Of a stretch of 64,000 bases of DNA, positions 1-64,000 are shown one piece after another. Origin of the DNA: Prevotella sp. (GTDB lineage Bacteria; Bacteroidota; Bacteroidia; Bacteroidales; Bacteroidaceae); assembly GCA_017617615.1 (NCBI GenBank), contig JAFZVV010000019.1, positions 57,082 to 121,081 of the forward strand. Direction: 5' to 3'. Made by a program: the position numbers and the translations under genes. Each line of letters begins with the position of its first letter. The stretch's first letter is position 1. Below the pieces are notes generated by a model that worked only from the letters and a program-made list of their open reading frames with translations, was not told the DNA's origin and made no database searches.

Positions 1-3000
1 TAAGACCCAGTTCCATGTTTTCGTAGTCGAGGATGGAGGTGTCTGACTGTCGGATAGTCAGCACCTTCCGGGTCTCCACGTTGTAGGGGAGGGCGACGAC
101 CAGACCGCCGGTGATGGGTTCGCCGTCGACGAAGATTTGAAGGCCGTAGGGGTTGTCGAGGCACTTCAGAATGGGCACCAAGAGTTCCTCTCCCGTCTCG
201 CTCTCATTCTTGAGCACGATTTCGAGCGTGGCATCACGTCCTGAGGGTACGTCGAGAATCACGTTCTCGGGGATGGAGATCTTCGGATTGTCAATCTTCA
301 TCGTGGAGTAATTGAGCACGGTAACAGGCGTGTAGTACTTCGTCTTCTCCTCTCCCTCATATGGACACCTGGTCTGTCCGCCGCGTGTGCGGAAGATGGG
401 TCCCCAGCCCTTGGGCGATTTATATACATCTACCGAAAGTGCTGCGCTGCGGTTATCGTCGTTGAGCGTATAACTGAAGACATTGGTATTGCCGGTAGTC
501 TCTGTATCCTTGTCGGTGTAGTTGGAATGGAGGTCGAAGTTGGTCAGTTGGTAGGTGAAGGTCTTGGCACCTGTTGCTGCGGCCTCAGCCCCGTACTTCA
601 GTTTTGTGAAGAACTTCAGTCCCCAGTTTTTTCCTTCATATTCCCATGACTTTTTGTTTTTGGATGAGGTGAAACTGACGGTGGTGCCACGGTCCCAGGA
701 ATAGTTCTGTTCCAACAACTGGTTGTCGGCGAATGCTTTCACCTTGTCTTCTTCGTTGTCTTTCATGCACTTAATCCAGTTTTCGATGGCATTGTTGTAG
801 AACGCGATGGAGTCAACGCCCTCGAAGTTCTCCGGCACACGCATGCTGTAACTCGGACCGTCCTCGCTATTGGCAGGGCCGGATGCTCGTGAACCCCAGA
901 CTTTCGTATCGGTGTTGCTCGAACCGTAGTTGGGGTCATCGGGCGAGAGGGTGGTAAAGAACATCACCCTGTCGACGCTGACGGGTATCTGTGACGCGTC
1001 GCTGACCGGAGTGAGCAATTGGTTGCGCAGCATCTTGAGGTTGGGTATCTGGGTTTCCTCAAGGTATTTCTGCGTATAGCGGAAGAAGGTGTTGAACTCA
1101 CTGCTTACGCTCATGCCCTTGTCCATTCCGAGTTTATAGGTGCCGTCGACTTGTTTTTGGAGTCCCACAATCATGGCACCGCCGAAGAGATAGTTCTTGG
1201 AGTAACCGATGAAGATGTCGCCTTCCGACCCCACATACGTGTTGAGTGAGGAAGAGGATATCTTTTCCGACACGGAAATGGTGATCTCGCTGCCATAGCC
1301 GTCGATGTCCTCGAAGTAGCCTTCAGCACCGATTTCATCGTCGTAATAGGCTTTCGCGTCCACAACTTCGGTCATGACTCCTACACCCGAGTAAATCGAT
1401 GATTTCATGCCAGCGCCGAAATTCCATGATATGCCGTCTCTGGTTCCAATGAAATCAATTCTGTCGTGAGAGTTCACATGCACGGAGTCTTTCTGCCAGA
1501 TGGCAGAGGAGTTGGCACCTGGTGGGTCGCGAAGCACCATGGCCAGTTTGTCCGGTCCTGCGGTGACGAAGTTGTTGCCCGTGGGGATGGCTCCGAAGAC
1601 GATGCCGTCGAAACTGCCTTGCTTCCATCCATAGATAGCCCCGTCGACAGTGGTGAAAATGTTCATGGAGCGCGTGAAGGGAGCGGTGAGGTTGGGGAAA
1701 CCGGCCTTCCATTTGTACATGGCAGTACCCAGGGAGTCGAGTTTCATCTGGTTGGTCTCCAGGTTCACGATGTCGCCCATACTCACCGAGAGGGTGTCGT
1801 TGGTCACCGACTCACGGGCCACCTTCACCAACTCGCCCATTTCGTTGTCGATGGTGATGATGGAGTCTCTGAGGGCGGCTTCGTAACGACGCCCATCCTT
1901 GTCATCATCGTAGTTGACATACGACTCGAATGCCCGCACCTTGAAGGTGTATTGCTCACTCTGCTCGAAGATGGGATAGCCGTAGAGATAGTTGGGCGTG
2001 CCGTCGTTGCCTATGGTGGCTACGGCCACTTGCACGTCATCCTCACCGGTTACCCTGACGGTTACGGAGTCGGTGCCGAAGAATCCGTTTTCTGCCCCCA
2101 CCTGGCTGACCTCGAATTCCACTGGTGAGCGATAGGTGAGCCGCAGCACCTTGTTGCATTGGAACAGCGGGGCGTAACTGGTATGGCTGTCGTCCCAGAG
2201 CGTGTCGCACACAGCTGTCTCATAGACCTTGGAAAGATCGATGGCATTGAGGTTCTGGAAGGTATAGGCGTTGTCCATGTCGGGGTTGTGCTCGAATTTC
2301 ACACTCCGTATGCGGTAGCGCAATGGTGGAAGCATGGCACTGAACTCGCCCGTCTTCGGGTCGGTCTTGATATAGATGTTCTTCACGGCGTTGTCGTCGC
2401 CACCGGCACGCCACGAAGTGCTGTTCACGTCGTTTGAATTGCTTTCAATAGGAACATCTTCCTTGTTGTTCACGATTTGGGTTACCAGACCATTGGTCTC
2501 CTCTACCACGTTGAGACGGCACTGCGGGAAGTCGAGAGCCTCGAGTTGCAGGGTGGCCTGCCCGATGGTGTTCTGGCTAACGCCATAGCCCAGCGGCTTC
2601 GAACCCTCGGCGGCACTGCCGGTAAGGCGGCCTCCGAAATGCACGAGCGTGTTGTCGGTGAAGTTGATGGTCTGGTCGGTGCGGAACTCATAGTTAGTGC
2701 CTTTCTCTTGCGGGAAACGGCCTTGTCCCACGAGGGTGTGACCAGAGCGCGAGGCGGTGATGTAGTGGAAGCCGATGGGCACACTGATGGTGTATTCGCC
2801 GTTGGCATTGGTGTAGATGATTTCGCCGTCGGCCATGCAGACGGTGCCATCAACGGCGAATTGCACGCTGTCGACGGGAATGTCGGTGCCTTCATACATC
2901 ACCTTACCTGTCACGGTGAAGCTGGAAACATCAGTGAAGTCGTAGTTGTTGAGCGACAGCGAACTGTTGCTGATGAATCCGGTGCGGGTATTGGGCGAGA

Positions 3001-5977
3001 ACTCGTGGACGCCCAGCTCGGGCCGCACGGTATAGCCCGTTCCGCTGCCGGTGAAGGGGATGCCACGGATGACATACTCTCCCTGGGTGTTGGTCAGCCC
3101 ATAGAGCCCCAATTGGCTGGAACTCGGAGTGAGCTGACTGCTCTTTGATGCGCCAACGCTGGGATGGCGACCGTTGGCCACGCCGCTGGTGCGCGACACA
3201 TCGAAGGCATATTCGTCGAGTCCCTCGTCGAAGGGCCAATAGAGTTTCAGTCCTTCCTCCCGGCCACCGATGGTACGGCCGTAGTTGTTGCTCACCTCCT
3301 TGGCTGTGAGCGCTTTGCCCCACAGACGCACCTCGTCGAGATAGCCGGTGAAAGCACCTGTTCCGAACATCACGCCCAGGTCACCAGTGTAGGTGCTGAG
3401 TCTTTGGTCGTAATTGTTTTTGCTGATATACTGAGTGGCCTTGAGTTCGCCGTTGACATAGGCGAAGACGGTGTCGCTCTTGTGTACTACCGTGATATGG
3501 CTGTACTCATCGGTAGGTATGTTGTCGGAAAGGAGCCTGGTGTAGTAGGTGTTGCTTTCATCGTAGCAGTTGAGCCACGACAGACGATAATTCGATGCGC
3601 TGGCAGTGCTCTTTTCGAGGTATACACTCAGGATGCGGTATATGTCGAGCAGGTAGAGCCGGTCGGTGGTGTTCAGATTGTCGGGGCGTACCCACATCTG
3701 TACGGTCCATTCTTTCGTTGCCCCCATCAGTTCGCGTACCTGGTCGGCCTGGGTATTCCAACTGATGCCGTTTCCTGACTCCAGCACCTTGCGGGCGAAG
3801 GAATAGGTCTGGCTGTTTTCCTCGTCGTCGCTGCGCTGCAAATTGACTTTTACGTTCTCCACGGCGGTGCCGGTGCCGAAGGTCACACGGCCAGAGATGG
3901 TGCCTGAGCCTTGTCCGAAGCCAGGCTCGATGCGGCTGTCGGTGAGCAGCGGGCTGTCGCTGTCCTCGCAATTGCTACCATAGGCCTCCACGCAGTATTC
4001 ATAGTATCGGCCGGTTTCGGTGTTGGAGTCAAGGAAAGTGTATTCCCTCTCTGTACCTTTGGTGGAGTGAACGGTAATCCATTCGCTGGAGCCTATGAAC
4101 CGGCGTTTCACCAGATATTGCGTGGGGTCGGTGCCCACCTGGTTGACTTTCCACGTCACACGCACGCCTTCGCTGATGCTGCCCTTGGTCACGCTGAGGT
4201 CGGTGATGGTGGTGCTGGCAGTGATGCGCGCGGTGATGGTGTCGCTGTAATAGTGCAGCGCGTTGTTGAAGAGGTCGAGTTGTACATAGTAGCGATAGAC
4301 ATCGCAGTTGCTCTCCGGCTTGTTGTCGAGGAACGACGTCTTTCCATCCTTGCGTCTGGCGTCCACACTGCCATAATCGAGTGCCAATGTGCCGTCGGTG
4401 CTGATACGGTGAATGCGGAAAGTGAGGTCGCTCTCTTTCTCTGGGATGTTCTCGAAGTTCCAATCGAGTTTGATCTTCTCCGTTTCTCCCATGTCCTGCG
4501 TGAGGTGGAAATTGATGATGGGAGTAGTGTTAGCCGTGCACTGCGCGAAGTTGCAGTTGGTGAGTGGCTGCGGGTCAGTAGGAATCTTAAAGCCATCTTT
4601 GGTCCATGAGTTCAATATGAGCACTACCTCATAGCGGTATTTCCGTCCCCACAGCATGCCGCGGTCGATGTTGTCCTCAAACGTGTTCGAGGTAGTGCTT
4701 CCCAACTCCTCGCGGTTGCCGGCATAGGTGCCGTCGTTATTGAGTAGCGTACGGTACACATAGAATTTCGAGTCGGAGGGGAATTCCTTTTTCTTTTCCC
4801 ACGATAGCAGCACTTTGCCGGCCACTTGGTTGAAGTCGGCTTTCATTCCCATGGCGGCATTGGTGAACTCCTTGACGGTTTTCTCGCGTACCGAAGTTTG
4901 TTTGAGCGTCCGGTTGCCGGTTGTCCACGTGCTGCTACGGTAATATGCTGTCTTCATGTTGAGCGTGCTCGTGGTAGAATGATAGATGATGAAACGGAAG
5001 GGCTTGTCGGCAGGCACCTCCAGTTTCACCTCCTTGGGGTCATAGCCATCCACGTTGATGTCTTTGTTATAGAGGTTTTTCCAATAGCCGTTGACATTGG
5101 CCTGCACCCACATATAATAATTGGTACTCACCGAACTGCTCTCGATACCACAGTGGCGAATGCCGAGGCGGGTGCTCTCACTGGTGCTCACCATCTGGTT
5201 GTTGTTGATACGTGAGAGACTGTTGTTGCTGAACTTGAGGGTCATCTCCGTAGGAGAAGTCCACACGAATTCCGGATCGGGAGCCAACTCAAACTCAATA
5301 TCAGACAGATTGATGTAATACTCGAAGTGCACATACATATACACTTTGGCACGAAAGGTGGGATTCTTGTAGTACTTGCTGTAGCCTGTGACCTTCAGGC
5401 GGGTATAGCCTTCATCAATCACTTTCTTGGTTAAGGTGACACGAGCACCAATCTTATGCTCATAACTCGTCTTGCCGCTACCTGTACGGAACAGTTGGGG
5501 ATGGGTGATGTAACTGTAGCCGGCACCTGGCGTACGGTTGTCGAGTTTATAGTTTTGACTGTCGTCGGTGTTGAAATAGGCATAATTCACATACCTTGTT
5601 GAACCGTCGGAGTTTACCAGATAAAACTCCATTTCGGTGTTCTGGTACTCCATGTCTTTGCTGTGTTTCACGCCTACGCCCAACTTGATGTCGAAACCCG
5701 GTAAGGCGGTAGTGCAGGTGGCGCCATTGCCGATTTCCACCGAACAAAGGCGGTTCCACATGCTGCCCTCACCGTCTCCTGTCCACCAACTATAGGTATG
5801 GCTGGTGTTATTCTCAAACTTGATTTGGAAATTGGCGTTCCAGTTGACGCCTCCCGAGGTGCCTGACCTCGTAGCCACCCCCGACTCAGAGTAGGCCATG
5901 GCAGGAAGCGCCATGCCCATGAAGAGCAGGAAGGCCAGAAGGATTCGGACCGTTGGTTTTGTATTGATTGTCATCAT
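1..5977 (-). CDS. Giant secreted multidomain protein (FN3, LamG, carboxypeptidase-regulatory-like), 3' end outside the window
   Basis: An open frame of 1992 codons runs from the ATG at 5977 off the left edge; I followed it to codon 4-2 without a stop. The N-terminus is a signal peptide (hydrophobic LLAFLLFMGMALPAMA, residues about 12-28). Residues about 370-650 read as three fibronectin III-like repeats (each with a conserved W and a YxYxV strand). A carboxypeptidase-regulatory-like motif (GTISGRVTF) lies near residue 692, a LamG/concanavalin-like domain at about 750-910 (WTVQMWVRPDNL, AYVNGELKA, LDEVRLWGKAL), and another regulatory-like domain (FTVTGKVMYEG) near 1016. The rest is unassigned. 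It is probably exported to the surface and may bind glycans or matrix; no catalytic motif was seen. The small gene upstream ends 31 bases before it. Function is inferred from domains only. Confidence 0.85.
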   Translation of the reverse strand, partial: MMTINTKPTVRILLAFLLFMGMALPAMAYSESGVATRSGTSGGVNWNANFQIKFENNTSHTYSWWTGDGEGSMWNRLCSVEIGNGATCTTALPGFDIKLGVGVKHSKDMEYQNTEMEFYLVNSDGSTRYVNYAYFNTDDSQNYKLDNRTPGAGYSYITHPQLFRTGSGKTSYEHKIGARVTLTKKVIDEGYTRLKVTGYSKYYKNPTFRAKVYMYVHFEYYINLSDIEFELAPDPEFVWTSPTEMTLKFSNNSLSRINNNQMVSTSESTRLGIRHCGIESSSVSTNYYMWVQANVNGYWKNLYNKDINVDGYDPKEVKLEVPADKPFRFIIYHSTTSTLNMKTAYYRSSTWTTGNRTLKQTSVREKTVKEFTNAAMGMKADFNQVAGKVLLSWEKKKEFPSDSKFYVYRTLLNNDGTYAGNREELGSTTSNTFEDNIDRGMLWGRKYRYEVVLILNSWTKDGFKIPTDPQPLTNCNFAQCTANTTPIINFHLTQDMGETEKIKLDWNFENIPEKESDLTFRIHRISTDGTLALDYGSVDARRKDGKTSFLDNKPESNCDVYRYYVQLDLFNNALHYYSDTITARITASTTITDLSVTKGSISEGVRVTWKVNQVGTDPTQYLVKRRFIGSSEWITVHSTKGTEREYTFLDSNTETGRYYEYCVEAYGSNCEDSDSPLLTDSRIEPGFGQGSGTISGRVTFGTGTAVENVKVNLQRSDDEENSQTYSFARKVLESGNGISWNTQADQVRELMGATKEWTVQMWVRPDNLNTTDRLYLLDIYRILSVYLEKSTASASNYRLSWLNCYDESNTYYTRLLSDNIPTDEYSHITVVHKSDTVFAYVNGELKATQYISKNNYDQRLSTYTGDLGVMFGTGAFTGYLDEVRLWGKALTAKEVSNNYGRTIGGREEGLKLYWPFDEGLDEYAFDVSRTSGVANGRHPSVGASKSSQLTPSSSQLGLYGLTNTQGEYVIRGIPFTGSGTGYTVRPELGVHEFSPNTRTGFISNSSLSLNNYDFTDVSSFTVTGKVMYEGTDIPVDSVQFAVDGTVCMADGEIIYTNANGEYTISVPIGFHYITASRSGHTLVGQGRFPQEKGTNYEFRTDQTINFTDNTLVHFGGRLTGSAAEGSKPLGYGVSQNTIGQATLQLEALDFPQCRLNVVEETNGLVTQIVNNKEDVPIESNSNDVNSTSWRAGGDDNAVKNIYIKTDPKTGEFSAMLPPLRYRIRSVKFEHNPDMDNAYTFQNLNAIDLSKVYETAVCDTLWDDSHTSYAPLFQCNKVLRLTYRSPVEFEVSQVGAENGFFGTDSVTVRVTGEDDVQVAVATIGNDGTPNYLYGYPIFEQSEQYTFKVRAFESYVNYDDDKDGRRYEAALRDSIITIDNEMGELVKVARESVTNDTLSVSMGDIVNLETNQMKLDSLGTAMYKWKAGFPNLTAPFTRSMNIFTTVDGAIYGWKQGSFDGIVFGAIPTGNNFVTAGPDKLAMVLRDPPGANSSAIWQKDSVHVNSHDRIDFIGTRDGISWNFGAGMKSSIYSGVGVMTEVVDAKAYYDDEIGAEGYFEDIDGYGSEITISVSEKISSSSLNTYVGSEGDIFIGYSKNYLFGGAMIVGLQKQVDGTYKLGMDKGMSVSSEFNTFFRYTQKYLEETQIPNLKMLRNQLLTPVSDASQIPVSVDRVMFFTTLSPDDPNYGSSNTDTKVWGSRASGPANSEDGPSYSMRVPENFEGVDSIAFYNNAIENWIKCMKDNEEDKVKAFADNQLLEQNYSWDRGTTVSFTSSKNKKSWEYEGKNWGLKFFTKLKYGAEAAATGAKTFTYQLTNFDLHSNYTDKDTETTGNTNVFSYTLNDDNRSAALSVDVYKSPKGWGPIFRTRGGQTRCPYEGEEKTKYYTPVTVLNYSTMKIDNPKISIPENVILDVPSGRDATLEIVLKNESETGEELLVPILKCLDNPYGLQIFVDGEPITGGLVVALPYNVETRKVLTIRQSDTSILDYENMELGL

Positions 5978-6008
5978 GGCAATTGTTATTTGATATTGTT
6001 CTCTTTCG

Positions 6009-6239
6009 TTATTCGTCCCAGAGCGACGAGGCACTGCTTTGTTCGCTGTCGTCAAATCCGTTCCATCCGTTGCTGCGTCCATCAGAGTCGGCATAGCCGT
6101 CCTTGATGGTCGTTTTCATCTCTTCAGATTCACCCAGCAGGGATTCATTTGAGAGGTTTCCCGTAACCCATGTGTGGGGTGGGGTGTAAAATCGTATATA
6201 GGCTTTCTTCTTTGTTGAGTGATGGTATCTCTTTTTCAT
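6009..6239 (-). CDS. Small acidic-tailed protein of 76 residues, companion of the giant secreted protein
   Basis: The protein begins MKKRYHHSTKKKAYIRFYTPP, has an ESLLGESEE centre and a Ser/Asp/Trp-rich acidic end (SSLWDE). This layout (basic Tyr/Pro-containing start, a short LLG/LLA-S motif, then an acidic, often Trp-containing tail) resembles many short unnamed proteins seen in Prevotella and Bacteroides, which I recall as frequent but functionally uncharacterised. It has no signal peptide. A TATCTTTG -7 box lies about 58 bases upstream and the stop is only 31 bases before the start of the giant gene, so the two are probably co-transcribed. It could be a peptide precursor or an accessory factor; no function is claimed. 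Confidence 0.6.
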   Translation of the reverse strand: MKKRYHHSTKKKAYIRFYTPPHTWVTGNLSNESLLGESEEMKTTIKDGYADSDGRSNGWNGFDDSEQSSASSLWDE

Positions 6240-6296
6240 TTTGATATAAAAATGGACTTGTTTTTCGATAATTGTTTGATGATATTAAACCTTTCG

Positions 6297-6304
6297 CAAA
6301 GATA
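6297..6304 (-). promoter_or_regulatory. Promoter -7 box for the small gene and giant secreted protein
   Basis: On the minus strand the sequence reads TATCTTTG, a match to the Bacteroidota -7 consensus TAnnTTTG, 58 bases before the ATG at 6239. No convincing -33 box was found upstream of it. Confidence 0.5.
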
Positions 6305-6531
6305 CAATAATTTATATACTTTCGGTAAGATTAGTTCATTTTTTTAGGGAAATAGTAGCGACAATTGCCCTAAAATAAGACAAATGGGCGGATAGATTTC
6401 TTTCCTTGTCGCAAATGGACAAAAATCAAGCGCTTGTTTTGTTCGTTGCTCCAAAATCAGGCCTTTCTTGCGGTCGGTATAATCTTTGACCTTCCGACCA
6501 TGGTTCTCGCTTTCGGAAAACCCAAAAGTTT

Positions 6532-6563
6532 TTTGGTTTTTCGCTCGCTAATTCGTACCTTTG
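6532..6563 (+). promoter_or_regulatory. Promoter of the DMP19-smpB-metH run
   Basis: TTTGG at 6532-6536 and TACCTTTG at 6556-6563 are spaced by 19 bases, an excellent Bacteroidota -33/-7 pair. The spacer TTTTTCGCTCGCTAATTCG recurs almost unchanged in the promoters at 32834-32865 and 32946-32977. The -33 box forms the right arm of an AAAACC/GGTTTT inverted repeat. The ATG at 6589 follows 25 bases after the -7 box. Confidence 0.8.
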
Positions 6564-6588
6564 CACCCTAAAATAATAATATCGCGCG

Positions 6589-7107
6589 ATGGATAATAAG
6601 ATTACGGTGCTGGAACCGCTGCTTATCGAGGCGGCACAACAGGGCATGGACGAATTCGTGGATGTATTCGTCAAGGCCATTTACGAGGGCATTGGAGGTG
6701 AACTCAATGCCGAGAGCATGAAGCTACTCAATGCCGACCAAACAACGCTTCTGGCCTATCGCATTCTGCGCGACGAGGTGATGGACGGCGGTTTCGTGCA
6801 GCTCATCCACAACGGCTACGGCCCCTTCATCTTCAAGAACCCGTTCGGCAAGATGATGAGACAATGGGGCATCGACGAAATCGCCACGCTCCTCAACCGT
6901 GCCCACCGGCTATATAAACGCCATCATGAGCAGATAGAGCGGGAGTGCAGCGACGAGGAGTTCATGGCACTTTTCGAACAGTTTGCCGACTTCGACGACC
7001 TCGACGATACTTTCGTTGAGAACGAGGAGCAGTGGACAGCCACAGTGGCTTCGTACATCGACGACCATATCGACCGCTTCGCCACCATTTTGGGAAAAGA
7101 GGAATGA
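6589..7107 (+). CDS. DMP19-like protein (DUF4375 family)
   Basis: The 172-residue protein carries the family core at residues 50-95: [20 protein letters not shown] followed by NGYGPFIF and a buried KMMRQWG helix. The rest is helical and very acidic, especially the C-terminus (runs of Asp/Glu at 120-150), in keeping with the DNA-mimic DMP19 of Neisseria, which sequesters a repressor. Whether this copy mimics DNA is inference from the acidity; many family members have no known role. Its stop overlaps the smpB start (ATGA), so the two are translationally coupled. Confidence 0.75.
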
Positions 7108-7583
7108 ACAAGGAAGAATTGGAAATCAGGAAGAAGAGTCCTGTACAGATAAAGAACAAGAAAGCCTCATTCGAGTATTTCTTCGTCGAGACGTTCACGG
7201 CGGGCATTGTGCTCACCGGCACCGAAATCAAGTCCATCCGCCTGGGCAAGGCATCGCTTGTTGATGCCTACTGCACCATCATCAATGGTGAGATGTGGGT
7301 GAAGGGAATGAACGTCTCGCCCTATTTCTATGGGTCGTACAGCAACCATGAGGCACGGCGCGACCGCAAACTCTTGCTCACCAAGCGCGAAATCCACCGG
7401 CTGGCGGAAGCCGTGAAACAGGTGGGCTTTACCATCATTCCCATTCTTGTCTTCATCGACAAGAACGGCAGGGCGAAGATGGACATCGCCTTGGCCAAGG
7501 GAAAGAAACTGTTCGACAAGCGCCAGAGTCTCAAGGAGAAAGAAGACCGCAGGGAAATGGACAGGGTAAGGAAGAATTTCTGA
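7104..7583 (+). CDS. smpB: SsrA-binding protein SmpB
   Basis: SmpB binds tmRNA and delivers it to stalled ribosomes for trans-translation. The 159-residue product has the family hallmarks: an N-terminal NKKASFEYF strand, the [14 protein letters not shown] motif near residues 39-52, a VKGMNVSPY strand, the [12 protein letters not shown] helix and a basic, disordered C-terminal tail ([20 protein letters not shown]) that enters the empty mRNA channel. The ATG at 7104 is chosen because it overlaps the preceding stop and matches the family start; an upstream in-frame ATG at 7032 lies deep inside the previous gene. The metH start follows 6 bases after the stop. Confidence 0.97.
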
Positions 7584-7589
7584 TAGTAT

Positions 7590-10367
7590 ATGACGAGAAG
7601 AAGCCTTCAGGAAATAGCAAGTGAGCGTGTGCTGGTGCTCGATGGTGCCATGGGCACGCGTATACAGCAGTTTCATCTCTCCGAAGACGACTTCCATGGA
7701 TACTTGTTCCGCGCGTTGCCTGTACTGATGATGGGCAACAACGACGTGCTCAATCTTACCCGTCCCGACGTCATCCAGACCATCCACCGCAAATACCTTG
7801 AGGCAGGAGCCGACATCATTGCCACCAACACCTTCAGCGCGCAGCGCATCTCACAGGCCGATTACCAGTTGGCCGACTATGCCCGTGTCATTGCCCTCGA
7901 GGGGGCACGACTCGCACGGCAGGTGGCCGACGAATTCGATAGTGAAGACCATCCTCGTTGGGTGGCAGGGTCGGTGGGACCTACGAACAAAGCCTGTTCG
8001 ATGAGCCCCGACGTGGCCGACCCCGGTGCTCGTGCCATCACCTACGACCAGCTCTTCGATGCCTATACCGAACAGATTGACGCGCTTGTGGAAGGTGGTA
8101 TCGACCTGATTCTCATCGAGACCATCTTCGATACCCTCAATGCCAAGGCTGCCATAGATGCCGCCATGCAGATACGGCAGAAACGGCAACGTCCGCTGCC
8201 CATCATGCTCTCGGTCACCATTAGCGACCTCGCCGGACGCACGCTCAGCGGACAGACCCTTGAGGCGTTCCTCGCCAGCATCAGCAGTTACGACATCCTC
8301 TCCGTGGGGCTCAACTGCTCGTTTGGCGCCCGCCAGATGAAACCTTTCCTTCAGGAACTGGCAGCCAAGGCCCCATACCTGGTGTCGGCATACCCCAACG
8401 CCGGACTGCCCAACTCGATGGGTCTCTACGACGAAACGGCAGAGACCATGGCACCCCTCATGGCAGAGTTGGTAGACGAACAGTTGGTGAACATCATCGG
8501 TGGTTGTTGCGGCACCGACGAGCATTTCATCCGCCTGTTTGCCGAGATGGCCCGGGGTAAGAGCCCCCGGCGCCCGGTGGAACGGCTGTCGCTGATGCAG
8601 CTCAGTGGCCTTGAACCCCTCGTGGTCACTCCCGAGATAGGGTTCGTGAACGTGGGCGAGCGGTGCAACGTGGCGGGGTCGAGGAAATTCCTCCGGCTCA
8701 TCAATGAGAAGAAATACGACGAGGCGGTGTCCATCGCCCGCAAGCAGGTGGCCGACGGCGCCCTCGTCATCGATATCAATATGGACGATGCCTTGCTCGA
8801 TGCCAGGCACGAGATGACCACCTTCCTCAACATCATCGCCGCCGAACCCGATATCGCCAAGGTGCCCGTGATGATCGACTCGTCGGACTGGCAGGTCATC
8901 ACTGCCGCACTGAAGTGCGTGCAGGGAAAGGCCATCGTCAACTCCATCTCGCTCAAGGAGGGCGAAGAGATGTTCGTGAGCCACGCCCGCGAGATACTGC
9001 GCTATGGTGCCGCCGTGGTGGTGATGTGCTTCGACGAGGAAGGACAGGCCACGACGCTGGAGAGACGCATCGGGATAGCCCGGAGGGCATACCGCATACT
9101 TACCGAAGATGTGGGCTTCGCACCCTATGACATCATCTTCGACCCCAACGTGCTCGCCATCGCCACGGGCATGGAAGAGCACAATGCCTATGCAGCCGAC
9201 TTCATCCGCGCCTGTCGGTGGATCAAGGACAACCTGCCGGGCGCACATGTGAGTGGCGGCGTGAGCAATCTCTCGTTCTCCTTCCGTGGCAACAACTACA
9301 TCCGCGAGGCCATACATGCCGTATTCCTCTACCATGCCATCCGCAACGGCATGGATTTCGGCATCGTCAATCCCGCATCGAAAGTCACCTACAACGACAT
9401 ACCCGCCCAACAACTCGACATCATCGAGGAGGCCATCTTGTGCACTACCGACGACCCGTCGGCACGGCTCATCGCCTTGGCAGCCGAAATCAAACAGCAG
9501 GAGGAGGCACGAAAGGCAGAGGGAACTATGGGGCCTGCCACCGCACAGACCGAAGAGCAATGGAGGACACTCGACGTGGACCAACGCCTCGTCCACGCCC
9601 TGCGGAAAGGTATCGGCGACTATCTCGCCGAAGATATCGAGGAGGCCCTGGGGTGTTACCCAAGGGCAGTCGACATCATCGAAGGACCGCTGATGAAGGG
9701 CATGAACCTTGTGGGCGAACTCTTCGGCTCGGGAAAGATGTTCCTGCCGCAGGTGGTGAAGACGGCACGTACGATGAAACAGGCGGTGACTATCCTGCAA
9801 CCCCATATCGAGGCCGAGCGGCAGGGCTCGGATACCAAGGCGGGGAAGATTCTCCTCGCCACCGTGAAGGGCGATGTGCACGATATCGGCAAGAACATCG
9901 TGGCGGTGGTGATGGCATGCAACAATTACGAAGTCATCGACATGGGCGTGATGGTGCCGGCGGCACAGATCGTGAGGAAAGCGATAGCCGAGGAGGTAGA
10001 CCTCATCGGACTTAGTGGACTCATCACACCGAGTCTGGAAGAGATGGTGAACGTGGCGGAGGAACTGCGGAAGGCAGGACTCAACATCCCTATCATGATA
10101 GGTGGGGCTACCACCAGCGAATTGCATGTGGCACTTAAAATTGCACCGGTATACGGCGGTCCCGTGGTGTGGATGAAAGATGCCGCGCAGAACGCCATCG
10201 CAGCAGCCCGACTGCTCGACAAACAACAGAAACAGGCGTACGGACAACAACTGGATGCGCAGTATGAGCACCTCAGGGAAGAGTACAACGGCCGACAGCG
10301 TGACCTGCTCTCCATCGAGGAGGCCAGGAAAAGGAAAAAAGATTTTTTCAATGACCCGAAAGGGTAA
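7590..10367 (+). CDS. metH: Cobalamin-dependent methionine synthase, without the reactivation domain
   Basis: The enzyme moves a methyl group from 5-methyltetrahydrofolate to homocysteine through B12. The 925 residues comprise a homocysteine-binding barrel (about 1-320) with zinc-ligand cysteines in GLNCSFG and GGCCGTD, a pterin-binding barrel (about 340-620, FVNVGERCNVAGSRKF), a helical B12-cap domain (about 660-750) and a B12-binding Rossmann domain with the DxHxxG motif GDVHDIGKNIV, whose His764 ligates cobalt. The C-terminal AdoMet/flavodoxin reactivation domain of the roughly 1230-residue Escherichia coli enzyme is absent; the protein ends soon after the B12 domain with a basic tail. A separate activation protein elsewhere in the genome is therefore expected. 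No cobalamin riboswitch fits in the 6-base gap to smpB. Confidence 0.96.
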   Translation: MTRRSLQEIASERVLVLDGAMGTRIQQFHLSEDDFHGYLFRALPVLMMGNNDVLNLTRPDVIQTIHRKYLEAGADIIATNTFSAQRISQADYQLADYARVIALEGARLARQVADEFDSEDHPRWVAGSVGPTNKACSMSPDVADPGARAITYDQLFDAYTEQIDALVEGGIDLILIETIFDTLNAKAAIDAAMQIRQKRQRPLPIMLSVTISDLAGRTLSGQTLEAFLASISSYDILSVGLNCSFGARQMKPFLQELAAKAPYLVSAYPNAGLPNSMGLYDETAETMAPLMAELVDEQLVNIIGGCCGTDEHFIRLFAEMARGKSPRRPVERLSLMQLSGLEPLVVTPEIGFVNVGERCNVAGSRKFLRLINEKKYDEAVSIARKQVADGALVIDINMDDALLDARHEMTTFLNIIAAEPDIAKVPVMIDSSDWQVITAALKCVQGKAIVNSISLKEGEEMFVSHAREILRYGAAVVVMCFDEEGQATTLERRIGIARRAYRILTEDVGFAPYDIIFDPNVLAIATGMEEHNAYAADFIRACRWIKDNLPGAHVSGGVSNLSFSFRGNNYIREAIHAVFLYHAIRNGMDFGIVNPASKVTYNDIPAQQLDIIEEAILCTTDDPSARLIALAAEIKQQEEARKAEGTMGPATAQTEEQWRTLDVDQRLVHALRKGIGDYLAEDIEEALGCYPRAVDIIEGPLMKGMNLVGELFGSGKMFLPQVVKTARTMKQAVTILQPHIEAERQGSDTKAGKILLATVKGDVHDIGKNIVAVVMACNNYEVIDMGVMVPAAQIVRKAIAEEVDLIGLSGLITPSLEEMVNVAEELRKAGLNIPIMIGGATTSELHVALKIAPVYGGPVVWMKDAAQNAIAAARLLDKQQKQAYGQQLDAQYEHLREEYNGRQRDLLSIEEARKRKKDFFNDPKG

Positions 10368-10377
10368 TGACAATAGG

Positions 10378-11019
10378 ATGAATAATAAGGTAAAAAACAT
10401 TGTATTTGATTTTGGCGGCGTGGTCGTGACACTCGACCACAACGAAGCTGTAAGAAGATTTAGGAAACTAGGACTGAAAGACGCCGACCGACAACTCGAC
10501 CCCTATACCCAGGGGGGCATCTTCGGCGAACTCGAACTGGGCAAAATCGGTGAGGAGGAGTTCATCAGCAGACTGGGCGAACTCTGCCACCGGAAACTTT
10601 CCTACGACGACTGCCAGTATGCATGGCTGGGATACAGGAAGGAGGTGCCGCATCGCAACCTCGACGCGCTCGTCAGACTGCGTGAAGAAGGCTACCGCCT
10701 CATCCTCCTCTCCAACACCAACCCGTTTATGATGAAATGGGCGATGAGCGGCGATTTCGATGGTCAGGGGCATTCCGTGGAACATTATTTCGACGCAACA
10801 TACTTGAGCTATAAGTTGGGCATGATGAAACCCAACGAGATGTTCTTCCGCATGATGCTCATGAGCGAGCAGATACTGCCCGTAGATACCCTCTTCCTCG
10901 ACGACGGCCCACGCAACGTGGCGGCAGCCAGCCAACTGGGCATCAGCACCTACTGTCCGGACAACGGGCACGACTGGACTAAAGAGATATATCAATATAT
11001 AAATAGGTTTGAGGTTTAA
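10378..11019 (+). CDS. HAD-superfamily phosphatase (YihX-like)
   Basis: The 213-residue protein has HAD motif I as VFDFGGVVV (the nucleophile Asp, with Gly in place of the usual second Asp region as in YihX/GS1-type members), motif II LLSNTN, the motif III lysine in KPNEMFF and motif IV FLDDGPRNV. Such enzymes hydrolyse small phosphorylated metabolites, for example sugar phosphates; the substrate cannot be read from sequence. ATG 10378 is chosen as it starts just before the catalytic strand; an ATG at 10351 would add nine residues that overlap metH. It lies 10 bases after metH and is probably co-transcribed. Confidence 0.88.
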   Translation: MNNKVKNIVFDFGGVVVTLDHNEAVRRFRKLGLKDADRQLDPYTQGGIFGELELGKIGEEEFISRLGELCHRKLSYDDCQYAWLGYRKEVPHRNLDALVRLREEGYRLILLSNTNPFMMKWAMSGDFDGQGHSVEHYFDATYLSYKLGMMKPNEMFFRMMLMSEQILPVDTLFLDDGPRNVAAASQLGISTYCPDNGHDWTKEIYQYINRFEV

Positions 11020-11149
11020 GATTTATCATTCTTCGAATGATGAACATCGGCGGCGTCTTAGCATACTGAAAGCAAGCTTTCGTCTGCATTCGACTTGCAC
11101 GATGTTTAAGGTTACGTTCCTTACTCACCTTCAATAAAACGACCAAAAT

Positions 11150-12013
11150 ATGGCATTCAAAAAGAAAAGAACATGGCACCTGATTCCCGGACAGCCCATC
11201 ACCGAACTCGACAAACAGGTGATGTACTGGGAGAACAGAGGTAAGGAAGTGCCTTCACGCGACCTGATCCTGACACCAGAGCAGGTAGAGGGCATCCGCA
11301 AGGCTGGTGTCGTCAATACCGGCGTGCTCGACGAGGTGGCGCGCCAGATTCACGAGGGCATGAACACCCTCGAAATCGACAAGATTTGCTATGACTACTG
11401 TACCTCGCATGGGGCTACGCCGGCATGCCTCGGCTACGAGGGTTTCCCCAAGAGCGTGTGCACGAGCATCAACGAGGTGGTATGCCATGGCATACCGAAG
11501 GAGGAAGACGTGCTCATGGAGGGCGACATTATCAATGTCGATTTCACCACCATCCTCGACGGCTATTACGCCGATGCCTCACGTATGTTCATCATAGGCA
11601 AGACAACACCGGAGAAAGAACAGCTGGTGAGGGTGGCGAAGGAGTGTCTCGAGATTGGCGCCGAAGCGGCCAAGCCCTATGGTTTCGTAGGCGATATCGG
11701 ACATGCCATCGAGAAACACGCCAAGAAATACCACTATGGCGTGGTGAGAGACCTCTGCGGACATGGCGTGGGACTGAAGTTCCACGAGAAGCCCGACATG
11801 GCGCATTTCGGCCACCGCGGACAGGGCATGCTCCTCGTGCCGGGTATGGTGTTCACCATCGAACCCATGATTAATATGGGTACGTGGAGGGTGTTCATCG
11901 ATGCCGACGACGAATATGGATGGGAGGTCATCAGCGAAGACGAACTGCCCAGCGCACAGTGGGAACACACCTTCCTCATGACCGAACATGGGGTGGAAAT
12001 CCTGACATATTAA
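11150..12013 (+). CDS. map: Methionine aminopeptidase, type I
   Basis: Removes the N-terminal Met from new proteins. The 287-residue protein has an N-terminal extension of about 40 residues (basic start, then WHLIPGQPITELDKQV) before the pita-bread fold. The five metal ligands are visible: Asp in NVDFTT, Asp in YYADASRMF, His in CGHGVG, Glu in FTIEPM and Glu in the C-terminal WEHTFLMTEHG. The 130-base spacer upstream holds a small hairpin (ATCATTC/GAATGAT) but no clear promoter. The last base of the stop overlaps the first ATG of tsaD, so the two form an operon. Confidence 0.96.
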   Translation: MAFKKKRTWHLIPGQPITELDKQVMYWENRGKEVPSRDLILTPEQVEGIRKAGVVNTGVLDEVARQIHEGMNTLEIDKICYDYCTSHGATPACLGYEGFPKSVCTSINEVVCHGIPKEEDVLMEGDIINVDFTTILDGYYADASRMFIIGKTTPEKEQLVRVAKECLEIGAEAAKPYGFVGDIGHAIEKHAKKYHYGVVRDLCGHGVGLKFHEKPDMAHFGHRGQGMLLVPGMVFTIEPMINMGTWRVFIDADDEYGWEVISEDELPSAQWEHTFLMTEHGVEILTY

Positions 12014-13047
12014 TGATGAAAAATCCTGACGTTTATATCCTCGGAATAGAGAGCAGTTGCGACGACACGTCGGCAGCGGTACTGCGCAATGGCGTGCTGC
12101 TGAGCAATGTCACGGCATCGCAAGACGTGCACCGCGATTACGGTGGCGTAGTGCCCGAACTGGCATCGCGGGCACACCAGCAGAACGTGGTGCCGGTGGT
12201 TGACCAGGCAATACGCCGGGCGGGCATCACCAAGGAGATGCTCTCGGCAGTGGCGTTCACCCGCGGACCAGGGCTCATGGGCTCGCTCCTCGTAGGCGTA
12301 AACTTCGCCAAAGGACTGGCGAGGTCGATGGGCATACCCCTCATCGACGTGAACCACCTGCAAGGACATGTCATGGCACACTTCATCAAGGAGAGCGACG
12401 ACGACACGTCGGCACCACCGCTGCCGTTCCTCTGCCTGCTCGTGAGCGGGGGGAACTCGCAAATCGTGAAGGTGAAGGCCTACAACGACATCGAGGTACT
12501 CGGACAGACCATCGACGACGCGGCGGGAGAGGCCATCGACAAATGCTCGAAGGTGATGGGACTGGGCTATCCCGGAGGACCCATTATCGACCGGCTGGCA
12601 CGCCAGGGCAACCCTAAGGCATACACCTTCGCACAACCCCACATCCCCGGCTACGACTACAGTTTCAGCGGACTGAAGACCTCGTTCCTCTACAACCTGC
12701 GCGACTGGGTGAAAGACGACCCCGACTTTGTGGAACACCACAAGGAAGACCTTGCGGCGAGTCTGGAATACACCATCGTCGACATCTTGATGAAGAAACT
12801 GAAGCTGGCGGTGCGCGACACCCGCATCAAGCACGTGGCACTCGCCGGTGGCGTGTCGGCCAACAATGGTCTGAGAAACGCCTTCAAGGACCATGCCGCG
12901 CGATATGGGTGGAAGATATATATTCCGAAGTTCAGCTACACCACCGACAACGCGGCGATGATAGCCATCACGGGATACTATAAGTATCTCGACGGGGAGT
13001 TCTGCGACATCGACGCCCCCGCCTTCTCGAAAGTGACGTTCGAATGA
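12013..13047 (+). CDS. tsaD: tRNA N6-adenosine threonylcarbamoyltransferase TsaD
   Basis: TsaD transfers the threonylcarbamoyl group to A37 of tRNAs reading ANN codons, with TsaB and TsaE. The 344-residue product starts ILGIESSCDDTSAAV, and has the metal-binding pair in NHLQGHVMAHF, the nucleotide loop LLVSGGNSQI, GGPIIDRLAR, and a C-terminal TTDNAAMIA with the third metal ligand. The start may be ATG 12013 or the in-frame ATG 12016; both fit TAATGATG at the map stop. The window shows no tsaB or tsaE. Downstream lies an unusual 9-bp tandem repeat. Confidence 0.97.
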   Translation: MMKNPDVYILGIESSCDDTSAAVLRNGVLLSNVTASQDVHRDYGGVVPELASRAHQQNVVPVVDQAIRRAGITKEMLSAVAFTRGPGLMGSLLVGVNFAKGLARSMGIPLIDVNHLQGHVMAHFIKESDDDTSAPPLPFLCLLVSGGNSQIVKVKAYNDIEVLGQTIDDAAGEAIDKCSKVMGLGYPGGPIIDRLARQGNPKAYTFAQPHIPGYDYSFSGLKTSFLYNLRDWVKDDPDFVEHHKEDLAASLEYTIVDILMKKLKLAVRDTRIKHVALAGGVSANNGLRNAFKDHAARYGWKIYIPKFSYTTDNAAMIAITGYYKYLDGEFCDIDAPAFSKVTFE

Positions 13048-13053
13048 ACGCCC

Positions 13054-13152
13054 GCCCATAGCGCCCATAATGCCCATGGTGCCCATAATGCCCATGGTGC
13101 CCATGGTGCCCATAATGCCCATAATGTCCATGGTGCCCATAATGCCCATTGA
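13054..13152. repeat. Tandem array of eleven 9-bp units, consensus GCCCATRRT
   Basis: Eleven consecutive 9-base units alternate between GCCCATAAT and GCCCATGGT with a few variants (GCCCATAGC first, GTCCATGGT ninth, GCCCATTGA last). They fill the spacer between tsaD and cinA. An ATG at 13070 inside the array is in frame with cinA and would add a Met-Pro-Ile/Val-rich leader of 47 residues. The unit length is a multiple of three, so copy-number change would keep that frame. Confidence 0.9.
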
Positions 13153-13210
13153 GCGCGCAAGCCCCCCAAAAAAAGAAATAATTACCAAAAAATCATACAA
13201 AATCAATCAT

Positions 13211-13723
13211 ATGGAGTTAGAAAGCAAAGTACTGAGCAGGGAGATACAGACGATGTTCTATGAGTCGGGCAAGACGCTCGGCACGGCCGAGAGTTGCACA
13301 GGCGGCAGGATAGCAGAATGCATCATTGCCGTTCCTGGGGCATCGGAGTATTTCAAGGGTGCCATCGTATCCTACACCAACGAGGTGAAGGAAAACCTCC
13401 TTGGGGTAGACCACCAACTCCTCGAGGAGAAGACCGCCGTCTGTCCGGAAGTGGCAGAGGAAATGGTGAGAGGAGCCATCAAGGCGCTCAATGTCGACTA
13501 TGCCATTTCGGCCACCGGCATTGCCGGACCTGGTGGTGGGACGAAGGACATTCCCGTAGGCACCATCTACATCGGCTTTGGCACTGCCGACGACGTGCGT
13601 ACCATCATGCTCACCGAGGACGAGGGGCGCGACAAGAACCTCGCTCATGCCACCAATCAGGCTCTCCAGGCCTTCTTGCAGTTCATCAAGGAAAAGATAG
13701 AACTGCCACAGCACGAGGGGTGA
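13211..13723 (+). CDS. CinA C-terminal-domain protein, probable nicotinamide-nucleotide amidase
   Basis: The 170 residues form a stand-alone CinA C-terminal (PncC-type) domain, which deamidates nicotinamide mononucleotide in NAD recycling. Visible hallmarks are GKTLGTAESCTGGRIAE (with the Ser-Cys-Thr-Gly-Gly nucleophile loop), the GAIVSYTNEVK strand, and SATGIAGPGGGTKDIPVGT. The N-terminal molybdopterin-binding-like half of full-length CinA is absent. ATG 13211 is preferred over the in-frame ATG 13070 because the upstream stretch only translates the 9-bp repeat and has no family similarity. Confidence 0.92.
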   Translation: MELESKVLSREIQTMFYESGKTLGTAESCTGGRIAECIIAVPGASEYFKGAIVSYTNEVKENLLGVDHQLLEEKTAVCPEVAEEMVRGAIKALNVDYAISATGIAGPGGGTKDIPVGTIYIGFGTADDVRTIMLTEDEGRDKNLAHATNQALQAFLQFIKEKIELPQHEG

Positions 13724-13734
13724 TTTTTTGAAGA

Positions 13735-13921
13735 TGAAGTATATCTAAAAACTCCACTTCTGCAAGTAGGATATAAGGACTATAATAGGGTTAAAGCTAT
13801 TCAGAAAGGGAAAATTATACCTCCAAATGGTAATGAATGGGGCATATGTCCCTTTAACTTCCCTTTAACTTCCTTTTAACTTCCCTATAACTTCCCTTTA
13901 ACTTGGCTTCGCCGATGGCCA
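13735..13921. repeat. Dispersed CCCTTTAACTTCC element, copy 1
   Basis: The left part (ACTTCTGCAAGTAGG, then TAATAGGGTTAAAGCTATTC, then ATACCTCCAAATGG) closely matches the copies at 41655 and 44856, and is followed by five CCCTTTAACTTCC-type units. The right end TTGGCTTCGCCGATGG is shared with the copy at 42510. The whole spacer 13724-14191 between cinA and moxR contains no ORF of note; it holds this element, a long hairpin and the bat promoter. Confidence 0.8.
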
Positions 13922-13932
13922 TGCTGACATCG

Positions 13933-13985
13933 CCTGAATGTCGGCAACATCTTTGCAAAAGAACTGAGATGTCGCCGACATTCGG
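13933..13985. other. Long imperfect hairpin between cinA and moxR
   Basis: GAATGTCGGC at 13936-13945 is perfectly complementary to GCCGACATTC at 13974-13983; the helix continues inward as ACATC/GATGT after single unpaired bases and outward as CC/GG. No T-run follows, so it is not a typical intrinsic terminator, though it could end cinA transcription or be part of the adjoining repeat. Confidence 0.7.
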
Positions 13986-14123
13986 CCGATGACAAACCTC
14001 AAAACTCTTAATAATTGTTTCACGACGGTGCCCTAATTTCAAAACTTTCTTAAAATAGGGCGTTGCAGCGGTTTTTTTAACATTATTAAGACAGGTTTTT
14101 TCGCCATTACTTGTTTATTGTTG

Positions 14124-14131
14124 TACCTTTG
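14124..14131 (+). promoter_or_regulatory. Promoter -7 box of the bat operon
   Basis: TACCTTTG lies 61 bases upstream of the moxR ATG. The -33 region is weak: the T-rich stretch near 14093-14099 is the only candidate. Confidence 0.55.
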
Positions 14132-14191
14132 CGTAGTTTTTTGGCAAAGGAGCCAATGCGTATTGGAAATAACAATTAAACAGATACCTTT

Positions 14192-15187
14192 ATGACAGAT
14201 TCAATTGATATCCGTGAGCTCAATTTGCGGATCGAACAGCAAAGCGCGTTCATCTCCAACCTCACCATGGGAATGGACCGCGTGATCGTGGGACAGAAAC
14301 ACCTCATCGACACCCTTCTCATCGGACTCCTTAGCGACGGGCATATCCTGCTCGAGGGCGTGCCGGGACTGGCAAAGACCCTCGCCATCAAGACCCTTGC
14401 CCAACTCATCGACGCGAAGTACAGCCGCATACAGTTCACACCCGACCTGTTGCCCGCCGACGTCGTTGGTACGATGATCTACTCGCAGAAAGAGGAGAAG
14501 TTCCAGGTGAAGAAAGGTCCGGTGTTCGCCAACTTCGTGCTCGCCGACGAAATCAACCGCGCCCCGGCAAAGGTGCAGAGCGCGCTGCTCGAGGCCATGC
14601 AGGAGCATCAGGTCACCATTGGCGACAACTCCTTCCCGCTGCCCGACCCCTTCCTCGTCATGGCCACGCAGAACCCCATCGAACAGGAAGGTACCTACCA
14701 GTTGCCCGAGGCACAGGTCGACCGTTTCATGCTCAAGGCTGTCATCGACTATCCCACCATCCAGGAGGAGCGGCTCATCATCAGGGAGAACCTGCACGCC
14801 AGCCTGCCCGAGGTGAAGCCCGTCACCACAGCCGAGGAAATCATCGATGCCCGTGCCGTGGTGCGACAGGTATATCTCGACGAGAAGATTGAGCAGTATA
14901 TCGCCGACATCGTCTTCGCCACCCGCTATCCCGACCACTACCAGCTCAACGAACTGCGCGACTTCATCACCTTCGGTGGTTCGCCGCGTGCCAGCATCAG
15001 CCTGGCCAAGGCAGCAAGGGCCTACGCCTTCATCAAGCGCCGCGGATATGTGGTGCCCGAGGACGTGAGGGCAGTGGCACACGACGTGCTCCGCCACCGC
15101 ATCGGACTTTCCTACGAAGCCGAGGCCAGCAACGTGAACAGTGAGGAAATCATCAGTAAGATCATCAATAAAGTGGAGGTTCCTTAA
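14192..15187 (+). CDS. MoxR-family AAA+ ATPase of the bat operon
   Basis: MoxR ATPases act as chaperones, often for partners with von Willebrand A domains such as those encoded downstream. The 331 residues show Walker A GVPGLAKT (about 55), Walker B VLADEINRAPAK (about 118), sensor MATQNPIEQEGTYQLPEAQVDRF and an arginine-finger region, followed by the C-terminal lid helix. It is the first gene of an eight-gene run and its stop overlaps the ATG of the DUF58 gene. Assignment to the aerotolerance operon rests on the exact gene order known from Bacteroides fragilis. Confidence 0.95.
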   Translation: MTDSIDIRELNLRIEQQSAFISNLTMGMDRVIVGQKHLIDTLLIGLLSDGHILLEGVPGLAKTLAIKTLAQLIDAKYSRIQFTPDLLPADVVGTMIYSQKEEKFQVKKGPVFANFVLADEINRAPAKVQSALLEAMQEHQVTIGDNSFPLPDPFLVMATQNPIEQEGTYQLPEAQVDRFMLKAVIDYPTIQEERLIIRENLHASLPEVKPVTTAEEIIDARAVVRQVYLDEKIEQYIADIVFATRYPDHYQLNELRDFITFGGSPRASISLAKAARAYAFIKRRGYVVPEDVRAVAHDVLRHRIGLSYEAEASNVNSEEIISKIINKVEVP

Positions 15188-16056
15188 TGGATACTTCAGA
15201 ACTGCTGAAAAAAGTACGTAAGATCGAAATCAAGACCCGCGGACTGAGCCAGAACATCTTCGCAGGACAGTACCACTCGGCCTTCAAGGGGAGGGGAATG
15301 GCCTTCTCCGAGGTAAGGGAGTACCAGTATGGCGACGATGTGCGCGACATCGACTGGAACGTCACCGCACGGTTTCACCGACCCTACGTCAAGGTCTTCG
15401 AGGAGGAGCGCGAACTTACCGTCATGCTCCTCGTCGACGTCAGCGGCTCCCTCGACTTCGGCACCGTCAGGCAGACCAAGCGCGACATGGTGGCGGAGAT
15501 CGCGGCCACGCTGGCTTTCTGCGCCATCCAGAACAACGACAAGATTGGTGTGGTTTTCTTCTCCGACAAGATAGAGAAGTATATCCCTCCGAAGAAAGGC
15601 AGGAAACATATCCTCTACATCATCCGCGAGATGCTCAACTTCAAGCCCGAGAGTCTGCGCACCGACGTGGGCATGGCGGTGGAGTTCCTCACAAGGGTGA
15701 TGAAGCGCCGCTGCACCGCCTTCCTCCTGAGCGACTTCTTCGACCGCTCGCCCTACGAGAACCAGCTCACCATCTGCAATCGCAAGCACGACGTGGTGGC
15801 GATACAGGTCTACGACCAGCGCGCGAAGGAAATGCCCGACGTGGGTCTGATGCGGATACAGGACGCGGAGACCGGCCATGAGATGGTCATCGACACCTCG
15901 AGCAAGAAATTGCGCAGGGCGCATGCCGCCTACTGGCTCCGCCGTCAGGCAGAGATGCGCACGATGTTCAACAAGAGCAATGTCGACCATATCTCCATCT
16001 CGACGAAAGACGATTACGTGAAGTCGCTCATGTCGCTCTTCTCCATGAGGGCATGA
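15187..16056 (+). CDS. DUF58-domain protein of the bat operon
   Basis: The 289-residue protein has the DUF58 signature FKGRGMAFSEVREYQYGDD near residues 34-52, followed by RDIDWNVTARFHRPYVKVFEEERELT and a vWA-like strand LLVDVSGSLDFG that carries a MIDAS-type DxSxS motif. No membrane segment is seen, so it is likely cytoplasmic and a partner of the MoxR ATPase. Start and preceding stop overlap (TAATG). Its biochemical role is unknown in the family. Confidence 0.93.
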   Translation: MDTSELLKKVRKIEIKTRGLSQNIFAGQYHSAFKGRGMAFSEVREYQYGDDVRDIDWNVTARFHRPYVKVFEEERELTVMLLVDVSGSLDFGTVRQTKRDMVAEIAATLAFCAIQNNDKIGVVFFSDKIEKYIPPKKGRKHILYIIREMLNFKPESLRTDVGMAVEFLTRVMKRRCTAFLLSDFFDRSPYENQLTICNRKHDVVAIQVYDQRAKEMPDVGLMRIQDAETGHEMVIDTSSKKLRRAHAAYWLRRQAEMRTMFNKSNVDHISISTKDDYVKSLMSLFSMRA

Positions 16057-16102
16057 CAGGGCACGCGCCGGCAGCCATGCCGGCGACAACCATCAAACAA
16101 AA

Positions 16103-17173
16103 ATGAAATACTTCAAAACGATATTGTTGCTGCTGTGCGTCACCGCGCAGGCTATGGCACAGGTGAAAGTGGAGTCGGCCATCGACACGCCCGAGATTCT
16201 CATCGGCGAGCAGGCTCACGTCACCCTCAACGTCACGCTGCGCCAGGGACAGCACGCCGCGCTTCCCGAATACGAGGCGGGTGCACTCCTCACCCCTGGG
16301 GTAGAGGTGGTGGAGCAGGGGGTGGTAGACACTACGCTCCTCGACAACCAGATGCAGCGCCTCACCCGGCAGTATACCCTCACCTCGTTCGACGACACCC
16401 TATACCTGTTGCCATCGTTCAAGGCGGTGGTCGAGGGGAAGGATTATGCCGCCAAGCAACTGGCGCTGAAAGTCATCATGCCCGATGTCGACGTCGAGCA
16501 CCCCGACCAGTTCTTCCCCTTCAAGGGCCTTCAGCCCAACCCTTTCATGTGGAAGGAATGGGTGCGGCCATTCTGGATGGGCGTCATCCTCATCGCCCTC
16601 TGCCTGTTGCTCTTCTACCTCGTCATCCGTCTGGGCGACAATAAGCCCATCGTGGCACGCATACGGTTCGTGAAGAAGGTGCTACCCCACAAGAAAGCCA
16701 TCGGGGTCATCAACAAGCTCAAGGCAGGCTCCGTCAACACCGCCTCCGACCAGAAGGCCTATTACACTACGCTCGTCGACACCCTGCGCACCTACCTGCA
16801 GGAGCGCTTTGGCTTCAATGCCATGGAGATGACCAGCAGCGAGATAATCGAGCGGCTCAGTCAGGAGGAAGACCCTGCCAAACTTGCTGAACTGCGTGAA
16901 CTCTTCCAGACCGCCGACCTCGTGAAGTTTGCCAAGTACTCCACCGAACTCAACGAGAAAGACCGCGACCTGGAGAGCGTGGTGGAATTCATCGAGACCA
17001 CGAAGACCGAAGACATGCCCACGATAGAGAAGATAGAGCCCACGCTCACCGACAACGAGAAGCGGTCGCAGAAGTCGCGCCGACTCATCATCACGCTCAT
17101 CGCCCTCACATCCATCAGCATACTCGTGGTGCTGGCACTCATCTGCTGGCAACTCTACCTGCTCATGCTATAG
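16103..17173 (+). CDS. bat-operon membrane protein with signal peptide and two further membrane segments
   Basis: The 356-residue protein starts with a signal peptide (TILLLLCVTAQAMA-Q), has a periplasmic beta-rich region up to about residue 145 that resembles the BatD-type domain (stress on ligand-binding strand repeats), a membrane helix at about 152-172 (FWMGVILIALCLLLFYLVI), a cytoplasmic region of about 150 residues, and a final hydrophobic helix. It occupies the position of the unnamed gene between DUF58 and batA in Bacteroides bat operons. Function is unknown; its place suggests a scaffold for the periplasmic vWA proteins. Confidence 0.85.
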   Translation: MKYFKTILLLLCVTAQAMAQVKVESAIDTPEILIGEQAHVTLNVTLRQGQHAALPEYEAGALLTPGVEVVEQGVVDTTLLDNQMQRLTRQYTLTSFDDTLYLLPSFKAVVEGKDYAAKQLALKVIMPDVDVEHPDQFFPFKGLQPNPFMWKEWVRPFWMGVILIALCLLLFYLVIRLGDNKPIVARIRFVKKVLPHKKAIGVINKLKAGSVNTASDQKAYYTTLVDTLRTYLQERFGFNAMEMTSSEIIERLSQEEDPAKLAELRELFQTADLVKFAKYSTELNEKDRDLESVVEFIETTKTEDMPTIEKIEPTLTDNEKRSQKSRRLIITLIALTSISILVVLALICWQLYLLML

Positions 17174-17185
17174 CCATAGAAGAAT

Positions 17186-18190
17186 ATGATTTTCGCAAAC
17201 AAAGAATATTTCCTGCTCCTGCTCCTCGCAGTGCCCTACATCCTCTGGTATTTCCTCTACAGGAGGAAGACGGAGCCTACCATGCGCATGAGCGACACCC
17301 ATGCCTACCGCTTCGCTACGAAGAGTTGGAGACAGCGGCTCATACACCTGCCCATGCTCCTCAGGCTCCTCGCCTTCACCATGGTGGTTGTGGTGCTGGC
17401 ACGGCCGAGGACCCACAACTCATGGGGCGAGCGCTCGGTGGAAGGCATCGACATCATGCTTGCCATGGACGTCTCGACCAGTATGCTCGCCATGGACATG
17501 AGTCCCAGCCCCAACAGGCTCGAGGCAGCCAAGGAAGTGGCGGCAGAGTTCATCTCGGGGCGTCCCGACGACAATATCGGACTCACCATCTTCGCCGGTG
17601 AGGCCTTCACGCAATGCCCGATGACCGTAGACCACCAGACGTTGCTCAACCTGCTCCACAACGTGAGGACCGACATCGCCAAGAACGGGCTCATCGAAGA
17701 CGGCACTGCCATTGGCATGGGTCTCTCCAACGCCGTGGGGCGCCTGAAGGACAGCAAGGCCAAGAGCAAGGTGGTCATCCTGCTCACCGACGGTTCCAAC
17801 AACCGTGGCGATATCTCGCCCATGACGGCTGCATCGATAGCGAAGAGCCTGGGCGTGAGGGTGTATACCATCGCCGTGGGCACCAACAAGGTGGCACGCT
17901 ACCCCCTCGAGGTGGGCGGCACCACGCAGTATGTGAACGTGCCGGTGGAAATCGACAGCAAGACGCTGAGCGACATCGCCGCCACCACCGACGGACAGTT
18001 CTACCGCGCTACCAACATGGCGGCGCTCAAGCAAATCTACAAGGAAATCGACAAGTTGGAGAAGACGAAGATCGATGTCAGGAAATTCAGCAAGTTCTAC
18101 GAGGCCTACCAGCCCTTCGCCCTCGTTGCCATCCTTGCCCTGCTATTGGAACTGCTGCTCAGGATTTCGGTGCTGCGCAGGATACCATAA
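17186..18190 (+). CDS. batA: BatA, vWA-domain membrane protein
   Basis: The 334 residues begin with two membrane segments (about 8-22 and 52-72), then a von Willebrand A domain whose MIDAS motif DVSTS lies in MLAMDVSTSMLAMDM, with the Thr in FAGEAFTQCP and the Asp in LLTDGSNNRGD completing metal binding. A last hydrophobic helix is at the C-terminus (FALVAILALLLELLL). BatA, B and C form a periplasmic complex in B. fragilis linked to oxygen tolerance and, more generally, to stress resistance. The start is 12 bases after the previous stop. Confidence 0.95.
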   Translation: MIFANKEYFLLLLLAVPYILWYFLYRRKTEPTMRMSDTHAYRFATKSWRQRLIHLPMLLRLLAFTMVVVVLARPRTHNSWGERSVEGIDIMLAMDVSTSMLAMDMSPSPNRLEAAKEVAAEFISGRPDDNIGLTIFAGEAFTQCPMTVDHQTLLNLLHNVRTDIAKNGLIEDGTAIGMGLSNAVGRLKDSKAKSKVVILLTDGSNNRGDISPMTAASIAKSLGVRVYTIAVGTNKVARYPLEVGGTTQYVNVPVEIDSKTLSDIAATTDGQFYRATNMAALKQIYKEIDKLEKTKIDVRKFSKFYEAYQPFALVAILALLLELLLRISVLRRIP

Positions 18191-18208
18191 ACCAAAGATG
18201 ATTTGAAT

Positions 18209-19258
18209 ATGTTCAGATTCGAAAGTCCTATATATCTCTACCTGCTGCTCCTGGTGCCCGTCATCGTGGTCATCAGATACCTCTGCAGCAGAGACAAGAT
18301 GAGAAAACTGAAACGTTTCGGCGACCCTGAGCTGCTCAAGGACATGATGCAGGACGTGTCGAAATACCGACCGACTGTGAAGTTCTGGCTGCTCCTCGCC
18401 GCACTCGCCATGCTCATCCTCGCCATGGCACGCCCGCAGATGGGGTCGCGCCTCAGCAGCGAGAAACGCCAGGGCGTCGAGGTCATCATCTGCATGGATA
18501 TCTCCAACTCCATGCTCGCCGAAGACGTGGTGCCCTCGCGCCTCGAGAAGAGCAAACTTCTCGTCGAGAACATGGTCGACAAGTTCGTCAACGACAAGGT
18601 GGGACTCATCGTCTATGCTGGCGATGCCTTCGTGCAACTGCCCATCACCGCCGACTACGTGTCGGCGAAGATGTTCCTGCAGAACATCAGTCCTTCGCTC
18701 ATCGCCTCACAGGGCACCGACATTGCCACCGCCATCAACATGGCAACGGTGAGTTTCACGCAAGACGAGAAGGCAGGCAAGGCCATCATCGTCATCACCG
18801 ACGGCGAAGACCATGAGGGCAATGCCCTCGAGGCCGCCAAGGCTGCCAAGGACAAGGGCATCAAGGTGTTCATGCTCGGTGTGGGGTCGGCCAATGGCGC
18901 GCCTATCAGAATGAGCAATGGCGACTACCTGAAAGACAATACCGGCGAGACGGTCATCACCCGCCTCAACGAGGACATGTGCAAGCAGATAGCCGAGGCA
19001 GGCAGTGGCACGTATATCCATGTCGACAACACCAGCGAGGCGCAGGAACGCCTCGACATCGAGATAGGGAAGATGCAGAAGGGCGATATCTCCACGGTGG
19101 TGTACAGCGAGTACGACGAGCAGTTCCAGGCGCTGGCGCTTATCGCCTTGCTCCTCCTCATCATCGAGGTGTGCGTGCTCGAGCGCAAGAACCCCTTGCT
19201 CAGGAACGTGAAACTGTTCAACAAGACCAAACCAGGAGGTGAAATAAAACAATCATGA
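18209..19258 (+). CDS. batB: BatB, vWA-domain membrane protein
   Basis: The 349-residue paralogue of BatA has the same plan: N-terminal membrane helices, a vWA domain with MIDAS DISNS (CMDISNSMLAEDVVP) and VITDGEDHEG, and a C-terminal helix. ATG 18209 (MFRFESPIYLYLL) is chosen; a TTG at 18203 would add two residues only. Its last four bases overlap the batC start, so translation is coupled. Confidence 0.95.
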   Translation: MFRFESPIYLYLLLLVPVIVVIRYLCSRDKMRKLKRFGDPELLKDMMQDVSKYRPTVKFWLLLAALAMLILAMARPQMGSRLSSEKRQGVEVIICMDISNSMLAEDVVPSRLEKSKLLVENMVDKFVNDKVGLIVYAGDAFVQLPITADYVSAKMFLQNISPSLIASQGTDIATAINMATVSFTQDEKAGKAIIVITDGEDHEGNALEAAKAAKDKGIKVFMLGVGSANGAPIRMSNGDYLKDNTGETVITRLNEDMCKQIAEAGSGTYIHVDNTSEAQERLDIEIGKMQKGDISTVVYSEYDEQFQALALIALLLLIIEVCVLERKNPLLRNVKLFNKTKPGGEIKQS

Positions 19259-20319
19259 AGAAAGCACTCATCCTGATAGCGCTCATCGCAGCACTGCTGC
19301 TCACGCTGGCATTGTCGCAGAAGACCACCGACCGCCACCACATACGCCTGGGGAACCGCCACTTCCTGAAGTCGGAGTTCGACAAGGCCTACATCGAATA
19401 TGGCAAGGCCATCTCGGAGAATCCCGACAACAGCCAGGCCGCCTACAACATCGCTTGCGTGATGACAGCGACACAGAACGACAGCACGCTGGCACAGTAT
19501 GCCAAGGCCGCCGACATGGAGAAGAACGGCATCCGCAAGTCGATGTCGTGGCACAACATCGGTGTCATCATGCAGACTAGCCACAAATATGCCGAGGCCA
19601 TCGAAGCCTACAAGAACGCGCTCAGGAGCAATCCCGCCGACGACCTCACCCGCTACAATCTCGCCCTGTGCAAGAAACTGCTCGAGCAGCAACAGCAGAA
19701 CCAGCAACAGCAGCAACAACAAGACCAGAACAACGGAGGCGGCGGAGGCCAGGGCGACCAGAAGCAAGACCAGAAACAGCAACAAGACCAAAAGCAAGAA
19801 TCCGATAAGAATCAGGAAAACCAAGACAAGCAAGACAGTCAGGGTCAGGGCAACAACAATGCCAGATACTGGGACCAGGTGGGCGACAACTACCAGAACC
19901 AAGACCAGCACGACAAAGCGAGGGATTCGTATAAGCAGGCACTCAAGAACAATCCCAACGACAAGCATGCCCAGGACCACATGAAGGAGTCGGAGCAGAA
20001 ACTCAAGGAGCAGCAACAGCAGCGCCAGCAGGAGTACGACAAGCAGCACCGGCAGGAGCAACAGCAGCAGAACCAGAGTCAGGACAACAGTCAGGACAAC
20101 CAGAATAACAACAACAATAACAAGCCGCAGGACGCCCAGCAACCCCAACAGGGTAGGGAAAGTCAGCAGCAACCTCAGGGACAGCCCGCAGGACAGATGA
20201 GTCAGGACAATGCGCAGCGCTTGCTCGAAGCTGCGATGCAGCAGGAGAAACAGACCCAGAAACGCCTGCAAGGGGCCATGCAGCAGCCTCCCCGGAAACG
20301 GTTAGGCAAGAATTGGTAA
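19255..20319 (+). CDS. batC: BatC, TPR protein with long glutamine-rich linkers
   Basis: The 354-residue protein has a signal or anchor helix (LILIALIAALLLTLALS), two TPR-like repeats at about 30-135, a Gln/Asn/Asp/Gly-rich linker (about 144-200), another TPR at about 200-235 (YWDQVGDNYQNQDQHDKARDSYKQALKNNP), and a second Gln-rich region to the end. TPRs probably mediate the BatA-BatB-BatC complex. The CAG/CAA/AAC-rich linkers produce a long meaningless antisense frame. Length and linker make-up vary widely among relatives. Confidence 0.92.
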   Translation: MKKALILIALIAALLLTLALSQKTTDRHHIRLGNRHFLKSEFDKAYIEYGKAISENPDNSQAAYNIACVMTATQNDSTLAQYAKAADMEKNGIRKSMSWHNIGVIMQTSHKYAEAIEAYKNALRSNPADDLTRYNLALCKKLLEQQQQNQQQQQQQDQNNGGGGGQGDQKQDQKQQQDQKQESDKNQENQDKQDSQGQGNNNARYWDQVGDNYQNQDQHDKARDSYKQALKNNPNDKHAQDHMKESEQKLKEQQQQRQQEYDKQHRQEQQQQNQSQDNSQDNQNNNNNNKPQDAQQPQQGRESQQQPQGQPAGQMSQDNAQRLLEAAMQQEKQTQKRLQGAMQQPPRKRLGKNW

Positions 20320-20335
20320 AGTCATAAGAGTGAAA

Positions 20336-22903
20336 ATGAAAAGATATACATTCTTCTTCTTCATGGTGATGCTCGCCAGCACCATCTCGGCACAAAGAAT
20401 CGTCGTGCACGCCCCCGCAAGGGTGAGTGCAGGCGAGACGTTCAAACTCGAGTACACCATCAACTCCACCGACATGAACGGGTCGTTGCAGATAGGAAAG
20501 ATGCCCGAGGGACTGGAGGTGGTCTACGGACCGAGCGTCTCGCAGCAGCAGAGCTACACCGTGGTCAACGGCCATGCCAGCAGTTCGGCATCCATCACCT
20601 ACACCTATATGTTGCTCGGCACGAAGAGCGGCTCGTACACCATACCCGCCGCTCATGCCAGTATCGGCGGACATACCCTGACGTCGGAGACCGTGAAGGT
20701 GAACGTGGTGGGAAATGCCAATGCGTCGCACAACCAGGGTACCACCTTCCATCAGGAAGAGGAGCAGCGCCCCAACCTCAGGAGTGCCGGCTCTGCCATC
20801 TCAGCCAACGACCTCTTCATCCGTGTGAGTGCCAACAAGACCCATGTGCACGAGCAGGAACCCATCCTGCTCACCTACAAGGTATATACCCTCGTGGAAC
20901 TCACCCAACTCGAGGGCAAGATGCCCGACCTCAACGGCTTCCACTCACAGGAGGTGGAACTGCCCCAACAGAAGACCTTCCATGTGGAGAACGTGAACGG
21001 CAGAAACTACAGGTGCGTCACGTGGAGCCAGTATGTGATGTATCCGCAGATGACGGGAAAACTCGAGATACCGAGCATCACCTTCAAGGGCATCGTCGTG
21101 CAGGAGAACAGGAACGTCGATCCCTTCGAGGCGTTCTTCAACGGTGGCTCGGGATATGTGGAGGTGAACCGTGAGATAGAGGCACCGGGACTCACCATCC
21201 AGGTCGACTCGCTGCCCACGCGTCCTGCCAATTTCTCCGGCGGCGTAGGCAGGTTCAATATCTCCGCACAGCTCGACAAGACCGAGGTGAAGGCGGGCGA
21301 CCCCATCACCCTCCGTGTGGTGGTGGGTGGCGTAGGCAACCTCAAACTCATCAAGGAACCTGTGGTGTCGTTCCCGAAAGACTTCGAGAAATACGATCCG
21401 AAGGTGACAGAGAAGACCCGCCTCACCGCCAATGGCGTGGAGGGCAACATGGTTTACGACTTCCTCGCCGTGCCGAAGAACAAGGGCGAATACGAGATTC
21501 CTGCCGTGGAGTTCACCTATTACGACACCGGCACCAACTCCTACAAGACCATCAAGACGCAACCCTTCGCCGTGAAGGTGGAGGCGGGCGACGGCACGGC
21601 ATCGGTAAGCGACTACTCCGACCTGCGCAACAAGGACATTCACCCCATCAAGAAAGGCGTGGCCAATATCCACAAGGCTGATGAGTTCTTCTTTGGCTCC
21701 AATGCCTACTGGGTATGGATAGCACTGCCCCTGGCAGTCTTCCTCGCCCTGATGGTGCTGTTCCGCAAACGGGCCATCGACAATGCCAACATCAGTAAGA
21801 TGCGTGGAAAGAAAGCCAACAAGGTGGCGACACGGCGCTTGAGAACCGCCAACCGCCTCATGCTCAACGGCGAGAACGGGAAGTTCTACGACGAGGTGCT
21901 CAGGGCACTGTGGGGATATGTGGGCGACAAACTCAACATCCCCGTGGAACAGCTCTCGCGCGACAACGTGAGCGACCAGCTCGCACAGCGGGGCGTCGAC
22001 GATGCTACCGTGGCGAAGTTCGTGGAGGCCCTCGACGAGTGTGAGTTCGAGCGCTATGCCCCCGGCGACCCGGCGGGCAACATGAGCAAGACCTTCGAGT
22101 CGGCCATGACAGCCATTATGAAAATAGAAGAGGCTATGAAATCAAGGAAAAAGAGCCATACTGCCGCCACGGCTGTGGTGCTGCTGGCCATGCTGCTTCC
22201 GCTGCAAGCCATGGCAGTGACAAAGGCCAATGCCGACGCGGAATATACCAAGGGCAACTACCAGCAGGCCATCAAGGACTATGAGGAACTGCTCAAGCAG
22301 GGGGTGAGTGCCGAACTCTACTACAACCTCGGCAATGCCTATTACAGGACCGACAACATCACCCGCGCCATCATCAACTACGAGCGTGCCTTCATGCTCT
22401 CGCCCGGCGACGAGGACATCCGTTTCAACCTGCAACTCGCGCAGTCGAAGACCATCGACAAAATAGCGCCGGCATCGGAGATGTTCTTCGTCACCTGGTA
22501 CCAGTCGCTCGTCAACCTCACGAGTGTCGACCGATGGGCGTATGTGGCCATCGCGAGCATCATCCTCGTCTTGTTGCTGGTGCTCATCTATCTCTTTGCC
22601 GACAACCTCAGGCTGAGGAAGGTGGGGTTCTTCGGAGCCATAGTCTTCCTCGTGCTCTTCATCCTCGCCAACGTGTTTGCCTATCAGCAGAAACGCCAAC
22701 TCGAGAACCGCAACGGCGCCATCGTCATCGCGCCGTCGGCGAGCGTGAAGAAGACACCTGCCGACAATTCGGAAACCAGTTTCGTGCTCCATGAAGGAAC
22801 GAAGGTGAAAATCACCGACAAGTCTATCAACAAATGGATGGAGATAGAGATAGCCGACGGCAGGAGCGGATGGTTGACAAGCGACAGGATTGAGGAAATC
22901 TAA
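20336..22903 (+). CDS. BatD-BatE fused protein
   Basis: One frame of 855 residues holds two proteins that are separate in B. fragilis. Residues 1-600 are BatD: signal peptide (FFFFMVMLASTISAQ), periplasmic beta domains and a membrane helix near 465-482 (YWVWIALPLAVFLALMVLF) with a cytoplasmic tail. At residue 601 a Met begins a second signal-peptide-like stretch (MKSRKKSHTAATAVVLLAML, ending AMA) followed by BatE features: a TPR region, two membrane helices (about 743-761 and 769-787) and a C-terminal SH3-like domain (KKTPADNSETSFVLHEG, GWLTSDRIEEI). The internal Met at 22136 could also serve as a start for separate BatE. ATG 20336 is preferred to GTG 20330. Gene order supports the assignment. 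Confidence 0.88.
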   Translation: MKRYTFFFFMVMLASTISAQRIVVHAPARVSAGETFKLEYTINSTDMNGSLQIGKMPEGLEVVYGPSVSQQQSYTVVNGHASSSASITYTYMLLGTKSGSYTIPAAHASIGGHTLTSETVKVNVVGNANASHNQGTTFHQEEEQRPNLRSAGSAISANDLFIRVSANKTHVHEQEPILLTYKVYTLVELTQLEGKMPDLNGFHSQEVELPQQKTFHVENVNGRNYRCVTWSQYVMYPQMTGKLEIPSITFKGIVVQENRNVDPFEAFFNGGSGYVEVNREIEAPGLTIQVDSLPTRPANFSGGVGRFNISAQLDKTEVKAGDPITLRVVVGGVGNLKLIKEPVVSFPKDFEKYDPKVTEKTRLTANGVEGNMVYDFLAVPKNKGEYEIPAVEFTYYDTGTNSYKTIKTQPFAVKVEAGDGTASVSDYSDLRNKDIHPIKKGVANIHKADEFFFGSNAYWVWIALPLAVFLALMVLFRKRAIDNANISKMRGKKANKVATRRLRTANRLMLNGENGKFYDEVLRALWGYVGDKLNIPVEQLSRDNVSDQLAQRGVDDATVAKFVEALDECEFERYAPGDPAGNMSKTFESAMTAIMKIEEAMKSRKKSHTAATAVVLLAMLLPLQAMAVTKANADAEYTKGNYQQAIKDYEELLKQGVSAELYYNLGNAYYRTDNITRAIINYERAFMLSPGDEDIRFNLQLAQSKTIDKIAPASEMFFVTWYQSLVNLTSVDRWAYVAIASIILVLLLVLIYLFADNLRLRKVGFFGAIVFLVLFILANVFAYQQKRQLENRNGAIVIAPSASVKKTPADNSETSFVLHEGTKVKITDKSINKWMEIEIADGRSGWLTSDRIEEI

Positions 22904-22914
22904 AACCCAGGGCG

Positions 22915-23610
22915 ATGAATTTCGAAGGCATCATAGAGACCGACAGACAGTTGCTGGGCGTGTTCAACGGGAACCATACGGCTTTCCTCGACACGCTCAT
23001 GGCTACCCTCACGGCGGGACCCACATGGATTCCCCTCTATATTGCCTTGCTCTATCTCGTGGTGAAAAACAACGAGACCATCACGCAGATTCTGGTCATC
23101 GTGGTCAGTGTGGCGCTGTGCCTCTTCATCACCGAGTTCGTCACCGAGGGAGTGGTGAAACCGATGGTGGCACGACCACGACCCCTTGTCGACCCCGAGT
23201 GGGGATACCACTGGCATGTGGTGGGCGACCGCAAGGCCAGCGGCTATAGTTTCTTCTCCGCCCATGCGTCGAACACCTTCGGCATCGCGGTGCTCCTCTC
23301 GCTCATCATACGCAACAAGGTGTTTACATGGCTCATGGTGGCGTGGTCGCTCCTCAACTGCTACACTCGCCTCTATCTCGCCAAGCACTATCCCTCCGAC
23401 ATCGTCGTGGGACTGGCGTTCGGTGCCCTGGCAGGCATCCTTTCCTATCTTGTCTATAGCCTCACATACAAGCAGGTAGCCGCCCGACAGCACTTCATCT
23501 CTTCGCAATACACCAAGACGGGCTACAGCCTCACCGATATCGATGTCGTGGCTTTCGTGCTCGTAGCCGTCTGTTTCTTCGCCATCATCATCTCGCTGGT
23601 GATGCAGTAA
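22915..23610 (+). CDS. PAP2-superfamily membrane phosphatase
   Basis: The 231-residue protein has about six membrane segments and the three acid-phosphatase motifs: KPMVARPRP (KxxxxxxRP), FFSAHASN (the SGH motif appears as SAH, keeping the catalytic His) and RLYLAKHYPSD (RxxxxxHxxxD). Such enzymes dephosphorylate lipids, for example undecaprenyl pyrophosphate or phosphatidylglycerophosphate. The substrate is not predictable here. It starts 11 bases after the bat operon's last gene and 15 bases before queA, so it probably shares their transcript. Confidence 0.9.
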   Translation: MNFEGIIETDRQLLGVFNGNHTAFLDTLMATLTAGPTWIPLYIALLYLVVKNNETITQILVIVVSVALCLFITEFVTEGVVKPMVARPRPLVDPEWGYHWHVVGDRKASGYSFFSAHASNTFGIAVLLSLIIRNKVFTWLMVAWSLLNCYTRLYLAKHYPSDIVVGLAFGALAGILSYLVYSLTYKQVAARQHFISSQYTKTGYSLTDIDVVAFVLVAVCFFAIIISLVMQ

Positions 23611-23625
23611 GGCATATCAAGTAAA

Positions 23626-24852
23626 ATGACCAATCCACAAAATACAAAAGACATTTCCATCAGCGATTATGACTATCCATTGCCCGACAGTCGTATCGCG
23701 AAATTCCCGCTTGCCCGGCGCGACCAGTCTAAACTCCTCCTTTATAATAAAGGTGTGGTGAGCGAGGATGTGTTTGCCAATCTCCCCGACCATATCCCTG
23801 CCGGGTCACTCATGGTGTTCAACAACACCAAGGTCATCATGGCACGCCTGCTCTTCCGCAAGGCCACGGGAGCGCTCATCGAGGTGTTTCTCCTCGAGCC
23901 CTTGGCACCTGCCGACTATCAGGTGGCATTTCAGGTGTCGGGGCAGTGCGAGTGGTGCTGTCTTGTGGGCAACCTGAAGAAATGGAAAGAGGGAATCCTT
24001 GAGAGGGATGTCGAGGTAAACGGCAAGAAGACGTGTTTCACCGCCCGGCGTGTTGGAGAGACGAAGACCGGACAGCGGGTGGTGTTCGGATGGGACAACC
24101 CCGACGTGTCGTTTGCCGAACTCATCGATGCGGTGGGCGAACTGCCCATCCCGCCTTATCTGAACAGGAAATCGGAGGAGAGCGACAAGACCACCTACCA
24201 GACGGTATACTCTAAAATCAAGGGCAGCGTGGCGGCACCGACGGCGGGACTGCATTTCACGCAAGAGGTGCTGCAGGCGCTCGATGCGAAAGGCGTGGAG
24301 CGCGAGGAACTTACCCTCCATGTAGGGGCGGGGACGTTCAAACCGGTAAAGAGCGCCCATATCGAGCAGCACGAGATGCACAGCGAGCATTTCCGCGTGA
24401 ACCGTACGACGCTCGAGAAACTCCTCCAACACCATTGCGAGGCGGTGGCGGTGGGTACGACCAGCGTGAGGACGCTCGAAAGCCTCTACTATGTTGGAGC
24501 GAAACTCAGGGAGAACCCCGGTGCGTCGGCAGAAGAGCTGCATGTGAACCAGTGGGAACCCTATGAGCGTGAGTACCACATCACGGCGGAAGAAGCGATA
24601 GAGGAAATCATCGCCTATCTCGACCGCAACGGGGAGAGCGCCCTTCATACGTCCACGCAGATTATCATTGCCCCCGGCTATGAATATAAAATCGTGAAAC
24701 GCCTCGTTACCAATTTCCACCAGCCCAGGAGCACCCTGCTGCTGCTCGTCAGCGCGTTCGTCAAAGGCGACTGGAGAACCATCTACGACTACGCCCTTGC
24801 CCACGACTTCCGCTTCCTGAGCTATGGCGACAGTTCACTCTTGGAACCATAG
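23626..24852 (+). CDS. queA: S-adenosylmethionine:tRNA ribosyltransferase-isomerase
   Basis: QueA adds the ribose of AdoMet to preQ1-modified tRNA to make epoxyqueuosine. The 408-residue protein has family blocks ISDYDYPLPDSRIAKFPL, MVFNNTKVIMARL, GELPIPPYL, AAPTAGLHFT, LHVGAGTFKPV, VGTTSVRTLES and NFHQPRSTLLLLVSAF. It is slightly longer than the roughly 350-residue E. coli enzyme because of an N-terminal extension and an insert before the last block. A queuosine-precursor transporter gene of the YhhQ type lies at 42627-43346, consistent with an active queuosine pathway. Confidence 0.97.
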   Translation: MTNPQNTKDISISDYDYPLPDSRIAKFPLARRDQSKLLLYNKGVVSEDVFANLPDHIPAGSLMVFNNTKVIMARLLFRKATGALIEVFLLEPLAPADYQVAFQVSGQCEWCCLVGNLKKWKEGILERDVEVNGKKTCFTARRVGETKTGQRVVFGWDNPDVSFAELIDAVGELPIPPYLNRKSEESDKTTYQTVYSKIKGSVAAPTAGLHFTQEVLQALDAKGVEREELTLHVGAGTFKPVKSAHIEQHEMHSEHFRVNRTTLEKLLQHHCEAVAVGTTSVRTLESLYYVGAKLRENPGASAEELHVNQWEPYEREYHITAEEAIEEIIAYLDRNGESALHTSTQIIIAPGYEYKIVKRLVTNFHQPRSTLLLLVSAFVKGDWRTIYDYALAHDFRFLSYGDSSLLEP

Positions 24853-24857
24853 AGGTT

Positions 24858-24993
24858 TGAGGTTTGAGGTTTAAGATTTGAGGTTTGAGATTTGAGATTT
24901 GCAACTCTAATTTTCAATTTTCAATTTTTAATTTTCAATCCTCCAGACTTCCCTTTAACTTCCATTAGTTGAGCGAAAGCGAAACTTGAATAA
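24858..24993. repeat. Low-complexity GTTTGAG/CAATTTT runs joined to the right end of the CCCTTTAACTTCC element
   Basis: The spacer after queA begins with direct repeats of GAGGTTTGAG/GAGATTTGAG type (also at 26137-26172 and near 10996), then CAATTTT runs (also at 36997-37035), then CTTCCCTTTAACTTCC and the element's right end AGTTGAGCGAAAGCGAAACTTGAAT. The Smr-protein ATG follows 3 bases later. Confidence 0.7.
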
Positions 24994-24995
24994 AT

Positions 24996-26135
24996 ATGAA
25001 AATCGGAGACAAAGTAAGATTCCTCAGTGAGACGGGCGGCGGTATCGTCGCCGGCTTCCAGGGAAAGAATATCGTGCTCGTAGAAGACGAGGACGGTTTT
25101 GAGATTCCCACGCCCATCAACGAGGTCGTGGTGGTAGAGACCGACGACTACAATATCGCCAGGGTACACACCTCGGCAGTACCGGGAATGCAGAGACCCA
25201 AGACGACGGAGAAACCAGTGAAGAACGACGACGAGGAAGACGACCCCGCCGACAGGCCCATCACCTTCAAGGCTCCAGTAGAGGAACGTAAGGGTGGTGA
25301 TGTCCTCACCGCTTTCCTCGCTTTCGTACCCATCGACATCAAGCAGATGACTACCACGGCATTCGAGAGTTATTTTGTCAACGACAGCAACTACTTCATG
25401 CGGTTCACCTACCTCGTGGCAGAGGGCAACAGTTGGCGGATGAAGTGCACGGCAGAGGTGGAGCCCAACACCAAACTCTTCATCGAGGAGTTCACCAAGG
25501 CGCAACTCAACGACATGGAGCGGTCGTGCATGCAGATACTGGCATACAAGCGTGGGAAGAGTTTCGTCATCAAGCCGTCGGTCGATGTGCAGTTCCGTGT
25601 CGACCCCGTGAAGTTCTATAAACTGCATACCTTCCAGGAGAACGACTTCTTTGAGACCCCGGCATTGCTCATCCCACTCGTGGAGAACGACGTGCCACGG
25701 CGCCCGCTCGTGGTGGATGCCCAGTCGCTGAAGAAAGAGATGTATGCCAGCAGACCGGCTGCCGAGAAGCCGCAGGGTAGGGGAGACACGCTCCTGCGCC
25801 GCTACGACGATGCGCAGAGCAAGGGCAAGGCGCAACAGCGGAAGACCGACCCCAATATCGTCGTGGTAGACCTCCATGCTTCGGAGGTGCTCGAAACCAC
25901 GGCGGGAATGGCACCTGTCGACATTCTCAACTACCAGTTGGGAATCTTCCGGCAGACGCTCGAGCAGTACAAGGCGAAGAAAGGCCAGAAAATCGTGTTC
26001 ATCCACGGTAAGGGTGAGGGCGTGCTCCGTAGGGCCATCATCAGCGAACTCAACTACAGGTACAAGAAGTACACCTTCCAGGACGCCTCATTCCAGGAAT
26101 ACGGATATGGCGCCACACAAGTCACAATCAGGTAA
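24996..26135 (+). CDS. DUF2027 protein with C-terminal Smr domain
   Basis: The 379 residues consist of an N-terminal MutS2-like KOW/beta domain (MKIGDKVRFLSETGGGIVAG), an acidic linker, a central DUF2027 beta domain, and a C-terminal Smr domain (about 285-379) with the DLHASE motif and the HGKGEGVLR loop followed by YGYGATQVTIR. Smr domains are nucleases or RNA/DNA-binding modules; isolated Smr proteins have been tied to ribosome rescue and recombination control. This architecture is widespread in Bacteroidota. The start is directly downstream of the repeat's right end. Confidence 0.93.
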   Translation: MKIGDKVRFLSETGGGIVAGFQGKNIVLVEDEDGFEIPTPINEVVVVETDDYNIARVHTSAVPGMQRPKTTEKPVKNDDEEDDPADRPITFKAPVEERKGGDVLTAFLAFVPIDIKQMTTTAFESYFVNDSNYFMRFTYLVAEGNSWRMKCTAEVEPNTKLFIEEFTKAQLNDMERSCMQILAYKRGKSFVIKPSVDVQFRVDPVKFYKLHTFQENDFFETPALLIPLVENDVPRRPLVVDAQSLKKEMYASRPAAEKPQGRGDTLLRRYDDAQSKGKAQQRKTDPNIVVVDLHASEVLETTAGMAPVDILNYQLGIFRQTLEQYKAKKGQKIVFIHGKGEGVLRRAIISELNYRYKKYTFQDASFQEYGYGATQVTIR

Positions 26136-26191
26136 GGTTTGAGGTTTGAGATTTCAGGTTTGAGATTTAGAGTAACTATCTCCCCTCTTCC

Positions 26192-26620
26192 TCATCCCGC
26201 TACGATGTGGAACGCCCCTGTCATGTAAATACACAGCTTGATGGAATAGTCGATGTCTCCGACTTGGTTCCATGGTGCGTGGTAATAGAAGACCTCTTTG
26301 AGCACCATATCGTTTTTGTCATAGTATTTCTTGGAGATGATACGGTAGGTCAGGAGCGGCTCGTCGAATTCATACAGCACTTCCACCCTCACTGGTTTCC
26401 CAGTCACTTTGTCGCGTTTCGCCTCTTTCTTACACACTTTCAGATTCTTGTAGTCATAACGCACCCACAGCAGGTAATTGTTGCCTGAACGGTCCACGCA
26501 GTCGCTGGCATTCACCATCAGCGTATCGTTTTCCACCACCGTCCGGAATGTCTTCACTTGCGCAGAAGCCGACGTGACGGACAATAACATCAATACCAGA
26601 GAAAAAAGAATTTATTTCAT
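26192..26620 (-). pseudogene. Secreted-protein gene with a stop at codon 3 (or restarted at codon 11)
   Basis: From ATG 26620 the minus strand reads ATG AAA TAA and then continues open to 26192. If the TAA were AAA the N-terminus would be MKKILFSLVLMLLSVTSASA followed by Q, a textbook signal peptide, so the ancestral gene very probably started here. Translation could restart at ATG 26590, giving 132 residues with a shortened but still hydrophobic leader (MLLSVTSASA-Q). The mature part is beta-rich (SGNNYLLWVRYDYKNLKVCKKE, YEFDEPLLTYRIISKKYYDKND) and is not recognised. A good promoter lies upstream. Either recent decay, a sequencing error or genuine reinitiation would explain it. Confidence 0.65.
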
Positions 26621-26664
26621 AAGTAATTAATCGTTTTTTGTAATAAGATGTTTCAATATTGATG

Positions 26665-26696
26665 CAAAAATAAGGAACAAATAAGAAATAAGCAAA
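26665..26696 (-). promoter_or_regulatory. Promoter of the codon-3-stop gene
   Basis: On the minus strand TTTGC is followed after 19 bases by TATTTTTG, a proper Bacteroidota -33/-7 pair, 45 bases before ATG 26620. Confidence 0.55.
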
Positions 26697-26699
26697 TAA

Positions 26700-26840
26700 A
26701 TATCCCTTTATCTCCCTTTTAACTTCCTTTCCTAAATATCTCCATGAGCAAATGGCAGAGTAGCAAGGCCTACGTCCCTTTAACTTCCCTTTAACTTCTC
26801 TTTGACTTCCTTTTGGTAAGCGAATGCAAATCTTGAATTA
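26700..26840. repeat. Dispersed CCCTTTAACTTCC element, degenerate copy
   Basis: Two groups of CCCTTTAACTTCC-type units flank GGCAGAGTAGCAAGGCCTACG, a segment shared with the copy near 42500 (GGCAGAGTAGCAAGGCATATG). The right end AAGCGAATGCAAATCTTGAAT resembles the GCGAAACTTGAAT end elsewhere. The remainder of the spacer up to 27014 holds no gene that I can support. Confidence 0.7.
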
Positions 26841-27014
26841 ATTGCAATCAAGCTGAAAGAAACCAGAAAATTGTCTTCTCAATAATATTGAGCGGATTCC
26901 CGCTTCCTCTCCGACCACAATGCCATGTTCGTGCGCATCCACTTGTCCGATACTTCATGTGATGTGATAGGTGGGTGATGGTCATTTGACGTTTAACGAT
27001 TTATACAAAAAACT

Positions 27015-28022
27015 ATGCCATTATTCTATAACAGACCTATTGCTACGCTTGTCAAATGGTACGTTGACAAGCGGAGCGGGCATGTGCAGGATGCCCGTTC
27101 GGAAATACAACGACGATTTGCCTATTTGGATTGGTCGCAACAGAAGAAAATTACTTTGGCATTCCTCTCTTCCGGAAAGACCGACAGACAATGGATATAC
27201 GCTCAATTATGGAAATGGTGGGATGATTGTTTCGCCCCCAAAATCCGGGAGATTTGGGAACAATACCACGAAGAGAAATGTGCATGGCTCATCATTCGCT
27301 ATTTTCCCAAAGATTATGTGTTGGCGAATCTTGATTATTTCACAGGCACGAGGGATTATTACTATATCTGTCGTCGTTTCGGTGCAGGCAACGACTTTGT
27401 CATAGATGACAGCAAGTTGTCTGCAAGAGACCGTTTCATCATCCATGCCATATCACAGAAGCCTTTGGATGGCGACAGCTGCCTGGACGACATATTCACG
27501 TGCCTTCATGGTACTTGTGCCACAGAATATTCATATCCCTTGGTAAATAAAAAAGACCGCGGGGAAATATTGGATGCACTGGATATCAAGTATATCTATG
27601 GCATGATGAAAAACATGGAAAGGATGGGTCTTGACGAACAAGTTCAATTTTTTCGAGAGTGGAATCGTCAAGTCTATGTCGATATTTTTCACTCTGCCGA
27701 CTGGGAACAACTGAATGCCTCGAACCTGTCTGATGGAGAGTACGACATCCGGCGAAGATACATCATGAAAAAGTATGTATATAAGAACCTGGACGACAAG
27801 TACAAAAAAGTCAATGAAAGGCTTGATGCGCTGGATTTCGGGAACATACCCGATGACTTTACGACTTATGAGGAAAAAGGGACTGATAAGATGTCGTCGG
27901 AGGCCACATCGGAAACGACGAAAGAGCAGATGAGAGAATTGATTGAAAGGAATCCGGCATTTGAAACGATAATAGACGATTTGGGACTGATTACGGATGA
28001 CCAAGAAGAAGTGCCATTTTAA
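27015..28022 (+). CDS. Unrecognised protein of 335 residues upstream of ftsA
   Basis: No family was recognised. The protein is soluble, rich in aromatic and charged residues (KWWDDCF, YYYICRRF), mostly helical, and ends in an acidic Ser/Thr/Glu-rich linker plus a short amphipathic helix (TKEQMRELIERNPAFETII). Codon use is more AT-rich than in the flanking operons, which hints at later acquisition or low expression. The start ATG 27015 is the first in frame; a longer overlapping frame from 26971 is out of phase. It ends 130 bases before ftsA. Confidence 0.75.
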   Translation: MPLFYNRPIATLVKWYVDKRSGHVQDARSEIQRRFAYLDWSQQKKITLAFLSSGKTDRQWIYAQLWKWWDDCFAPKIREIWEQYHEEKCAWLIIRYFPKDYVLANLDYFTGTRDYYYICRRFGAGNDFVIDDSKLSARDRFIIHAISQKPLDGDSCLDDIFTCLHGTCATEYSYPLVNKKDRGEILDALDIKYIYGMMKNMERMGLDEQVQFFREWNRQVYVDIFHSADWEQLNASNLSDGEYDIRRRYIMKKYVYKNLDDKYKKVNERLDALDFGNIPDDFTTYEEKGTDKMSSEATSETTKEQMRELIERNPAFETIIDDLGLITDDQEEVPF

Positions 28023-28151
28023 GCCGTCAACATCAGAAAGCCATCAATACAAGAATTTTCTAAGAAAACCATATACGACGGTTCGGGGAAAGATTGGAAA
28101 TGAATGTCACCGTCGTGTCCTAATAGAATAAATAACCAACGTACAAGCAAT

Positions 28152-29585
28152 ATGGCTGCAAGGGAATTCATTGTTGCAATAGAACTGGGCTCTTCGAAGA
28201 TTACCGGTATCGCTGGCAAGAAGAGCGCGGACGGGAGCCTTCAGGTGCTCGCCGTCGTGAAGGAGGACTCCACTTCTTGCATCCGCAAGGGTGTGGTATA
28301 TAATATCGACAAGACCAGCGCTTGTCTTGTCAGCATCATCAAGAAACTACAGACGCTCCTGAAGTCGGAAATCTCGAGAGTATATGTGGGCGTTGGCGGA
28401 CTGTCCATCCGCAGCATGCACAACGTCATCGTCAAGACATTGCCCGACGATGCCATTATCTCGCAAGACATCATCAACGGACTGATGGACACCAACCGCA
28501 GCACCCAGTATCCCGACCTGGAAATACTTGATGCCGCCACGCAGGAGTTTAAGGTGGGCGCACTGTATCAGGTTGACCCTGTGGGTGTACAGAGCAACAA
28601 GATTGAGGGCAACTTCCTCAATATCGTCTACCGCAAGGCCTTCTTCCGCAATCTGAACAGATGCTTTGAGAAAGCCAACATCTCCATTGCCGAGATGTAT
28701 CTTGCCCCCATTGCCTTGGCACAAAGCGTGCTCACTGAAGATGAGATGCGCTGCGGCTGCCTACTCGTCGACTTGGGGGCTGAAACCACCACCGTGTCGG
28801 TCTACCACAAGAGCATCCTACGCCACCTGGCGGTGATACCCCTTGGCGGCAGCAACATCACCAAGGACATCACCTCCCTACAGATGGAGGAGGATGAGGC
28901 AGAGGAGATGAAAGTGAAGTATGCCATGGCTTTCTTCAAGCCTACGGAAACCGAGACCGATGAGATACTGCCTGTCGATGCAGAGCGCTCTATTTCGGCA
29001 AGGGCATTCAACGAACTGGTGGAAGCCCGTGTCAATGAAATCATCCAGAATGTATGGCTTGGTCAGGTGCCACCGAAATACTATGACAAGTTGATGGGCG
29101 GCATCATCCTTACCGGAGGCGGTTCGCAGATGAGGGAAATCAAGAAAGCATTCACTGCCGTCACCGGTATCAAGAGAATACGCATCGCAGGCACGGTGAA
29201 CCAGAAGGTGTCTTCCGCGGACAAGGACATCAACGCCCATGACGGTAGGATGAACACTGCGCTGGGACTGCTCGCTAAAGGCGATTTGAACTGCTCTGGC
29301 GCGGCCGTCAGAGCAACTCCTAGCCTCTTCGACACCGACGGTCGCCCAAGTACTGAGGTGGCAGAAAACCAAAGAATAAGAACTACGTCTGGCGAAACAG
29401 GCAGGGTGGAATCTCCCAGCGAGAAACAGCACCGAGAGGAGAAACGCCTCCGCGAGGAAAAAGCCGTCCAAGAGGAATCAATCGCTTCGCCCAAAGGCGG
29501 ATGGTTCTATCGCGGATATAGATTCTTGCAAGACCTGGGCACAAGAATCATCTCTGCGGAGAACGAGGATGACAACATCCGTTAA
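28152..29585 (+). CDS. ftsA: Cell-division protein FtsA
   Basis: FtsA is the actin-like membrane anchor of the FtsZ ring. The 477-residue product opens with the phosphate-1 motif FIVAIELGSSKITGIAG, has the 1C domain region, phosphate-2 LLVDLGAETTTVSVY, and the adenosine motif GGIILTGGGSQMREI. The C-terminus ends in a charged linker followed by an amphipathic helix (WFYRGYRFLQDLGTRII) suited to membrane binding. ATG 28152 starts just before the conserved core; the upstream in-frame ATG 28104 gives an unlikely leader. ftsZ follows after 39 bases. The usual murC-ftsQ genes are not upstream. Confidence 0.95.
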   Translation: MAAREFIVAIELGSSKITGIAGKKSADGSLQVLAVVKEDSTSCIRKGVVYNIDKTSACLVSIIKKLQTLLKSEISRVYVGVGGLSIRSMHNVIVKTLPDDAIISQDIINGLMDTNRSTQYPDLEILDAATQEFKVGALYQVDPVGVQSNKIEGNFLNIVYRKAFFRNLNRCFEKANISIAEMYLAPIALAQSVLTEDEMRCGCLLVDLGAETTTVSVYHKSILRHLAVIPLGGSNITKDITSLQMEEDEAEEMKVKYAMAFFKPTETETDEILPVDAERSISARAFNELVEARVNEIIQNVWLGQVPPKYYDKLMGGIILTGGGSQMREIKKAFTAVTGIKRIRIAGTVNQKVSSADKDINAHDGRMNTALGLLAKGDLNCSGAAVRATPSLFDTDGRPSTEVAENQRIRTTSGETGRVESPSEKQHREEKRLREEKAVQEESIASPKGGWFYRGYRFLQDLGTRIISAENEDDNIR

Positions 29586-29624
29586 TCCATAACCCATTCA
29601 CGCTCCATCAAAAAACAAATAAAT

Positions 29625-30956
29625 ATGGCAAACAACAGAAATACCAACAAGCAAGAAATCCTCGAATTTGATGACCTCCCAAAAGAGAATTGCATCATCA
29701 AAGTCATCGGAGTAGGTGGTGGCGGCGGCAACGCTGTCAACCACATGTATCGAACGAACATCCAAGATGTGACTTTCGTTCTCTGCAATACCGACCGCCA
29801 GGCCCTCAACAACTCTCCCGTTCCCACGCATCTTCAGTTGGGCGAAGGACTCGGGGCTGGCAATATACCTGGAGTCGCACGCAAGGCTGCCGAAGAAAGC
29901 GAAGAGAACATCCGCCGCATGCTCAGCGATGGCACGAAGATGTCGTTCATCACCGCCGGCATGGGTGGTGGCACGGGAACCGGTGCTGCTCCCGTAATCG
30001 CTCGCGTGTCGAAGGAACTCGGTATCCTCACCGTAGGCATCGTCACCATCCCCTTTCAGTTCGAGGGTGCCAATAAGATTGATCAGGCGCTCGATGGCGT
30101 AGAGGAAATGGCGAAGTACGTGGATGCCTTGCTCGTCATCAACAATGAGCGTCTCCGTCAGATTTACCCCGACTACTCCGTGCTCAACGCTTTCGCCAAG
30201 GCCGACGACACCTTGAACATCGCCGTGCGCAGCATCACCGAAATCATCACTGTACATGGCCTGATCAACCTCGACTTCAACGATGTGCGCACCGTGCTTA
30301 AAGACGGTGGTGTCGCCATCATGAGTACGGGGTACGGCGAGGGTGAAGGGCGTGTGAAGAAAGCCATTGAAGATGCTCTCCATTCTCCGCTGCTCAACGA
30401 CAACGACATGTTCAACTCGAAGAAAATCCTGCTGAACATCACTTTCTGCGAGGACGAGGAAAACGGCGGACTGATGATGGACGAGATCAATGAGGTGCAC
30501 GAATTCATGGCAAAGTTCAACAATGACTACAAAATCAAATGGGGACTGGCTGTCAATCCTGAATTGGGCAAGAAGGTGAAGGTGACCATCCTTGCCACAG
30601 GCTTCGGCATCGAGCATGTCGATGGCATGAACATGCACCAGAACAAAATCGCACAAGTCGATTCCGCCCTCATGGCCGCACAAGAGGAACACCGTCAGAA
30701 ATTGCAGAAACGCCGTATCGACTACTATGGTCCCACGCCCTCAAGCAAGCAAAAGCGGTGTCCGTTTATTTACATCTTCAAACAGGAAGACCTCGACAAC
30801 GAGGACGTCATCATGGCAGTGGAGAGTACCACGACCGCAAATCGCTCACGCAAATCCCTTGAGCATATCTGCCACATTTCCAATGGCGATGAGAGGGATT
30901 ACATGCCTGAAGCCGAGGCTGAAAGCAACGGCAACACCCACAGAATCGTGTTTTAG
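29625..30956 (+). CDS. ftsZ: Cell-division protein FtsZ
   Basis: The tubulin-like GTPase that forms the division ring. The 443 residues contain the GTP-binding loop VIGVGGGGGNAVNHMY, the tubulin signature GGGTGTGAAP, the T7 region LNAFAKADDTLNIAV and NLDFNDVRTVLKDGG, and the C-terminal subdomain through VKVTILATGFGIE. The tail of about 110 residues is long and ends in an acidic stretch without a clear canonical FtsA-binding peptide, though an RRCPFIYIF-like block (KRCPFIYIFKQEDLDNED) typical of this group is present. The pair ftsA-ftsZ stands alone here, which leaves open that it is a second copy. Confidence 0.96.
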   Translation: MANNRNTNKQEILEFDDLPKENCIIKVIGVGGGGGNAVNHMYRTNIQDVTFVLCNTDRQALNNSPVPTHLQLGEGLGAGNIPGVARKAAEESEENIRRMLSDGTKMSFITAGMGGGTGTGAAPVIARVSKELGILTVGIVTIPFQFEGANKIDQALDGVEEMAKYVDALLVINNERLRQIYPDYSVLNAFAKADDTLNIAVRSITEIITVHGLINLDFNDVRTVLKDGGVAIMSTGYGEGEGRVKKAIEDALHSPLLNDNDMFNSKKILLNITFCEDEENGGLMMDEINEVHEFMAKFNNDYKIKWGLAVNPELGKKVKVTILATGFGIEHVDGMNMHQNKIAQVDSALMAAQEEHRQKLQKRRIDYYGPTPSSKQKRCPFIYIFKQEDLDNEDVIMAVESTTTANRSRKSLEHICHISNGDERDYMPEAEAESNGNTHRIVF

Positions 30957-31052
30957 GGCATTTCCTTGTGATGGCATGCTTACCTTTTGAGTATTGATGG
31001 CATATACTATTGAAGACCGATTGTTGGTCGGCCCATAAACAGCAAAGCGTGT

Positions 31053-31382
31053 ATGAACAACAGAAAGCGACATAAGGTATATCTGGTAAGGCGGCATCCG
31101 TTTGGTGGAAACTATCTGGCCATCTGCCTGTTTGGCTTTGTGTTCTCCGTGAGGCCATTGGATACAAGGGAACTGAACCATGAACTGATTCATGCCGCCC
31201 AGCAAAAGGAACTGCTCTATCTCCCGTTCTTCGTCTGGTATGGCATCGAGTGGCTATTCTTATATTTCAAATATCGGGATTGGACGAAAGCATACTACCA
31301 TATCCGCTTCGAAAAAGAGGCATATCGGCATGAAAGCGACTATCAATATCTGAAAAAGAGGAAACACTTCCGATATAAGTGA
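31053..31382 (+). CDS. Small HExxH-motif protein
   Basis: The 109-residue protein carries NHELIHAAQQKELLY, a zincin-type HExxH motif, flanked by hydrophobic segments (YLAICLFGFVFSV and LPFFVWYGIEWLFLYF). The region after it is charged and aromatic, ending KKRKHFRYK. The motif and the membrane-leaning segments suggest a small membrane-associated metalloprotein, but no third ligand or family can be named with certainty. It lies 96 bases after ftsZ and is followed by a clear terminator, so it may be read as the last gene of the ftsAZ unit. Confidence 0.75.
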   Translation: MNNRKRHKVYLVRRHPFGGNYLAICLFGFVFSVRPLDTRELNHELIHAAQQKELLYLPFFVWYGIEWLFLYFKYRDWTKAYYHIRFEKEAYRHESDYQYLKKRKHFRYK

Positions 31383-31427
31383 AGGTCAATCCCGCTACCA
31401 CCTTTTAACTTCCAATCCCTTCACTTC

Positions 31428-31459
31428 AGCAAGTTTCACATTCGTGAGACTTGCTTTTT
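31428..31459 (+). terminator. Intrinsic terminator after the HExxH gene
   Basis: AGCAAGTTTCAC and GTGAGACTTGCT form a 12-position helix with a 4-base loop, followed by TTTTT; this is a textbook rho-independent terminator. Confidence 0.85.
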
Positions 31460-31612
31460 CTTTTCCCTTTGATAGATGGAAAACTAAGGCCTTTAACTGT
31501 ATTCAATAATCTCAATATGTGTTTGCACCGCAATCTTCTGAACATCCCCATTGTCTAAAGTTTTTTCACTGGTTGATTGAACCTATGAAAAAACTTCGTT
31601 TAACTTTTTGTC

Positions 31613-31975
31613 TCATCGTTCTATGAAGTGGAACACCCAGTAAATGAGGAAAATGCCAATCAGAATGGCCAGAAGATCTATCCATAGAAAACCCTGGCCA
31701 AGCATCATGTGGCCGATGAATGTGCTCCGGAACGACACCAGCCAAGGCCAACAATTCAGCTGGGAGAATTCCACGAGATAAGAATGAATCAAGCTAATTA
31801 GTGCAACAAAGGGCAGGCCTTTCTTGACTAGTATGATACGCCAAAAACAAAATACCATCATGGCCCAGAGTGCATCACCCACCTCTTTCGTGAGCCAGCT
31901 GATATGTCTGGAATAGAGTCCGATTGGAATCAGGACGATGATGCCAGCCAATGAGATCAGAAGCTTTCTTTTCAT
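31613..31975 (-). CDS. DUF2809 membrane protein
   Basis: The 120-residue protein has four membrane helices and the family blocks GDALWAMMVFCFWRI, VEFSQLNCWPWL, GHMMLGQGFLWIDLLAILIGI. DUF2809 proteins have no known function. ATG 31975 (MKRKLLISLAGI) is chosen because it begins the first membrane helix; an in-frame start at 32020 would add a polar leader. It stands apart from its neighbours, with the secreted-protein gene 85 bases upstream on the same strand. Confidence 0.88.
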   Translation of the reverse strand: MKRKLLISLAGIIVLIPIGLYSRHISWLTKEVGDALWAMMVFCFWRIILVKKGLPFVALISLIHSYLVEFSQLNCWPWLVSFRSTFIGHMMLGQGFLWIDLLAILIGIFLIYWVFHFIER

Positions 31976-32060
31976 CGGAAAAACAACATTGTGCATAAAT
32001 ACAAGAAGAGGGGGTGTCATTTTGAAGTGCCCCCCCCTTGCTTGTCGATGTCGTGCCGTG

Positions 32061-32792
32061 TTACAACTTCACGCGCCGTGTGAGCATAATGTAGCCCACC
32101 TTGCGTTTCAAGTGTTCCTGGCCGGGATAACTGGTGTCGAAGAAGTTGTGCAGGGGCATGGAGAACTGCAGCAGTGTTTTCCCGCCCTTGTCTATGTCTA
32201 CCAAAGCGAAGTCCAGGCCCCATCCGCTCTTCAGCATGTCTTTGTCTGTCACGGGCACCGACCCTCCGCAGCCGGTCACCATGTCGTAGAACACACCGGC
32301 CTCGATTTGGTTCTCCTTGCCGCCTAAGACAAGACCCACACGCGGTTGGAAATAGAAGCCCCGGATGTTGTCGTCCGTCTGCTTGTATACCACCTCCTGG
32401 CTCTTGAAATAGGCACCGCCATACACGCCTATCACGCAGGGCTTGTAGGAAACGTCAAGACCGATGCCATAGTCGCCGATGTGCTTGAACGGGTTGGCGA
32501 ATGCACGGTGGTAGGGACCGTAGATGTCGTTGGGCTCGTCGAAGCCTTTCTTGCCCATGCCGATGGGGAACACAAGGTCGGCGGAAGGGATGATGCGCTC
32601 TGCCCATAGTGAGTCGGCACTTTCACGGAAGGCGTAACGGCATAAGCCCTCAGAAAAGACACTATAGATGAGAGTGGTAAAGTAGTTCGTGCTCCATGCG
32701 CGTGTGTTGAGTGTCCAATCGCCATACGACTGGGCGCTCATTTTTGTCGTGGCCATCAAGGCAACAACAATCAGAATGGTGATTTTTCTCAT
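32061..32792 (-). CDS. Secreted protein, possible outer-membrane beta-barrel
   Basis: The 243-residue product has a signal peptide (ITILIVVALMATTKMSA-Q) and a mature part of alternating aromatic strands (YGIGLDVSYKPCVIGVYGGAYF, GFYFQPRVGLVLGG, QIEAGVFYDMVTG) ending in RRVKL. The pattern suggests an outer-membrane barrel, but it does not end in the typical aromatic residue, so localisation is uncertain. ATG 32792 is preferred over an in-frame start at 32921, which lies upstream of the promoter. No family recognised. Confidence 0.75.
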   Translation of the reverse strand: MRKITILIVVALMATTKMSAQSYGDWTLNTRAWSTNYFTTLIYSVFSEGLCRYAFRESADSLWAERIIPSADLVFPIGMGKKGFDEPNDIYGPYHRAFANPFKHIGDYGIGLDVSYKPCVIGVYGGAYFKSQEVVYKQTDDNIRGFYFQPRVGLVLGGKENQIEAGVFYDMVTGCGGSVPVTDKDMLKSGWGLDFALVDIDKGGKTLLQFSMPLHNFFDTSYPGQEHLKRKVGYIMLTRRVKL

Positions 32793-32833
32793 GTTTGATA
32801 TAATTGAATGATGAGTTGTTACATATTTATTTG

Positions 32834-32865
32834 CAAAGGTACGATTTAGCGAGCGGAAATCCAAA
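32834..32865 (-). promoter_or_regulatory. Promoter of the secreted-protein gene
   Basis: On the minus strand TTTGG is followed by ATTTCCGCTCGCTAAATCG and TACCTTTG. Spacing is 19 bases and the spacer nearly matches the one at 6537-6555. The -33 box lies in the palindrome CCAAAATTTGG. Confidence 0.8.
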
Positions 32866-32945
32866 TTTTGGAACAGCGAAGGCAAAGAAATGTTTGCAAA
32901 TTCTTTGCTGAGTCGTGACAAAATTCAACTGAAGGTTAAATTTAT

Positions 32946-32977
32946 TTTGGATTTTCACTCACTTACTCGTACCTTTG
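32946..32977 (+). promoter_or_regulatory. Promoter of the EamA gene
   Basis: TTTGG at 32946-32950 and TACCTTTG at 32970-32977, with spacer ATTTTCACTCACTTACTCG. This is back to back with the divergent promoter at 32834-32865. Confidence 0.8.
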
Positions 32978-33013
32978 CAGAGGATTTCTGAACCAAGAGA
33001 ACAAGGAGAACGG

Positions 33014-33910
33014 ATGAAGAATATCGGATATCACTTGCTTGCTGTCTTTACCATCGCCATCTGGGGTGTGACTTTTGTCAATACCAAGGTGTTGTTGCAG
33101 CATGGGCTGCAACCGATGGAGATATTCCTGCTCCGGTTTATCGTGGCTTATCTCTGTATCTGGATAATCTCTCCAAAGAAAGTCAGGTCGCAGTCGTGGA
33201 CAGACGAGGGACTGTTCTTTATCCTGGGCCTGCTTGGCGGTACCGTGTATTTCGTGGCAGAAAACACCGCCATCGGCCTCACCTATGTCAATGACGTGGC
33301 ATTCATCGTCTGCACCGCTCCGCTCATCACCATGCTCCTCGCCATCGCTTTCATGAAGAGTGTGAAGGCAACGGTGCCACTGGTTCTGGGGTCTGTGACG
33401 GCCCTGGTGGGGGTGGGAATGGTTATCTATAACGGACATTTCGTGCTCCACCTGAATCCGTTGGGCGACATGCTTGCCCTTGCGGCGGCAGGCAGTTGGG
33501 CTGTCTACAGTCTGGTCATCAAGAAGGTTTCTTCACGCTATAGTGCCACTTTCATTACCCGAAAGGTGTTCTTCTATGGGATACTGACCGTACTCCCGCT
33601 GTTTCTCCTGAACCCCTGGCATTACCCGTTGGAACAGCTTCGCCAGCCCGTGGTATGGATGAACCTGCTGTTCCTTTCCGTTGTGGCATCGTTTCTGTGT
33701 TTCCTGTGGTGGAGCGTGGCGGTGAAGAAGATTGGTGCGATACCCACCAGCAATTACGTCTACCTGAATCCCATTACCACGATAGTGGCAAGTGCCTTGT
33801 TCCTTCAGGAACCCATGACATTGATGGCATATACCGGATGCGCCCTCATCCTCTTGGGGGTGTTCATTGCCAACCGTAAGGTAAGGGAAGAAGGGGTAGA
33901 CGACCAGTAA
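33014..33910 (+). CDS. EamA-family (drug/metabolite) transporter
   Basis: The 298-residue protein has ten hydrophobic segments in two homologous EamA halves. Typical blocks are FTIAIWGVTFVNTKVLL near the start, AENTAIGLTYVNDVAFIVCTAPL and, in the second half, AIPTSNYVYLNPITTIVASALFLQEPMTLMAYTG. The family exports amino acids, nucleosides or metabolites; the substrate is unknown. ATG 33014 is used, 36 bases after the -7 box. A Lys/Arg-rich tail ends the protein. Confidence 0.92.
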   Translation: MKNIGYHLLAVFTIAIWGVTFVNTKVLLQHGLQPMEIFLLRFIVAYLCIWIISPKKVRSQSWTDEGLFFILGLLGGTVYFVAENTAIGLTYVNDVAFIVCTAPLITMLLAIAFMKSVKATVPLVLGSVTALVGVGMVIYNGHFVLHLNPLGDMLALAAAGSWAVYSLVIKKVSSRYSATFITRKVFFYGILTVLPLFLLNPWHYPLEQLRQPVVWMNLLFLSVVASFLCFLWWSVAVKKIGAIPTSNYVYLNPITTIVASALFLQEPMTLMAYTGCALILLGVFIANRKVREEGVDDQ

Positions 33911-34258
33911 GCCAGGTGGAAATTTTTTTCGACGAAACTCCAATTTCGATTTTGTCATTTTTTTGCTTTTCGGTTGTGGTGGAGTGCCGGAAATGGCAAT
34001 TGTGTGCGATAACAGTGTTTTTTCAATCTAACAATTTGCAACAAAATGATTCGATTTTGAATCTAGGTGTTTACAAAATGCTTTGAATATTTGTAAATAC
34101 TATACATAATGTCAGGAATACAACAATTTTTAAAACAAAGTGGCAAATTTTTACCTTGTTTCCTTTCATAATGTCGTACCTTTGTAGCGTCAATTGACAA
34201 GATACGGCCTCATGACAGGGGGTCATTATTGTTTAATATAAGGTAAAAGGAAAACGTT
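33911..34258. other. AT-rich leader region of the nitrogen cluster
   Basis: This 348-base spacer contains the glnK promoter and AT-rich sequence upstream of it. No ORF or stable RNA structure was recognised; a nitrogen-responsive operator may be present but cannot be identified by eye. Confidence 0.5.
34156..34184 (+). promoter_or_regulatory. Promoter of glnK-amtB-porin
   Basis: TACCTTTG at 34177-34184 is preceded by TTG at 34156-34158, a spacing of 18 bases. The ATG of glnK is 74 bases downstream, leaving a leader with a short GACAGGGGGTC stretch. Confidence 0.6.
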
Positions 34259-34606
34259 ATGAAAAGGATTGAAGCAATTATCCGGAAGACGAAGTTCGAT
34301 GACGTGAAGGAGGCACTGCTCCAGTCGGACATCAACTGGTTTGAGTATCACAACGTGCACGGTATCGGACAGAGCCGTGAGGAACGCATATACCGTGGCG
34401 TGCAGTATTCCACCGACGTGATAGAGCGCGTGGCGCTCACCATTGTGTGCCGTGACCAGTTCGTGGAGCCTACGGTGAAGGTGATATTGGATGTGGCCCA
34501 CACGGGTGAAGTAGGCGACGGGCGTATCTTCGTGAGCGAAATGATCGATACTTGGAGCATCCGCACGGGCGAGCACGGCGACACCGTATTGAGAGACAAG
34601 AAATAA
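34259..34606 (+). CDS. glnK: P-II nitrogen regulatory protein
   Basis: P-II proteins sense ATP/ADP and 2-oxoglutarate and control AmtB. The 115-residue protein starts MKRIEAIIRKTKFDDVKEAL, has a T-loop with the Tyr in RIYRGVQY that matches the uridylylated position, the B-loop HTGEVGDGRIFV and the C-loop IRTGEHGD. The T-loop tip (GIGQSREER) is shorter in charge pattern than that of E. coli GlnB. Linkage to amtB supports GlnK over GlnB. Confidence 0.95.
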   Translation: MKRIEAIIRKTKFDDVKEALLQSDINWFEYHNVHGIGQSREERIYRGVQYSTDVIERVALTIVCRDQFVEPTVKVILDVAHTGEVGDGRIFVSEMIDTWSIRTGEHGDTVLRDKK

Positions 34607-34636
34607 AATGTAGGATAACAAAAAAAGAGAAAGATT

Positions 34637-35890
34637 ATGAACGAAATAGGATTATCACTCGATACCGTATGGATGTTGTTGGCAGCCATGTTGGTTTTCT
34701 GGATGCAGCCGGGATTCGCGCTGTGCGAAGCAGGCTTCACACGGAGCAAGAACACGGCCAACATCTTGATGAAGAACTTTGTGGACTTCATGTTTGGCTC
34801 ACTCCTTTTCTTCTTCGTCGGGTTCGGATTTATGTTCGGCAGCGAAGGGGCTGGCTTTATCGGCATGCCCAACTGGGGCGACTTGAGTTTCTACAAGGGC
34901 GACCTGCCCGTAGAGGGATTCCTGATTTTCGAGACGGTGTTCTGCGCCACTGCTGCCACGATAGTGAGCGGTGCAATGGCAGAGCGCACGAAGTTCTCGA
35001 TGTACCTCATCTATAGCGTGTTCATCTCGCTGGTCATCTATCCCGTGGAAGGACACTGGACATGGGGCGGGGGATGGCTGTGCAACGATGCTGCCGATAG
35101 TTTCATGATGACGACGTTCGGCGACGTGTTCCACGATTTCGCAGGCTCTGCCATCGTGCATAGCGTGGGAGGTGTGCTGGCGCTGATTGGAGCCATGGCC
35201 CTCGGCCCGCGTATCGGCAAGTATGCAAAAGACGGCAAGAGTCGGGCCATCCCCGGACATAACCTGACGATGGCGGCACTCGGCGTGTTCATCCTCTGGC
35301 TTGGGTGGTTCGGTTTCAACCCCGGTTCGCAGTTGGCTGCCAGTGGCGAGGTGAACCGCGTGGCCATTAGCCATGTGTTCCTGACCACCAACCTGGCGGC
35401 TGCCGCAGGTGGCATGGCAACGATGTTCGTCACCTGGCTGAAATATGGCAAGCCCTCGCTCTCGCTGACACTCAACGGCGTGCTGGCTGGTCTCGTGGGC
35501 ATCACGGCAGGATGCGACCTGGTATCGCCAGTAGGGGCTGTCATCATCGGACTCGTATGTGGTATCATATTGGTCTTTGCCATAGAGTTCATCGACCATA
35601 AACTGCATATCGACGACCCCGTGGGTGCATCCTCGGTACATGGCGTTTGCGGTATACTCGGCACCCTGATGACGGGACTGCTCTCCACGTCGAATGGCGC
35701 CTTCTATGGTCACGGATGGGGATTCTTCGGTGCTGAGTGCTTCGGCGTACTGGCCATCGACCTCTGGGCTACCGCCTGCGGTTTCCTGCTGTTCTACGGC
35801 ATCAAGAAGGCTAACGGACTTCGTGTCGGTGCCCGTGTGGAAGAGGAAGGACTCGATATCTACGAACACGGTGAGTCATGTTACAATTAA
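34637..35890 (+). CDS. amtB: Ammonium transporter AmtB
   Basis: The 417-residue channel has eleven membrane helices. Visible landmarks are FALCEAGFTRSKN at the start, the first pore histidine in GSAIVHSVGG and the second in VGASSVHGVCGILG, and the FGFNPGSQL turn. It lacks a cleaved signal peptide, as in many Bacteroidota relatives. It conducts ammonia across the inner membrane when ammonium is scarce and is gated by the adjacent P-II protein. The gap to glnK is 30 bases and to the porin gene 12 bases, so the three form an operon. Confidence 0.97.
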   Translation: MNEIGLSLDTVWMLLAAMLVFWMQPGFALCEAGFTRSKNTANILMKNFVDFMFGSLLFFFVGFGFMFGSEGAGFIGMPNWGDLSFYKGDLPVEGFLIFETVFCATAATIVSGAMAERTKFSMYLIYSVFISLVIYPVEGHWTWGGGWLCNDAADSFMMTTFGDVFHDFAGSAIVHSVGGVLALIGAMALGPRIGKYAKDGKSRAIPGHNLTMAALGVFILWLGWFGFNPGSQLAASGEVNRVAISHVFLTTNLAAAAGGMATMFVTWLKYGKPSLSLTLNGVLAGLVGITAGCDLVSPVGAVIIGLVCGIILVFAIEFIDHKLHIDDPVGASSVHGVCGILGTLMTGLLSTSNGAFYGHGWGFFGAECFGVLAIDLWATACGFLLFYGIKKANGLRVGARVEEEGLDIYEHGESCYN

Positions 35891-35902
35891 AATGAAAAAG
35901 GT

Positions 35903-36607
35903 ATGAAAAAGATTGTTTTGCTAGTCATGGGCCTGGCCATGTGTGCTGCCAGCCATGCACAGGAGAAAGTGGAAACTACGATTGGCAGTGATGTCGTGAG
36001 CAGTTATATCTGGCGCGGCCAGGACTTGGGCAGCGTGTCGCTGCAGCCTACGCTCGGCATCGGATACAAGGGACTGTCGTTGATGGCATGGGGCAGTGTA
36101 GGACTGTCGGAACCTGCCGACACGAAGGAATTTGACTTGACGTTGGGTTATGCAGTCGGCGGACTGAACATCGGCATCACCGACTATTGGTTCAATGCCG
36201 GGCTCGACCCCGAGAACCGTTATTTCAAATATGATGCCCATGGCACGAACCATGTTTTCGAGGCGAATATCGGTTATGACTTCGGACCGGTCAGCGTGCA
36301 GTGGTTCACCAATTTCGCCGGTAACGACGGTGCCAACAATGACGGTGAACGTGCATATAGCAGTTACATGGAAATCGCCGTGCCGTTCAAACTTGCAACC
36401 GTTGACTGGACTGCCACGGCAGGTGCCGTCCCCTATGCCACCGACTTCTATGGCACTGACGGATTCGCTGTCACCAACCTCGCATTGAAGGCGACAAAGG
36501 ACATCAAGGTGACCGACTCGTTCGCCATCCCAATTTTCGGACAGGTTGTCGCCAACCCCTGCTCAAGGAAAGCCTACCTGGTCTTTGGTTTCACGCTGCA
36601 ACCGTAA
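35903..36607 (+). CDS. TorF-like putative outer-membrane porin of the amtB operon
   Basis: The 234 residues start with a signal peptide (IVLLVMGLAMCAASHA-Q) followed by amphipathic beta strands typical of the TorF/Gcw_chp barrel group: SSYIWRGQDLGSVSLQPTLGIGYKGLSLMAWGSVG and LTLGYAVGGLNIGITDYWF. It is short for a porin and ends LVFGFTLQP. Its position directly after amtB suggests it lets ammonium or small nitrogen compounds across the outer membrane; that is inference from context. Confidence 0.82.
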   Translation: MKKIVLLVMGLAMCAASHAQEKVETTIGSDVVSSYIWRGQDLGSVSLQPTLGIGYKGLSLMAWGSVGLSEPADTKEFDLTLGYAVGGLNIGITDYWFNAGLDPENRYFKYDAHGTNHVFEANIGYDFGPVSVQWFTNFAGNDGANNDGERAYSSYMEIAVPFKLATVDWTATAGAVPYATDFYGTDGFAVTNLALKATKDIKVTDSFAIPIFGQVVANPCSRKAYLVFGFTLQP

Positions 36608-36670
36608 TTTTACATAATTCCTATCCCCGTCTTTCGTGGCGGTTCTGCAACACTCCCCGCGAAAGACACG

Positions 36671-36706
36671 CTCCACACCCTTGTCCTATTGAGGGTGTGG
36701 AGTTTT
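36671..36706 (+). terminator. Intrinsic terminator of the glnK-amtB-porin operon
   Basis: CTCCACACCCT at 36671-36681 pairs with AGGGTGTGGAG at 36692-36702 and is followed by TTTTT. Confidence 0.9.
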
Positions 36707-36737
36707 TCTTCAATCAAACTTCAATAAAGAGAAGGTT

Positions 36738-36760
36738 CATCGGGATTTGTAATCCCGATG
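36738..36760. repeat. Perfect palindrome CATCGGGATT-TGT-AATCCCGATG
   Basis: Ten-base arms with a three-base loop follow the terminator. Related GGATTTGTAATCC-type palindromes are frequent in Bacteroidales spacers. The rest of 36761-37090 is AT-rich with CAATTTT/CAATCTT runs and no gene that I can support. Confidence 0.7.
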
Positions 36761-37042
36761 CTATGAGTATTAGGAACCAACGGTCGGCGGCCGAAGGGAA
36801 AGCCAATTTAAATCTCGATAATCGCATTGCAAATGCTGATATTCTATGCGGTCGGATTGCAAATTCGACCGAACGAGAATGATATCTTCAGGAATGGAAT
36901 TCGATAATTCTATAATTCTATTTATTCGGGATAAACAGTTATTCGATAATTCCAGTAACATAATTCATGTTCATAACACTCGGGACGAAGTCCCAATTTT
37001 CAATTTTCAATCTTCAATTTTCAATATTCAATTATTATTGTT

Positions 37043-37050
37043 TATCTTTG
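37043..37050 (+). promoter_or_regulatory. Promoter -7 box of the sugar cassette
   Basis: TATCTTTG lies 40 bases before the transporter ATG. No clear -33 box is present; the upstream region is made of CAATTTT-type runs. Confidence 0.5.
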
Positions 37051-37090
37051 TCACTTGATTCCAGCCTAATACAAAAAACCTATCAGACAC

Positions 37091-38506
37091 ATGGAAAGTG
37101 CCATCAACGGATACTACAAACTCTCGTGGAGGGAACGTATCGGATTTTGTTCGGGCGACCTCGCCCAGAACCTGATTTATCAGACCGTAAGCATCTGGCT
37201 GCTGTTCTTCTACAACAATGTCTACGGACTGGATGCTGCCGTGGTGGCCGTGATGTTCCTCGTGGTACGTATCATCGATGTGATATGGGACCCGATGGTG
37301 GGGGCATTCGTCGACAAGTCGCATCCCCGTTGGGGGAAATACCGCTCATGGCTGCTCATGGGCGGAATACCGCTGGCAGCGTTCGCCATGCTCTGTTTCT
37401 GGAATGGCTTCAGTGGGTCGCTGCTCTATGCCTACGTGACCTATGTGGGACTGAGCATGTGTTTTACGCTGATTAATGTGCCCTACGGGGCGCTTGGCTC
37501 ATCACTCACGCGCGATACCGACGAGATAACCATCCTTACCAGCGTGCGCATGGTGATGGCCAACCTGGCGGGACTGATTATCAAAACCCTGCCGCTTGTG
37601 ATTGCGCTGTTCGCACCCAAGGTGCTGAACGAACAGACCGGACGTATGGAGGCGGTCTACAACACCCCAGAGGCAGGACAGGCATGGTTTATCACCATGA
37701 GCATCTTCGCGCTGACCGGACTGGCACTGCTCTTCGTCACATTCTTTGAGAGCAAGGAGCGCATCGTGATGGACAAGAGCGAGACTGCGGGCGTCAAGGT
37801 GAGCGACCTCTGGATGGAACTGGTGAGGAACCGTCCGCTCAGGATACTGTCGTTCTTCTTCATCATCGCCTTCACCACCATGAGCATAAGCAATGCGGCA
37901 GACTCTTATTTCATGACTTTCAACATGAGGGCTACCCCGTTCATGACCACGGCATACATGTGGCTCGGCACCATCCCGGCATTCATCTTCCTGCCCATGG
38001 TGCCTGCCATCAAGCGGAAGATAGGCAAGAACGGGATGTTCCGCATGTTTCTTGGGATATCCATAGCGGCCATGCTGCTCATGTACCTCATTGTGTCCGT
38101 ACCGAGTCTCAAGGCGTGTTCCACGTTGCTCTTTGTGGTGCAGTTCGTGAAGAGTACGGGCGTGCTCGTGGCTACCGGTTACATGTGGGCGCTCGTCCCC
38201 GAGGTGGTGACATTCAGCGAGTTCGCGTCGGGCAAGCGCGTGGCTGGCATAGTGAATGCATTGATATGCATCTTCATGAAGGCAGGAATGGCCCTTGGTG
38301 GGGTAATCCCCGGACTGGTACTGGCCTGGGTGGGATTCAAGGCGGGTGAGCAGGCACAGACGCCGTTGGCAGAGCAGGGTATACTCTGGCTCGTCACCCT
38401 TATCCCTGCCGCCCTTTTCGTACTTGCCATCTACGTGATAGGGAAGTATGAACTGACCGATGCGAAAATGGACGAAATCAACGCTGCAGTTACGAAAAAG
38501 AATTGA
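37091..38506 (+). CDS. GPH-family sugar:cation symporter
   Basis: The 471-residue protein has twelve membrane segments and the glycoside-pentoside-hexuronide signatures: WRERIGFCSGDLAQNL near the start, VRIIDVIWDPMVGAFVDKSHPRWGKYRSW after helix 2 (the D-x-x-x-D loop), and NVPYGALGSSLTRDTDEITIL. Such carriers import oligosaccharides, pentosides or hexuronides with Na+ or H+. The next two genes (an FMN oxidoreductase and a sugar isomerase-like protein) probably act on the imported sugar, which is not identifiable from sequence. Confidence 0.93.
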   Translation: MESAINGYYKLSWRERIGFCSGDLAQNLIYQTVSIWLLFFYNNVYGLDAAVVAVMFLVVRIIDVIWDPMVGAFVDKSHPRWGKYRSWLLMGGIPLAAFAMLCFWNGFSGSLLYAYVTYVGLSMCFTLINVPYGALGSSLTRDTDEITILTSVRMVMANLAGLIIKTLPLVIALFAPKVLNEQTGRMEAVYNTPEAGQAWFITMSIFALTGLALLFVTFFESKERIVMDKSETAGVKVSDLWMELVRNRPLRILSFFFIIAFTTMSISNAADSYFMTFNMRATPFMTTAYMWLGTIPAFIFLPMVPAIKRKIGKNGMFRMFLGISIAAMLLMYLIVSVPSLKACSTLLFVVQFVKSTGVLVATGYMWALVPEVVTFSEFASGKRVAGIVNALICIFMKAGMALGGVIPGLVLAWVGFKAGEQAQTPLAEQGILWLVTLIPAALFVLAIYVIGKYELTDAKMDEINAAVTKKN

Positions 38507-38520
38507 CTAAAAACAAAAAT

Positions 38521-39405
38521 ATGCAACTGACATCAAATTCCGACAAGATAACAAGAGACTATTTTGACTCTCTGTTGATAGAGACCCGATATCTCGACGC
38601 TGTCGTCCCCTCAACCCAGATGACGCTGTTTGGTGAGTCGTTCCGCACGCCGGTGATGACTGCCGCCCTGTCGCATCTACACAACACCACCCAGAACGGG
38701 ATGGTGGTATATGCTCGGGCTGCAGCCCTCAGTGGTGCCGTGCACTGGGTGGGCATGGGCAGCGAGAGTGAGTTGGAGGAAATCGTGGCGACGGGTGCCA
38801 GGACCATCAAGATTATCAAGCCCCATGCAGACAACCGGTTGGTGTTCAGCAAGATTGAACATGCTGTACGGGTGGGCTGCATCGCCGTGGGGATGGACAT
38901 CGACCATGCCTTTAGTTCAGATGGTGGTTACGATAATGTGTTCGGACTGCCCATGAAAGCGAAATCGACGGAGGAACTGGCAGCGTTTGTACAGGCTGCC
39001 GGCGTGCCGTTCATCGTGAAAGGCGTGCTCAGTCCGCGCGATGCGGAGAAATGTCTGAAGGCAGGGTGCGCGGGGTTGGTGGTGTCGCACCATCATGGTA
39101 TGGTGCAGTATGCCATGCCACCGCTGATGGCGCTACCCGACATCCTTTCGGCCACTGGTGGGAGCGTGCCGGTGTTCGTTGACTGCGGGATAGAGAGTGG
39201 AATGGACGCATACAAGTGTCTTGCCCTCGGGGCGAAGGCCGTCTCGGTGGGCCGTCACTTGATGCCGTTGCTCAAAGAAGGGGCAGAGGCTGTAGCCCGA
39301 CGGATAGACGGGATGACAGCGGAACTGGCAGGGGTGATGGCGCGCACGGGCGTGAGTTCGTTAGCTGATATGGATTCTACTGTCATTCACAGGAGGGCGT
39401 TCTGA
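38521..39405 (+). CDS. FMN-dependent alpha-hydroxy-acid dehydrogenase-like protein
   Basis: The 294-residue TIM-barrel protein has the family's FMN-binding blocks: PVMTAALSHLHNTTQNGMV, FIVKGVLSPRDAEKCLKAGC (the Lys that contacts FMN), VFVDCGIESGMDAYKCLALGAKAVSVGRHL. In the active-site motif, usually SNHGxRQ, it reads SHHHGMVQY: the catalytic His is kept but the Arg that holds the substrate carboxylate is Val. It is also shorter than lactate oxidases (about 350-370). A changed substrate or an isomerase-like role is possible. ATG 38521 is used rather than TTG 38503. Its stop overlaps the next ATG. Confidence 0.82.
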   Translation: MQLTSNSDKITRDYFDSLLIETRYLDAVVPSTQMTLFGESFRTPVMTAALSHLHNTTQNGMVVYARAAALSGAVHWVGMGSESELEEIVATGARTIKIIKPHADNRLVFSKIEHAVRVGCIAVGMDIDHAFSSDGGYDNVFGLPMKAKSTEELAAFVQAAGVPFIVKGVLSPRDAEKCLKAGCAGLVVSHHHGMVQYAMPPLMALPDILSATGGSVPVFVDCGIESGMDAYKCLALGAKAVSVGRHLMPLLKEGAEAVARRIDGMTAELAGVMARTGVSSLADMDSTVIHRRAF

Positions 39406-40232
39406 TGGTCTTGGGCATTTCGTCATCATTGGAGCATGGCTCACCGGAGGAGTGGGCAGCGAAGCACAAGGCCCTCGGTCTGGAGGCTGTGGTGTTCCCC
39501 GTGTGCTGTACCGACGGCGAGGATGTCGTCATGGCGTATAAGAAGGCTGCCGATGAGGCGGGACTCACGATAGCCGAAGTGGGGGTGTGGCGCAATACGC
39601 TGGCTGCCGACCCCGATGAGCGCAGGCAATGGATTGACTATGCCATCCGTCAACTTCGCATGGCCGATGCCATAGGTGCCGCTTGCTGCGTGAATGTGGT
39701 GGGAACGCCCTATGGTCCGCGCTGGGATGGAGGCTATCGTGATAACTTCAGTCGTGAACTGTGGGATATGGCGGTGGGGATGATACGGCAGGTGATAGAC
39801 GCTGTCCGTCCTGTACACACCAAGTTCTGCATAGAGTCGATGCCCTGGATGATACCGAGCAGTCCCGATGAGTATCTGCGCCTGATAGAGGATGTAGACC
39901 GCGCGGAGTTCGGCACCCATCTTGACGTGGTGAACATGATTACCACGCCAAGGAGATATTTTTACAATGACGAGTTCCTCGGTGAATGTTTCCGGAAACT
40001 ACACGGAACCATTGTGAGTTGTCACCTGAAGGACATCCTGCTGAAGCAGGAATACACCTTCCAATTGCAGGAGTGTGCCTGTGGCGAGGGCACGTTGGAT
40101 ATTGAACTGTACGCCCGGTTGGCCACTGCCGAAAACCCACACATGCCCATGATTATCGAGCACCTTACTACCGACGAGGAGTATGTGGCGAGTGTGCGGT
40201 ATGTGCGGGAGAGGCTGAATCGGTGTATGTGA
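39405..40232 (+). CDS. Sugar phosphate isomerase/epimerase (xylose isomerase-like TIM barrel)
   Basis: The 275-residue protein has the metal-ligand strands of the AP endonuclease 2/xylose isomerase-like fold: Glu in FCIESMPW, Asp in GTHLDVVNM, His in SCHLKDI and Glu in MIIEHL. Such enzymes epimerise or isomerise keto-sugars or inositols. Start and previous stop overlap (TGATG), coupling translation to the FMN oxidoreductase. Together with the transporter it forms a three-gene catabolic cassette. The next gene is convergent, 16 bases away. Confidence 0.88.
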   Translation: MVLGISSSLEHGSPEEWAAKHKALGLEAVVFPVCCTDGEDVVMAYKKAADEAGLTIAEVGVWRNTLAADPDERRQWIDYAIRQLRMADAIGAACCVNVVGTPYGPRWDGGYRDNFSRELWDMAVGMIRQVIDAVRPVHTKFCIESMPWMIPSSPDEYLRLIEDVDRAEFGTHLDVVNMITTPRRYFYNDEFLGECFRKLHGTIVSCHLKDILLKQEYTFQLQECACGEGTLDIELYARLATAENPHMPMIIEHLTTDEEYVASVRYVRERLNRCM

Positions 40233-40248
40233 GACTGGTGTGGAATAA

Positions 40249-41619
40249 TCATCTGACGATGACTTTCTTTCCGTCGATGATGTATATACCCCGGGGGAGG
40301 GTGGGGGTGTTCTCATGCCTCATGCCCTGTAGGTCGTAGATGATATCCTGTGGCATTTCAGAATAGGTAGGTTTGGTGATTTTCATCTCTTCGCCAGGTG
40401 GCATGAAGATCACCTCTCCCAGTGATGCCAGGTCGTTTTTGTGGAAAATGACGCTCTCGATGCTCACGCTGTCTTGCACCTCCACGCCCCAGATGTTTCC
40501 TTGGGCATAGACCGTGTTGGCAGAGTTGTTGTAGAGGTCGTAGGGGATGCCGTTGTTGCCGTTGTCCACAAAGATGTTGTTGCCAGGGTTATACGCTTCG
40601 TCGGAAGGCTCCACCTGTGTCTTTCCGATGTTCACATTGCCGCAGCCTATCACGGTGATACCCCATAGGCTTCGCTCGATGCGGTTGCCCGTGATCATGG
40701 CCGTTTGTTTCATGTAAGGGTCGTAGAGGCTGATGCCACTGCCACCATTGTTGGGGTCGGTCTCAAACCTGTTGTCCTTGATGATATTGTCTTTGATGAC
40801 CACGTCCATCACGCCCATGGTAGTGATGCCGTAGCGGTTATTGGTGATGGCGCACCCCTCTATGCTGACGTGGTTGCCCGCAGTACCATACCAGTTGGCG
40901 ATGGCGATGCCACCGACCATCGTGAGTGTTGAGTCGCCGTCGACCACGCAATTGCGGATGGTGATATCGGGGGCGGCAGTGAGGTTGAGTTGTGGGATAT
41001 TGCCGTTGGCCAGTGAGTTGTGGCTGAAGGTGCATTCTTCAATCAGGGCATTGCAGAAGAAGTTGGCTGCCCCACCGATGGCAGCTTTCTGGCAGTCGCT
41101 GAATAGGCATCCGCTGATATGGAATTGCGCCCCGTCAGTACCCAGGAATAGGGCACTCGACACGCCGCCAAGGTGTTTGTTGAATGTGCAGTTCGACACG
41201 TTCAATCCCATGGGGGAATAGCTTCTTAGCCCTACATATTCGAAGTCGATGTTCGATACCTCAGTGATGGCCATCTCATTTTGCACACTGATGCCGTCGC
41301 TCACGCCGTTGGTGTCGGCAAGGGTGAGTAGTGTGCGGGCACTCTCGCAACAGAGGTCTGCGGTTCCCTGAAGCACCAGACTGGCATTGTTGTCGAAGCG
41401 CACGGTCACTCCCTCGTCCATCTCGAACGAGTCGCCGGCGGCTATCGTCACCGTTCCGCAGACAGTATACACATTCTCTTCACAGGTCACGCCGCTGCCC
41501 GATGTCTGCGACAGCACGGCAAGACTGTAGCTCTTCCCGTCGCCTTGTGTCGTGAAATCTTGTCCTATGGCCATGGTAGTCAATAGCATGGCAGTAAGTA
41601 GTGATACTATTCTTTTCAT
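40249..41619 (-). CDS. Secreted right-handed parallel beta-helix protein with a Prevotella-type C-terminal tail
   Basis: The 456-residue protein has a signal peptide (IVSLLTAMLLTTMAIGQ), then a parallel beta-helix at about 60-390 with repeating strand-turn units (ISGCLFSDCQKAAIGG, IEECTFSHNSLANGN, IRNCVVDGDSTLTM, ITGNRIERSLWGITVIG). The last 25 residues (IIYDLQGMRHENTPTLPRG followed by IYIIDGKKVIVR) are a tail shared with the GH43 and M6 proteins below, resembling type IX secretion-type sorting ends. Beta-helices of this kind are often polysaccharide lyases, but no catalytic residues were identified. ATG 41619 is chosen at the signal peptide. Confidence 0.85.
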   Translation of the reverse strand: MKRIVSLLTAMLLTTMAIGQDFTTQGDGKSYSLAVLSQTSGSGVTCEENVYTVCGTVTIAAGDSFEMDEGVTVRFDNNASLVLQGTADLCCESARTLLTLADTNGVSDGISVQNEMAITEVSNIDFEYVGLRSYSPMGLNVSNCTFNKHLGGVSSALFLGTDGAQFHISGCLFSDCQKAAIGGAANFFCNALIEECTFSHNSLANGNIPQLNLTAAPDITIRNCVVDGDSTLTMVGGIAIANWYGTAGNHVSIEGCAITNNRYGITTMGVMDVVIKDNIIKDNRFETDPNNGGSGISLYDPYMKQTAMITGNRIERSLWGITVIGCGNVNIGKTQVEPSDEAYNPGNNIFVDNGNNGIPYDLYNNSANTVYAQGNIWGVEVQDSVSIESVIFHKNDLASLGEVIFMPPGEEMKITKPTYSEMPQDIIYDLQGMRHENTPTLPRGIYIIDGKKVIVR

Positions 41620-41654
41620 TTCTTTTGGTCTGTTCAATGATGGTAGTGTTCTTA

Positions 41655-41822
41655 AATAACTCAAATACGCAAGTAGGAATATTTAAGGATTATAATAGGG
41701 TTAAAGCTATTCAGATGGGGAAAAATATACCTCCAAATGATTATGAATGGGCATATGTCCCTTTAACTTCCTTATAACTCCCCTTTAACTTCCGAAAGTT
41801 GAGCGTAGAGAAACTTGAATAA
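41655..41822. repeat. Dispersed CCCTTTAACTTCC element, copy 2 (near complete)
   Basis: Starts ATACGCAAGTAGGAATATTTA, continues with TAATAGGGTTAAAGCTATTC and ATACCTCCAAATGATTATG, then CCCTTTAACTTCC units, and ends TTCCGAAAGTTGAGCGTAGA then GAAACTTGAAT. It lies in the presumed 5' leader of the minus-strand beta-helix gene, between its promoter and its start. Confidence 0.85.
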
Positions 41823-41831
41823 AAAACAATA

Positions 41832-41839
41832 CAAAGGTA
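41832..41839 (-). promoter_or_regulatory. Promoter -7 box of the beta-helix gene
   Basis: The minus strand reads TACCTTTG about 213 bases upstream of ATG 41619; the dispersed element fills the interval. No strong -33 box. Confidence 0.5.
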
Positions 41840-41917
41840 ACACTTGTTCATGAAATATAGCCTTTATTGTACGGAAAAATCATCATTCTCATTTCTCTTC
41901 AATACGGCTCTAGAGAA

Positions 41918-42412
41918 TCAATGAATTGTGAAAAGGTCGCAGACCATAATATACTCTTCCGGAGTCTCTTCCCACACTTGAAACCCTGCTTTCAGGTACA
42001 TTTTTGTGGCATAGTTTTCCTTCTGCACCGAAAGTGATACTTTGGCGTATCCGTTGCGCCGAAGCCGTTGTAGCATTCGGGATAGCAGTTCCGTCCCAAT
42101 CCCGTTGCCACGAAACTCTTGATGCAAGGATATGGCCAATGACGGGATATCATCGGCGATATGACCATAGTCCTTCATCATTCGTGTCCATACGGCACCG
42201 ACAACTCTTCCGTCTGTTTCTGCGACCAAGCACCTGTCGTCAGGATATGTGCCGAAATCCTTGACGTATGTTTGCAGGTCATCATTCAAGATGATAGACC
42301 TTGGAGGAGGTGTCATTCCTTGGGGAATGAATATCGCCTCGTAAAGGAAATCGTTGAGCAATGGCTTTTCGTCCAACCTCATTTCCCGATATGTTATTCC
42401 ATCACTTTTCAT
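41918..42412 (-). CDS. GNAT-family N-acetyltransferase
   Basis: The 164-residue protein has the acetyl-CoA-binding motif A as SLAISLHQEFRGNGIGTELL (Q-x-x-G-x-G/A region) and the motif B ATKMYLKAGF. An N-terminal TYREMRLDEKPLLNDFL strand-helix is typical. Substrate unknown. It is flanked by repeat elements on both sides and has no operon partner. Confidence 0.88.
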   Translation of the reverse strand: MKSDGITYREMRLDEKPLLNDFLYEAIFIPQGMTPPPRSIILNDDLQTYVKDFGTYPDDRCLVAETDGRVVGAVWTRMMKDYGHIADDIPSLAISLHQEFRGNGIGTELLSRMLQRLRRNGYAKVSLSVQKENYATKMYLKAGFQVWEETPEEYIMVCDLFTIH

Positions 42413-42509
42413 AGTGGGCGATATCTGTCTTTTTAGAAAAATGCTCCTGACATGGGGCAGAATGGAGATAAATGGTCAAGAAGAGGGAATACTTCCGGCA
42501 GAGTAGCAA

Positions 42510-42622
42510 GGCATATGTCCCTTTAACATTGGCTTCGCCGATGTTTTCTCGCCATGGCAGAGCACAAACAAGTTTGGCTCTGCTCATTTGGCTTAACGAA
42601 AACATTCCCTTTAACTTCCCTT
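42510..42622. repeat. CCCTTTAACTTCC element enclosing a covarying hairpin unit
   Basis: CCCTTTAACATTGGCTTCGCC leads into GCCATGGCAGAGC, a loop, GGCTCTGCTCATTTGGCTTA and ACGAAAAC, then CCCTTTAACTTCC. The hairpin GCAGAGC/GCTCTGC corresponds to GCAATGC/GCATTGC in the unit at 54129-54180 with otherwise similar flanks. Confidence 0.8.
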
Positions 42623-42626
42623 CTAA

Positions 42627-43346
42627 TTAATCCTGTTCTTCGTTGCTTTTTCTGAAAACGGAGAAGATATTGTAGTTCACGTTCCTGTCGTACACATCCT
42701 CGCCCTCGCTGACCTTTACCCAGTTGACCACACGGATGGTAACGGGCAGGACGATAATCTCGTAAACGGTCTTCAGGACCAGTTGCGAAAGCATCATCAA
42801 CGGCAATTCCCAGTTGGGCAGCACGCCATAGAAAGCCAGTGGGAAGAAGAGAAGCGAATCGGCGCCCTCGCCCCAGACGGTACTCATGATGGCACGTAGG
42901 GGGAATCGCTTGCCCTGGTCTGAAATCTTCATCCTGCTCATGACGTATGCGTTGACGAAACTGCCGGCGATGAACGATATGAACGAAGCCAGGGCGATAC
43001 GTGGCGTGAGTCCGAAAATGGCATGGAAACCCGCCTCGTTTTCCCAATAGGGAGCGCCGGGGATGGCATCGGCAATGCATGCTACCATCATGAAGGCAAA
43101 GTTGATGAGGAATCCCGTCCATATCAGGATACCCGCGCGACGATATCCCCACACCTCACACACCACATCGTTGATGATGTAGGAGATGGGGAAAATAAGC
43201 AGTCCACCCGTGAGATGGAGTGGTCCGAAAACCATCTGTTTCGTTTCAAGAATGTTGGATGCTATCAGGCACACGGTAAAACCGATGCAGAACTGCATGA
43301 ACAGTATCGACACCATCGTTTTTTCCTTTTTTCTCGTTTTATTCAT
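42627..43346 (-). CDS. Queuosine-precursor transporter (YhhQ/VUT family)
   Basis: The 239-residue membrane protein has six or seven helices with the family blocks ASNILETKQMVFG, PISYIINDVVCEVWGYRRA, FGLTPRIALASFISFIAGSFVNAYVMSRMK and VWGEGADSLLFFPLAFYG. YhhQ proteins import preQ0/preQ1 or related precursors. With queA at 23626 this points to queuosine salvage. The leader between the TATCTTTG box and the ATG was checked for a preQ1 aptamer and none was seen. Confidence 0.92.
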   Translation of the reverse strand: MNKTRKKEKTMVSILFMQFCIGFTVCLIASNILETKQMVFGPLHLTGGLLIFPISYIINDVVCEVWGYRRAGILIWTGFLINFAFMMVACIADAIPGAPYWENEAGFHAIFGLTPRIALASFISFIAGSFVNAYVMSRMKISDQGKRFPLRAIMSTVWGEGADSLLFFPLAFYGVLPNWELPLMMLSQLVLKTVYEIIVLPVTIRVVNWVKVSEGEDVYDRNVNYNIFSVFRKSNEEQD

Positions 43347-43421
43347 GTCGATTTATTGGGTTTGGGTTGTCAGAAAGATATCATGACAGGATGAAGTCAG
43401 CCATGAATGTGTATTGAAACG

Positions 43422-43429
43422 CAAAGATA
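43422..43429 (-). promoter_or_regulatory. Promoter -7 box of the queuosine-precursor transporter
   Basis: The minus strand reads TATCTTTG, 75 bases before the ATG at 43346. Confidence 0.6.
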
Positions 43430-43519
43430 CGCATTTCCTCCTGCTATCCGGCCATTTGCTATAGATTTTTAAAACAGATTTTTAGGAGATTTTGAGCACA
43501 GCGACCAAAAAAGAACATA

Positions 43520-43805
43520 GGCTGCGCCTCTCGGCTTTCACTAATTTGGCTTGCGCCGAATATAGGATGCGCCTCGGGCACAAAAATAAACGCATGTTTA
43601 TTTTGTGTTCCTCTCGGCTTTCACTAATTTGGCTGGCGCCGAATATAGGCTTCGGTTCGGAAAAAAAATAAAAAAGTGTTTTTATTTTGTATTTCACTCA
43701 CCTTGCACTATATTTGCTACTCGTAGCGAATATAGGATGCGCCTCGGGCACAAAAATTAAACTACGTTTTATTTTGTGTTCCTCTCGGCTTTCACTATAT
43801 TTGCC
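43520..43805 (+). repeat. Three tandem, roughly 85-bp, promoter-bearing repeats
   Basis: Units starting AATATAGG at 43559, 43643 and 43729 each contain a CGGTTCGG/CCTCGGG block, an A/T inverted repeat (for example CACAAAAATAAAC/GTTTATTTTGTG), a TTTTG -33 box in the right arm of that repeat, a spacer like TTCCTCTCGGCTTTCACT, and a -7-like box (TAATTTGG, TATATTTG, TATATTTG). Part of a further unit precedes them at 43520. The last -7 box (43796-43803) is 22 bases before the LOG-family ATG. The spacer 43347-43825 holds no gene. Confidence 0.8.
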
Positions 43806-43825
43806 ATCACATTACGTTCAGTCAT

Positions 43826-44803
43826 ATGATTACAGAACAAGACTTCAACCATGTAGCAGCGGTAATGGAATACCTCAAACAGGTGCCGTTTGACGTGACA
43901 CGCGGAAAACTGTATTCCGCACAAGACCTCTACAAGGGATACGACCCTCTTGTAGACGGCAGTTTCGAGTCGTGCTATGACAGTCTGGTCTACCAGCATT
44001 ATGTCTCCACGGGGAAGCAGTGGGCAGACACCTCGGAAACATTGGCCCGCACGCTTCACGACCATGGTATCCATACGGCGCTCAACGACTTCTTCAAAGT
44101 GCATGACCAGCGAAAGTGTGTCGGCATCATGGGTGGGCATGCCCAGTTGCGCACCGACCCCAGATACCGTGACATCGTCTTGCTCAGCAAACGGCTCACC
44201 GAGTTGGGCTTCTGTATGCTCAGCGGTGGGGGACCAGGTGCCATGGAGGCGACACATCTCGGTGCCTGGATGGCGGGCAGGTCGACAAAGGAGGTAGAAA
44301 ACGCCCTTCAACTCATGGGGGTGGCACCTTCGTTCAAGGACGAGGGATGGCTCTCCACGGCATGGCAGGTGATGGAGAGATATCCACAGACACGATACCA
44401 CAGTCTCGGCATACCCACCTGGCTTTACGGACATGAGCCGTCGACACCGTTCGCCACGCATATAGCCAAGTACTTTGAGAACAGCATCCGCGAAGACAAT
44501 ATCCTCACCCTGGCTTATGGCGGCATCATCTATACGCCGGGTAGTGCCGGTACGATTCAGGAGATTTTCCAGGATGCGGTGCAGAACCATTACCTCTCGC
44601 TGGGCCTTTCAAGTCCCATGATTTTCATGGGTAGGAAGTTTTGGACGGAGGAGATGCCCGTGTATCCCCTGCTGGAATCGTTGGCAGCTACAGGCAAATA
44701 CCTAAACCTCATCCTTTCACTCAGTGACGACACCGACGAAATCGTGCAGGAACTCGTGCGGTTTAGGGATATGTTGGATGGGGATTTTAACGGAATTTCT
44801 TGA
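43826..44803 (+). CDS. LOG-family (SLOG) nucleotide-binding protein
   Basis: The 325-residue protein has the Rossmann-type LOG core with GIMGGHAQLR, LSGGGPGAMEATHLGAWMAG (the GGGxGxM motif) and YGGIIYTPGSAGTIQEIFQD. The second motif, normally PGGxGTxxE, reads PGSAGTIQE, keeping Gly-Thr and Glu. N-terminal about 90 residues and the rearranged centre set it apart from short LOG/YvdD proteins and make it closer to the PpnN-type nucleotide nucleosidases. It probably hydrolyses a nucleoside monophosphate. It is transcribed from the tandem promoter repeats. Confidence 0.85.
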   Translation: MITEQDFNHVAAVMEYLKQVPFDVTRGKLYSAQDLYKGYDPLVDGSFESCYDSLVYQHYVSTGKQWADTSETLARTLHDHGIHTALNDFFKVHDQRKCVGIMGGHAQLRTDPRYRDIVLLSKRLTELGFCMLSGGGPGAMEATHLGAWMAGRSTKEVENALQLMGVAPSFKDEGWLSTAWQVMERYPQTRYHSLGIPTWLYGHEPSTPFATHIAKYFENSIREDNILTLAYGGIIYTPGSAGTIQEIFQDAVQNHYLSLGLSSPMIFMGRKFWTEEMPVYPLLESLAATGKYLNLILSLSDDTDEIVQELVRFRDMLDGDFNGIS

Positions 44804-44832
44804 AAATGTTTGTGCATTTCAAATGAATTTGT

Positions 44833-44840
44833 TACTTTTG
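44833..44840 (+). promoter_or_regulatory. Promoter -7 box upstream of the small RHH-like gene
   Basis: TACTTTTG lies 219 bases before ATG 45060, with the dispersed element between; TTTGTGC at 44809 is a possible -33 box. The leader would therefore contain the whole element. Confidence 0.45.
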
Positions 44841-44855
44841 CAGCGCTAATAGAAT

Positions 44856-45038
44856 ATTTCAACTTTCGCAAGTTGGAATGTATTAAGGAAAATATTAGGG
44901 TTTAAACCTTTCAGATAGGGGAAAATATACCCCGAAATGATCATGAAGTGGACAAATGTCCCTTTAACTCCCCTTTAACTTCCCTTTTACTTCTCTTTAA
45001 CTTCCGATAGTTGAGCGAATGCGAAACTTGAAAAAAAT
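44856..45038. repeat. Dispersed CCCTTTAACTTCC element, copy 3 (complete)
   Basis: Left end TTTCAACTTTCGCAAGTTGG, centre TATTAGGGTTTAAACCTTTC and ATACCCCGAAATGATCATG, four CCCTTTAACTTCC-type units, right end TTCCGATAGTTGAGCGAATG then CGAAACTTGAAA. The left end inverted (TTCCAACTTGCGAAAGTTGA) resembles the right end, giving degenerate terminal inverted repeats. Confidence 0.85.
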
Positions 45039-45059
45039 TCAAACCATCAAAGTACACCT

Positions 45060-45254
45060 ATGGAGTTACACGCAGAGATTGAGAAGAAAGACGGATGGGG
45101 TGGTGCCCGAAAGGGGGCTGGCCGCAAGCGGAAGGGAGTGCACTATTATGGATTCCGCGCTACGCAACAGGTGCACGACATCCTTAGTCAGGTAGAGGGC
45201 AGCAAGGCCGACTTCATCAACGAATGCATCATCAAGGCCACAGGCATGGAATAA
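45060..45254 (+). CDS. Small ribbon-helix-helix-like DNA-binding protein
   Basis: The 64-residue protein has an N-terminal basic patch GWGGARKGAGRKRKG, a motif common in small DNA-binding proteins, and then YYGFRATQQVHDILSQVEG with SKADFINECIIKATG, a strand-helix-helix arrangement like Arc/MetJ-type repressors. It could autoregulate or control the adjacent GH43 gene, whose ATG is 28 bases downstream after a short GCGAAACTTGAA fragment of the dispersed element. Regulation is inference. Confidence 0.75.
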   Translation: MELHAEIEKKDGWGGARKGAGRKRKGVHYYGFRATQQVHDILSQVEGSKADFINECIIKATGME

Positions 45255-45282
45255 GCGAAACTTGAACAAAAACTAGATAAGT

Positions 45283-46962
45283 ATGAAAATGAGACATTTG
45301 TTGGGAATGGTGCTTCTGGGCGCCTCGTTGCAGGCAGGAGCACAAGACTTGGCCCAAAGCGACAAGTCGATTTATGAAAACAACCCCATCAGTCCCATTG
45401 TGTTCTGCGCCGACCCAACGGCGCTGGAGTACAACGGGCGGGTGTATGTCTATGGCTCGAACGACCATCAGCAATACATCGCCAATGGCAAGACGGGAGG
45501 CAACGACTATGGCGCTATCAAGTCGCTGGTGGTCTTCTCCTCCGACGACATGGTGAACTGGACTTTCCATGGCACCATCGACGTGGGAAAACTCTGTAGT
45601 TCATGGGGATGGCGTTTCGCTGCATCATGGGCCCCGTCGGTGACCTGGCGTGTAGGACCGGGCGGCACACACGAGTTCTTTCTCTATTTCGCCAACAGCG
45701 GTGGCAGCATCGGCGTGCTGAAAGCCACTTCCCCCATTGGACCCTGGCAATCGCCGTTGTCGGCTCCGATGATCGACGGCAATACGCCGGGCGTCAGTCC
45801 CTGCAACTGGATTTTCGACCCGGGAGTGACCATCGATGAGAATGGCGTGGGATGGATTGCCTTTGGAGGCGGTGACCCCAATTCATCCGGCACCAAACTG
45901 TTCCCCGGCAACTCCCGCATCGCCAAGTTGAAAATCAATATGACCTCGTTTGACGGTGCTGCCGTCAAACTCCCCGCACCTTATCTCTTCGAAGCCAGCG
46001 AACTGAACATGATGAATGGCAGGTATGTTTACACCTACAACACTTCATGGTCCGACCGCGACGACTGGCCAAGTTATGAGAAAAAGGGCAACCAGCCAGC
46101 ACCCTCCACGTGCAGCATGTGCTACATGGTGACCGACAACCCCTTGGACCCCGATTCATGGGAGTATAGGGGAGAATATGTCGCCAACCCGGGCAGCTTC
46201 GGATTCGGATATGGCAACAACCATACCCACCTACAGAAATTCGGCGACGACTATTTCCTCTTCTATCATTCAATGATGCTGGAGCAGAGGATGAACACCG
46301 GGGCTTCGGGCTTCCGGTCCATCGGCGTGGAGAAAGCCGTGGTAGACGAGAGCACGCAGCACATCGACAAGGTGACGATGACCACCACTGGCGCGCAGCC
46401 TGTCAAGACCCTTGACCCGTATGTCTTGCAGCAGGCAGAGACCATGGCGAATGCAGGAGGAGTGAGCTACGAGGATATCTCCAACATCACCAAGGTGCCC
46501 TCAATCAACACCATGGGCAACGATGCCTCGCAGAACATGCAGGTGAAGATGGCCAAGGGCTCATGGATAATGGTCACGAATGTCGGCTTCGGTGCTGAAG
46601 GTGCCAAGTCGTTCTCCATCAAGGCCAAAGGCACTGGGAAGTTGGAAATCAGGATGGTGAGGCCCAACTCTTCTACCAAAGCCATCATGGAGTTCTCTTC
46701 CACTGATTTCGAGGAGCACACCATCGACGTAGACCCGAACGTGTTCAGTGGAACCAAGAAATTGTTCCTGGTCTTCACCGAGGCTACCGACGTGCAGTTC
46801 GATGCATGGCAGTTCAGCCATGATTCGGCCAGTGGCATCAGTCATGTCACCACTTCCGACAGTCAGCCCTCCGCTATCTACGACCTCTCGGGAACACGCC
46901 TCCAGGAGAAACCCCAAGGCGGCGTCTACATCCAGGATGGCAAGAAGCACATCGCAAAATAA
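45283..46962 (+). CDS. Glycoside hydrolase family 43 protein with C-terminal beta-sandwich and sorting-like tail
   Basis: The 559-residue protein has a signal peptide (MVLLGASLQAGA-Q), a five-bladed propeller typical of GH43 at about 35-340 with candidate catalytic acids in FCADPTALEYNGRVYVYGSND (base Asp), IFDPGVTIDENG and LFEASELNMMNG (acid Glu), and a carbohydrate-binding-like beta-sandwich at about 370-515. The last 25 residues (AIYDLSGTRLQEKPQGGVYI, DGKKHIAK) are the shared C-terminal tail. GH43 members cleave arabinose or xylose linkages in arabinoxylans. It probably shares a transcript with the small RHH-like gene and ends at a strong terminator. Confidence 0.93.
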   Translation: MKMRHLLGMVLLGASLQAGAQDLAQSDKSIYENNPISPIVFCADPTALEYNGRVYVYGSNDHQQYIANGKTGGNDYGAIKSLVVFSSDDMVNWTFHGTIDVGKLCSSWGWRFAASWAPSVTWRVGPGGTHEFFLYFANSGGSIGVLKATSPIGPWQSPLSAPMIDGNTPGVSPCNWIFDPGVTIDENGVGWIAFGGGDPNSSGTKLFPGNSRIAKLKINMTSFDGAAVKLPAPYLFEASELNMMNGRYVYTYNTSWSDRDDWPSYEKKGNQPAPSTCSMCYMVTDNPLDPDSWEYRGEYVANPGSFGFGYGNNHTHLQKFGDDYFLFYHSMMLEQRMNTGASGFRSIGVEKAVVDESTQHIDKVTMTTTGAQPVKTLDPYVLQQAETMANAGGVSYEDISNITKVPSINTMGNDASQNMQVKMAKGSWIMVTNVGFGAEGAKSFSIKAKGTGKLEIRMVRPNSSTKAIMEFSSTDFEEHTIDVDPNVFSGTKKLFLVFTEATDVQFDAWQFSHDSASGISHVTTSDSQPSAIYDLSGTRLQEKPQGGVYIQDGKKHIAK

Positions 46963-46980
46963 CGACAATACTTCGTAGAC

Positions 46981-47031
46981 AAAAACCGACGCAGCCTCCA
47001 TGGACATCACATGGAGGCTGTGTCGGTTTTT
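46981..47031 (+). terminator. Strong intrinsic terminator after GH43
   Basis: AAAAACCGACGCAGCCTCCATG pairs over 22 positions (one G-U) with its partner ending in TTTTT, loop GACATCA. Because both arms carry A/T runs it can also work on the other strand. The inner stem AGCCTCCATG/CATGGAGGCT is the same as in the hairpin at 56479-56511. Confidence 0.92.
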
Positions 47032-47141
47032 GCACCGCATCGTGACATCTTTTCCCGGCAATTAGGGCATGTTCATGCTGAAAATAATGATGAAAGGACT
47101 ACAAATGTATGCCCAAAATAGAATATTCATCAGAAAAAAGT

Positions 47142-47149
47142 TATCTTTG
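47142..47149 (+). promoter_or_regulatory. Promoter -7 box of the M6 peptidase gene
   Basis: TATCTTTG lies 40 bases before ATG 47189. No strong -33 box. Confidence 0.55.
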
Positions 47150-47188
47150 CATACAAATCGTTTATCATTCTATAAAAGGTAGAAAACC

Positions 47189-48757
47189 ATGAAAAAACTA
47201 TTACTGATTGTTGTTGGTGCCATGATGGCAGCCATGAATATGAATGCCCAGACGGAAGAACCGACATCGTCGGCCGTTGAAGTCGTTCGCTTGCGTGGAT
47301 GTAGGGTAGGGACACCTCGTCCCGATTTCGTCTCGCACCGCATCCCGGTGTTGCAAGATGGTGAGACACCTTACGTCGGCGACCGCCGTCAGTTGGTGGT
47401 GTTGGCTTCGTTTCAGGACCGCGACTTTCAGGAAGACCACAATGCCGCGCTGAACAAGTGGGACATGATTTTCAATGCGGTGGACTTTACCGAAGACATG
47501 TATGTCGGCTCTGTTCACGACTATTTCTTGGCACAGAGTTATGGACAATTCAATCTGCTGTTCGACCTCGTGTTCGTAGAGTTGCCCGATGGCTGCGAAA
47601 AGTACCGCAGCACCAATACCGACGACGAGTTCTCACAATACATGGTAGATGATATCGTAGATGTGTTGCAGATGCAGGACATAGACTGGAGCGTATACGA
47701 CTGGGATGGTGACGCGTTCGTAGACCAGTTGCTCATTGTCTTTGCCGGCGAGGGGATGAATGCTACCATGGAGAAAAACACCATCTGGCCCCACCAGTGG
47801 TGGCTCAGCCAGCATAAGAACCTGGAAACTGCCGACAAGAATGATTACCGCAGCTACCGCACCGTCACCAGTGGCGACAAGGAGTATTACATCGACTGTT
47901 ATTGCTGTGTACAGGAAAGCGTGAACTATGGTGGTACCCTCTCATCGTTTGGCACCATAATTCACGAATATTCTCACTGCTTCGGATTCCCGGATTTCTA
48001 TTTTGGTGGGACCAGCGTGGTGGGCAATTGGGACCTCATGGACGATGCCCCCTACAACGAGCAGGGATTCCGTCCATGCAACTATTCTGCCCACGAACGC
48101 ATGCTGATGGGATGGCTCATGCCTGTTGAACTCACCGAGCCCGACAGCATTGCCGACATGCCTGCCCTATGCGATGAGCCACGGGCCTATCTCATTCGTA
48201 ACGACGGGGCAGAGAATGAATACTACATGGTTGAAAACCGTCAGCAGCGCGGATGGGACGAGTCTTTGCCTGGCTATGGTATTATCATCTTCCATGTCGA
48301 TTACGACAAAGATATTTGGTCGGGACCAAACAACTCTCCCAACAATTACTCTACCAAGCGATATCACATTTTCCCTGCCAACAACAAATCCTCGGTTTAT
48401 TATAAAAATGACTGGACATACCCATATATCACTTCAGACATCTGGGGAAACGATGTGGTGGAAAACGATGAACTGACCAACACCTCGAAACCGGCTGCAA
48501 AGTTGAATAATGCGAATATCGACGGCAAACTGCTTATGTCGAAACCCATCACGCAGATGTCTGTAGATGCTGACGGGTTGGCGTCGTTCGTTTTCATGGA
48601 AGGTGGAACCACAGGCATCAGTGTGCACCCAAATCTCAATCCTCAATCCTCCAGTCTCAAATCTGGATGGTTCTTGCCCGACGGACGGCGGCTCAGTGGC
48701 AAACCCACAGTTCCCGGATTATATATACATCAAGGAAAGAAGGTCGTCGTGCCTTAG
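47189..48757 (+). CDS. Secreted M6-family metallopeptidase with sorting-like tail
   Basis: The 522-residue protein has a signal peptide (LLIVVGAMMAAMNMNA-Q), a propeptide-like region, and an M6 (immune inhibitor A-type) catalytic domain with the extended zinc motif HEYSHCFGFPDFYF (HExxHxxGxxD) near residue 257, followed by GNWDLMDDAPYNEQGFRPCNYSAHER, which provides the Met-turn. Propeptide and PPC-like C-terminal regions are reduced. The last residues (GWFLPDGRRLSGKPTVPGLY, HQGKKVVVP) are the shared C-terminal tail. It is likely exported and degrades host or dietary protein. The stop overlaps the convergent psuG stop. Confidence 0.92.
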   Translation: MKKLLLIVVGAMMAAMNMNAQTEEPTSSAVEVVRLRGCRVGTPRPDFVSHRIPVLQDGETPYVGDRRQLVVLASFQDRDFQEDHNAALNKWDMIFNAVDFTEDMYVGSVHDYFLAQSYGQFNLLFDLVFVELPDGCEKYRSTNTDDEFSQYMVDDIVDVLQMQDIDWSVYDWDGDAFVDQLLIVFAGEGMNATMEKNTIWPHQWWLSQHKNLETADKNDYRSYRTVTSGDKEYYIDCYCCVQESVNYGGTLSSFGTIIHEYSHCFGFPDFYFGGTSVVGNWDLMDDAPYNEQGFRPCNYSAHERMLMGWLMPVELTEPDSIADMPALCDEPRAYLIRNDGAENEYYMVENRQQRGWDESLPGYGIIIFHVDYDKDIWSGPNNSPNNYSTKRYHIFPANNKSSVYYKNDWTYPYITSDIWGNDVVENDELTNTSKPAAKLNNANIDGKLLMSKPITQMSVDADGLASFVFMEGGTTGISVHPNLNPQSSSLKSGWFLPDGRRLSGKPTVPGLYIHQGKKVVVP

Positions 48758-48766
48758 GCACTAAGG
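48752..48766. terminator. Short palindrome at the convergent M6/psuG junction
   Basis: CCTTAG-GCA-CTAAGG is a perfect inverted repeat that contains both stop codons. It may act as a two-way transcription brake; without a T-run this is uncertain. Confidence 0.4.
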
Positions 48767-49674
48767 TCTATCAGTGCTGCAGCGGTGTGGGCTGCCAGGC
48801 GGGCGTTGTTGAGCACCAACTGGATATTGCTATCCAGACTGTCGCCGCCGGTGAGTTCCTTGACCTTGGCCAGCAGAAACGGTGTCGTCTCCTTGCCACG
48901 GATGCCCAGACGGTTGGCTTCGTCGATGGCTTTGTCGATGGCTTGGTTGATGACGTCTGCCGGCATGGAGTATTCCTCAGGGATGGGGTTGGTGACGAGC
49001 ATGCCACCCTGCATGCCCAATTCAAGTTTGGTGCGGAAGACAGCGGCAAGTTCCTCTGGGGTGTCGATGCGGTAGTCTACTTTGAATCCGCTGTGGCGTG
49101 TGTAGAAAGCAGGCAGTTCTTCGGTGCCGTAGCCGATGACGGGCACGCCTTTGGTCTCAAGGTATTCCAGTGTCAGCCCCAGGTCGAGAATCGACTTGGC
49201 GCCGGCACAGATGACCATCACTGGGGTCATGGCAAGTTCTTCAAGGTCGGCACTGATGTCCATCGTCTTCTCGGCACCGCGGTGTACACCGCCGATGCCA
49301 CCGGTGGCAAACACACGAATGCCGGCCATCGCGGCGATAATCATTGTAGTGGCTACGGTGGTGGCACCATCCTCGCCACGGGCGATGAGTACAGGCAGAT
49401 CGCGGCGTGACGCCTTGGTCACCGCTTGCCCTTTGCGTCCCAGGTACGCTATTTCATCGGGGGTGCATCCAGCCTTCAGCTTGCCGCCGATGATGGCGAT
49501 GGTGGCGGGCACGGCACCGCCCTCACGGATGGTCTGTTCTACCTGAAGTGCCGTTTCCACATTCTGCGGATAAGGCATGCCATGTGAGATGATGGTGGAT
49601 TCAAGGGCTACTACTGGACGCCCCTCGTCGAGCGCTTTCTGCACTTCCGCTGATACGGAAAGATACTTGTTCAT
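48754..49674 (-). CDS. psuG: Pseudouridine-5'-phosphate glycosidase
   Basis: PsuG splits pseudouridine 5'-phosphate into uracil and ribose 5-phosphate. The 306-residue protein has VALESTIISHGMPYPQN, ATIAIIGGKLKAG, KASRRDLPVLIARGEDGATTVATTM, FATGGIGGVHRGAE, SADLEELAMTPVMVICAGAKSILDLG and GKETTPFLLAKVKELTGGDSLDSNI, all characteristic. No pseudouridine kinase (psuK) neighbour is present. A TATCTTTG box is 112 bases upstream. Confidence 0.96.
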   Translation of the reverse strand: MNKYLSVSAEVQKALDEGRPVVALESTIISHGMPYPQNVETALQVEQTIREGGAVPATIAIIGGKLKAGCTPDEIAYLGRKGQAVTKASRRDLPVLIARGEDGATTVATTMIIAAMAGIRVFATGGIGGVHRGAEKTMDISADLEELAMTPVMVICAGAKSILDLGLTLEYLETKGVPVIGYGTEELPAFYTRHSGFKVDYRIDTPEELAAVFRTKLELGMQGGMLVTNPIPEEYSMPADVINQAIDKAIDEANRLGIRGKETTPFLLAKVKELTGGDSLDSNIQLVLNNARLAAHTAAALIDLSA

Positions 49675-49785
49675 ATTCTTGTTTTTTGTTTTAAGACCGG
49701 TTGTTTTGTTGGCGCCTCTTTTTCACTTCTCCATATTGTGGCAATGCTGCATGCCCGGGATGGAGAAACCTTGGCGGTGCTCACG

Positions 49786-49793
49786 CAAAGATA
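49786..49793 (-). promoter_or_regulatory. Promoter -7 box of psuG
   Basis: The minus strand reads TATCTTTG about 112 bases upstream of ATG 49674. Confidence 0.5.
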
Positions 49794-49964
49794 GTTAATA
49801 ATCTGCTATTTTGAGAATGATTGATTCTTTTTCTCATCCGCCGACTTGAAAAATGGTGAAATAAACCATTTCTTGTTGCAGTCCCTTCCTTTTTCAGTAT
49901 CATTGCCGTACTCCTCACACAGAAATTTTTCGCGGCGAATTTATGCTGCACCTCGGAATCGTAA

Positions 49965-50015
49965 ATAAATCTGGATTTATTTTGCGTTTCGCTCGGTTTG
50001 CACTAAATTTGTGGC
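49965..50015 (+). promoter_or_regulatory. Promoter with upstream inverted repeat, related to the tandem units at 43520-43805
   Basis: AAATAAATC-TG-GATTTATTTTG is an inverted repeat whose right arm contains the TTTTG -33 box; the spacer CGTTTCGCTCGGTTTGCAC and the -7 box TAAATTTG follow. This is a single copy of the unit seen three times upstream of the LOG-family gene. The spacer 49675-50038 contains the psuG promoter and this unit and no gene. Confidence 0.7.
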
Positions 50016-50038
50016 AAACAATTCAAAGACACATTCTT

Positions 50039-50572
50039 ATGGGAAGCACAGTGCAAAACAACGACACGGGAAATAACTTGTCAACAAAGTGGATTTATGT
50101 GATCATCGTGGTCTTGGCTTTAGGCTTTGGCACTTATGGCTATTTCAAGGTCAAGAAATGGGTGCATTACGCAGCCGTAGAAAGATACGAGAAACCCATT
50201 ACCGACTATACCATAACGAAGGTTTATAGCGAAATCGACAAGTACCAGACGAAGCGCAAGGGCGTTAACGATGATGATGTAGATGAAAAGGAACCTGATT
50301 ACTACATGGAGGTGTCGTATAAGGGAAAAGACTACAAGCTGGAAATCGAGGAATTCACCTATACCAATTACAATAAATCAGGGAAAGTAACTCTGTATTA
50401 TGATGCAGAGGGCGACGAGGTGTTCGTTGCAGGCACAGGAGGGGCAAACCTGCTTGTTGCAGCCTTGGCGGCAGTCGCCTTGTTGATAGTCATCATAGTC
50501 ATGGTCATCTGGTTCCTCTTCAAGTCAATGAAGAAGAAACAGTTGAAAAAGGCAGCGTATAGGAAGTCTTGA
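50039..50572 (+). CDS. Unrecognised protein with two membrane segments
   Basis: The 177-residue protein has a polar start, a membrane helix at about 17-34 (IYVIIVVLALGFGTYGYF), an extracytoplasmic region with a strand-rich section (YYMEVSYKGKDYKLEIEEFT, KVTLYYDAEGDEVFV) that resembles DUF3592-type folds, and a second helix at about 142-165, ending in a lysine-rich tail. ATG 50039 is chosen; the in-frame start at 49943 lies upstream of the promoter. No function can be given. The next gene is convergent. Confidence 0.75.
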   Translation: MGSTVQNNDTGNNLSTKWIYVIIVVLALGFGTYGYFKVKKWVHYAAVERYEKPITDYTITKVYSEIDKYQTKRKGVNDDDVDEKEPDYYMEVSYKGKDYKLEIEEFTYTNYNKSGKVTLYYDAEGDEVFVAGTGGANLLVAALAAVALLIVIIVMVIWFLFKSMKKKQLKKAAYRKS

Positions 50573-50590
50573 AACAGACCTACATCTTCA

Positions 50591-51270
50591 TTAACTTTGC
50601 TCATCCTGTTGTTGTCCCACGCTTTTCTGCATGACAACAGCACAAGAGGCGTCGCCAGTTACCGACATGACGGTGCGACCCATGTCGATGATGCGGTCGA
50701 TGCCCGCAGCCACAGCCACGCCTTCCACCGGGATGCCAGCCGATGCGAACACCATAGGACGGGTTCGCCCTTTTCGGCTACATGCACTATGGCTATGCCA
50801 AACATGATAGCGATGACAATCACCTGAATCATGGTCATATTGCTGAGCGGGGTCAGGATATTGTCGGGAAACATGTTGATGATTTGGTCCATGAAGGTGA
50901 TGTCTGGCATGTCAAACTCCTTTCCTATTCCCTCGAAGTGAAGGTCGATTACGGGCATCCAGCCTCTGACAAGGGTCGACACGACCAGTCCCAGGGAGAC
51001 GGCTATCACGGTGGTGAAAGCGAAGTAAAGCACGGCACGCAGACCCAGTTTCCCCAACTTGCTCATGTCGTTCATCGAAAGAATTCCCGCCATAATGGAA
51101 AACAGTACCAACGGCACCACGATGAACTTCAGTAGGTTGAGGAAGATGATGCCAAAGGGCTTGATATATGCATTCACGAAGCCAGGATGCCCCTGTAGCA
51201 GGACACCTGCTATGATAGCCAGCGCCAGGGCGGCTGCTATCTGAGTAGTCAGCGACAGCTTAATTTTCAT
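50591..51270 (-). pseudogene. Dicarboxylate/amino acid:cation symporter pseudogene with an internal deletion
   Basis: The first part (from ATG 51270) encodes the N-terminal half of a DAACS (GltP/DctA-like) carrier: LTTQIAAALALAIIAGVLL, LLKFIVVPLVLFSIMAGI, LGLVVSTLVRGW and ITPLSNM-type loop to AIVHVAEKGEPV. At about 50758 the frame breaks. In another frame the minus strand continues with the family's C-terminus: FASAGIPVEGVAVAAGIDRI then DMGRTVMSVTGDASCAVVMQ and a stop at 50591. About 130-150 residues of the middle, including the re-entrant loops, are missing. The gene cannot make a working carrier. Confidence 0.85.
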
Positions 51271-51368
51271 GGTTGTCAAATTATTGGCGAAGATATAACA
51301 AATCTCATAGAATACAAAATTATTGAATGTCAAAATCCGATATTCCTTGATTCAGTATATCTTGTCTT

Positions 51369-51908
51369 TTATTCCCCTATGTTCAGCCCTAACTGAAATG
51401 CCTCTTCCAGTTGATGGGATGTGCTGATATCCCCTTTGTCTTTGACTCCCCTCACAAGCACATGACCTGCATCTTCCAGTTTGAAGAAATGGAGACAGAG
51501 TTGATATTGCGTGAGGATACTGTCGAACAGTTCGGGTAGAGAGGCAGCACCGACAAGAAGGAGCGCCATCTTCTTGATGTGGAAGGTATCACGGAGCGGA
51601 TTGTGGCAACGGTCGATGATGGCCTTCAACTGTGCGCTCAACCCATAGAAATACACTGGTGAGGCTATGACGAGCATATCTGCTACGGCCATCTTGCTAT
51701 AGATGGCAGCCATGTCATCGTTCTGACAGCACTCATGGCTTTCGTGCTTGAAACAGGCATTGCACCCCATGCATGGAGAAACCTTATAATCGTGTACCGA
51801 AACCATCTCGACATGATGCTTCTGCGATGCTCCCTTGTTGAAGGCTTCCACCAACAAATCGGTATTGCCGCCCTTTCGCGGACTTCCTGAGAGAATCAGT
51901 ATGTTCAT
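51369..51908 (-). CDS. Flavodoxin-fold NAD(P)H-dependent oxidoreductase with a cysteine cluster
   Basis: The 179-residue protein starts with the FMN phosphate loop ILSGSPRKGGNTDLL and has SPVYFYGLSAQLKAIIDR. Residues 45-65 hold a cluster PCMGCNACFKHESHECCQND similar to the compact 4Fe-4S motif of iron-sulfur flavoproteins. Such proteins reduce FMN, quinones or act as electron carriers in anaerobes. It stands alone in its orientation between two accessory genes, with a 98-base gap on the upstream side. Confidence 0.87.
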   Translation of the reverse strand: MNILILSGSPRKGGNTDLLVEAFNKGASQKHHVEMVSVHDYKVSPCMGCNACFKHESHECCQNDDMAAIYSKMAVADMLVIASPVYFYGLSAQLKAIIDRCHNPLRDTFHIKKMALLLVGAASLPELFDSILTQYQLCLHFFKLEDAGHVLVRGVKDKGDISTSHQLEEAFQLGLNIGE

Positions 51909-51995
51909 GGGCTTTTCTTTGTTGTCGTTATTGGGAAATTGAATATCTCTTGTCGTCCTACGCTCGGTTTCTTTTTCTCATCATCGACCCTGTAG

Positions 51996-52679
51996 TCACA
52001 CTAATTGTCCCGGCAGACGGAGTTTCTCTTTCTTGGGGAATGTAGCCTCGTAGGCTTCGAATGCGTCGGGGTTTTCGTCGGCGACGAAATAGCCCTTGGG
52101 TGGACAGTAGGTGGCATGCCTCGCATGCAATCCCGTTTCTTCTTGGTCGTAGGTACTGATGCCCTGTGATTTCAGCCAGCCTGGGATGAGTTCCTGAGCG
52201 AGGAAATAGGGAACCTCGGCATCCTTCGGCTCAGCGTGATAATGGATTCCCATCTGGCTCGCGAGACCGAAACCGGCGTGACGGTAAAAGCCGATGTTCC
52301 CCTCCATACAGAGGAAACCGACACCCCGTTCGCGGGCCTTCTCCAGCGCATACTGAAGCAACTTCAATCCGTAGCCTTGGCGTTTGTAGTCGGGGTGGAT
52401 GCTGATGGGACCGAATGTCCAGGAAGGAACGACCCTGTTTCCTTCTCCACCATCCGATTCGTCCATTACCAACTCTGCCTTTGAAAACATGATGTGGCCG
52501 ATAATCTTTCCTTCGACTTCCATCACGAAATCCAATTCTGGGATGAAGTCGGGGCTTGTCCTATACTGGTTGAGCACATAATGCTCCGTACATCCTGGAC
52601 GATACACATTCCAGAATGCCTCTCGCGTCAGGTTCTCCACCTCACGATAGTCCTTGGGTTGCTCTAATCTGATATTCAT
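51996..52679 (-). CDS. GNAT-family N-acetyltransferase
   Basis: The 227 residues begin MNIRLEQPKDYREVENLTREAF and have the acetyl-CoA motif FGPISIHPDYKRQGYGLKLLQ and CMEGNIGFYRHAGFG. The C-terminal third (about 140-227) is an added domain (VPYFLAQELIPGWLKSQGI) typical of the YhbS-like subgroup. Substrate is unknown. ATG 52679 is used because the TACCTTTG box lies just upstream of it, making the ATG at 52712 impossible. Confidence 0.88.
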   Translation of the reverse strand: MNIRLEQPKDYREVENLTREAFWNVYRPGCTEHYVLNQYRTSPDFIPELDFVMEVEGKIIGHIMFSKAELVMDESDGGEGNRVVPSWTFGPISIHPDYKRQGYGLKLLQYALEKARERGVGFLCMEGNIGFYRHAGFGLASQMGIHYHAEPKDAEVPYFLAQELIPGWLKSQGISTYDQEETGLHARHATYCPPKGYFVADENPDAFEAYEATFPKKEKLRLPGQLV

Positions 52680-52701
52680 GGCAAAATCGAATATATTACT
52701 G

Positions 52702-52709
52702 CAAAGGTA
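52702..52709 (-). promoter_or_regulatory. Promoter -7 box of the GNAT gene
   Basis: The minus strand reads TACCTTTG, 22 bases upstream of ATG 52679. The downstream end of the DUF418 gene is 26 bases further upstream. Confidence 0.6.
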
Positions 52710-52734
52710 CAAATTTCTTCTTGAAGTAGGAAAA

Positions 52735-53886
52735 CTACTGCCTTGTAGCAGCAGATGATGATGAATTGATGTTGAGCCATGTGAGTTTTCGCCACAGACC
52801 TTCTAACGGTTCACGTGTGTGGTTCTTGAACCAGTACCGGCCGAAAGCGTATTGGACAATGACCATCGCCACTCCCACCATCACGGCGTAGGTGATGCCC
52901 AGCTTGTAATAGCAGGCAAGGCCGTAGCCACAGAAGATGAAACTGCCGATAACAGACTGCAGCAGGTAGTTGGTGAGACTCATGCGGCCAAAGAAGCACA
53001 GGTGACGGAGCACACGGCGGACGCCCTCGAAGGCATACCATGCAGAGACCACGGCCGAAACAATCATCAGGAGGATGATGAGGTTGTAGATGGGCTTGAG
53101 CCATATCTCGACTGCACCAAAGTCAACGAAACTCAGTACGATGACAGCAGCGGCAGATATGATGAGAATCTTATGCCAAATCTGCAGGTTCTTTCCCTCG
53201 TTGTAAAATAGTCGTTGCCGCCCCAACTGCATGCCGAGGATGAACAGGCAGAGCAACTGGGTGAGACGACCGCTGAAGACGTTGAATCGGAGGTTCAACT
53301 CAAACCCGTATCGCAGATTGGTAAGGGTATTCTGCCAAAACGTGGCATGCTCATGTGCGCTGTTGATAATTCCGGAAACCTCGTAGAAACGTGCATGGTC
53401 TATCGAGCTGCCCGTCAACAGGCAGAACAATTCAACGGGTTGAATGGCCAACAGACCGATGATGCACCAGACCGCCTTTGATGGCAGATAACTGGCGGGT
53501 ATGAGCAGCAAGCCATAGCAGGCATAGAGCATCAGTATGTCGCCATTGTAGAAGGCCAAATTGATGATGCCGAACATGAAGAGCAGGCACATGCGCCAGG
53601 CAAAGCGGCCAGAGAACGACTTCCCCTTCTGCTGTTGATTGTCGTTCATGATGAAGAAACTCAGTCCGAAGAGCATGGCGAAGATGCCATACATCTTGCC
53701 GCTCAACAGCCAGGCCAGTATGCTGCCTACTTGTTGGTCGCATGGCAGGGTGTGCACGATCGGTTGCTTGGTGAAGATGTCGAAGTGCTCTACGGAATGA
53801 TATAGGATGATGCCGGCCACAGCAATGCCCCTCAAGGCATCGGCCACGTCAATCCGGGTGTTGGGAAGGTTACGGGTAAAATACAT
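52735..53886 (-). CDS. DUF418 membrane protein
   Basis: The 383-residue protein has about nine membrane helices. It starts RIDVADALRGIAVAGIILYH, contains GKMYGIFAMLFGLSFFIM, and ends with the DUF418 C-terminal block FFGRMSLTNYLLQSVIGSFIF and AFGRYWFKNHTREPLEGLWRKLTW. The family is widespread and probably transports or acylates small molecules, but no activity is proven. ATG 53886 starts inside the leader just after the TACTTTTG box. It is separated from the RNA array by a 189-base gap. Confidence 0.92.
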   Translation of the reverse strand: MYFTRNLPNTRIDVADALRGIAVAGIILYHSVEHFDIFTKQPIVHTLPCDQQVGSILAWLLSGKMYGIFAMLFGLSFFIMNDNQQQKGKSFSGRFAWRMCLLFMFGIINLAFYNGDILMLYACYGLLLIPASYLPSKAVWCIIGLLAIQPVELFCLLTGSSIDHARFYEVSGIINSAHEHATFWQNTLTNLRYGFELNLRFNVFSGRLTQLLCLFILGMQLGRQRLFYNEGKNLQIWHKILIISAAAVIVLSFVDFGAVEIWLKPIYNLIILLMIVSAVVSAWYAFEGVRRVLRHLCFFGRMSLTNYLLQSVIGSFIFCGYGLACYYKLGITYAVMVGVAMVIVQYAFGRYWFKNHTREPLEGLWRKLTWLNINSSSSAATRQ

Positions 53887-53918
53887 TTGTTCTTTTAGCC
53901 TGTTTTGGTTTGATAGGA

Positions 53919-53926
53919 CAAAAGTA
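53919..53926 (-). promoter_or_regulatory. Promoter -7 box of the DUF418 gene
   Basis: The minus strand reads TACTTTTG, 32 bases before ATG 53886. Confidence 0.55.
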
Positions 53927-54075
53927 CGAATAGTTTTAGGCTCCTGCAAATATTTGGGATAAACTGCATGAAAATGTGAGGAATGGTAAGCGTGCGAAAC
54001 TGAAGTCTTATCCGAAAAATCTAAGTGTATGATTATTTTTTTTCAGATACGCAAAAACAATGCGTTGTGGCATTC

Positions 54076-54083
54076 TACTTTTG
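54076..54083 (+). promoter_or_regulatory. Probable promoter -7 box of the Y-RNA array
   Basis: TACTTTTG, expected start of transcription near 54090. No convincing -33 box. No other TAnnTTTG box was found between here and the Ro60 gene, and the RNA genes are separated by only 2-10 bases, so one long processed transcript is the simplest reading. The leader starts with a stable hairpin GTTGGAC-TTC-GTCCGAC at 54101-54117. Confidence 0.5.
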
Positions 54084-54128
54084 CATCCGGATAATGAAAA
54101 GTGTTGGACTTCGTCCGACCCTTTCTAC

Positions 54129-54190
54129 GCCATGGCAATGCTCAAGCAAGCTTGGCATTGCTCATCTAGCTTAACGAAAGCGTTCTTTGA
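54129..54190 (+). repeat. Covarying hairpin unit in the leader of the Y-RNA array
   Basis: CGCCATGGCAATGC, a loop containing AAGCAAGCTTG, then GGCATTGCTCATCTAGC and TTAACGAAAGCGTTC. The stem GCAATGC/GCATTGC corresponds to GCAGAGC/GCTCTGC in the unit at 42550-42605. A second mini-hairpin AACG-AAAG-CGTT ends the unit. Confidence 0.7.
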
Positions 54191-54202
54191 ATGAATGAAA
54201 TA

Positions 54203-54326
54203 GGGTGGTGATTGCCGTAGCGAGGGGTTACTTCGTTTGCTAAACCGTAGAAGGTGCAGGAAACCGTTCCTGATAACCAACGTTGGGCTTTCCCAAAAGT
54301 CTCCTTGTGCCCGTAGCATCCCACCT
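54203..54326 (+). ncRNA. Y-RNA-like RNA 1 of the Ro60 locus
   Basis: Lower helix GGUGG (54204-54208)/CCACC (54321-54325), continued as GAU/AUC; a bulged U, then GC/GC (54214-54215 with 54316-54317); internal loop CGUA on the 5' side and GCCCGUA on the 3' side; upper helix GCGAGGGG (54220-54227)/CUCCUUGU (54301-54308). The apical part starts UUACUUCG, and contains two strong hairpins, CAGGAA-ACCG-UUCCUG and UUGGG-CUUU-CCCAA. The same plan recurs in four more RNAs downstream. Expected to bind the Ro60 protein through the helix near the internal loop; ends are approximate. Confidence 0.8.
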
Positions 54327-54336
54327 CTTAAATATC

Positions 54337-54439
54337 AGTGAGTGCTGTAGGAAAGAATTGCATCGTGTTCTATTTCGTCATCAGAAGATTCTACTGATCA
54401 GAACGGATAGAGGGTTTCCTTTCCGACTATTGCCTCACT
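54337..54439 (+). ncRNA. Y-RNA-like RNA 2 of the Ro60 locus
   Basis: Lower helix AGUGAG/CUCACU (54337-54342 with 54434-54439), bulged U, GC/GC, internal loop UGUA on the 5' side and GACUAUU on the 3' side, and upper helix GGAAAG/CUUUCC (54350-54355 with 54419-54424). The apical part has AUCAG/CUGAU and an AGG/CCU hairpin. Its apical sequence is the least like the others and lacks UACUUC. Only 10 bases separate it from RNA 1. Confidence 0.8.
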
Positions 54440-54446
54440 AATCATT

Positions 54447-54580
54447 AGCAAGTGCCGTAGATAAGACTTACTTCGCCTGTCACGCCGAAGACGCAAGTTC
54501 GAATCCTGCCATGGGAGAAATTCCATGTAGTTCAGTTGGTAGAATGTCGTAAAAAGAGTCTTTTCGCCTGTCGCCTTGCT
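54447..54580 (+). ncRNA. Y-RNA-like RNA 3 with a circularly permuted tRNA module (YrlA-like)
   Basis: Lower helix AGCAAG/CUUGCU (54447-54452 with 54575-54580), bulged U, GC/GC, internal loop CGUA/GCCUGUC, upper helix GAUAAGACU/AGUCUUUUC (54460-54468 with 54557-54565, one U-U mismatch). After a hairpin CUUCG/CGAAG the apex is a tRNA read in permuted order: T-arm GCAAG-UUCGAAU-CCUGC (54493-54509), acceptor helix CAUGGGA/UUCCAUG closed by GAAA (54510-54527), U8-A9 (54528-54529) and D-arm GUUC-AGUUGGUA-GAAU (54530-54545) with G18-G19. The anticodon arm is replaced by the Y stem. This is the arrangement described for bacterial YrlA RNAs, whose tRNA-like part is a substrate for tRNA-modifying enzymes. 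Confidence 0.9.
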
Positions 54581-54593
54581 TTTCATATTTCAC

Positions 54594-54667
54594 AGCGGAG
54601 TGGAGCAGATGGTCAGCTTGCAAGTTTCATAAGCTTGAGGTCGCAGGTTCGAGTCCTGTCTCCGCCA
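54594..54667 (+). tRNA. tRNA-Met (CAU), initiator-type with unusual 1:72 and anticodon stem
   Basis: A complete cloverleaf of 74 bases without CCA: acceptor AGCGGAG/CUCCGCC, U8-G9, D-arm GAGC/GCUU with G18-G19, anticodon arm CAAGU-UUCAUAA-GCUUG (anticodon CAU at 54626-54630 region), variable loop AGGUC, T-arm GCAGG-UUCGAGU-CCUGU, discriminator A73. Initiator-type traits are the 74-base length, the A11-U24 pair and the lack of a Watson-Crick 1:72 pair. Here that pair is A1 and C72, not the usual C1 and A72, and the three G-C pairs of the initiator anticodon stem are missing. It lies between Y-RNA-like RNAs 3 and 4; RNase P and RNase Z cuts would free its neighbours. Whether it is charged and used is open. 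Confidence 0.85.
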
Positions 54668-54673
54668 CTAAAA

Positions 54674-54758
54674 CAGGATGCCGTAGGATGACGGATACTC
54701 CGCGCTCTGAAGGGGATTAATGTGCGTACCCCGACCGTCTGTCCGCCTATTGCTCCTG
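54674..54758 (+). ncRNA. Y-RNA-like RNA 4 of the Ro60 locus
   Basis: Lower helix CAGGA/UCCUG (54674-54678 with 54754-54758), bulged U, GC/GC, internal loop CGUA/GCCUAUU, upper helix GGAUGACGG/CCGUC-U-GUCC (54686-54694 with 54735-54744, one bulged U). The apical loop begins AUACUCCG and holds a GGGG/CCCC hairpin (AAGGGGAUUAAUGUGCGUACCCC). It is the shortest of the five, starting 7 bases after the tRNA. Confidence 0.8.
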
Positions 54759-54764
54759 CCCCAT

Positions 54765-54862
54765 AAACGGTTGCCGTAGTGAAGAGATACTTCATTGGCT
54801 ATGTAAAAGCGTTCGATTGGTAATCGAGAGATTCGAAGCTCTTCACGCCTGTAGCACCGTTT
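54765..54862 (+). ncRNA. Y-RNA-like RNA 5, closest to the Ro60 gene
   Basis: Lower helix AAACGGU/ACCGUUU (54765-54771 with 54856-54862), bulged U, GC/GC, internal loop CGUA/GCCUGUA, and upper helix GUGAAGAG/CUCUUCAC (54779-54786 with 54839-54846). The apex starts AUACUUCA, and contains UCGAUUGGUAAUCGA, a D-arm-like hairpin with GG, and AGAUUCGAAGCU, which recalls a T-loop. The 3' strand ends in TTTTT, so the last helix may also end transcription in part. The Ro60 ATG follows 28 bases downstream. Confidence 0.82.
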
Positions 54863-54890
54863 TTAAAAGAGGTTTAACTATAAAGATGTA

Positions 54891-56420
54891 ATGAAGATGA
54901 ACTGGAATTCGAAGTTGAAAGAACAAATGACCGTGACGAATCACGAAGGAGCCAAGGCTTACGCCATGACCCCCGAACTGGAGTTGTACACCGCCGTGGT
55001 GACAGCATCGCTGAGCGACCTGTGCTACGAGAAGCAGGACGCGCGTGTAGGGCGCATCGCCGCCCTGGTGAAAAAGGTGTCTCCGGAGTTCGTCGCACGG
55101 CTCGCCGTCTATGCCCGCACCCAGATGCATCTCCGCAGCATTCCCTTGCTGTTGCTGGTGGAGTTGGCCAAGGTGCATAATGGTGACGACCTCGTGGCCC
55201 GCGCCGTGGAGAAGACCGTCCTTCGTGCCGATGAGATCATGGAGTTGCTGATGTGCTATCAGTGGCGCAACCCCTCCGCTGACCCACGAAAGAAACTCGG
55301 TAAGCTCTCGCGCCAGATACAGAATGGTCTGCAGCGTGCGTTCAACCGCTTCGACGAGTACCAGTTCGCCAAGTATGACCGTGACAACCTCGAAGTGAAA
55401 CTCCGCGACGCGCTCTTCCTTGTCCACCCTAAGGCCAAGGATGAGCAACAGCGGGCATTGTTCGACAAGATTGTCAACCGCCAGTTGGAGACACCCTATA
55501 CCTGGGAGACCGAGTTGTCGGCCCTTGGTCAGCAGCAGTTCGCCTCCGCTGAGGCAAAGGCGGCCGCCTTCTGCCAGAAGTGGGAGGAGTTGGTACGTAG
55601 TGGCAAGTTGGGCTATATGGCCTTGATGCGCAACCTGCGCAATATGCTTCAGGCCGACGTGTCGTCCAGCGACATTCAGCTTGTCGCCGACCGCCTCTCT
55701 GATGCCGCTCAGGTGGTCAAGTCAAAGCAGTTGCCCTTCCGTTATCTCTCGGCTTACCGTGAGGTCGAGCAAGTCAACAGCACCAGCACCTCCGCATTGA
55801 TGTCGGCTCTGGAAACTGCTGTCCGTCACTCTGCTGCCAACATCGAAGGTTTCGATGGGAACACCCGTGTGCTCATCGCCTCGGATGTCAGTGGTTCCAT
55901 GTGGAAAAATGTCAGTGCCAAGAGCTCCGTGCGCCTGTTCGACATCGGACTGTTGCTTTCGATGCTGCTCAAAAGCCACTGCAAGCAGGTCATCGCCGGT
56001 ATCTTCGGTAGCGAATGGAGCGTGGTCAATTTGCCAGCCGACAATGTCTTGATGGCAACCCGTCAGTTGGAGAAACTTGAGGGCTCTGTCGGCTACAGCA
56101 CCAACGGTTACAAGGTCGTTGACTGGCTCATCGAGCAAAACCAGGTGTTGGACAAGGTGATGTTGTTCACCGACATGCAGATGTGGAACAGCACAGGATA
56201 CAACGCCAGTTTCGAGAATTCATGGCGCCGTTATAAGCAGATGGCACCCCATGCTAAACTCTACTTGTTCGACCTCGCTGGCTATGGTCAATTGCCCTTG
56301 CGTCTCGCCGAGCCCGATGTCTATCTGATTGCCGGCTGGAGCGACCGTGTATTTGATGTCCTCTCGGCCGTTGACAAGGGTGCCGATGCCCTCAGCGTCA
56401 TCAACGGCATTGAGGTTTGA
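54891..56420 (+). CDS. Ro60/TROVE-domain RNA-binding protein
   Basis: Ro60 orthologues form a ring of HEAT-like repeats that binds Y RNAs on its outside and the 3' ends of misfolded RNAs in its cavity; in bacteria they can tether to polynucleotide phosphorylase. The 509 residues comprise the TROVE domain (about 1-300; YTAVVTASLSDLCYEKQDAR, FVARLAVYARTQMHLRSIPLLLLVELAK, GKLGYMALMRNLRNMLQ) and a C-terminal vWA-like domain (about 320-509) with a MIDAS DVSGSM motif in VLIASDVSGSMWKN and LFTDMQMW. It lies directly after five Y-RNA-like genes, so it is very probably their partner. No rtcB/rtcA neighbour, unlike in Salmonella. Confidence 0.95.
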   Translation: MKMNWNSKLKEQMTVTNHEGAKAYAMTPELELYTAVVTASLSDLCYEKQDARVGRIAALVKKVSPEFVARLAVYARTQMHLRSIPLLLLVELAKVHNGDDLVARAVEKTVLRADEIMELLMCYQWRNPSADPRKKLGKLSRQIQNGLQRAFNRFDEYQFAKYDRDNLEVKLRDALFLVHPKAKDEQQRALFDKIVNRQLETPYTWETELSALGQQQFASAEAKAAAFCQKWEELVRSGKLGYMALMRNLRNMLQADVSSSDIQLVADRLSDAAQVVKSKQLPFRYLSAYREVEQVNSTSTSALMSALETAVRHSAANIEGFDGNTRVLIASDVSGSMWKNVSAKSSVRLFDIGLLLSMLLKSHCKQVIAGIFGSEWSVVNLPADNVLMATRQLEKLEGSVGYSTNGYKVVDWLIEQNQVLDKVMLFTDMQMWNSTGYNASFENSWRRYKQMAPHAKLYLFDLAGYGQLPLRLAEPDVYLIAGWSDRVFDVLSAVDKGADALSVINGIEV

Positions 56421-56474
56421 AACTTGTATAAGCAAGGTCGGGAAAAGGGCAACCATGAATGCCAACCCCGAGTA

Positions 56475-56517
56475 ACAACACAGCCTCCATGTGGTGTACA
56501 TGGAGGCTGTGCGTTGT
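56475..56517 (+). terminator. Hairpin after the Ro60 gene
   Basis: CACAGCCTCCATGT/ACATGGAGGCTGTG is a perfect 14-bp stem with loop GGTGT, extended by ACAA/TTGT beyond a CG bulge. A T-run is missing, so strength as a terminator is unclear. The stem core equals that of the terminator at 46981-47031. Confidence 0.6.
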
Positions 56518-56619
56518 GGTTTCAGATGGTGTCAATATATCAAACGGATAAAACATGGAGCGCATCACTGCGGTCCATGCCGTATCCTAGGATGGTAGAA
56601 TCAAAATCTGTCTTATTTT

Positions 56620-56735
56620 ATTTCTATACTTTCGCACGTAGGAAATAGTTGAGAAGTAGGGTCAATGCCACGCAAACAGTGACAAAACCAAAAGAGGGCA
56701 TATGTCTCTTTAACTCCCCTTTAACTTCCTTAGAA
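56620..56735. repeat. Dispersed CCCTTTAACTTCC element, partial copy
   Basis: Left end CTATACTTTCGCACGTAGG and right part GGGCATATGTCTCTTTAAC with CCCCTTTAACTTCC remain; the centre is diverged (AATAGTTGAGAAGTAGGGTC). It fills the spacer between the Ro60 hairpin and the convergent secreted-protein gene; 56421-56737 has no other gene. Confidence 0.7.
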
Positions 56736-56737
56736 TT

Positions 56738-58444
56738 TCAGTCATCCACTCGTTCTACAATGAAGTCACAGGCGGAGAACCATTTACCATTGTAGTCGGA
56801 ATTTTGACGAGTGGTGACACCATAGGTCAGGACGCCATCGTCACTGACTCTGACTTCATCGAGCCAGATGCGGTTCCAACCGAAGCCCTGTCCGCCATTA
56901 GCCGCGGTCTTGTCGATGTCGAGGGCGTATACACCGTCGTCATTGCTGGCACGCTTTTCAAAGCGGCATAATGCGGAGAACCAGACGTTGCCTCCCGTCC
57001 TACCCATGGAGGGAATCTCCTTGGAGCTGGCATCGCCACGACCTGTCTTGACGAAGATGTAGACATTGGAATGCTCTGCCTTGGAGGCGCGCACCACGGC
57101 GGAGACACGATAGCGACCTGGGCGCAAGTTTTTCAGCGTGGTTTCGGCTTCGAATCCCTTGCCTGCATCACCGCTCACTTCCAAATAGCCTTTCCGTTCA
57201 TCACCGCTATAATGCTCTCCACAGGCAGTGAACTGAGTTCCGGCATAGTCATGACGGAGTTTCCAGAAGTTGCGGTTCAGGTAGTCCTGGTCTTGTCCAT
57301 TAAGGCTGTCAATCTCAGCCGTCAGGTTTCTTTTGGCGTTGATGCTTTTGCGGGCCGTGGCCACTTGTTGCCTCTGGCCAGGAGGTACGGTAGCCTCCAA
57401 TGCATCTATCAGGCCACACAGTTTTTCTGTTTGTCCCTGAGAAAGCAGGAATGGATAGTTGCCCACCTCCTTGTTCAACGTGTGGAGAATGGCCTCCAGC
57501 TCTGTCATGTCGGCTGTGCGGCTCAACTCCCACATGCGTTGCACTTTTGCCAGTAGGGCATCGTAACTGGTGTAAATATTGGGAATCTCTGACGAACCGT
57601 TGAGTTTCGCCACCATCTCTTGGAATGAGTAGCCGAATTTCTCCATCACAGTGTCGGTTTCCAAGGTTCTGGCCCGTTCGGGGTCGCTCTTCTGGAGCCC
57701 ACGCACCAGGTTGTGCGCCACGCCTAATCCCGTGTTGGTCCTGTTCAGGTATTCGTCGGGGTCATAGGATTTCATTTGCGGTGTGTTGTCTATCTTCGGG
57801 CTATGGAATTCGTAGATGATGCCTTCGACCATATAGCGTTTATGCTTGGTGTCGCCATCGGTCAACTCAGTATCTGTCCACGTGAGAAGATAAGTGGACC
57901 GGAAACCGTCGTCATCCTTGAAACTGATGATACGGGTGTTCATCGATGGGTAGAGTTGTAGGGGGAACGTACGTCCTTGCTCGCCCCAGGCAATCTTTAC
58001 CCCCGGGAAGACGGCCTGCTCGTCGCCCGCCTTAAAACTGTAATAACTATTGGCAAAGGGTGCCTGCTTGTCGAAGGCATCGAGCATGGGGCGCAGCGGC
58101 AGCGTGGGGTCATCAGGCACTTGATTGAAAGAAAAACGGTGCCCGTCGATATACAGCGGTCCGACAGATGCCGAGACGTTAGACTTGGTCTGAGAGAGCG
58201 TCACCACGTGGATTTTCTCCTTGGGCACTAAGCCGCCACCGTCCAGGCATCCCCATTCACCCCATGCCACGGTGATGGAGTCTTCGTTCATACTCTTCAA
58301 CTTGGCATTAATGCTCTTCGGAAACTTGCCGTATATCGTTTCGACGAAAGCCGTGCGCATGGCCTGGGCGTGCTTGTTCTCCTGCGCGTAAAGCCAGGCT
58401 GCGGGCATCAGCAGGAGGGCTGTTATCAATAATTGTTTTTTCAT
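56738..58444 (-). CDS. Secreted protein downstream of the ECF sigma/anti-sigma pair
   Basis: The 568-residue protein has a signal peptide (LLITALLLMPAAWLYA-Q), a beta-rich N-terminal region (VETIYGKFPKSINAKLKSMN), a helical centre (about 285-390, WELSRTADMTELEAILHTL, QTEKLCGLIDALEATVPPGQ), and a C-terminal jelly-roll-like part (about 400-568; GKGFEAETTLKNLRPGRYRV, NVYIFVKTGRGD, WNRIWLDEVRVSDDG) resembling carbohydrate-binding modules. It starts 16 bases after the anti-sigma gene and is thus in its operon; it may be the target or the sensor partner. Family not recognised. Confidence 0.8.
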   Translation of the reverse strand: MKKQLLITALLLMPAAWLYAQENKHAQAMRTAFVETIYGKFPKSINAKLKSMNEDSITVAWGEWGCLDGGGLVPKEKIHVVTLSQTKSNVSASVGPLYIDGHRFSFNQVPDDPTLPLRPMLDAFDKQAPFANSYYSFKAGDEQAVFPGVKIAWGEQGRTFPLQLYPSMNTRIISFKDDDGFRSTYLLTWTDTELTDGDTKHKRYMVEGIIYEFHSPKIDNTPQMKSYDPDEYLNRTNTGLGVAHNLVRGLQKSDPERARTLETDTVMEKFGYSFQEMVAKLNGSSEIPNIYTSYDALLAKVQRMWELSRTADMTELEAILHTLNKEVGNYPFLLSQGQTEKLCGLIDALEATVPPGQRQQVATARKSINAKRNLTAEIDSLNGQDQDYLNRNFWKLRHDYAGTQFTACGEHYSGDERKGYLEVSGDAGKGFEAETTLKNLRPGRYRVSAVVRASKAEHSNVYIFVKTGRGDASSKEIPSMGRTGGNVWFSALCRFEKRASNDDGVYALDIDKTAANGGQGFGWNRIWLDEVRVSDDGVLTYGVTTRQNSDYNGKWFSACDFIVERVDD

Positions 58445-58459
58445 TTTGCTTTCATTGAT

Positions 58460-59143
58460 TTAAAAGTTGATATAATTGGCAGTACTGTCTTTTTGTAGTT
58501 CATTCAAGGCCTGCTCCGCCTCACCATTCACGATGCGGTTGACGAGTTGTTGCAGGCGGTTGTCAGCGGCGATGAGTTTCTCCAAATGCGCCTCTCTGAC
58601 ACTGTCGTCTACTGCCTCCATCTCTGCTTCGAGACGCGAGATGTATTGGTTGAGTTTCTCTGCGGCAGCGGCAGCAGATATGGTCTCGGTCTCATTTGCC
58701 GGTTGGTTGGTAGGATTAACGGTCTGCTGCACGTTTTTGTTCTGGGTCACAGAAGGCATTTCTTGTGCTACTATCGGTGTCGGTTCTTTTTCTTCGACAT
58801 TCACCATGCTGTCTCGTTGCTCCGTATGCTGCGCTACAATCGGGTTTTGGCGCTCTGTTTTTCGTTCTTTCGTGAACAGCGAGAAGCCAATCAGGAACAA
58901 GAGGCCGGCAGCAATGGCACTGATGGTTGCAGAATACAACCAACGGGATGATTTTGATTTCGATTTGATGCGATTCATCACACGCTGCTCCATGTCGTTG
59001 GGCATCTTCATCTCTGAGGCCCGGTCGTTCTGCCGCTGCAAAGCCTGTCGGAAAAGTGGGGTCTCATCCGACTTTTTCCTTGCCTCGGTAGAAAGAATGT
59101 CTTTTCTGCGCTCAGCATTGCGGGAAAGTTCTTCATTATTCAT
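58460..59143 (-). CDS. Probable anti-sigma factor, single-pass membrane protein
   Basis: The 227-residue protein has a cytoplasmic N-terminus of about 67 residues (LSTEARKKSDETPLFRQALQ), one membrane helix (SATISAIAAGLLFLIGFSLF), and an extracytoplasmic Gln/Asn/Pro/Thr-rich linker followed by a predicted coiled-coil (AAAAAEKLNQYISRLEAEME). Its start overlaps the sigma gene stop by 8 bases. There is no HxxxCxxC zinc motif, so it is not a ZAS-type anti-sigma. The role is inferred from position and topology. Confidence 0.8.
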   Translation of the reverse strand: MNNEELSRNAERRKDILSTEARKKSDETPLFRQALQRQNDRASEMKMPNDMEQRVMNRIKSKSKSSRWLYSATISAIAAGLLFLIGFSLFTKERKTERQNPIVAQHTEQRDSMVNVEEKEPTPIVAQEMPSVTQNKNVQQTVNPTNQPANETETISAAAAAEKLNQYISRLEAEMEAVDDSVREAHLEKLIAADNRLQQLVNRIVNGEAEQALNELQKDSTANYINF

Positions 59144-59669
59144 CGTTCAAGCGTGTTAGGATAATCCTGAGTCGTTGACGTATTCGGTGAAGTTGACTGC
59201 TAAGCCGTGATACTTCACGATGGAGAGAGTCGTTTGCTGTGCCTGTGATGTAGGCGATTTCTTTTAGGGGGCGCTGGTCGAAGTAGTAGAGCTGCAAGAG
59301 CATCTGGTCTTCGGGCGATAGTTCCTGAATGGCTTCATCCAACTGTTCGGCTGTCGTTGTATCTGGCAACTCGTCTGGGATTTCCTCGCTCACGACAATA
59401 GGTATCTCCAGCAGCCGTTTTCGTCGTCGCAAATGATACAATGCCTCGTGATAAGCGATACGGTGAAGCCATGTCTTCAGCGAAGCTCTTTCAGGGGCAT
59501 ACTCATTCAGATGTTCGAAGGCAGTCACAAAAGTCTCTTGCACCACGTCCGCTGCATCCTCCTGACAGGTGACGATACGGCCAACAAATGCCATGAGTGC
59601 GGGACCATGCTGACTTATCAATGGTGCAAAGTCCTCGACCTTCTTACTATGTAAATGATGTTTAAACAT
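59136..59669 (-). CDS. ECF-type RNA polymerase sigma factor
   Basis: The 177-residue protein has region 2 (ADVVQETFVTAFEHLNEYAPERASLKTWLHRIAYHEAL) and region 4 (LSPEDQMLLQLYYFDQRPLKEIAYITGTANDSLHREVSRLSSQLHRIRQRL, with the helix-turn-helix). The SigA-like parts are lacking, as in ECF factors. It probably controls the secreted protein and itself. Upstream on the minus strand a GTGACAATT and a CGTC separated by about 14 bases could be an autoregulatory promoter, but this is weak. Confidence 0.93.
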   Translation of the reverse strand: MFKHHLHSKKVEDFAPLISQHGPALMAFVGRIVTCQEDAADVVQETFVTAFEHLNEYAPERASLKTWLHRIAYHEALYHLRRRKRLLEIPIVVSEEIPDELPDTTTAEQLDEAIQELSPEDQMLLQLYYFDQRPLKEIAYITGTANDSLHREVSRLSSQLHRIRQRLRIILTRLNDE

Positions 59670-59876
59670 TTGTTTGTCGTTTGTCGTTCTATTCTTATAT
59701 AGACGTTAGGCGCTGAATTGTCACGCCACCCGTATGATTATTAACATGTGTTAACTTTTAGCGGTGCATATCATCATTGCTCTTCATGATGTGTTGCATT
59801 GGTATCACTTTGGGGTACAAAGTTACAAAAACAGCACGAATGTCTCTGTTTTATAACGCTCAATGTTGTGATGTGG

Positions 59877-59895
59877 TATATTTGTTATATATTTG
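59877..59895 (+). promoter_or_regulatory. Promoter of the DKNYY-repeat gene
   Basis: Two overlapping TATATTTG boxes (59877-59884 and 59888-59895) precede the ATG at 59945; TTGTG at 59866-59870 is 17-19 bases upstream of the second one. Confidence 0.5.
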
Positions 59896-59944
59896 CAATC
59901 GGGCTACTCCGATAAAGGCAGTAGTACGAGGAAAAACAGTGAAG

Positions 59945-61351
59945 ATGGAACAAAAATTCAATGCAAGAGGTTTTTTAGCTCGCATATTGGGCGACCAGCC
60001 TACGGCGCTCCAGAAAACGTTTTTCTGGCTCATGGTGCTGTCGCTGTTGCCGGCATTCGCTGTGGCCGCTTTATTCTTCTTCGATGCTCCCATCCATACT
60101 ACGACTGACAAAGTATGCCGTTTGGGCATGGCCTTTACCATCTGGTTGTATCCTGTCTATTTGTTCCCATTGTTGATTATCGGTTTCCGGGCAGCCAGGC
60201 GCTTGAGGGCAAATTGGATTTATTTCCTCTGCCCTTTGTTGCCGGTGGCCATTTTCATGGTCTTTGCATCAGTTGGCACAAGCGAAATGGCAAGAAAGAA
60301 GCCGGAAGGATATGACCCATCGACATTCGAACGCATTAATAATTCCTTCGCGAAAGATGCCAACCATGTTTACTATTGCAACGAAATCTTGAAAGAGGCC
60401 GACCCCGCCTCATTCCGCGCCTTCAACAAGACCTATTCTGCAGATGCCCGACATGTATGGTTCTACGACATGGTCATACAAGGTGCCGACCCCGCCTCAT
60501 TTGTGGCACCATCCGATGCCAGTACTTCCTACCTTGCCCATGATGCCCATGATTACTACAAAACAGGAGCCCCACTGCATGTGGCGGACATGGGCAGTTT
60601 CAAACAAGTAGATGACAGTTGGGCTGTGGATAACAAGCTTGTCTATTACATAGGAGACTTTGGCTATCAAGACACCATAACCAATTACAAGGTTCCTATC
60701 GGTGATTATCACACATTCTGTGTGTTGAATCATAACTATGCTGTCGATGCCAAACAAGTCTATTTTCAGAACAAGGTGGTGGCAGGAGCCGACCCCAGTT
60801 CGTTCAGGGTACTGAAAAGTGGGCAGAATTTTGGACAAGACAAGAACCGTACCTATTATGAGGAACGTGGTACAGCCATACGAGACCTCAAAGACCTGAA
60901 ACACAAGAAAAAGAATCTGGCAGATGATATTTGGAATACTTTCCATTCTGATGGAACGACGGTATATAATCCAGAACTGATGGCCATGCCTCCCGGCACT
61001 GACTTCGAGACGATCCATCGGGTTGAGCCATATCGTGACTGGTATGCCGACAAGAATAGGGTTTACTATGAGAATCGTGTTTTGCCCGATGCGCATCCAC
61101 AGACATTCAAGGTATTCCCGTCGCATGACGTATATGAACTTGTGTCAGACAACAACAAAAACTTGTATTTTTCTTACGACGGCAACCGCGTTTATTATCG
61201 TGACTCATTGATACTTGGTGTGGATATCCCCTCTTTCGTATGTGGCTATTATCATGCCGAGGACTACTCATTTGCTTTCGACAAAAACCGCTATTATTTG
61301 GGAAAACCAAATCCTCGACTCGAAAAACTGCGACAAGGCAAATATGAATAG
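59945..61351 (+). CDS. DKNYY-repeat membrane protein
   Basis: The 468-residue protein has three membrane helices in its first 135 residues (TFFWLMVLSLLPAFAVAALF, LGMAFTIWLYPVYLFPLLI, IYFLCPLLPVAIFMVFASV) and an extracytoplasmic region of seven or so DKNYY-type repeats, each with the pattern D-A/K-N-x-V-Y-Y then L/I-x-x-A-D-P-x-S-F (for example KDANHVYYCNEILKEADPAS, DKNRVYYENRVLPDAHPQTF). DKNYY proteins are uncharacterised surface or secreted modules. ATG 59945 is chosen because it follows the promoter; an in-frame start at 59777 lies upstream of it. Confidence 0.88.
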   Translation: MEQKFNARGFLARILGDQPTALQKTFFWLMVLSLLPAFAVAALFFFDAPIHTTTDKVCRLGMAFTIWLYPVYLFPLLIIGFRAARRLRANWIYFLCPLLPVAIFMVFASVGTSEMARKKPEGYDPSTFERINNSFAKDANHVYYCNEILKEADPASFRAFNKTYSADARHVWFYDMVIQGADPASFVAPSDASTSYLAHDAHDYYKTGAPLHVADMGSFKQVDDSWAVDNKLVYYIGDFGYQDTITNYKVPIGDYHTFCVLNHNYAVDAKQVYFQNKVVAGADPSSFRVLKSGQNFGQDKNRTYYEERGTAIRDLKDLKHKKKNLADDIWNTFHSDGTTVYNPELMAMPPGTDFETIHRVEPYRDWYADKNRVYYENRVLPDAHPQTFKVFPSHDVYELVSDNNKNLYFSYDGNRVYYRDSLILGVDIPSFVCGYYHAEDYSFAFDKNRYYLGKPNPRLEKLRQGKYE

Positions 61352-61487
61352 ACATAAGTTCACTGAAGGGAAATCCAATTAGGACATCAGAAAAGAGAAA
61401 TATTGTACTATGATACTGAGACTATAATGAGATAAGCAAGTAGTGCAACGGCACCATAAGACCATTTATTGAAAGGATTTAAAAACT

Positions 61488-63188
61488 ATGACTCGGCAAC
61501 TGTTTGTCATCCATCACTCGCTGCGCAACTTTATCGTTTCGTCGGTGTTGTCATCGATAGCCATCATCATCAATACTACGACAGATGGCATTGTTGTCAG
61601 CCAAGCAGTAAGCACTGATGCCATATCGGTGGTGAGCCTTGTCAGTCCCGTGCTGACCATTGTACAGCTGTTCGGATCAATGCTCTTTTCCGGCGCCGCC
61701 CTGATAGTGGCAACGGCATACGGTGACCAACAGTACAGACAAGTGAACCAACTGGTGACAATGAGCCTGACGGCTGTCCTGATTTTCAACGGATTGCTGG
61801 CACTGGTTCTGAGCATGTTCAGCGGACAGATAGCCCACCTGCTGACCAATGAGGAGCGACTGCTTCCCTTGGTGGAGGATTATCTGCCCTACTCGTTGGC
61901 TGCATGCGTTTGCTGGCTCTTGTGCGATGCCGTGGGAAGATATGTGAAAATCAGCGGCCGTCCCCGCCTGGTGACGAACTATGTAATTCTTAATGCAGCG
62001 CTCAATCTGTTGCTCGATTTGTTGCTGGTGATATGGATGGGTATGGACATGAAGGGCGCGGCACTGGCGAGCATGATTGCTCCTGTGGCAGCAATGGTGG
62101 TCTACGTGCCTTATTTGAGCACACCGTCAAAGCCCTTTACATTCAACAGAATTGACCGTCGGGACTATGTCCGCTTGCTAGGCAAGAGCCTTGTGCACGG
62201 CATGCCATCGGCGGTAGGCTCGCTTATAATGGCATTCCTGTACATGGCTCTGAACTACATCGTGCTGCACACCGAGGGGGCCGACGGTATGTACATCCTC
62301 AGCGTCAGTATTCAAACGGTGACCTTCGGACTGATACTAACCTTTGCTGCCAACAGTGCCGTGAAGTATATCGGTGGCATGATGTATGGCGAGAGAGACT
62401 GGGACGGACTGAACCGTCTGCTCATGAGTATACTGAAAATCGTTTTGGCAGCCTGCATGGTGGTGACGATCTTGGTGTATATCTACCCCACGGTGGTGGC
62501 TGACATCTATGGCGCCGATGACCGCCTGCGGCAACTGTCGGAAAAACCGATAAGGCTGTTCGTGCAAAGCCTGGTGCCGCTATCCATCCTCATGTTGGTT
62601 TCAAATATTTACATGATGTCTGGTCGTGGCAAGTTGTCCTCCATCATCCAATTCGGCCCTCTCGTCATCATGCTTCCAGTGGTTTGGGTCATCTCGACTG
62701 TCATGCCCGACTATTTATGGTATTCCATACCTGTGGGACTCTGGATCCTGCTGTTGATAACCGATGGCAGCATTTACGTGTTGTTGCACAAGGGCGAAAA
62801 GTTGCACTGGCTGTTTCTCACCCCTACCAAAACCCTTTATGAGACATACACCGTTTCCATCTGCTTTGACGAGGACGATGCAAGAGGTAAACTGCAACTA
62901 CTGCAAGACCATATCTCCAACCTTGACCTAAACAATGACTTGGTTATCAACGTGTGGCACAGCTTGAAGGAACTGACTCGCCACGAACTGGACATGGGAA
63001 AGGAGACAGGACGATCAGGTGCTTTCGACGTGAGTTTGCAGAATCTTCAAGAACGCTTTACAATCATCATCAAGGATGTTGGCAAGGCCTATAACCCTCC
63101 TGTAAGTCACCAGTACTGCAATGATGTCAACTACCAGTATCTGAACGGACTGAACTGCCTGTACCTCAACTTCCCAAAAGAGAGATAG
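61488..63188 (+). CDS. MATE-family exporter with a degenerate GHKL/anti-sigma-like C-terminal domain
   Basis: The 566-residue protein has twelve membrane helices in two MATE halves (TTDGIVVSQAVSTDAISVVSL, YVKISGRPRLVTNYVILNAALNLLLD, LVHGMPSAVGSLIMAFLYMALNYIV) that use a cation gradient to expel drugs or metabolites. Residues about 445-566 form a soluble domain that looks like an anti-sigma-type histidine-kinase ATPase fold (SICFDEDDARGKLQLLQDHI, DLVINVWHSLKELTRHELDM, FTIIIKDVGKAYNPP). The N-box Asn-Ala pattern is lost (SLKELTRHEL), so ATP binding is doubtful. This fusion is known in some Bacteroidota; its role is not. Confidence 0.87.
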   Translation: MTRQLFVIHHSLRNFIVSSVLSSIAIIINTTTDGIVVSQAVSTDAISVVSLVSPVLTIVQLFGSMLFSGAALIVATAYGDQQYRQVNQLVTMSLTAVLIFNGLLALVLSMFSGQIAHLLTNEERLLPLVEDYLPYSLAACVCWLLCDAVGRYVKISGRPRLVTNYVILNAALNLLLDLLLVIWMGMDMKGAALASMIAPVAAMVVYVPYLSTPSKPFTFNRIDRRDYVRLLGKSLVHGMPSAVGSLIMAFLYMALNYIVLHTEGADGMYILSVSIQTVTFGLILTFAANSAVKYIGGMMYGERDWDGLNRLLMSILKIVLAACMVVTILVYIYPTVVADIYGADDRLRQLSEKPIRLFVQSLVPLSILMLVSNIYMMSGRGKLSSIIQFGPLVIMLPVVWVISTVMPDYLWYSIPVGLWILLLITDGSIYVLLHKGEKLHWLFLTPTKTLYETYTVSICFDEDDARGKLQLLQDHISNLDLNNDLVINVWHSLKELTRHELDMGKETGRSGAFDVSLQNLQERFTIIIKDVGKAYNPPVSHQYCNDVNYQYLNGLNCLYLNFPKER

Positions 63189-63323
63189 GCGAGTTATAGA
63201 AATGTCCTCCTTCCAAAAATCGATTAGGTGACAAACTCCCAAAAGCCTTGGAGGAAGAACATGAAAGATGATTTGCCGGAAACAAGAGCGTCTTCTTCCG
63301 AGAGAAATCCTTTTCCCTCCACG

Positions 63324-63363
63324 AAGGGTGGTTTTCCTATACAGTTTAGGGAAACCACCCTTT
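63324..63363 (+). terminator. Long hairpin after the MATE gene
   Basis: AAGGGTGGTTT and AAACCACCCTT form an 11-bp perfect helix that continues inward as CCTA/TAGG after single bulges, loop of about 7 bases, followed by TTC. Terminator function is likely for the MATE gene although the gap is 136 bases. The spacer 63189-63545 contains this hairpin, the next promoter and a fragment like the hairpin unit at 54129 (AGCAAGCAAGCTTGACTCTG). Confidence 0.7.
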
Positions 63364-63404
63364 CAGTTTAGGCAAAATCCTTTTCATAGACGTGATTTTA
63401 GCTT

Positions 63405-63412
63405 TACCTTTG
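63405..63412 (+). promoter_or_regulatory. Promoter -7 box of the last gene
   Basis: TACCTTTG lies 133 bases before ATG 63546; a T-rich stretch near 63380 may be the -33 region. Confidence 0.55.
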
Positions 63413-63545
63413 CAGTAGAAAAAGCGAAGGTAGGCATCACCTCAGCATAGCAAGCAAGCTTGACTCTGCTTTCGGTTCGCACTCCCTTTGCCATAGAAAA
63501 CAAGAGATAAGAAACAAGAAGTTCAACCATCAAAACGTAGAAGAC

Positions 63546-64000
63546 ATGAAGAAGATGATGACCTTGGTGATGATGATGACGATAGCCATCTCCGCCGCCG
63601 CAATGCCGTACAACACCGCACGCAACGAGGCCCTTTATCTCTCTGACAAGATGGCCTACGAGCTCGGACTGACGGCAACACAATATGAGGCAGTGTATGA
63701 GATCAACCTCGACTACCTGCTCAACGTAGATACCCGCGCCGACGTGTTCGGATTCTGGTGGGAGGTGCGCAACCGCGACCTGCGCTATGTGCTCAGCACC
63801 TGGCAGTACGACCGCTTCATGGCCAGCGAGTGGTTCTACCGTCCCGTCGTCTGGGGCACTGGTGGCTGGACCTTTAGCATCTACACCCGCTACGGTGTCG
63901 GAAGGATGTTCTTCGACCGTCCCGCAGTGTTCGTCACCTTCAAGGGTGGCCACAGCCATAGAGGCGGCAGTTTCTATGCTCACCACAACTTCGACAAGCC
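63546..64000 (+). CDS. Partial secreted protein, unrecognised, cut by the window end
   Basis: From ATG 63546 the frame is open for 151 codons to the end of the window. It starts with a Met-rich signal peptide (MMTLVMMMTIAISAAA-M), then EALYLSDKMAYELGLTATQY with YEAVYEINLDYL, a helix-turn-helix-like pattern seen in periplasmic stress sensors of the Spy/CpxP kind, followed by aromatic strands (VFGFWWEVRNRDLRYVLSTW, WTFSIYTRYGVGRMFFDRP) and the start of a His/Gly-rich region (GGHSHRGGSFYAHH). The family was not recognised; the His-rich tail may bind metal. Confidence 0.75.
   Translation, partial: MKKMMTLVMMMTIAISAAAMPYNTARNEALYLSDKMAYELGLTATQYEAVYEINLDYLLNVDTRADVFGFWWEVRNRDLRYVLSTWQYDRFMASEWFYRPVVWGTGGWTFSIYTRYGVGRMFFDRPAVFVTFKGGHSHRGGSFYAHHNFDK

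Follow-up and report, generated by a model that had tools for sequence, protein, structure and literature searches.

A five-element Y-RNA-like array with an embedded tRNA upstream of ro60 in a Prevotella-like bacterium

The window, a 64,000-nucleotide stretch of DNA from a Prevotella-like bacterium, contains five related elements that lie head to tail on the plus strand (54205-54863), upstream of a ro60 gene on the same strand (54891-56420). A tRNA-Met(CAU) separates elements 3 and 4; the remaining junctions have no tRNA, and the gaps between elements in such arrays measure 2-9 nt. The original prediction had placed here five RNAs of one plan with a tRNA between the third and fourth, forming a Y-RNA-like array directly upstream of a Ro60 gene. 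All of these features were found at the positions claimed, and the prediction's starting point, 54076, coincides with the opening base of a TAnnTTTG promoter box. Its interpretation as a whole is partly supported: our observations establish the anatomy of the locus, the covariation of its elements, their linkage to TROVE genes, the conservation of the promoter and the gene neighbourhoods.

The product of ro60 is 509 amino acids long and contains a Pfam TROVE domain (94.6 bits; cut-off 23) followed by a vWA_Ro60 domain (29.2 bits; cut-off 27.7). Its sequence matches those of two solved TROVE proteins with an E-value of 8e-24. Against the NCBIfam Rsr equivalog it scores 26.5 bits, below the cut-off of 900, and we therefore refer to it as a TROVE/Ro60-like protein rather than as an Rsr ortholog.

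All five elements share a core that consists of a stem, a bulged U, an internal loop (GC-YGUA / GYCUGUN-GC) and a second helix. On the plus strand of the window, five of the 26 GCYGTA sites pass a stem/loop descriptor (score of at least 35), and these are exactly the five elements; one of 26 passes on the minus strand. In the relatives, 142 of 164 sites pass in the 67.5 kb upstream of ro60 (49 of 51 loci, L042 and L051 having been left out for want of a usable upstream part), compared with 17 of 197 on the minus strand as a whole (469 kb) and 30 of 203 on the rest of the plus strand (402 kb). Of those last 30, 20 come from eight loci, follow ro60 by no more than 3.3 kb and have the appearance of genuine elements; the other 10 are scattered. 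The descriptor misses elements that lack GCYGTA, such as those of L029, which were recovered by the covariance model. With the 3' end set by its sequence motif alone, pairing of the outer stem reached 91.8% with its own partners, versus 57.1% with reassigned ones (sd 1.9, 1000 shuffles); for the inner helix, the values were 87.3% and 66.9%. The bulge is a U in 99 of 99 cases. The covariation score of 47 cores, which had been selected by their stems, is 0.703, versus 0.246 when shuffled (0/500) and 0.14-0.23 for slid structures. The minus-strand and reassigned-partner controls rule out a chance origin of the five elements. The energies of their single-sequence folds are unremarkable, with z ranging from -1.8 to +0.35. 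Like bacterial Y RNAs, the elements have a basal stem formed by the 5' and 3' ends, with a conserved bulge and internal loop, and the array adjoins a Ro60 gene. We infer that the conserved stem, bulge and loop constitute the Ro60 site.

Model R1, a covariance model, was trained on 47 cores out of a non-redundant set of 66, including all five from the window; the 11 cores of L040, L044 and L046 were held out, and eight others were left out by eye. Although trained on all five window elements, it recovers four of them and misses element 3 as a whole, so the call of that element rests on the descriptor and the class alignment. The three held-out loci were found by the model, L044 with only one of its six descriptor elements. 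The Infernal search with Rfam models that had been suggested for this interval found the tRNA, and no Y RNA or YrlA at gathering thresholds. A T-box or other described leader was rejected, since the tRNA family alone reaches its Rfam gathering score in the window; lines for snoZ223 and BjrC68 fall far below their cut-offs.

The members had been described as differing in their apical parts, and they do indeed fall into position-specific classes with different conserved tops. Element 1 (54205-54325) belongs to class 1 and has three apical hairpins; it was called by the descriptor, by model R1 (E=1.2e-9, as a training sequence) and by class alignment A5, which took nine of 19 class-1 elements and one unclassed element. 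Element 2 (54335-54441; R1 E=9e-10, as a training sequence) has a class-2 stem and, by comparison with alignment A2, has lost the four-arm tRNA-like top of its class. In the 14 aligned relatives, class 2 is a four-arm tRNA mimic that is opened in the D loop and retains an anticodon arm, with 98.7% of cells paired and 16 double-changed pairs in A2; of 17 class-2 elements, those of the window and L043 were omitted as having no such module, and that of L003 as a near-duplicate. ARAGORN calls of “tRNA-Leu” (L001, L003, L004, L013, L048) and “tRNA-Arg” (L018) overlap class-2 elements and were excluded from tRNA counts. Element 3 (54445-54582), identified by the descriptor, a weak YrlA score (24.2 bits) and alignment A3, belongs to class 3, a YrlA-type tRNA mimic with a T arm, a closed acceptor hairpin and a D arm, in the YrlA order. 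A3 has 98.4% of its cells paired and 18 double-changed pairs; it took 23 of 38 class-3 elements, and those omitted include four short ones from L009, L010 and L023 and that of L030, in which a class-3 stem carries a top resembling class 2. The row of window element 3 keeps 31 of 32 pairs, with one T-stem mismatch, and its class-3 fold has an energy of -22.3 kcal/mol versus -33.5 for the best fold. Element 4 (54671-54761; R1 E=1.9e-6) is of class 4, and element 5 (54764-54863; R1 E=1.2e-13), which ends 27 nt before ro60, is of class 5; both were training sequences, and both were assigned with alignments, A6 (15 of 27 class-4 elements) and A4 (22 of 28 class-5 elements), respectively.

The tRNA at 54594-54667 on the plus strand is scored as such by ARAGORN and by Rfam (57.3 bits). 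Initiator tRNAs combine a CAU anticodon with a mismatched 1-72 pair and have three G-C pairs in the anticodon stem adjoining the loop. The window tRNA has CAU and, as read from its sequence, an A1 x C72 mismatch; its anticodon stem, CAAGU/GCUUG, keeps one of the three G-C pairs. The initiator-like tRNAs in the relatives' genomes have AGG/CCU (two of three) in five of six genomes and GGG/CCC in one. The designation “initiator-type” holds by descent: sequence comparison shows the array tRNA to be a copy of the initiator that has diverged, its anticodon stem being weaker than in the relatives' initiators. Across the Prevotella-like clade, the array tRNA differs from the genomic initiator-like tRNA at bases 1 and 72 and in the anticodon stem; those two bases are paired in the array tRNAs of L012, L018 and L035, and the mismatch is therefore not conserved. 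The slot itself is occupied in relatives by tRNA-Met, Ser or Thr, and in other loci it is empty. In L025, its occupant has, by eye, a shrunken anticodon arm but keeps acceptor and T arms, and in L006 and L013 the tRNA is broken by an insert. Of the 38 loci that have two or more upstream elements, 16 have an ARAGORN tRNA call and 22 have none, and processing of the array would thus not need a tRNA. These tRNA counts, and the ro60-distance counts given below, exclude three fused matches of more than 185 nt (L017, L043, L049). A slot holding other, shrunken, broken or no tRNAs fits a processing signal better than a working initiator.

Upstream of the array on the plus strand lies a palindrome, TACGCA-N7-TGCGT (54048-54065), that is conserved in the relatives' leaders and is the probable operator of the array promoter. 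Of 50 loci, 23 have TACGCA..TGCG[TG] in the 1.4 kb preceding ro60, and three occurrences were counted in 469,059 other bases. From leader alignment and coordinates, it is followed by TACTTTTG (TAnnTTTG; 54076-54083, plus strand), which we take to be a Bacteroidota-type -7 promoter box; the distance from palindrome to box, start to start, is 28 nt in 15 of the 23 loci and 29 nt in two. A further leader box, GTTCTTTGAATGA (54182-54194, plus strand), presumably boxA-like, was identified by motif counts upstream of ro60: [GA]TTCTTTGA is found within 1.4 kb upstream in 16 of 50 loci, versus 14 times in 938,118 strand-bases elsewhere. It is also present in the 16S leader of one of the two genomes in which a 16S gene was found. 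In a sample of the wider bacterial class, the palindrome is upstream of ro60 in 10 of 17 loci, namely in all nine that bear a WYL gene and in one of the eight others; CGCA-N7-TGCG has 16 copies in the 8,483 upstream bases of the class loci versus five in 197,818 bases elsewhere.

A tie between the motif and TROVE genes had been preset as the test of the prediction, and the tie was found: with the best candidates scored (up to 150 per genome), all 23 model matches at E <= 1e-4 in the 13 genomes searched are at a TROVE gene. Eleven weaker matches (E 0.05-0.98), some of them away from TROVE, were set aside. The genome of L032, one of the 13, had no model match, and a Hymenobacter genome had one only at E = 0.18. 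Among the best candidates (up to 19 per genome) of a 295-genome sample of the order, there were two model matches, both with TROVE, one being the chosen centre; minus the centre, one match among the two TROVE genomes of 294 gives a modest P of about 0.007 (7e-5 if the centre is counted). The premise that Ro60 loci usually show one or two Y RNAs seems not to describe this bacterial class, in which 13 of 16 TROVE loci have at least two by the descriptor; having several Y elements next to Ro60 appears to be usual. At least one downstream element was found by the descriptor in 14 of the 16 TROVE loci with downstream sequence. Model R1 alone finds elements in eight of 17 class loci (12 matches, E <= 3e-4, all downstream on the ro60 strand). 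The five minus-strand descriptor passes in this sample are all in L148, L150 and L153, where the model finds none. Nine class-sample loci have tRNAs, with up to 23 called (L155); a 276-residue protein within the L155 array has no Pfam match.

The elements and a tRNA also accompany ro60 on two putatively viral IMG/VR contigs (L085, L086). Three of 96 phage records and one of 77 plasmid records with a TROVE match were examined, and model R1 found no element in them at E up to 5. There are tRNAs near TROVE in csAssE-Sib (L087), cr111_1 (L089) and a Halobaculum plasmid (L088), and none was called in CcrPW (L090). The descriptor found nothing in L087 and L089 and gave scattered hits (34-43) in L088 and L090, including one within the TROVE gene itself. 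These four records may have a more distant form of Y RNA.

Genes for RtcB, RlaP, Thg1, a kinase or a ligase lie near ro60 in many relatives. A repair enzyme or WYL gene is near at least 27 of 49 relatives' loci and at least 14 of 17 class loci, counts that are lower bounds because contigs of MAGs are frequently truncated. In PADLOC, the WYL protein hits models of CRISPR-associated WYL proteins; Ro60, RlaP, Thg1 and the kinase have no family there. A tblastn search with nine queries found no repair gene or WYL gene in the 64-kb window, where the operator palindrome is nonetheless kept.

Judged from its sequence features, the locus appears to yield the five small RNAs and the altered tRNA as one transcript with the message for the Ro60 ring protein. 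Together with the RNA-repair genes that often adjoin it in relatives, the Prevotella-like array looks like a multi-adapter RNA quality-control unit. We consider it probable that promoter, leader, five Y RNAs, one tRNA and ro60 form, in that order, a single stable-RNA operon whose transcript would be cut into separate RNAs. Ro60 would grip each Y RNA by the common stem and internal loop, leaving its own top displayed: a YrlA-type mimic in element 3, hairpins in elements 1 and 4, and a short variable loop in element 5. These tops would set the choice of clients. The tRNA would provide an internal signal for RNase P and RNase Z to cut element 3 from element 4, and the unit would belong to an RNA-repair regulon with WYL control.

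Other explanations merit consideration. Both tRNA searches accept the array tRNA, Y-RNA arrays without a tRNA exist, and diverse tRNAs adjoin ro60 in more distant loci, such as the 23 called in L155; an ordinary, working tRNA could thus have landed in the array by accident, with array processing and function independent of it. We regard this as doubtful given the clade-wide departure from the genomic initiator-like tRNA, the retention of the slot in L025 despite the shrunken arm (by eye) and a slot common to many loci whose occupant changes. The array could also act in cis, its folds, chiefly that of element 5, controlling the translation or transcription of ro60, e.g., through Ro60 binding its own leader. 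In 35 of the 44 loci with an upstream element, the window among them, the final core stops 15-44 nt short of where the ro60 match begins. This explanation is unlikely, however: the same elements lie downstream of ro60 in other class members, and a leader switch would not need five different conserved tops.

Third, the locus in the window could be what is left of a larger island of Ro60, Y RNAs, tRNA and repair genes, now in decay, as its missing repair genes, topless element 2 and altered tRNA might suggest. Decay seems still less likely, as the locus retains the palindrome, the -7 box and each of the five cores, its Ro60 frame of 509 residues is open, and elements 1, 3, 4 and 5 show their class features.

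Beyond the stable-RNA operon that we favor for the window, a broader but tentative possibility is that the Ro60 loci of this class are operator-controlled islands for tRNA repair and replacement. Such islands would combine RNA-end-repair enzymes and spare tRNAs (up to a near-complete second set) with Y RNAs that display differently permuted tRNA mimics, one having a full anticodon arm with the loop U33-N-N-G36-G37 and varied anticodons. The mimics, with Ro60 as their common holder, might act on anticodon nucleases and repair enzymes either as decoys or as docking adapters. Knowledge of the roles of bacterial Ro60 and its Y RNAs is confined to a few model species. With several conserved adapter classes serving one Ro60, mimics opened at two places, a tRNA in the transcript and an operator in common with RNA-repair loci, such an array would tie Ro60 to tRNA damage class-wide. 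The operator, the regulator family, the processing signal and the anticodon-bearing mimics are testable parts.

Ro60/Y RNA loci are already known, and the five-element array with a tRNA is a new variant of them. The literature searched yielded no description of an array of five Y RNAs with a tRNA or of a mimic opened in the D loop; an earlier description is possible, as central papers on RNA repair and on Y RNAs of bacteria lay outside that search. In the Deinococcus radiodurans RYPER, Rsr is tethered by the basal stem of the Y RNA, with its partner, PNPase, at the other end (PMC8394870, PMC7790460). That system resembles ours in pairing a Ro60-family protein with a Y RNA; the text consulted describes neither a position-specific array of classes nor a tRNA between Y RNAs, both of which the window has. 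In archaeal tRNA clusters, a TROVE gene is present in 20 of 29 (PMC6333295); the text consulted mentions no Y RNA there, whereas the window has interspersed Y elements and one tRNA only. The Salmonella rsr-yrlBA-rtcBA operon places Ro60 and a YrlA-type tRNA mimic in an RNA-repair setting (PMC7790460), and many relatives of the window likewise carry RtcB or other repair genes near ro60. Salmonella has two Y RNAs after rsr and control by RtcR, whereas the window has five upstream and an embedded tRNA, has its palindrome in common with loci that bear a WYL gene, and lacks repair genes. Finally, element 3 follows the arm order of YrlA (RF02553), and its counterparts in L025 and L001 score 45.6 and 36.2 bits; the window and five scanned loci are below the gathering score of 69 bits. 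The class-2 mimic differs further from YrlA in having an anticodon arm and in opening within the D loop.

The ro60 gene (54891-56420, + strand), whose product carries TROVE and vWA_Ro60 domains, is preceded by a head-to-tail row of five Y-RNA-like elements on the same strand: element 1 at 54205-54325, element 2 at 54335-54441, element 3 at 54445-54582, element 4 at 54671-54761, and element 5 at 54764-54863, the last ending 27 nt 5' of ro60. A tRNA-Met(CAU) (54594-54667, + strand) lies between elements 3 and 4. Adjacent elements are spaced by 2-9 nt past their 8-nt stem flanks, except at this tRNA slot (88 nt). All five share a core comprising an outer stem, a bulged U, GC, a YGUA/GYCUGUN internal loop, and an inner helix. 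The source of the window resembles a Bacteroidales bacterium, since the closest Ro60 relatives, at ~90% whole-protein identity, come from rumen Prevotellaceae assemblies; identities of at most 91-96% occur in four matches, all partial or in multiple pieces.

A stem/loop descriptor anchored on GCYGTA sites passed five of the 26 sites on the window's + strand, exactly the five elements, and one of 26 on the - strand. In 49 of the 51 relatives' loci, 142/164 sites upstream of ro60 passed, compared with 17/197 in the minus-strand control; elsewhere on the + strand 30/203 passed, 20 of which form rows downstream of ro60. Because the descriptor itself favors stems, the pairing test was redone with element ends set by sequence alone (n = 99 distinct elements). 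The outer stem was 91.8% paired versus 57.1% with reassigned partners, and the inner helix 87.3% versus 66.9%; partners taken from a different element within the locus gave 51.9% and 63.4%, respectively. A covariation score of 0.703 was obtained on 47 joined cores (shuffled, 0.246; slid structures, 0.14-0.23), but these cores were stem-selected, and thus the reassigned-partner test is the cleaner one. The folding energies of single elements were unexceptional.

Element types recur according to array position. Class 3 has the outer stem GCAAG and a top bearing a T arm, a closed acceptor hairpin, and a D arm, in the order found in YrlA; in the alignment of 23 of its 38 elements, 98.4% of cells are paired, with 18 double-changed pairs. 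Element 3 of the window keeps 31/32 class-3 pairs, and its class-3 fold lies 11 kcal/mol above its best fold. Class 2 (14 of 17 elements aligned) has the outer stem GUGAG and a full tRNA-like cloverleaf whose opening is in the D loop, the top consisting of an anticodon arm (5-bp stem, 7-nt loop), a T arm, and a closed acceptor hairpin. Its alignment, A2, which holds L001:4264-4399 and 13 others, is 98.7% paired with 16 double-changed pairs, a level reached by 0/500 shuffles. The anticodon loop reads U33-N-N-G36-G37 in 12/14, with seven different anticodons; the class-2 elements of loci L016 and L038 depart from it. Window element 2 and the class-2 element of L043 have the class-2 stem without the cloverleaf top. 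Classes 1, 4, and 5 each have their own top; automatic consensus folding missed the GC pairs and inner helix of class 4 and gave only the core for class 5.

The array tRNA resembles initiator-like tRNAs found outside arrays in all six relatives' genomes searched. It differs from them at bases 1 and 72, in the D loop, and in the anticodon stem, which in the genomic tRNAs is AGG/CCU in five of the six genomes and GGG/CCC in one. In relatives, the slot between class-3 and class-4 elements holds tRNA-Met, tRNA-Thr (L027), or tRNA-Ser (L016, whose following gap contains a tRNA-Lys). By eye, it holds a tRNA-like segment with a reduced anticodon arm in L025 and a tRNA interrupted by a ~77-nt insert in L006 and L013; no tRNA occupies it in L009, L010, L017, L030, or L034 (the last read by eye). 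Elsewhere in arrays, Met and Lys tRNAs with encoded CCA are found in L031-L033, a tRNA-Met in L037, and, by eye, a tRNA-like piece lacking the anticodon arm in L043. ARAGORN called a tRNA in 16 of the 38 loci with at least two upstream elements, the window included. That the acceptor and T arms persist where the anticodon arm has shrunk suggests recognition by RNase P and RNase Z.

Upstream, a palindrome (54048-54065) begins 28 nt before the start of a TAnnTTTG box (54076-54083), which we take to be a -7 box. The palindrome is present in 23/50 loci, at 28 nt from the box in 15 and 29 nt in two, and occurs three times in 469,059 bases elsewhere. A GTTCTTTGA-type box, presumably boxA, lies 3' of the TAnnTTTG box in 16/50 loci and also in the 16S leader of one of the two genomes with a 16S match (nine searched). 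The window's leader also contains a palindromic hairpin (54134-54163), single-copy within the window, in a stretch absent from nine aligned relatives' leaders; a similar AAGCAAGC stretch lies within the tRNA-breaking insert of L006 and L013.

A covariance model, R1, built from element cores, recovered four of the five window elements, all training sequences, and missed element 3. Beyond its training set it recovered L040, L046, and, through one of its six descriptor elements, L044 (Hymenobacter edaphi). Across 13 whole genomes it gave 23 matches (E <= 1e-4) in 11 genomes, leaving out of the count 11 weaker ones (E 0.05-0.98); by coordinates, 22 fall inside TROVE loci of the existing set, and the 23rd is placed ~200 nt upstream of another TROVE gene, a second and diverged one. 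In an order sample of 295 genomes, with 19 candidates scored per genome, R1 matched two, both among the three TROVE-bearing genomes; since one is the chosen centre, the independent result is one of two TROVE genomes, among 294. Within 48 loci (450 kb), 90/90 matches with E <= 0.01 were on the + strand, many being training sequences. A second, diverged TROVE gene (L091:956-2359) shares its assembly with L003, L006, and L020 and has a Y element of its own ~200 nt upstream. Two IMG/VR contigs filed as viral (L085, L086) bring together array, tRNA, ro60, and RtcB. Two crAss-like phages (L087, L089) and a Halobaculum plasmid (L088) have tRNAs near TROVE genes, where the R1 search gave no element.

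Same-strand arrays with 7 to 23 called tRNAs lie beside Ro60 genes in L143 and L154, L155, L156, and L157, with Y elements interspersed among some of the tRNAs. TROVE occurs in 18/395 genomes of the class, the centre G001 counted; the other 17 loci, 16 of them with downstream sequence, form the class sample. None was in training, and R1 gave 12 matches (E <= 3e-4) across eight of the 17, all downstream of ro60 and on its strand. Descriptor elements lie within 2 kb downstream of ro60 in 14/16 loci (at least two in 13/16), and nine of the 16 carry same-strand tRNAs, 88 in total, with none on the opposite strand. In G605, the genome of L155, 28/61 tRNA matches fall within 6 kb after ro60. By these counts of elements and tRNAs, the window ranks as a small example of a kind of locus that, at its largest, carries a near-complete second tRNA set.

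The flanks examined contained an RNA-repair enzyme in 22/49 relatives' loci (RtcB 16, RlaP 13, Thg1 5), a WYL regulator in 19/49, and one or the other in 27/49. A divergent operon in L018 encodes WYL, RlaP, Thg1, and an AAA_33 protein, probably a kinase; L001 has the same set, its RlaP match being in more than one piece. In the class sample, 11/17 loci have a repair enzyme, 9/17 a WYL gene, and 14/17 either. In 10/17 class loci (9/9 with a WYL gene, 1/8 without), the 500 nt preceding ro60 contain the motif CGCA-N7-TGCG, at 16 copies in 8,483 upstream bases versus five in 197,818 elsewhere. Nine repair/WYL-type queries found no match within the 64 kb window. A WYL protein is predicted to control the window's array.

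The literature surveyed contained no description of a tRNA-embedding Y RNA array, a D-loop-opened mimic, or the shared operator. Ro60/Y RNA pairs and the presence of Ro60 in RNA-repair operons are already known (PMC7790460, PMC8394870), TROVE accompanies repair enzymes in some jumbo phages (PMC7824862), and in archaea TROVE genes are reported beside 20 of 29 tRNA clusters (PMC6333295).
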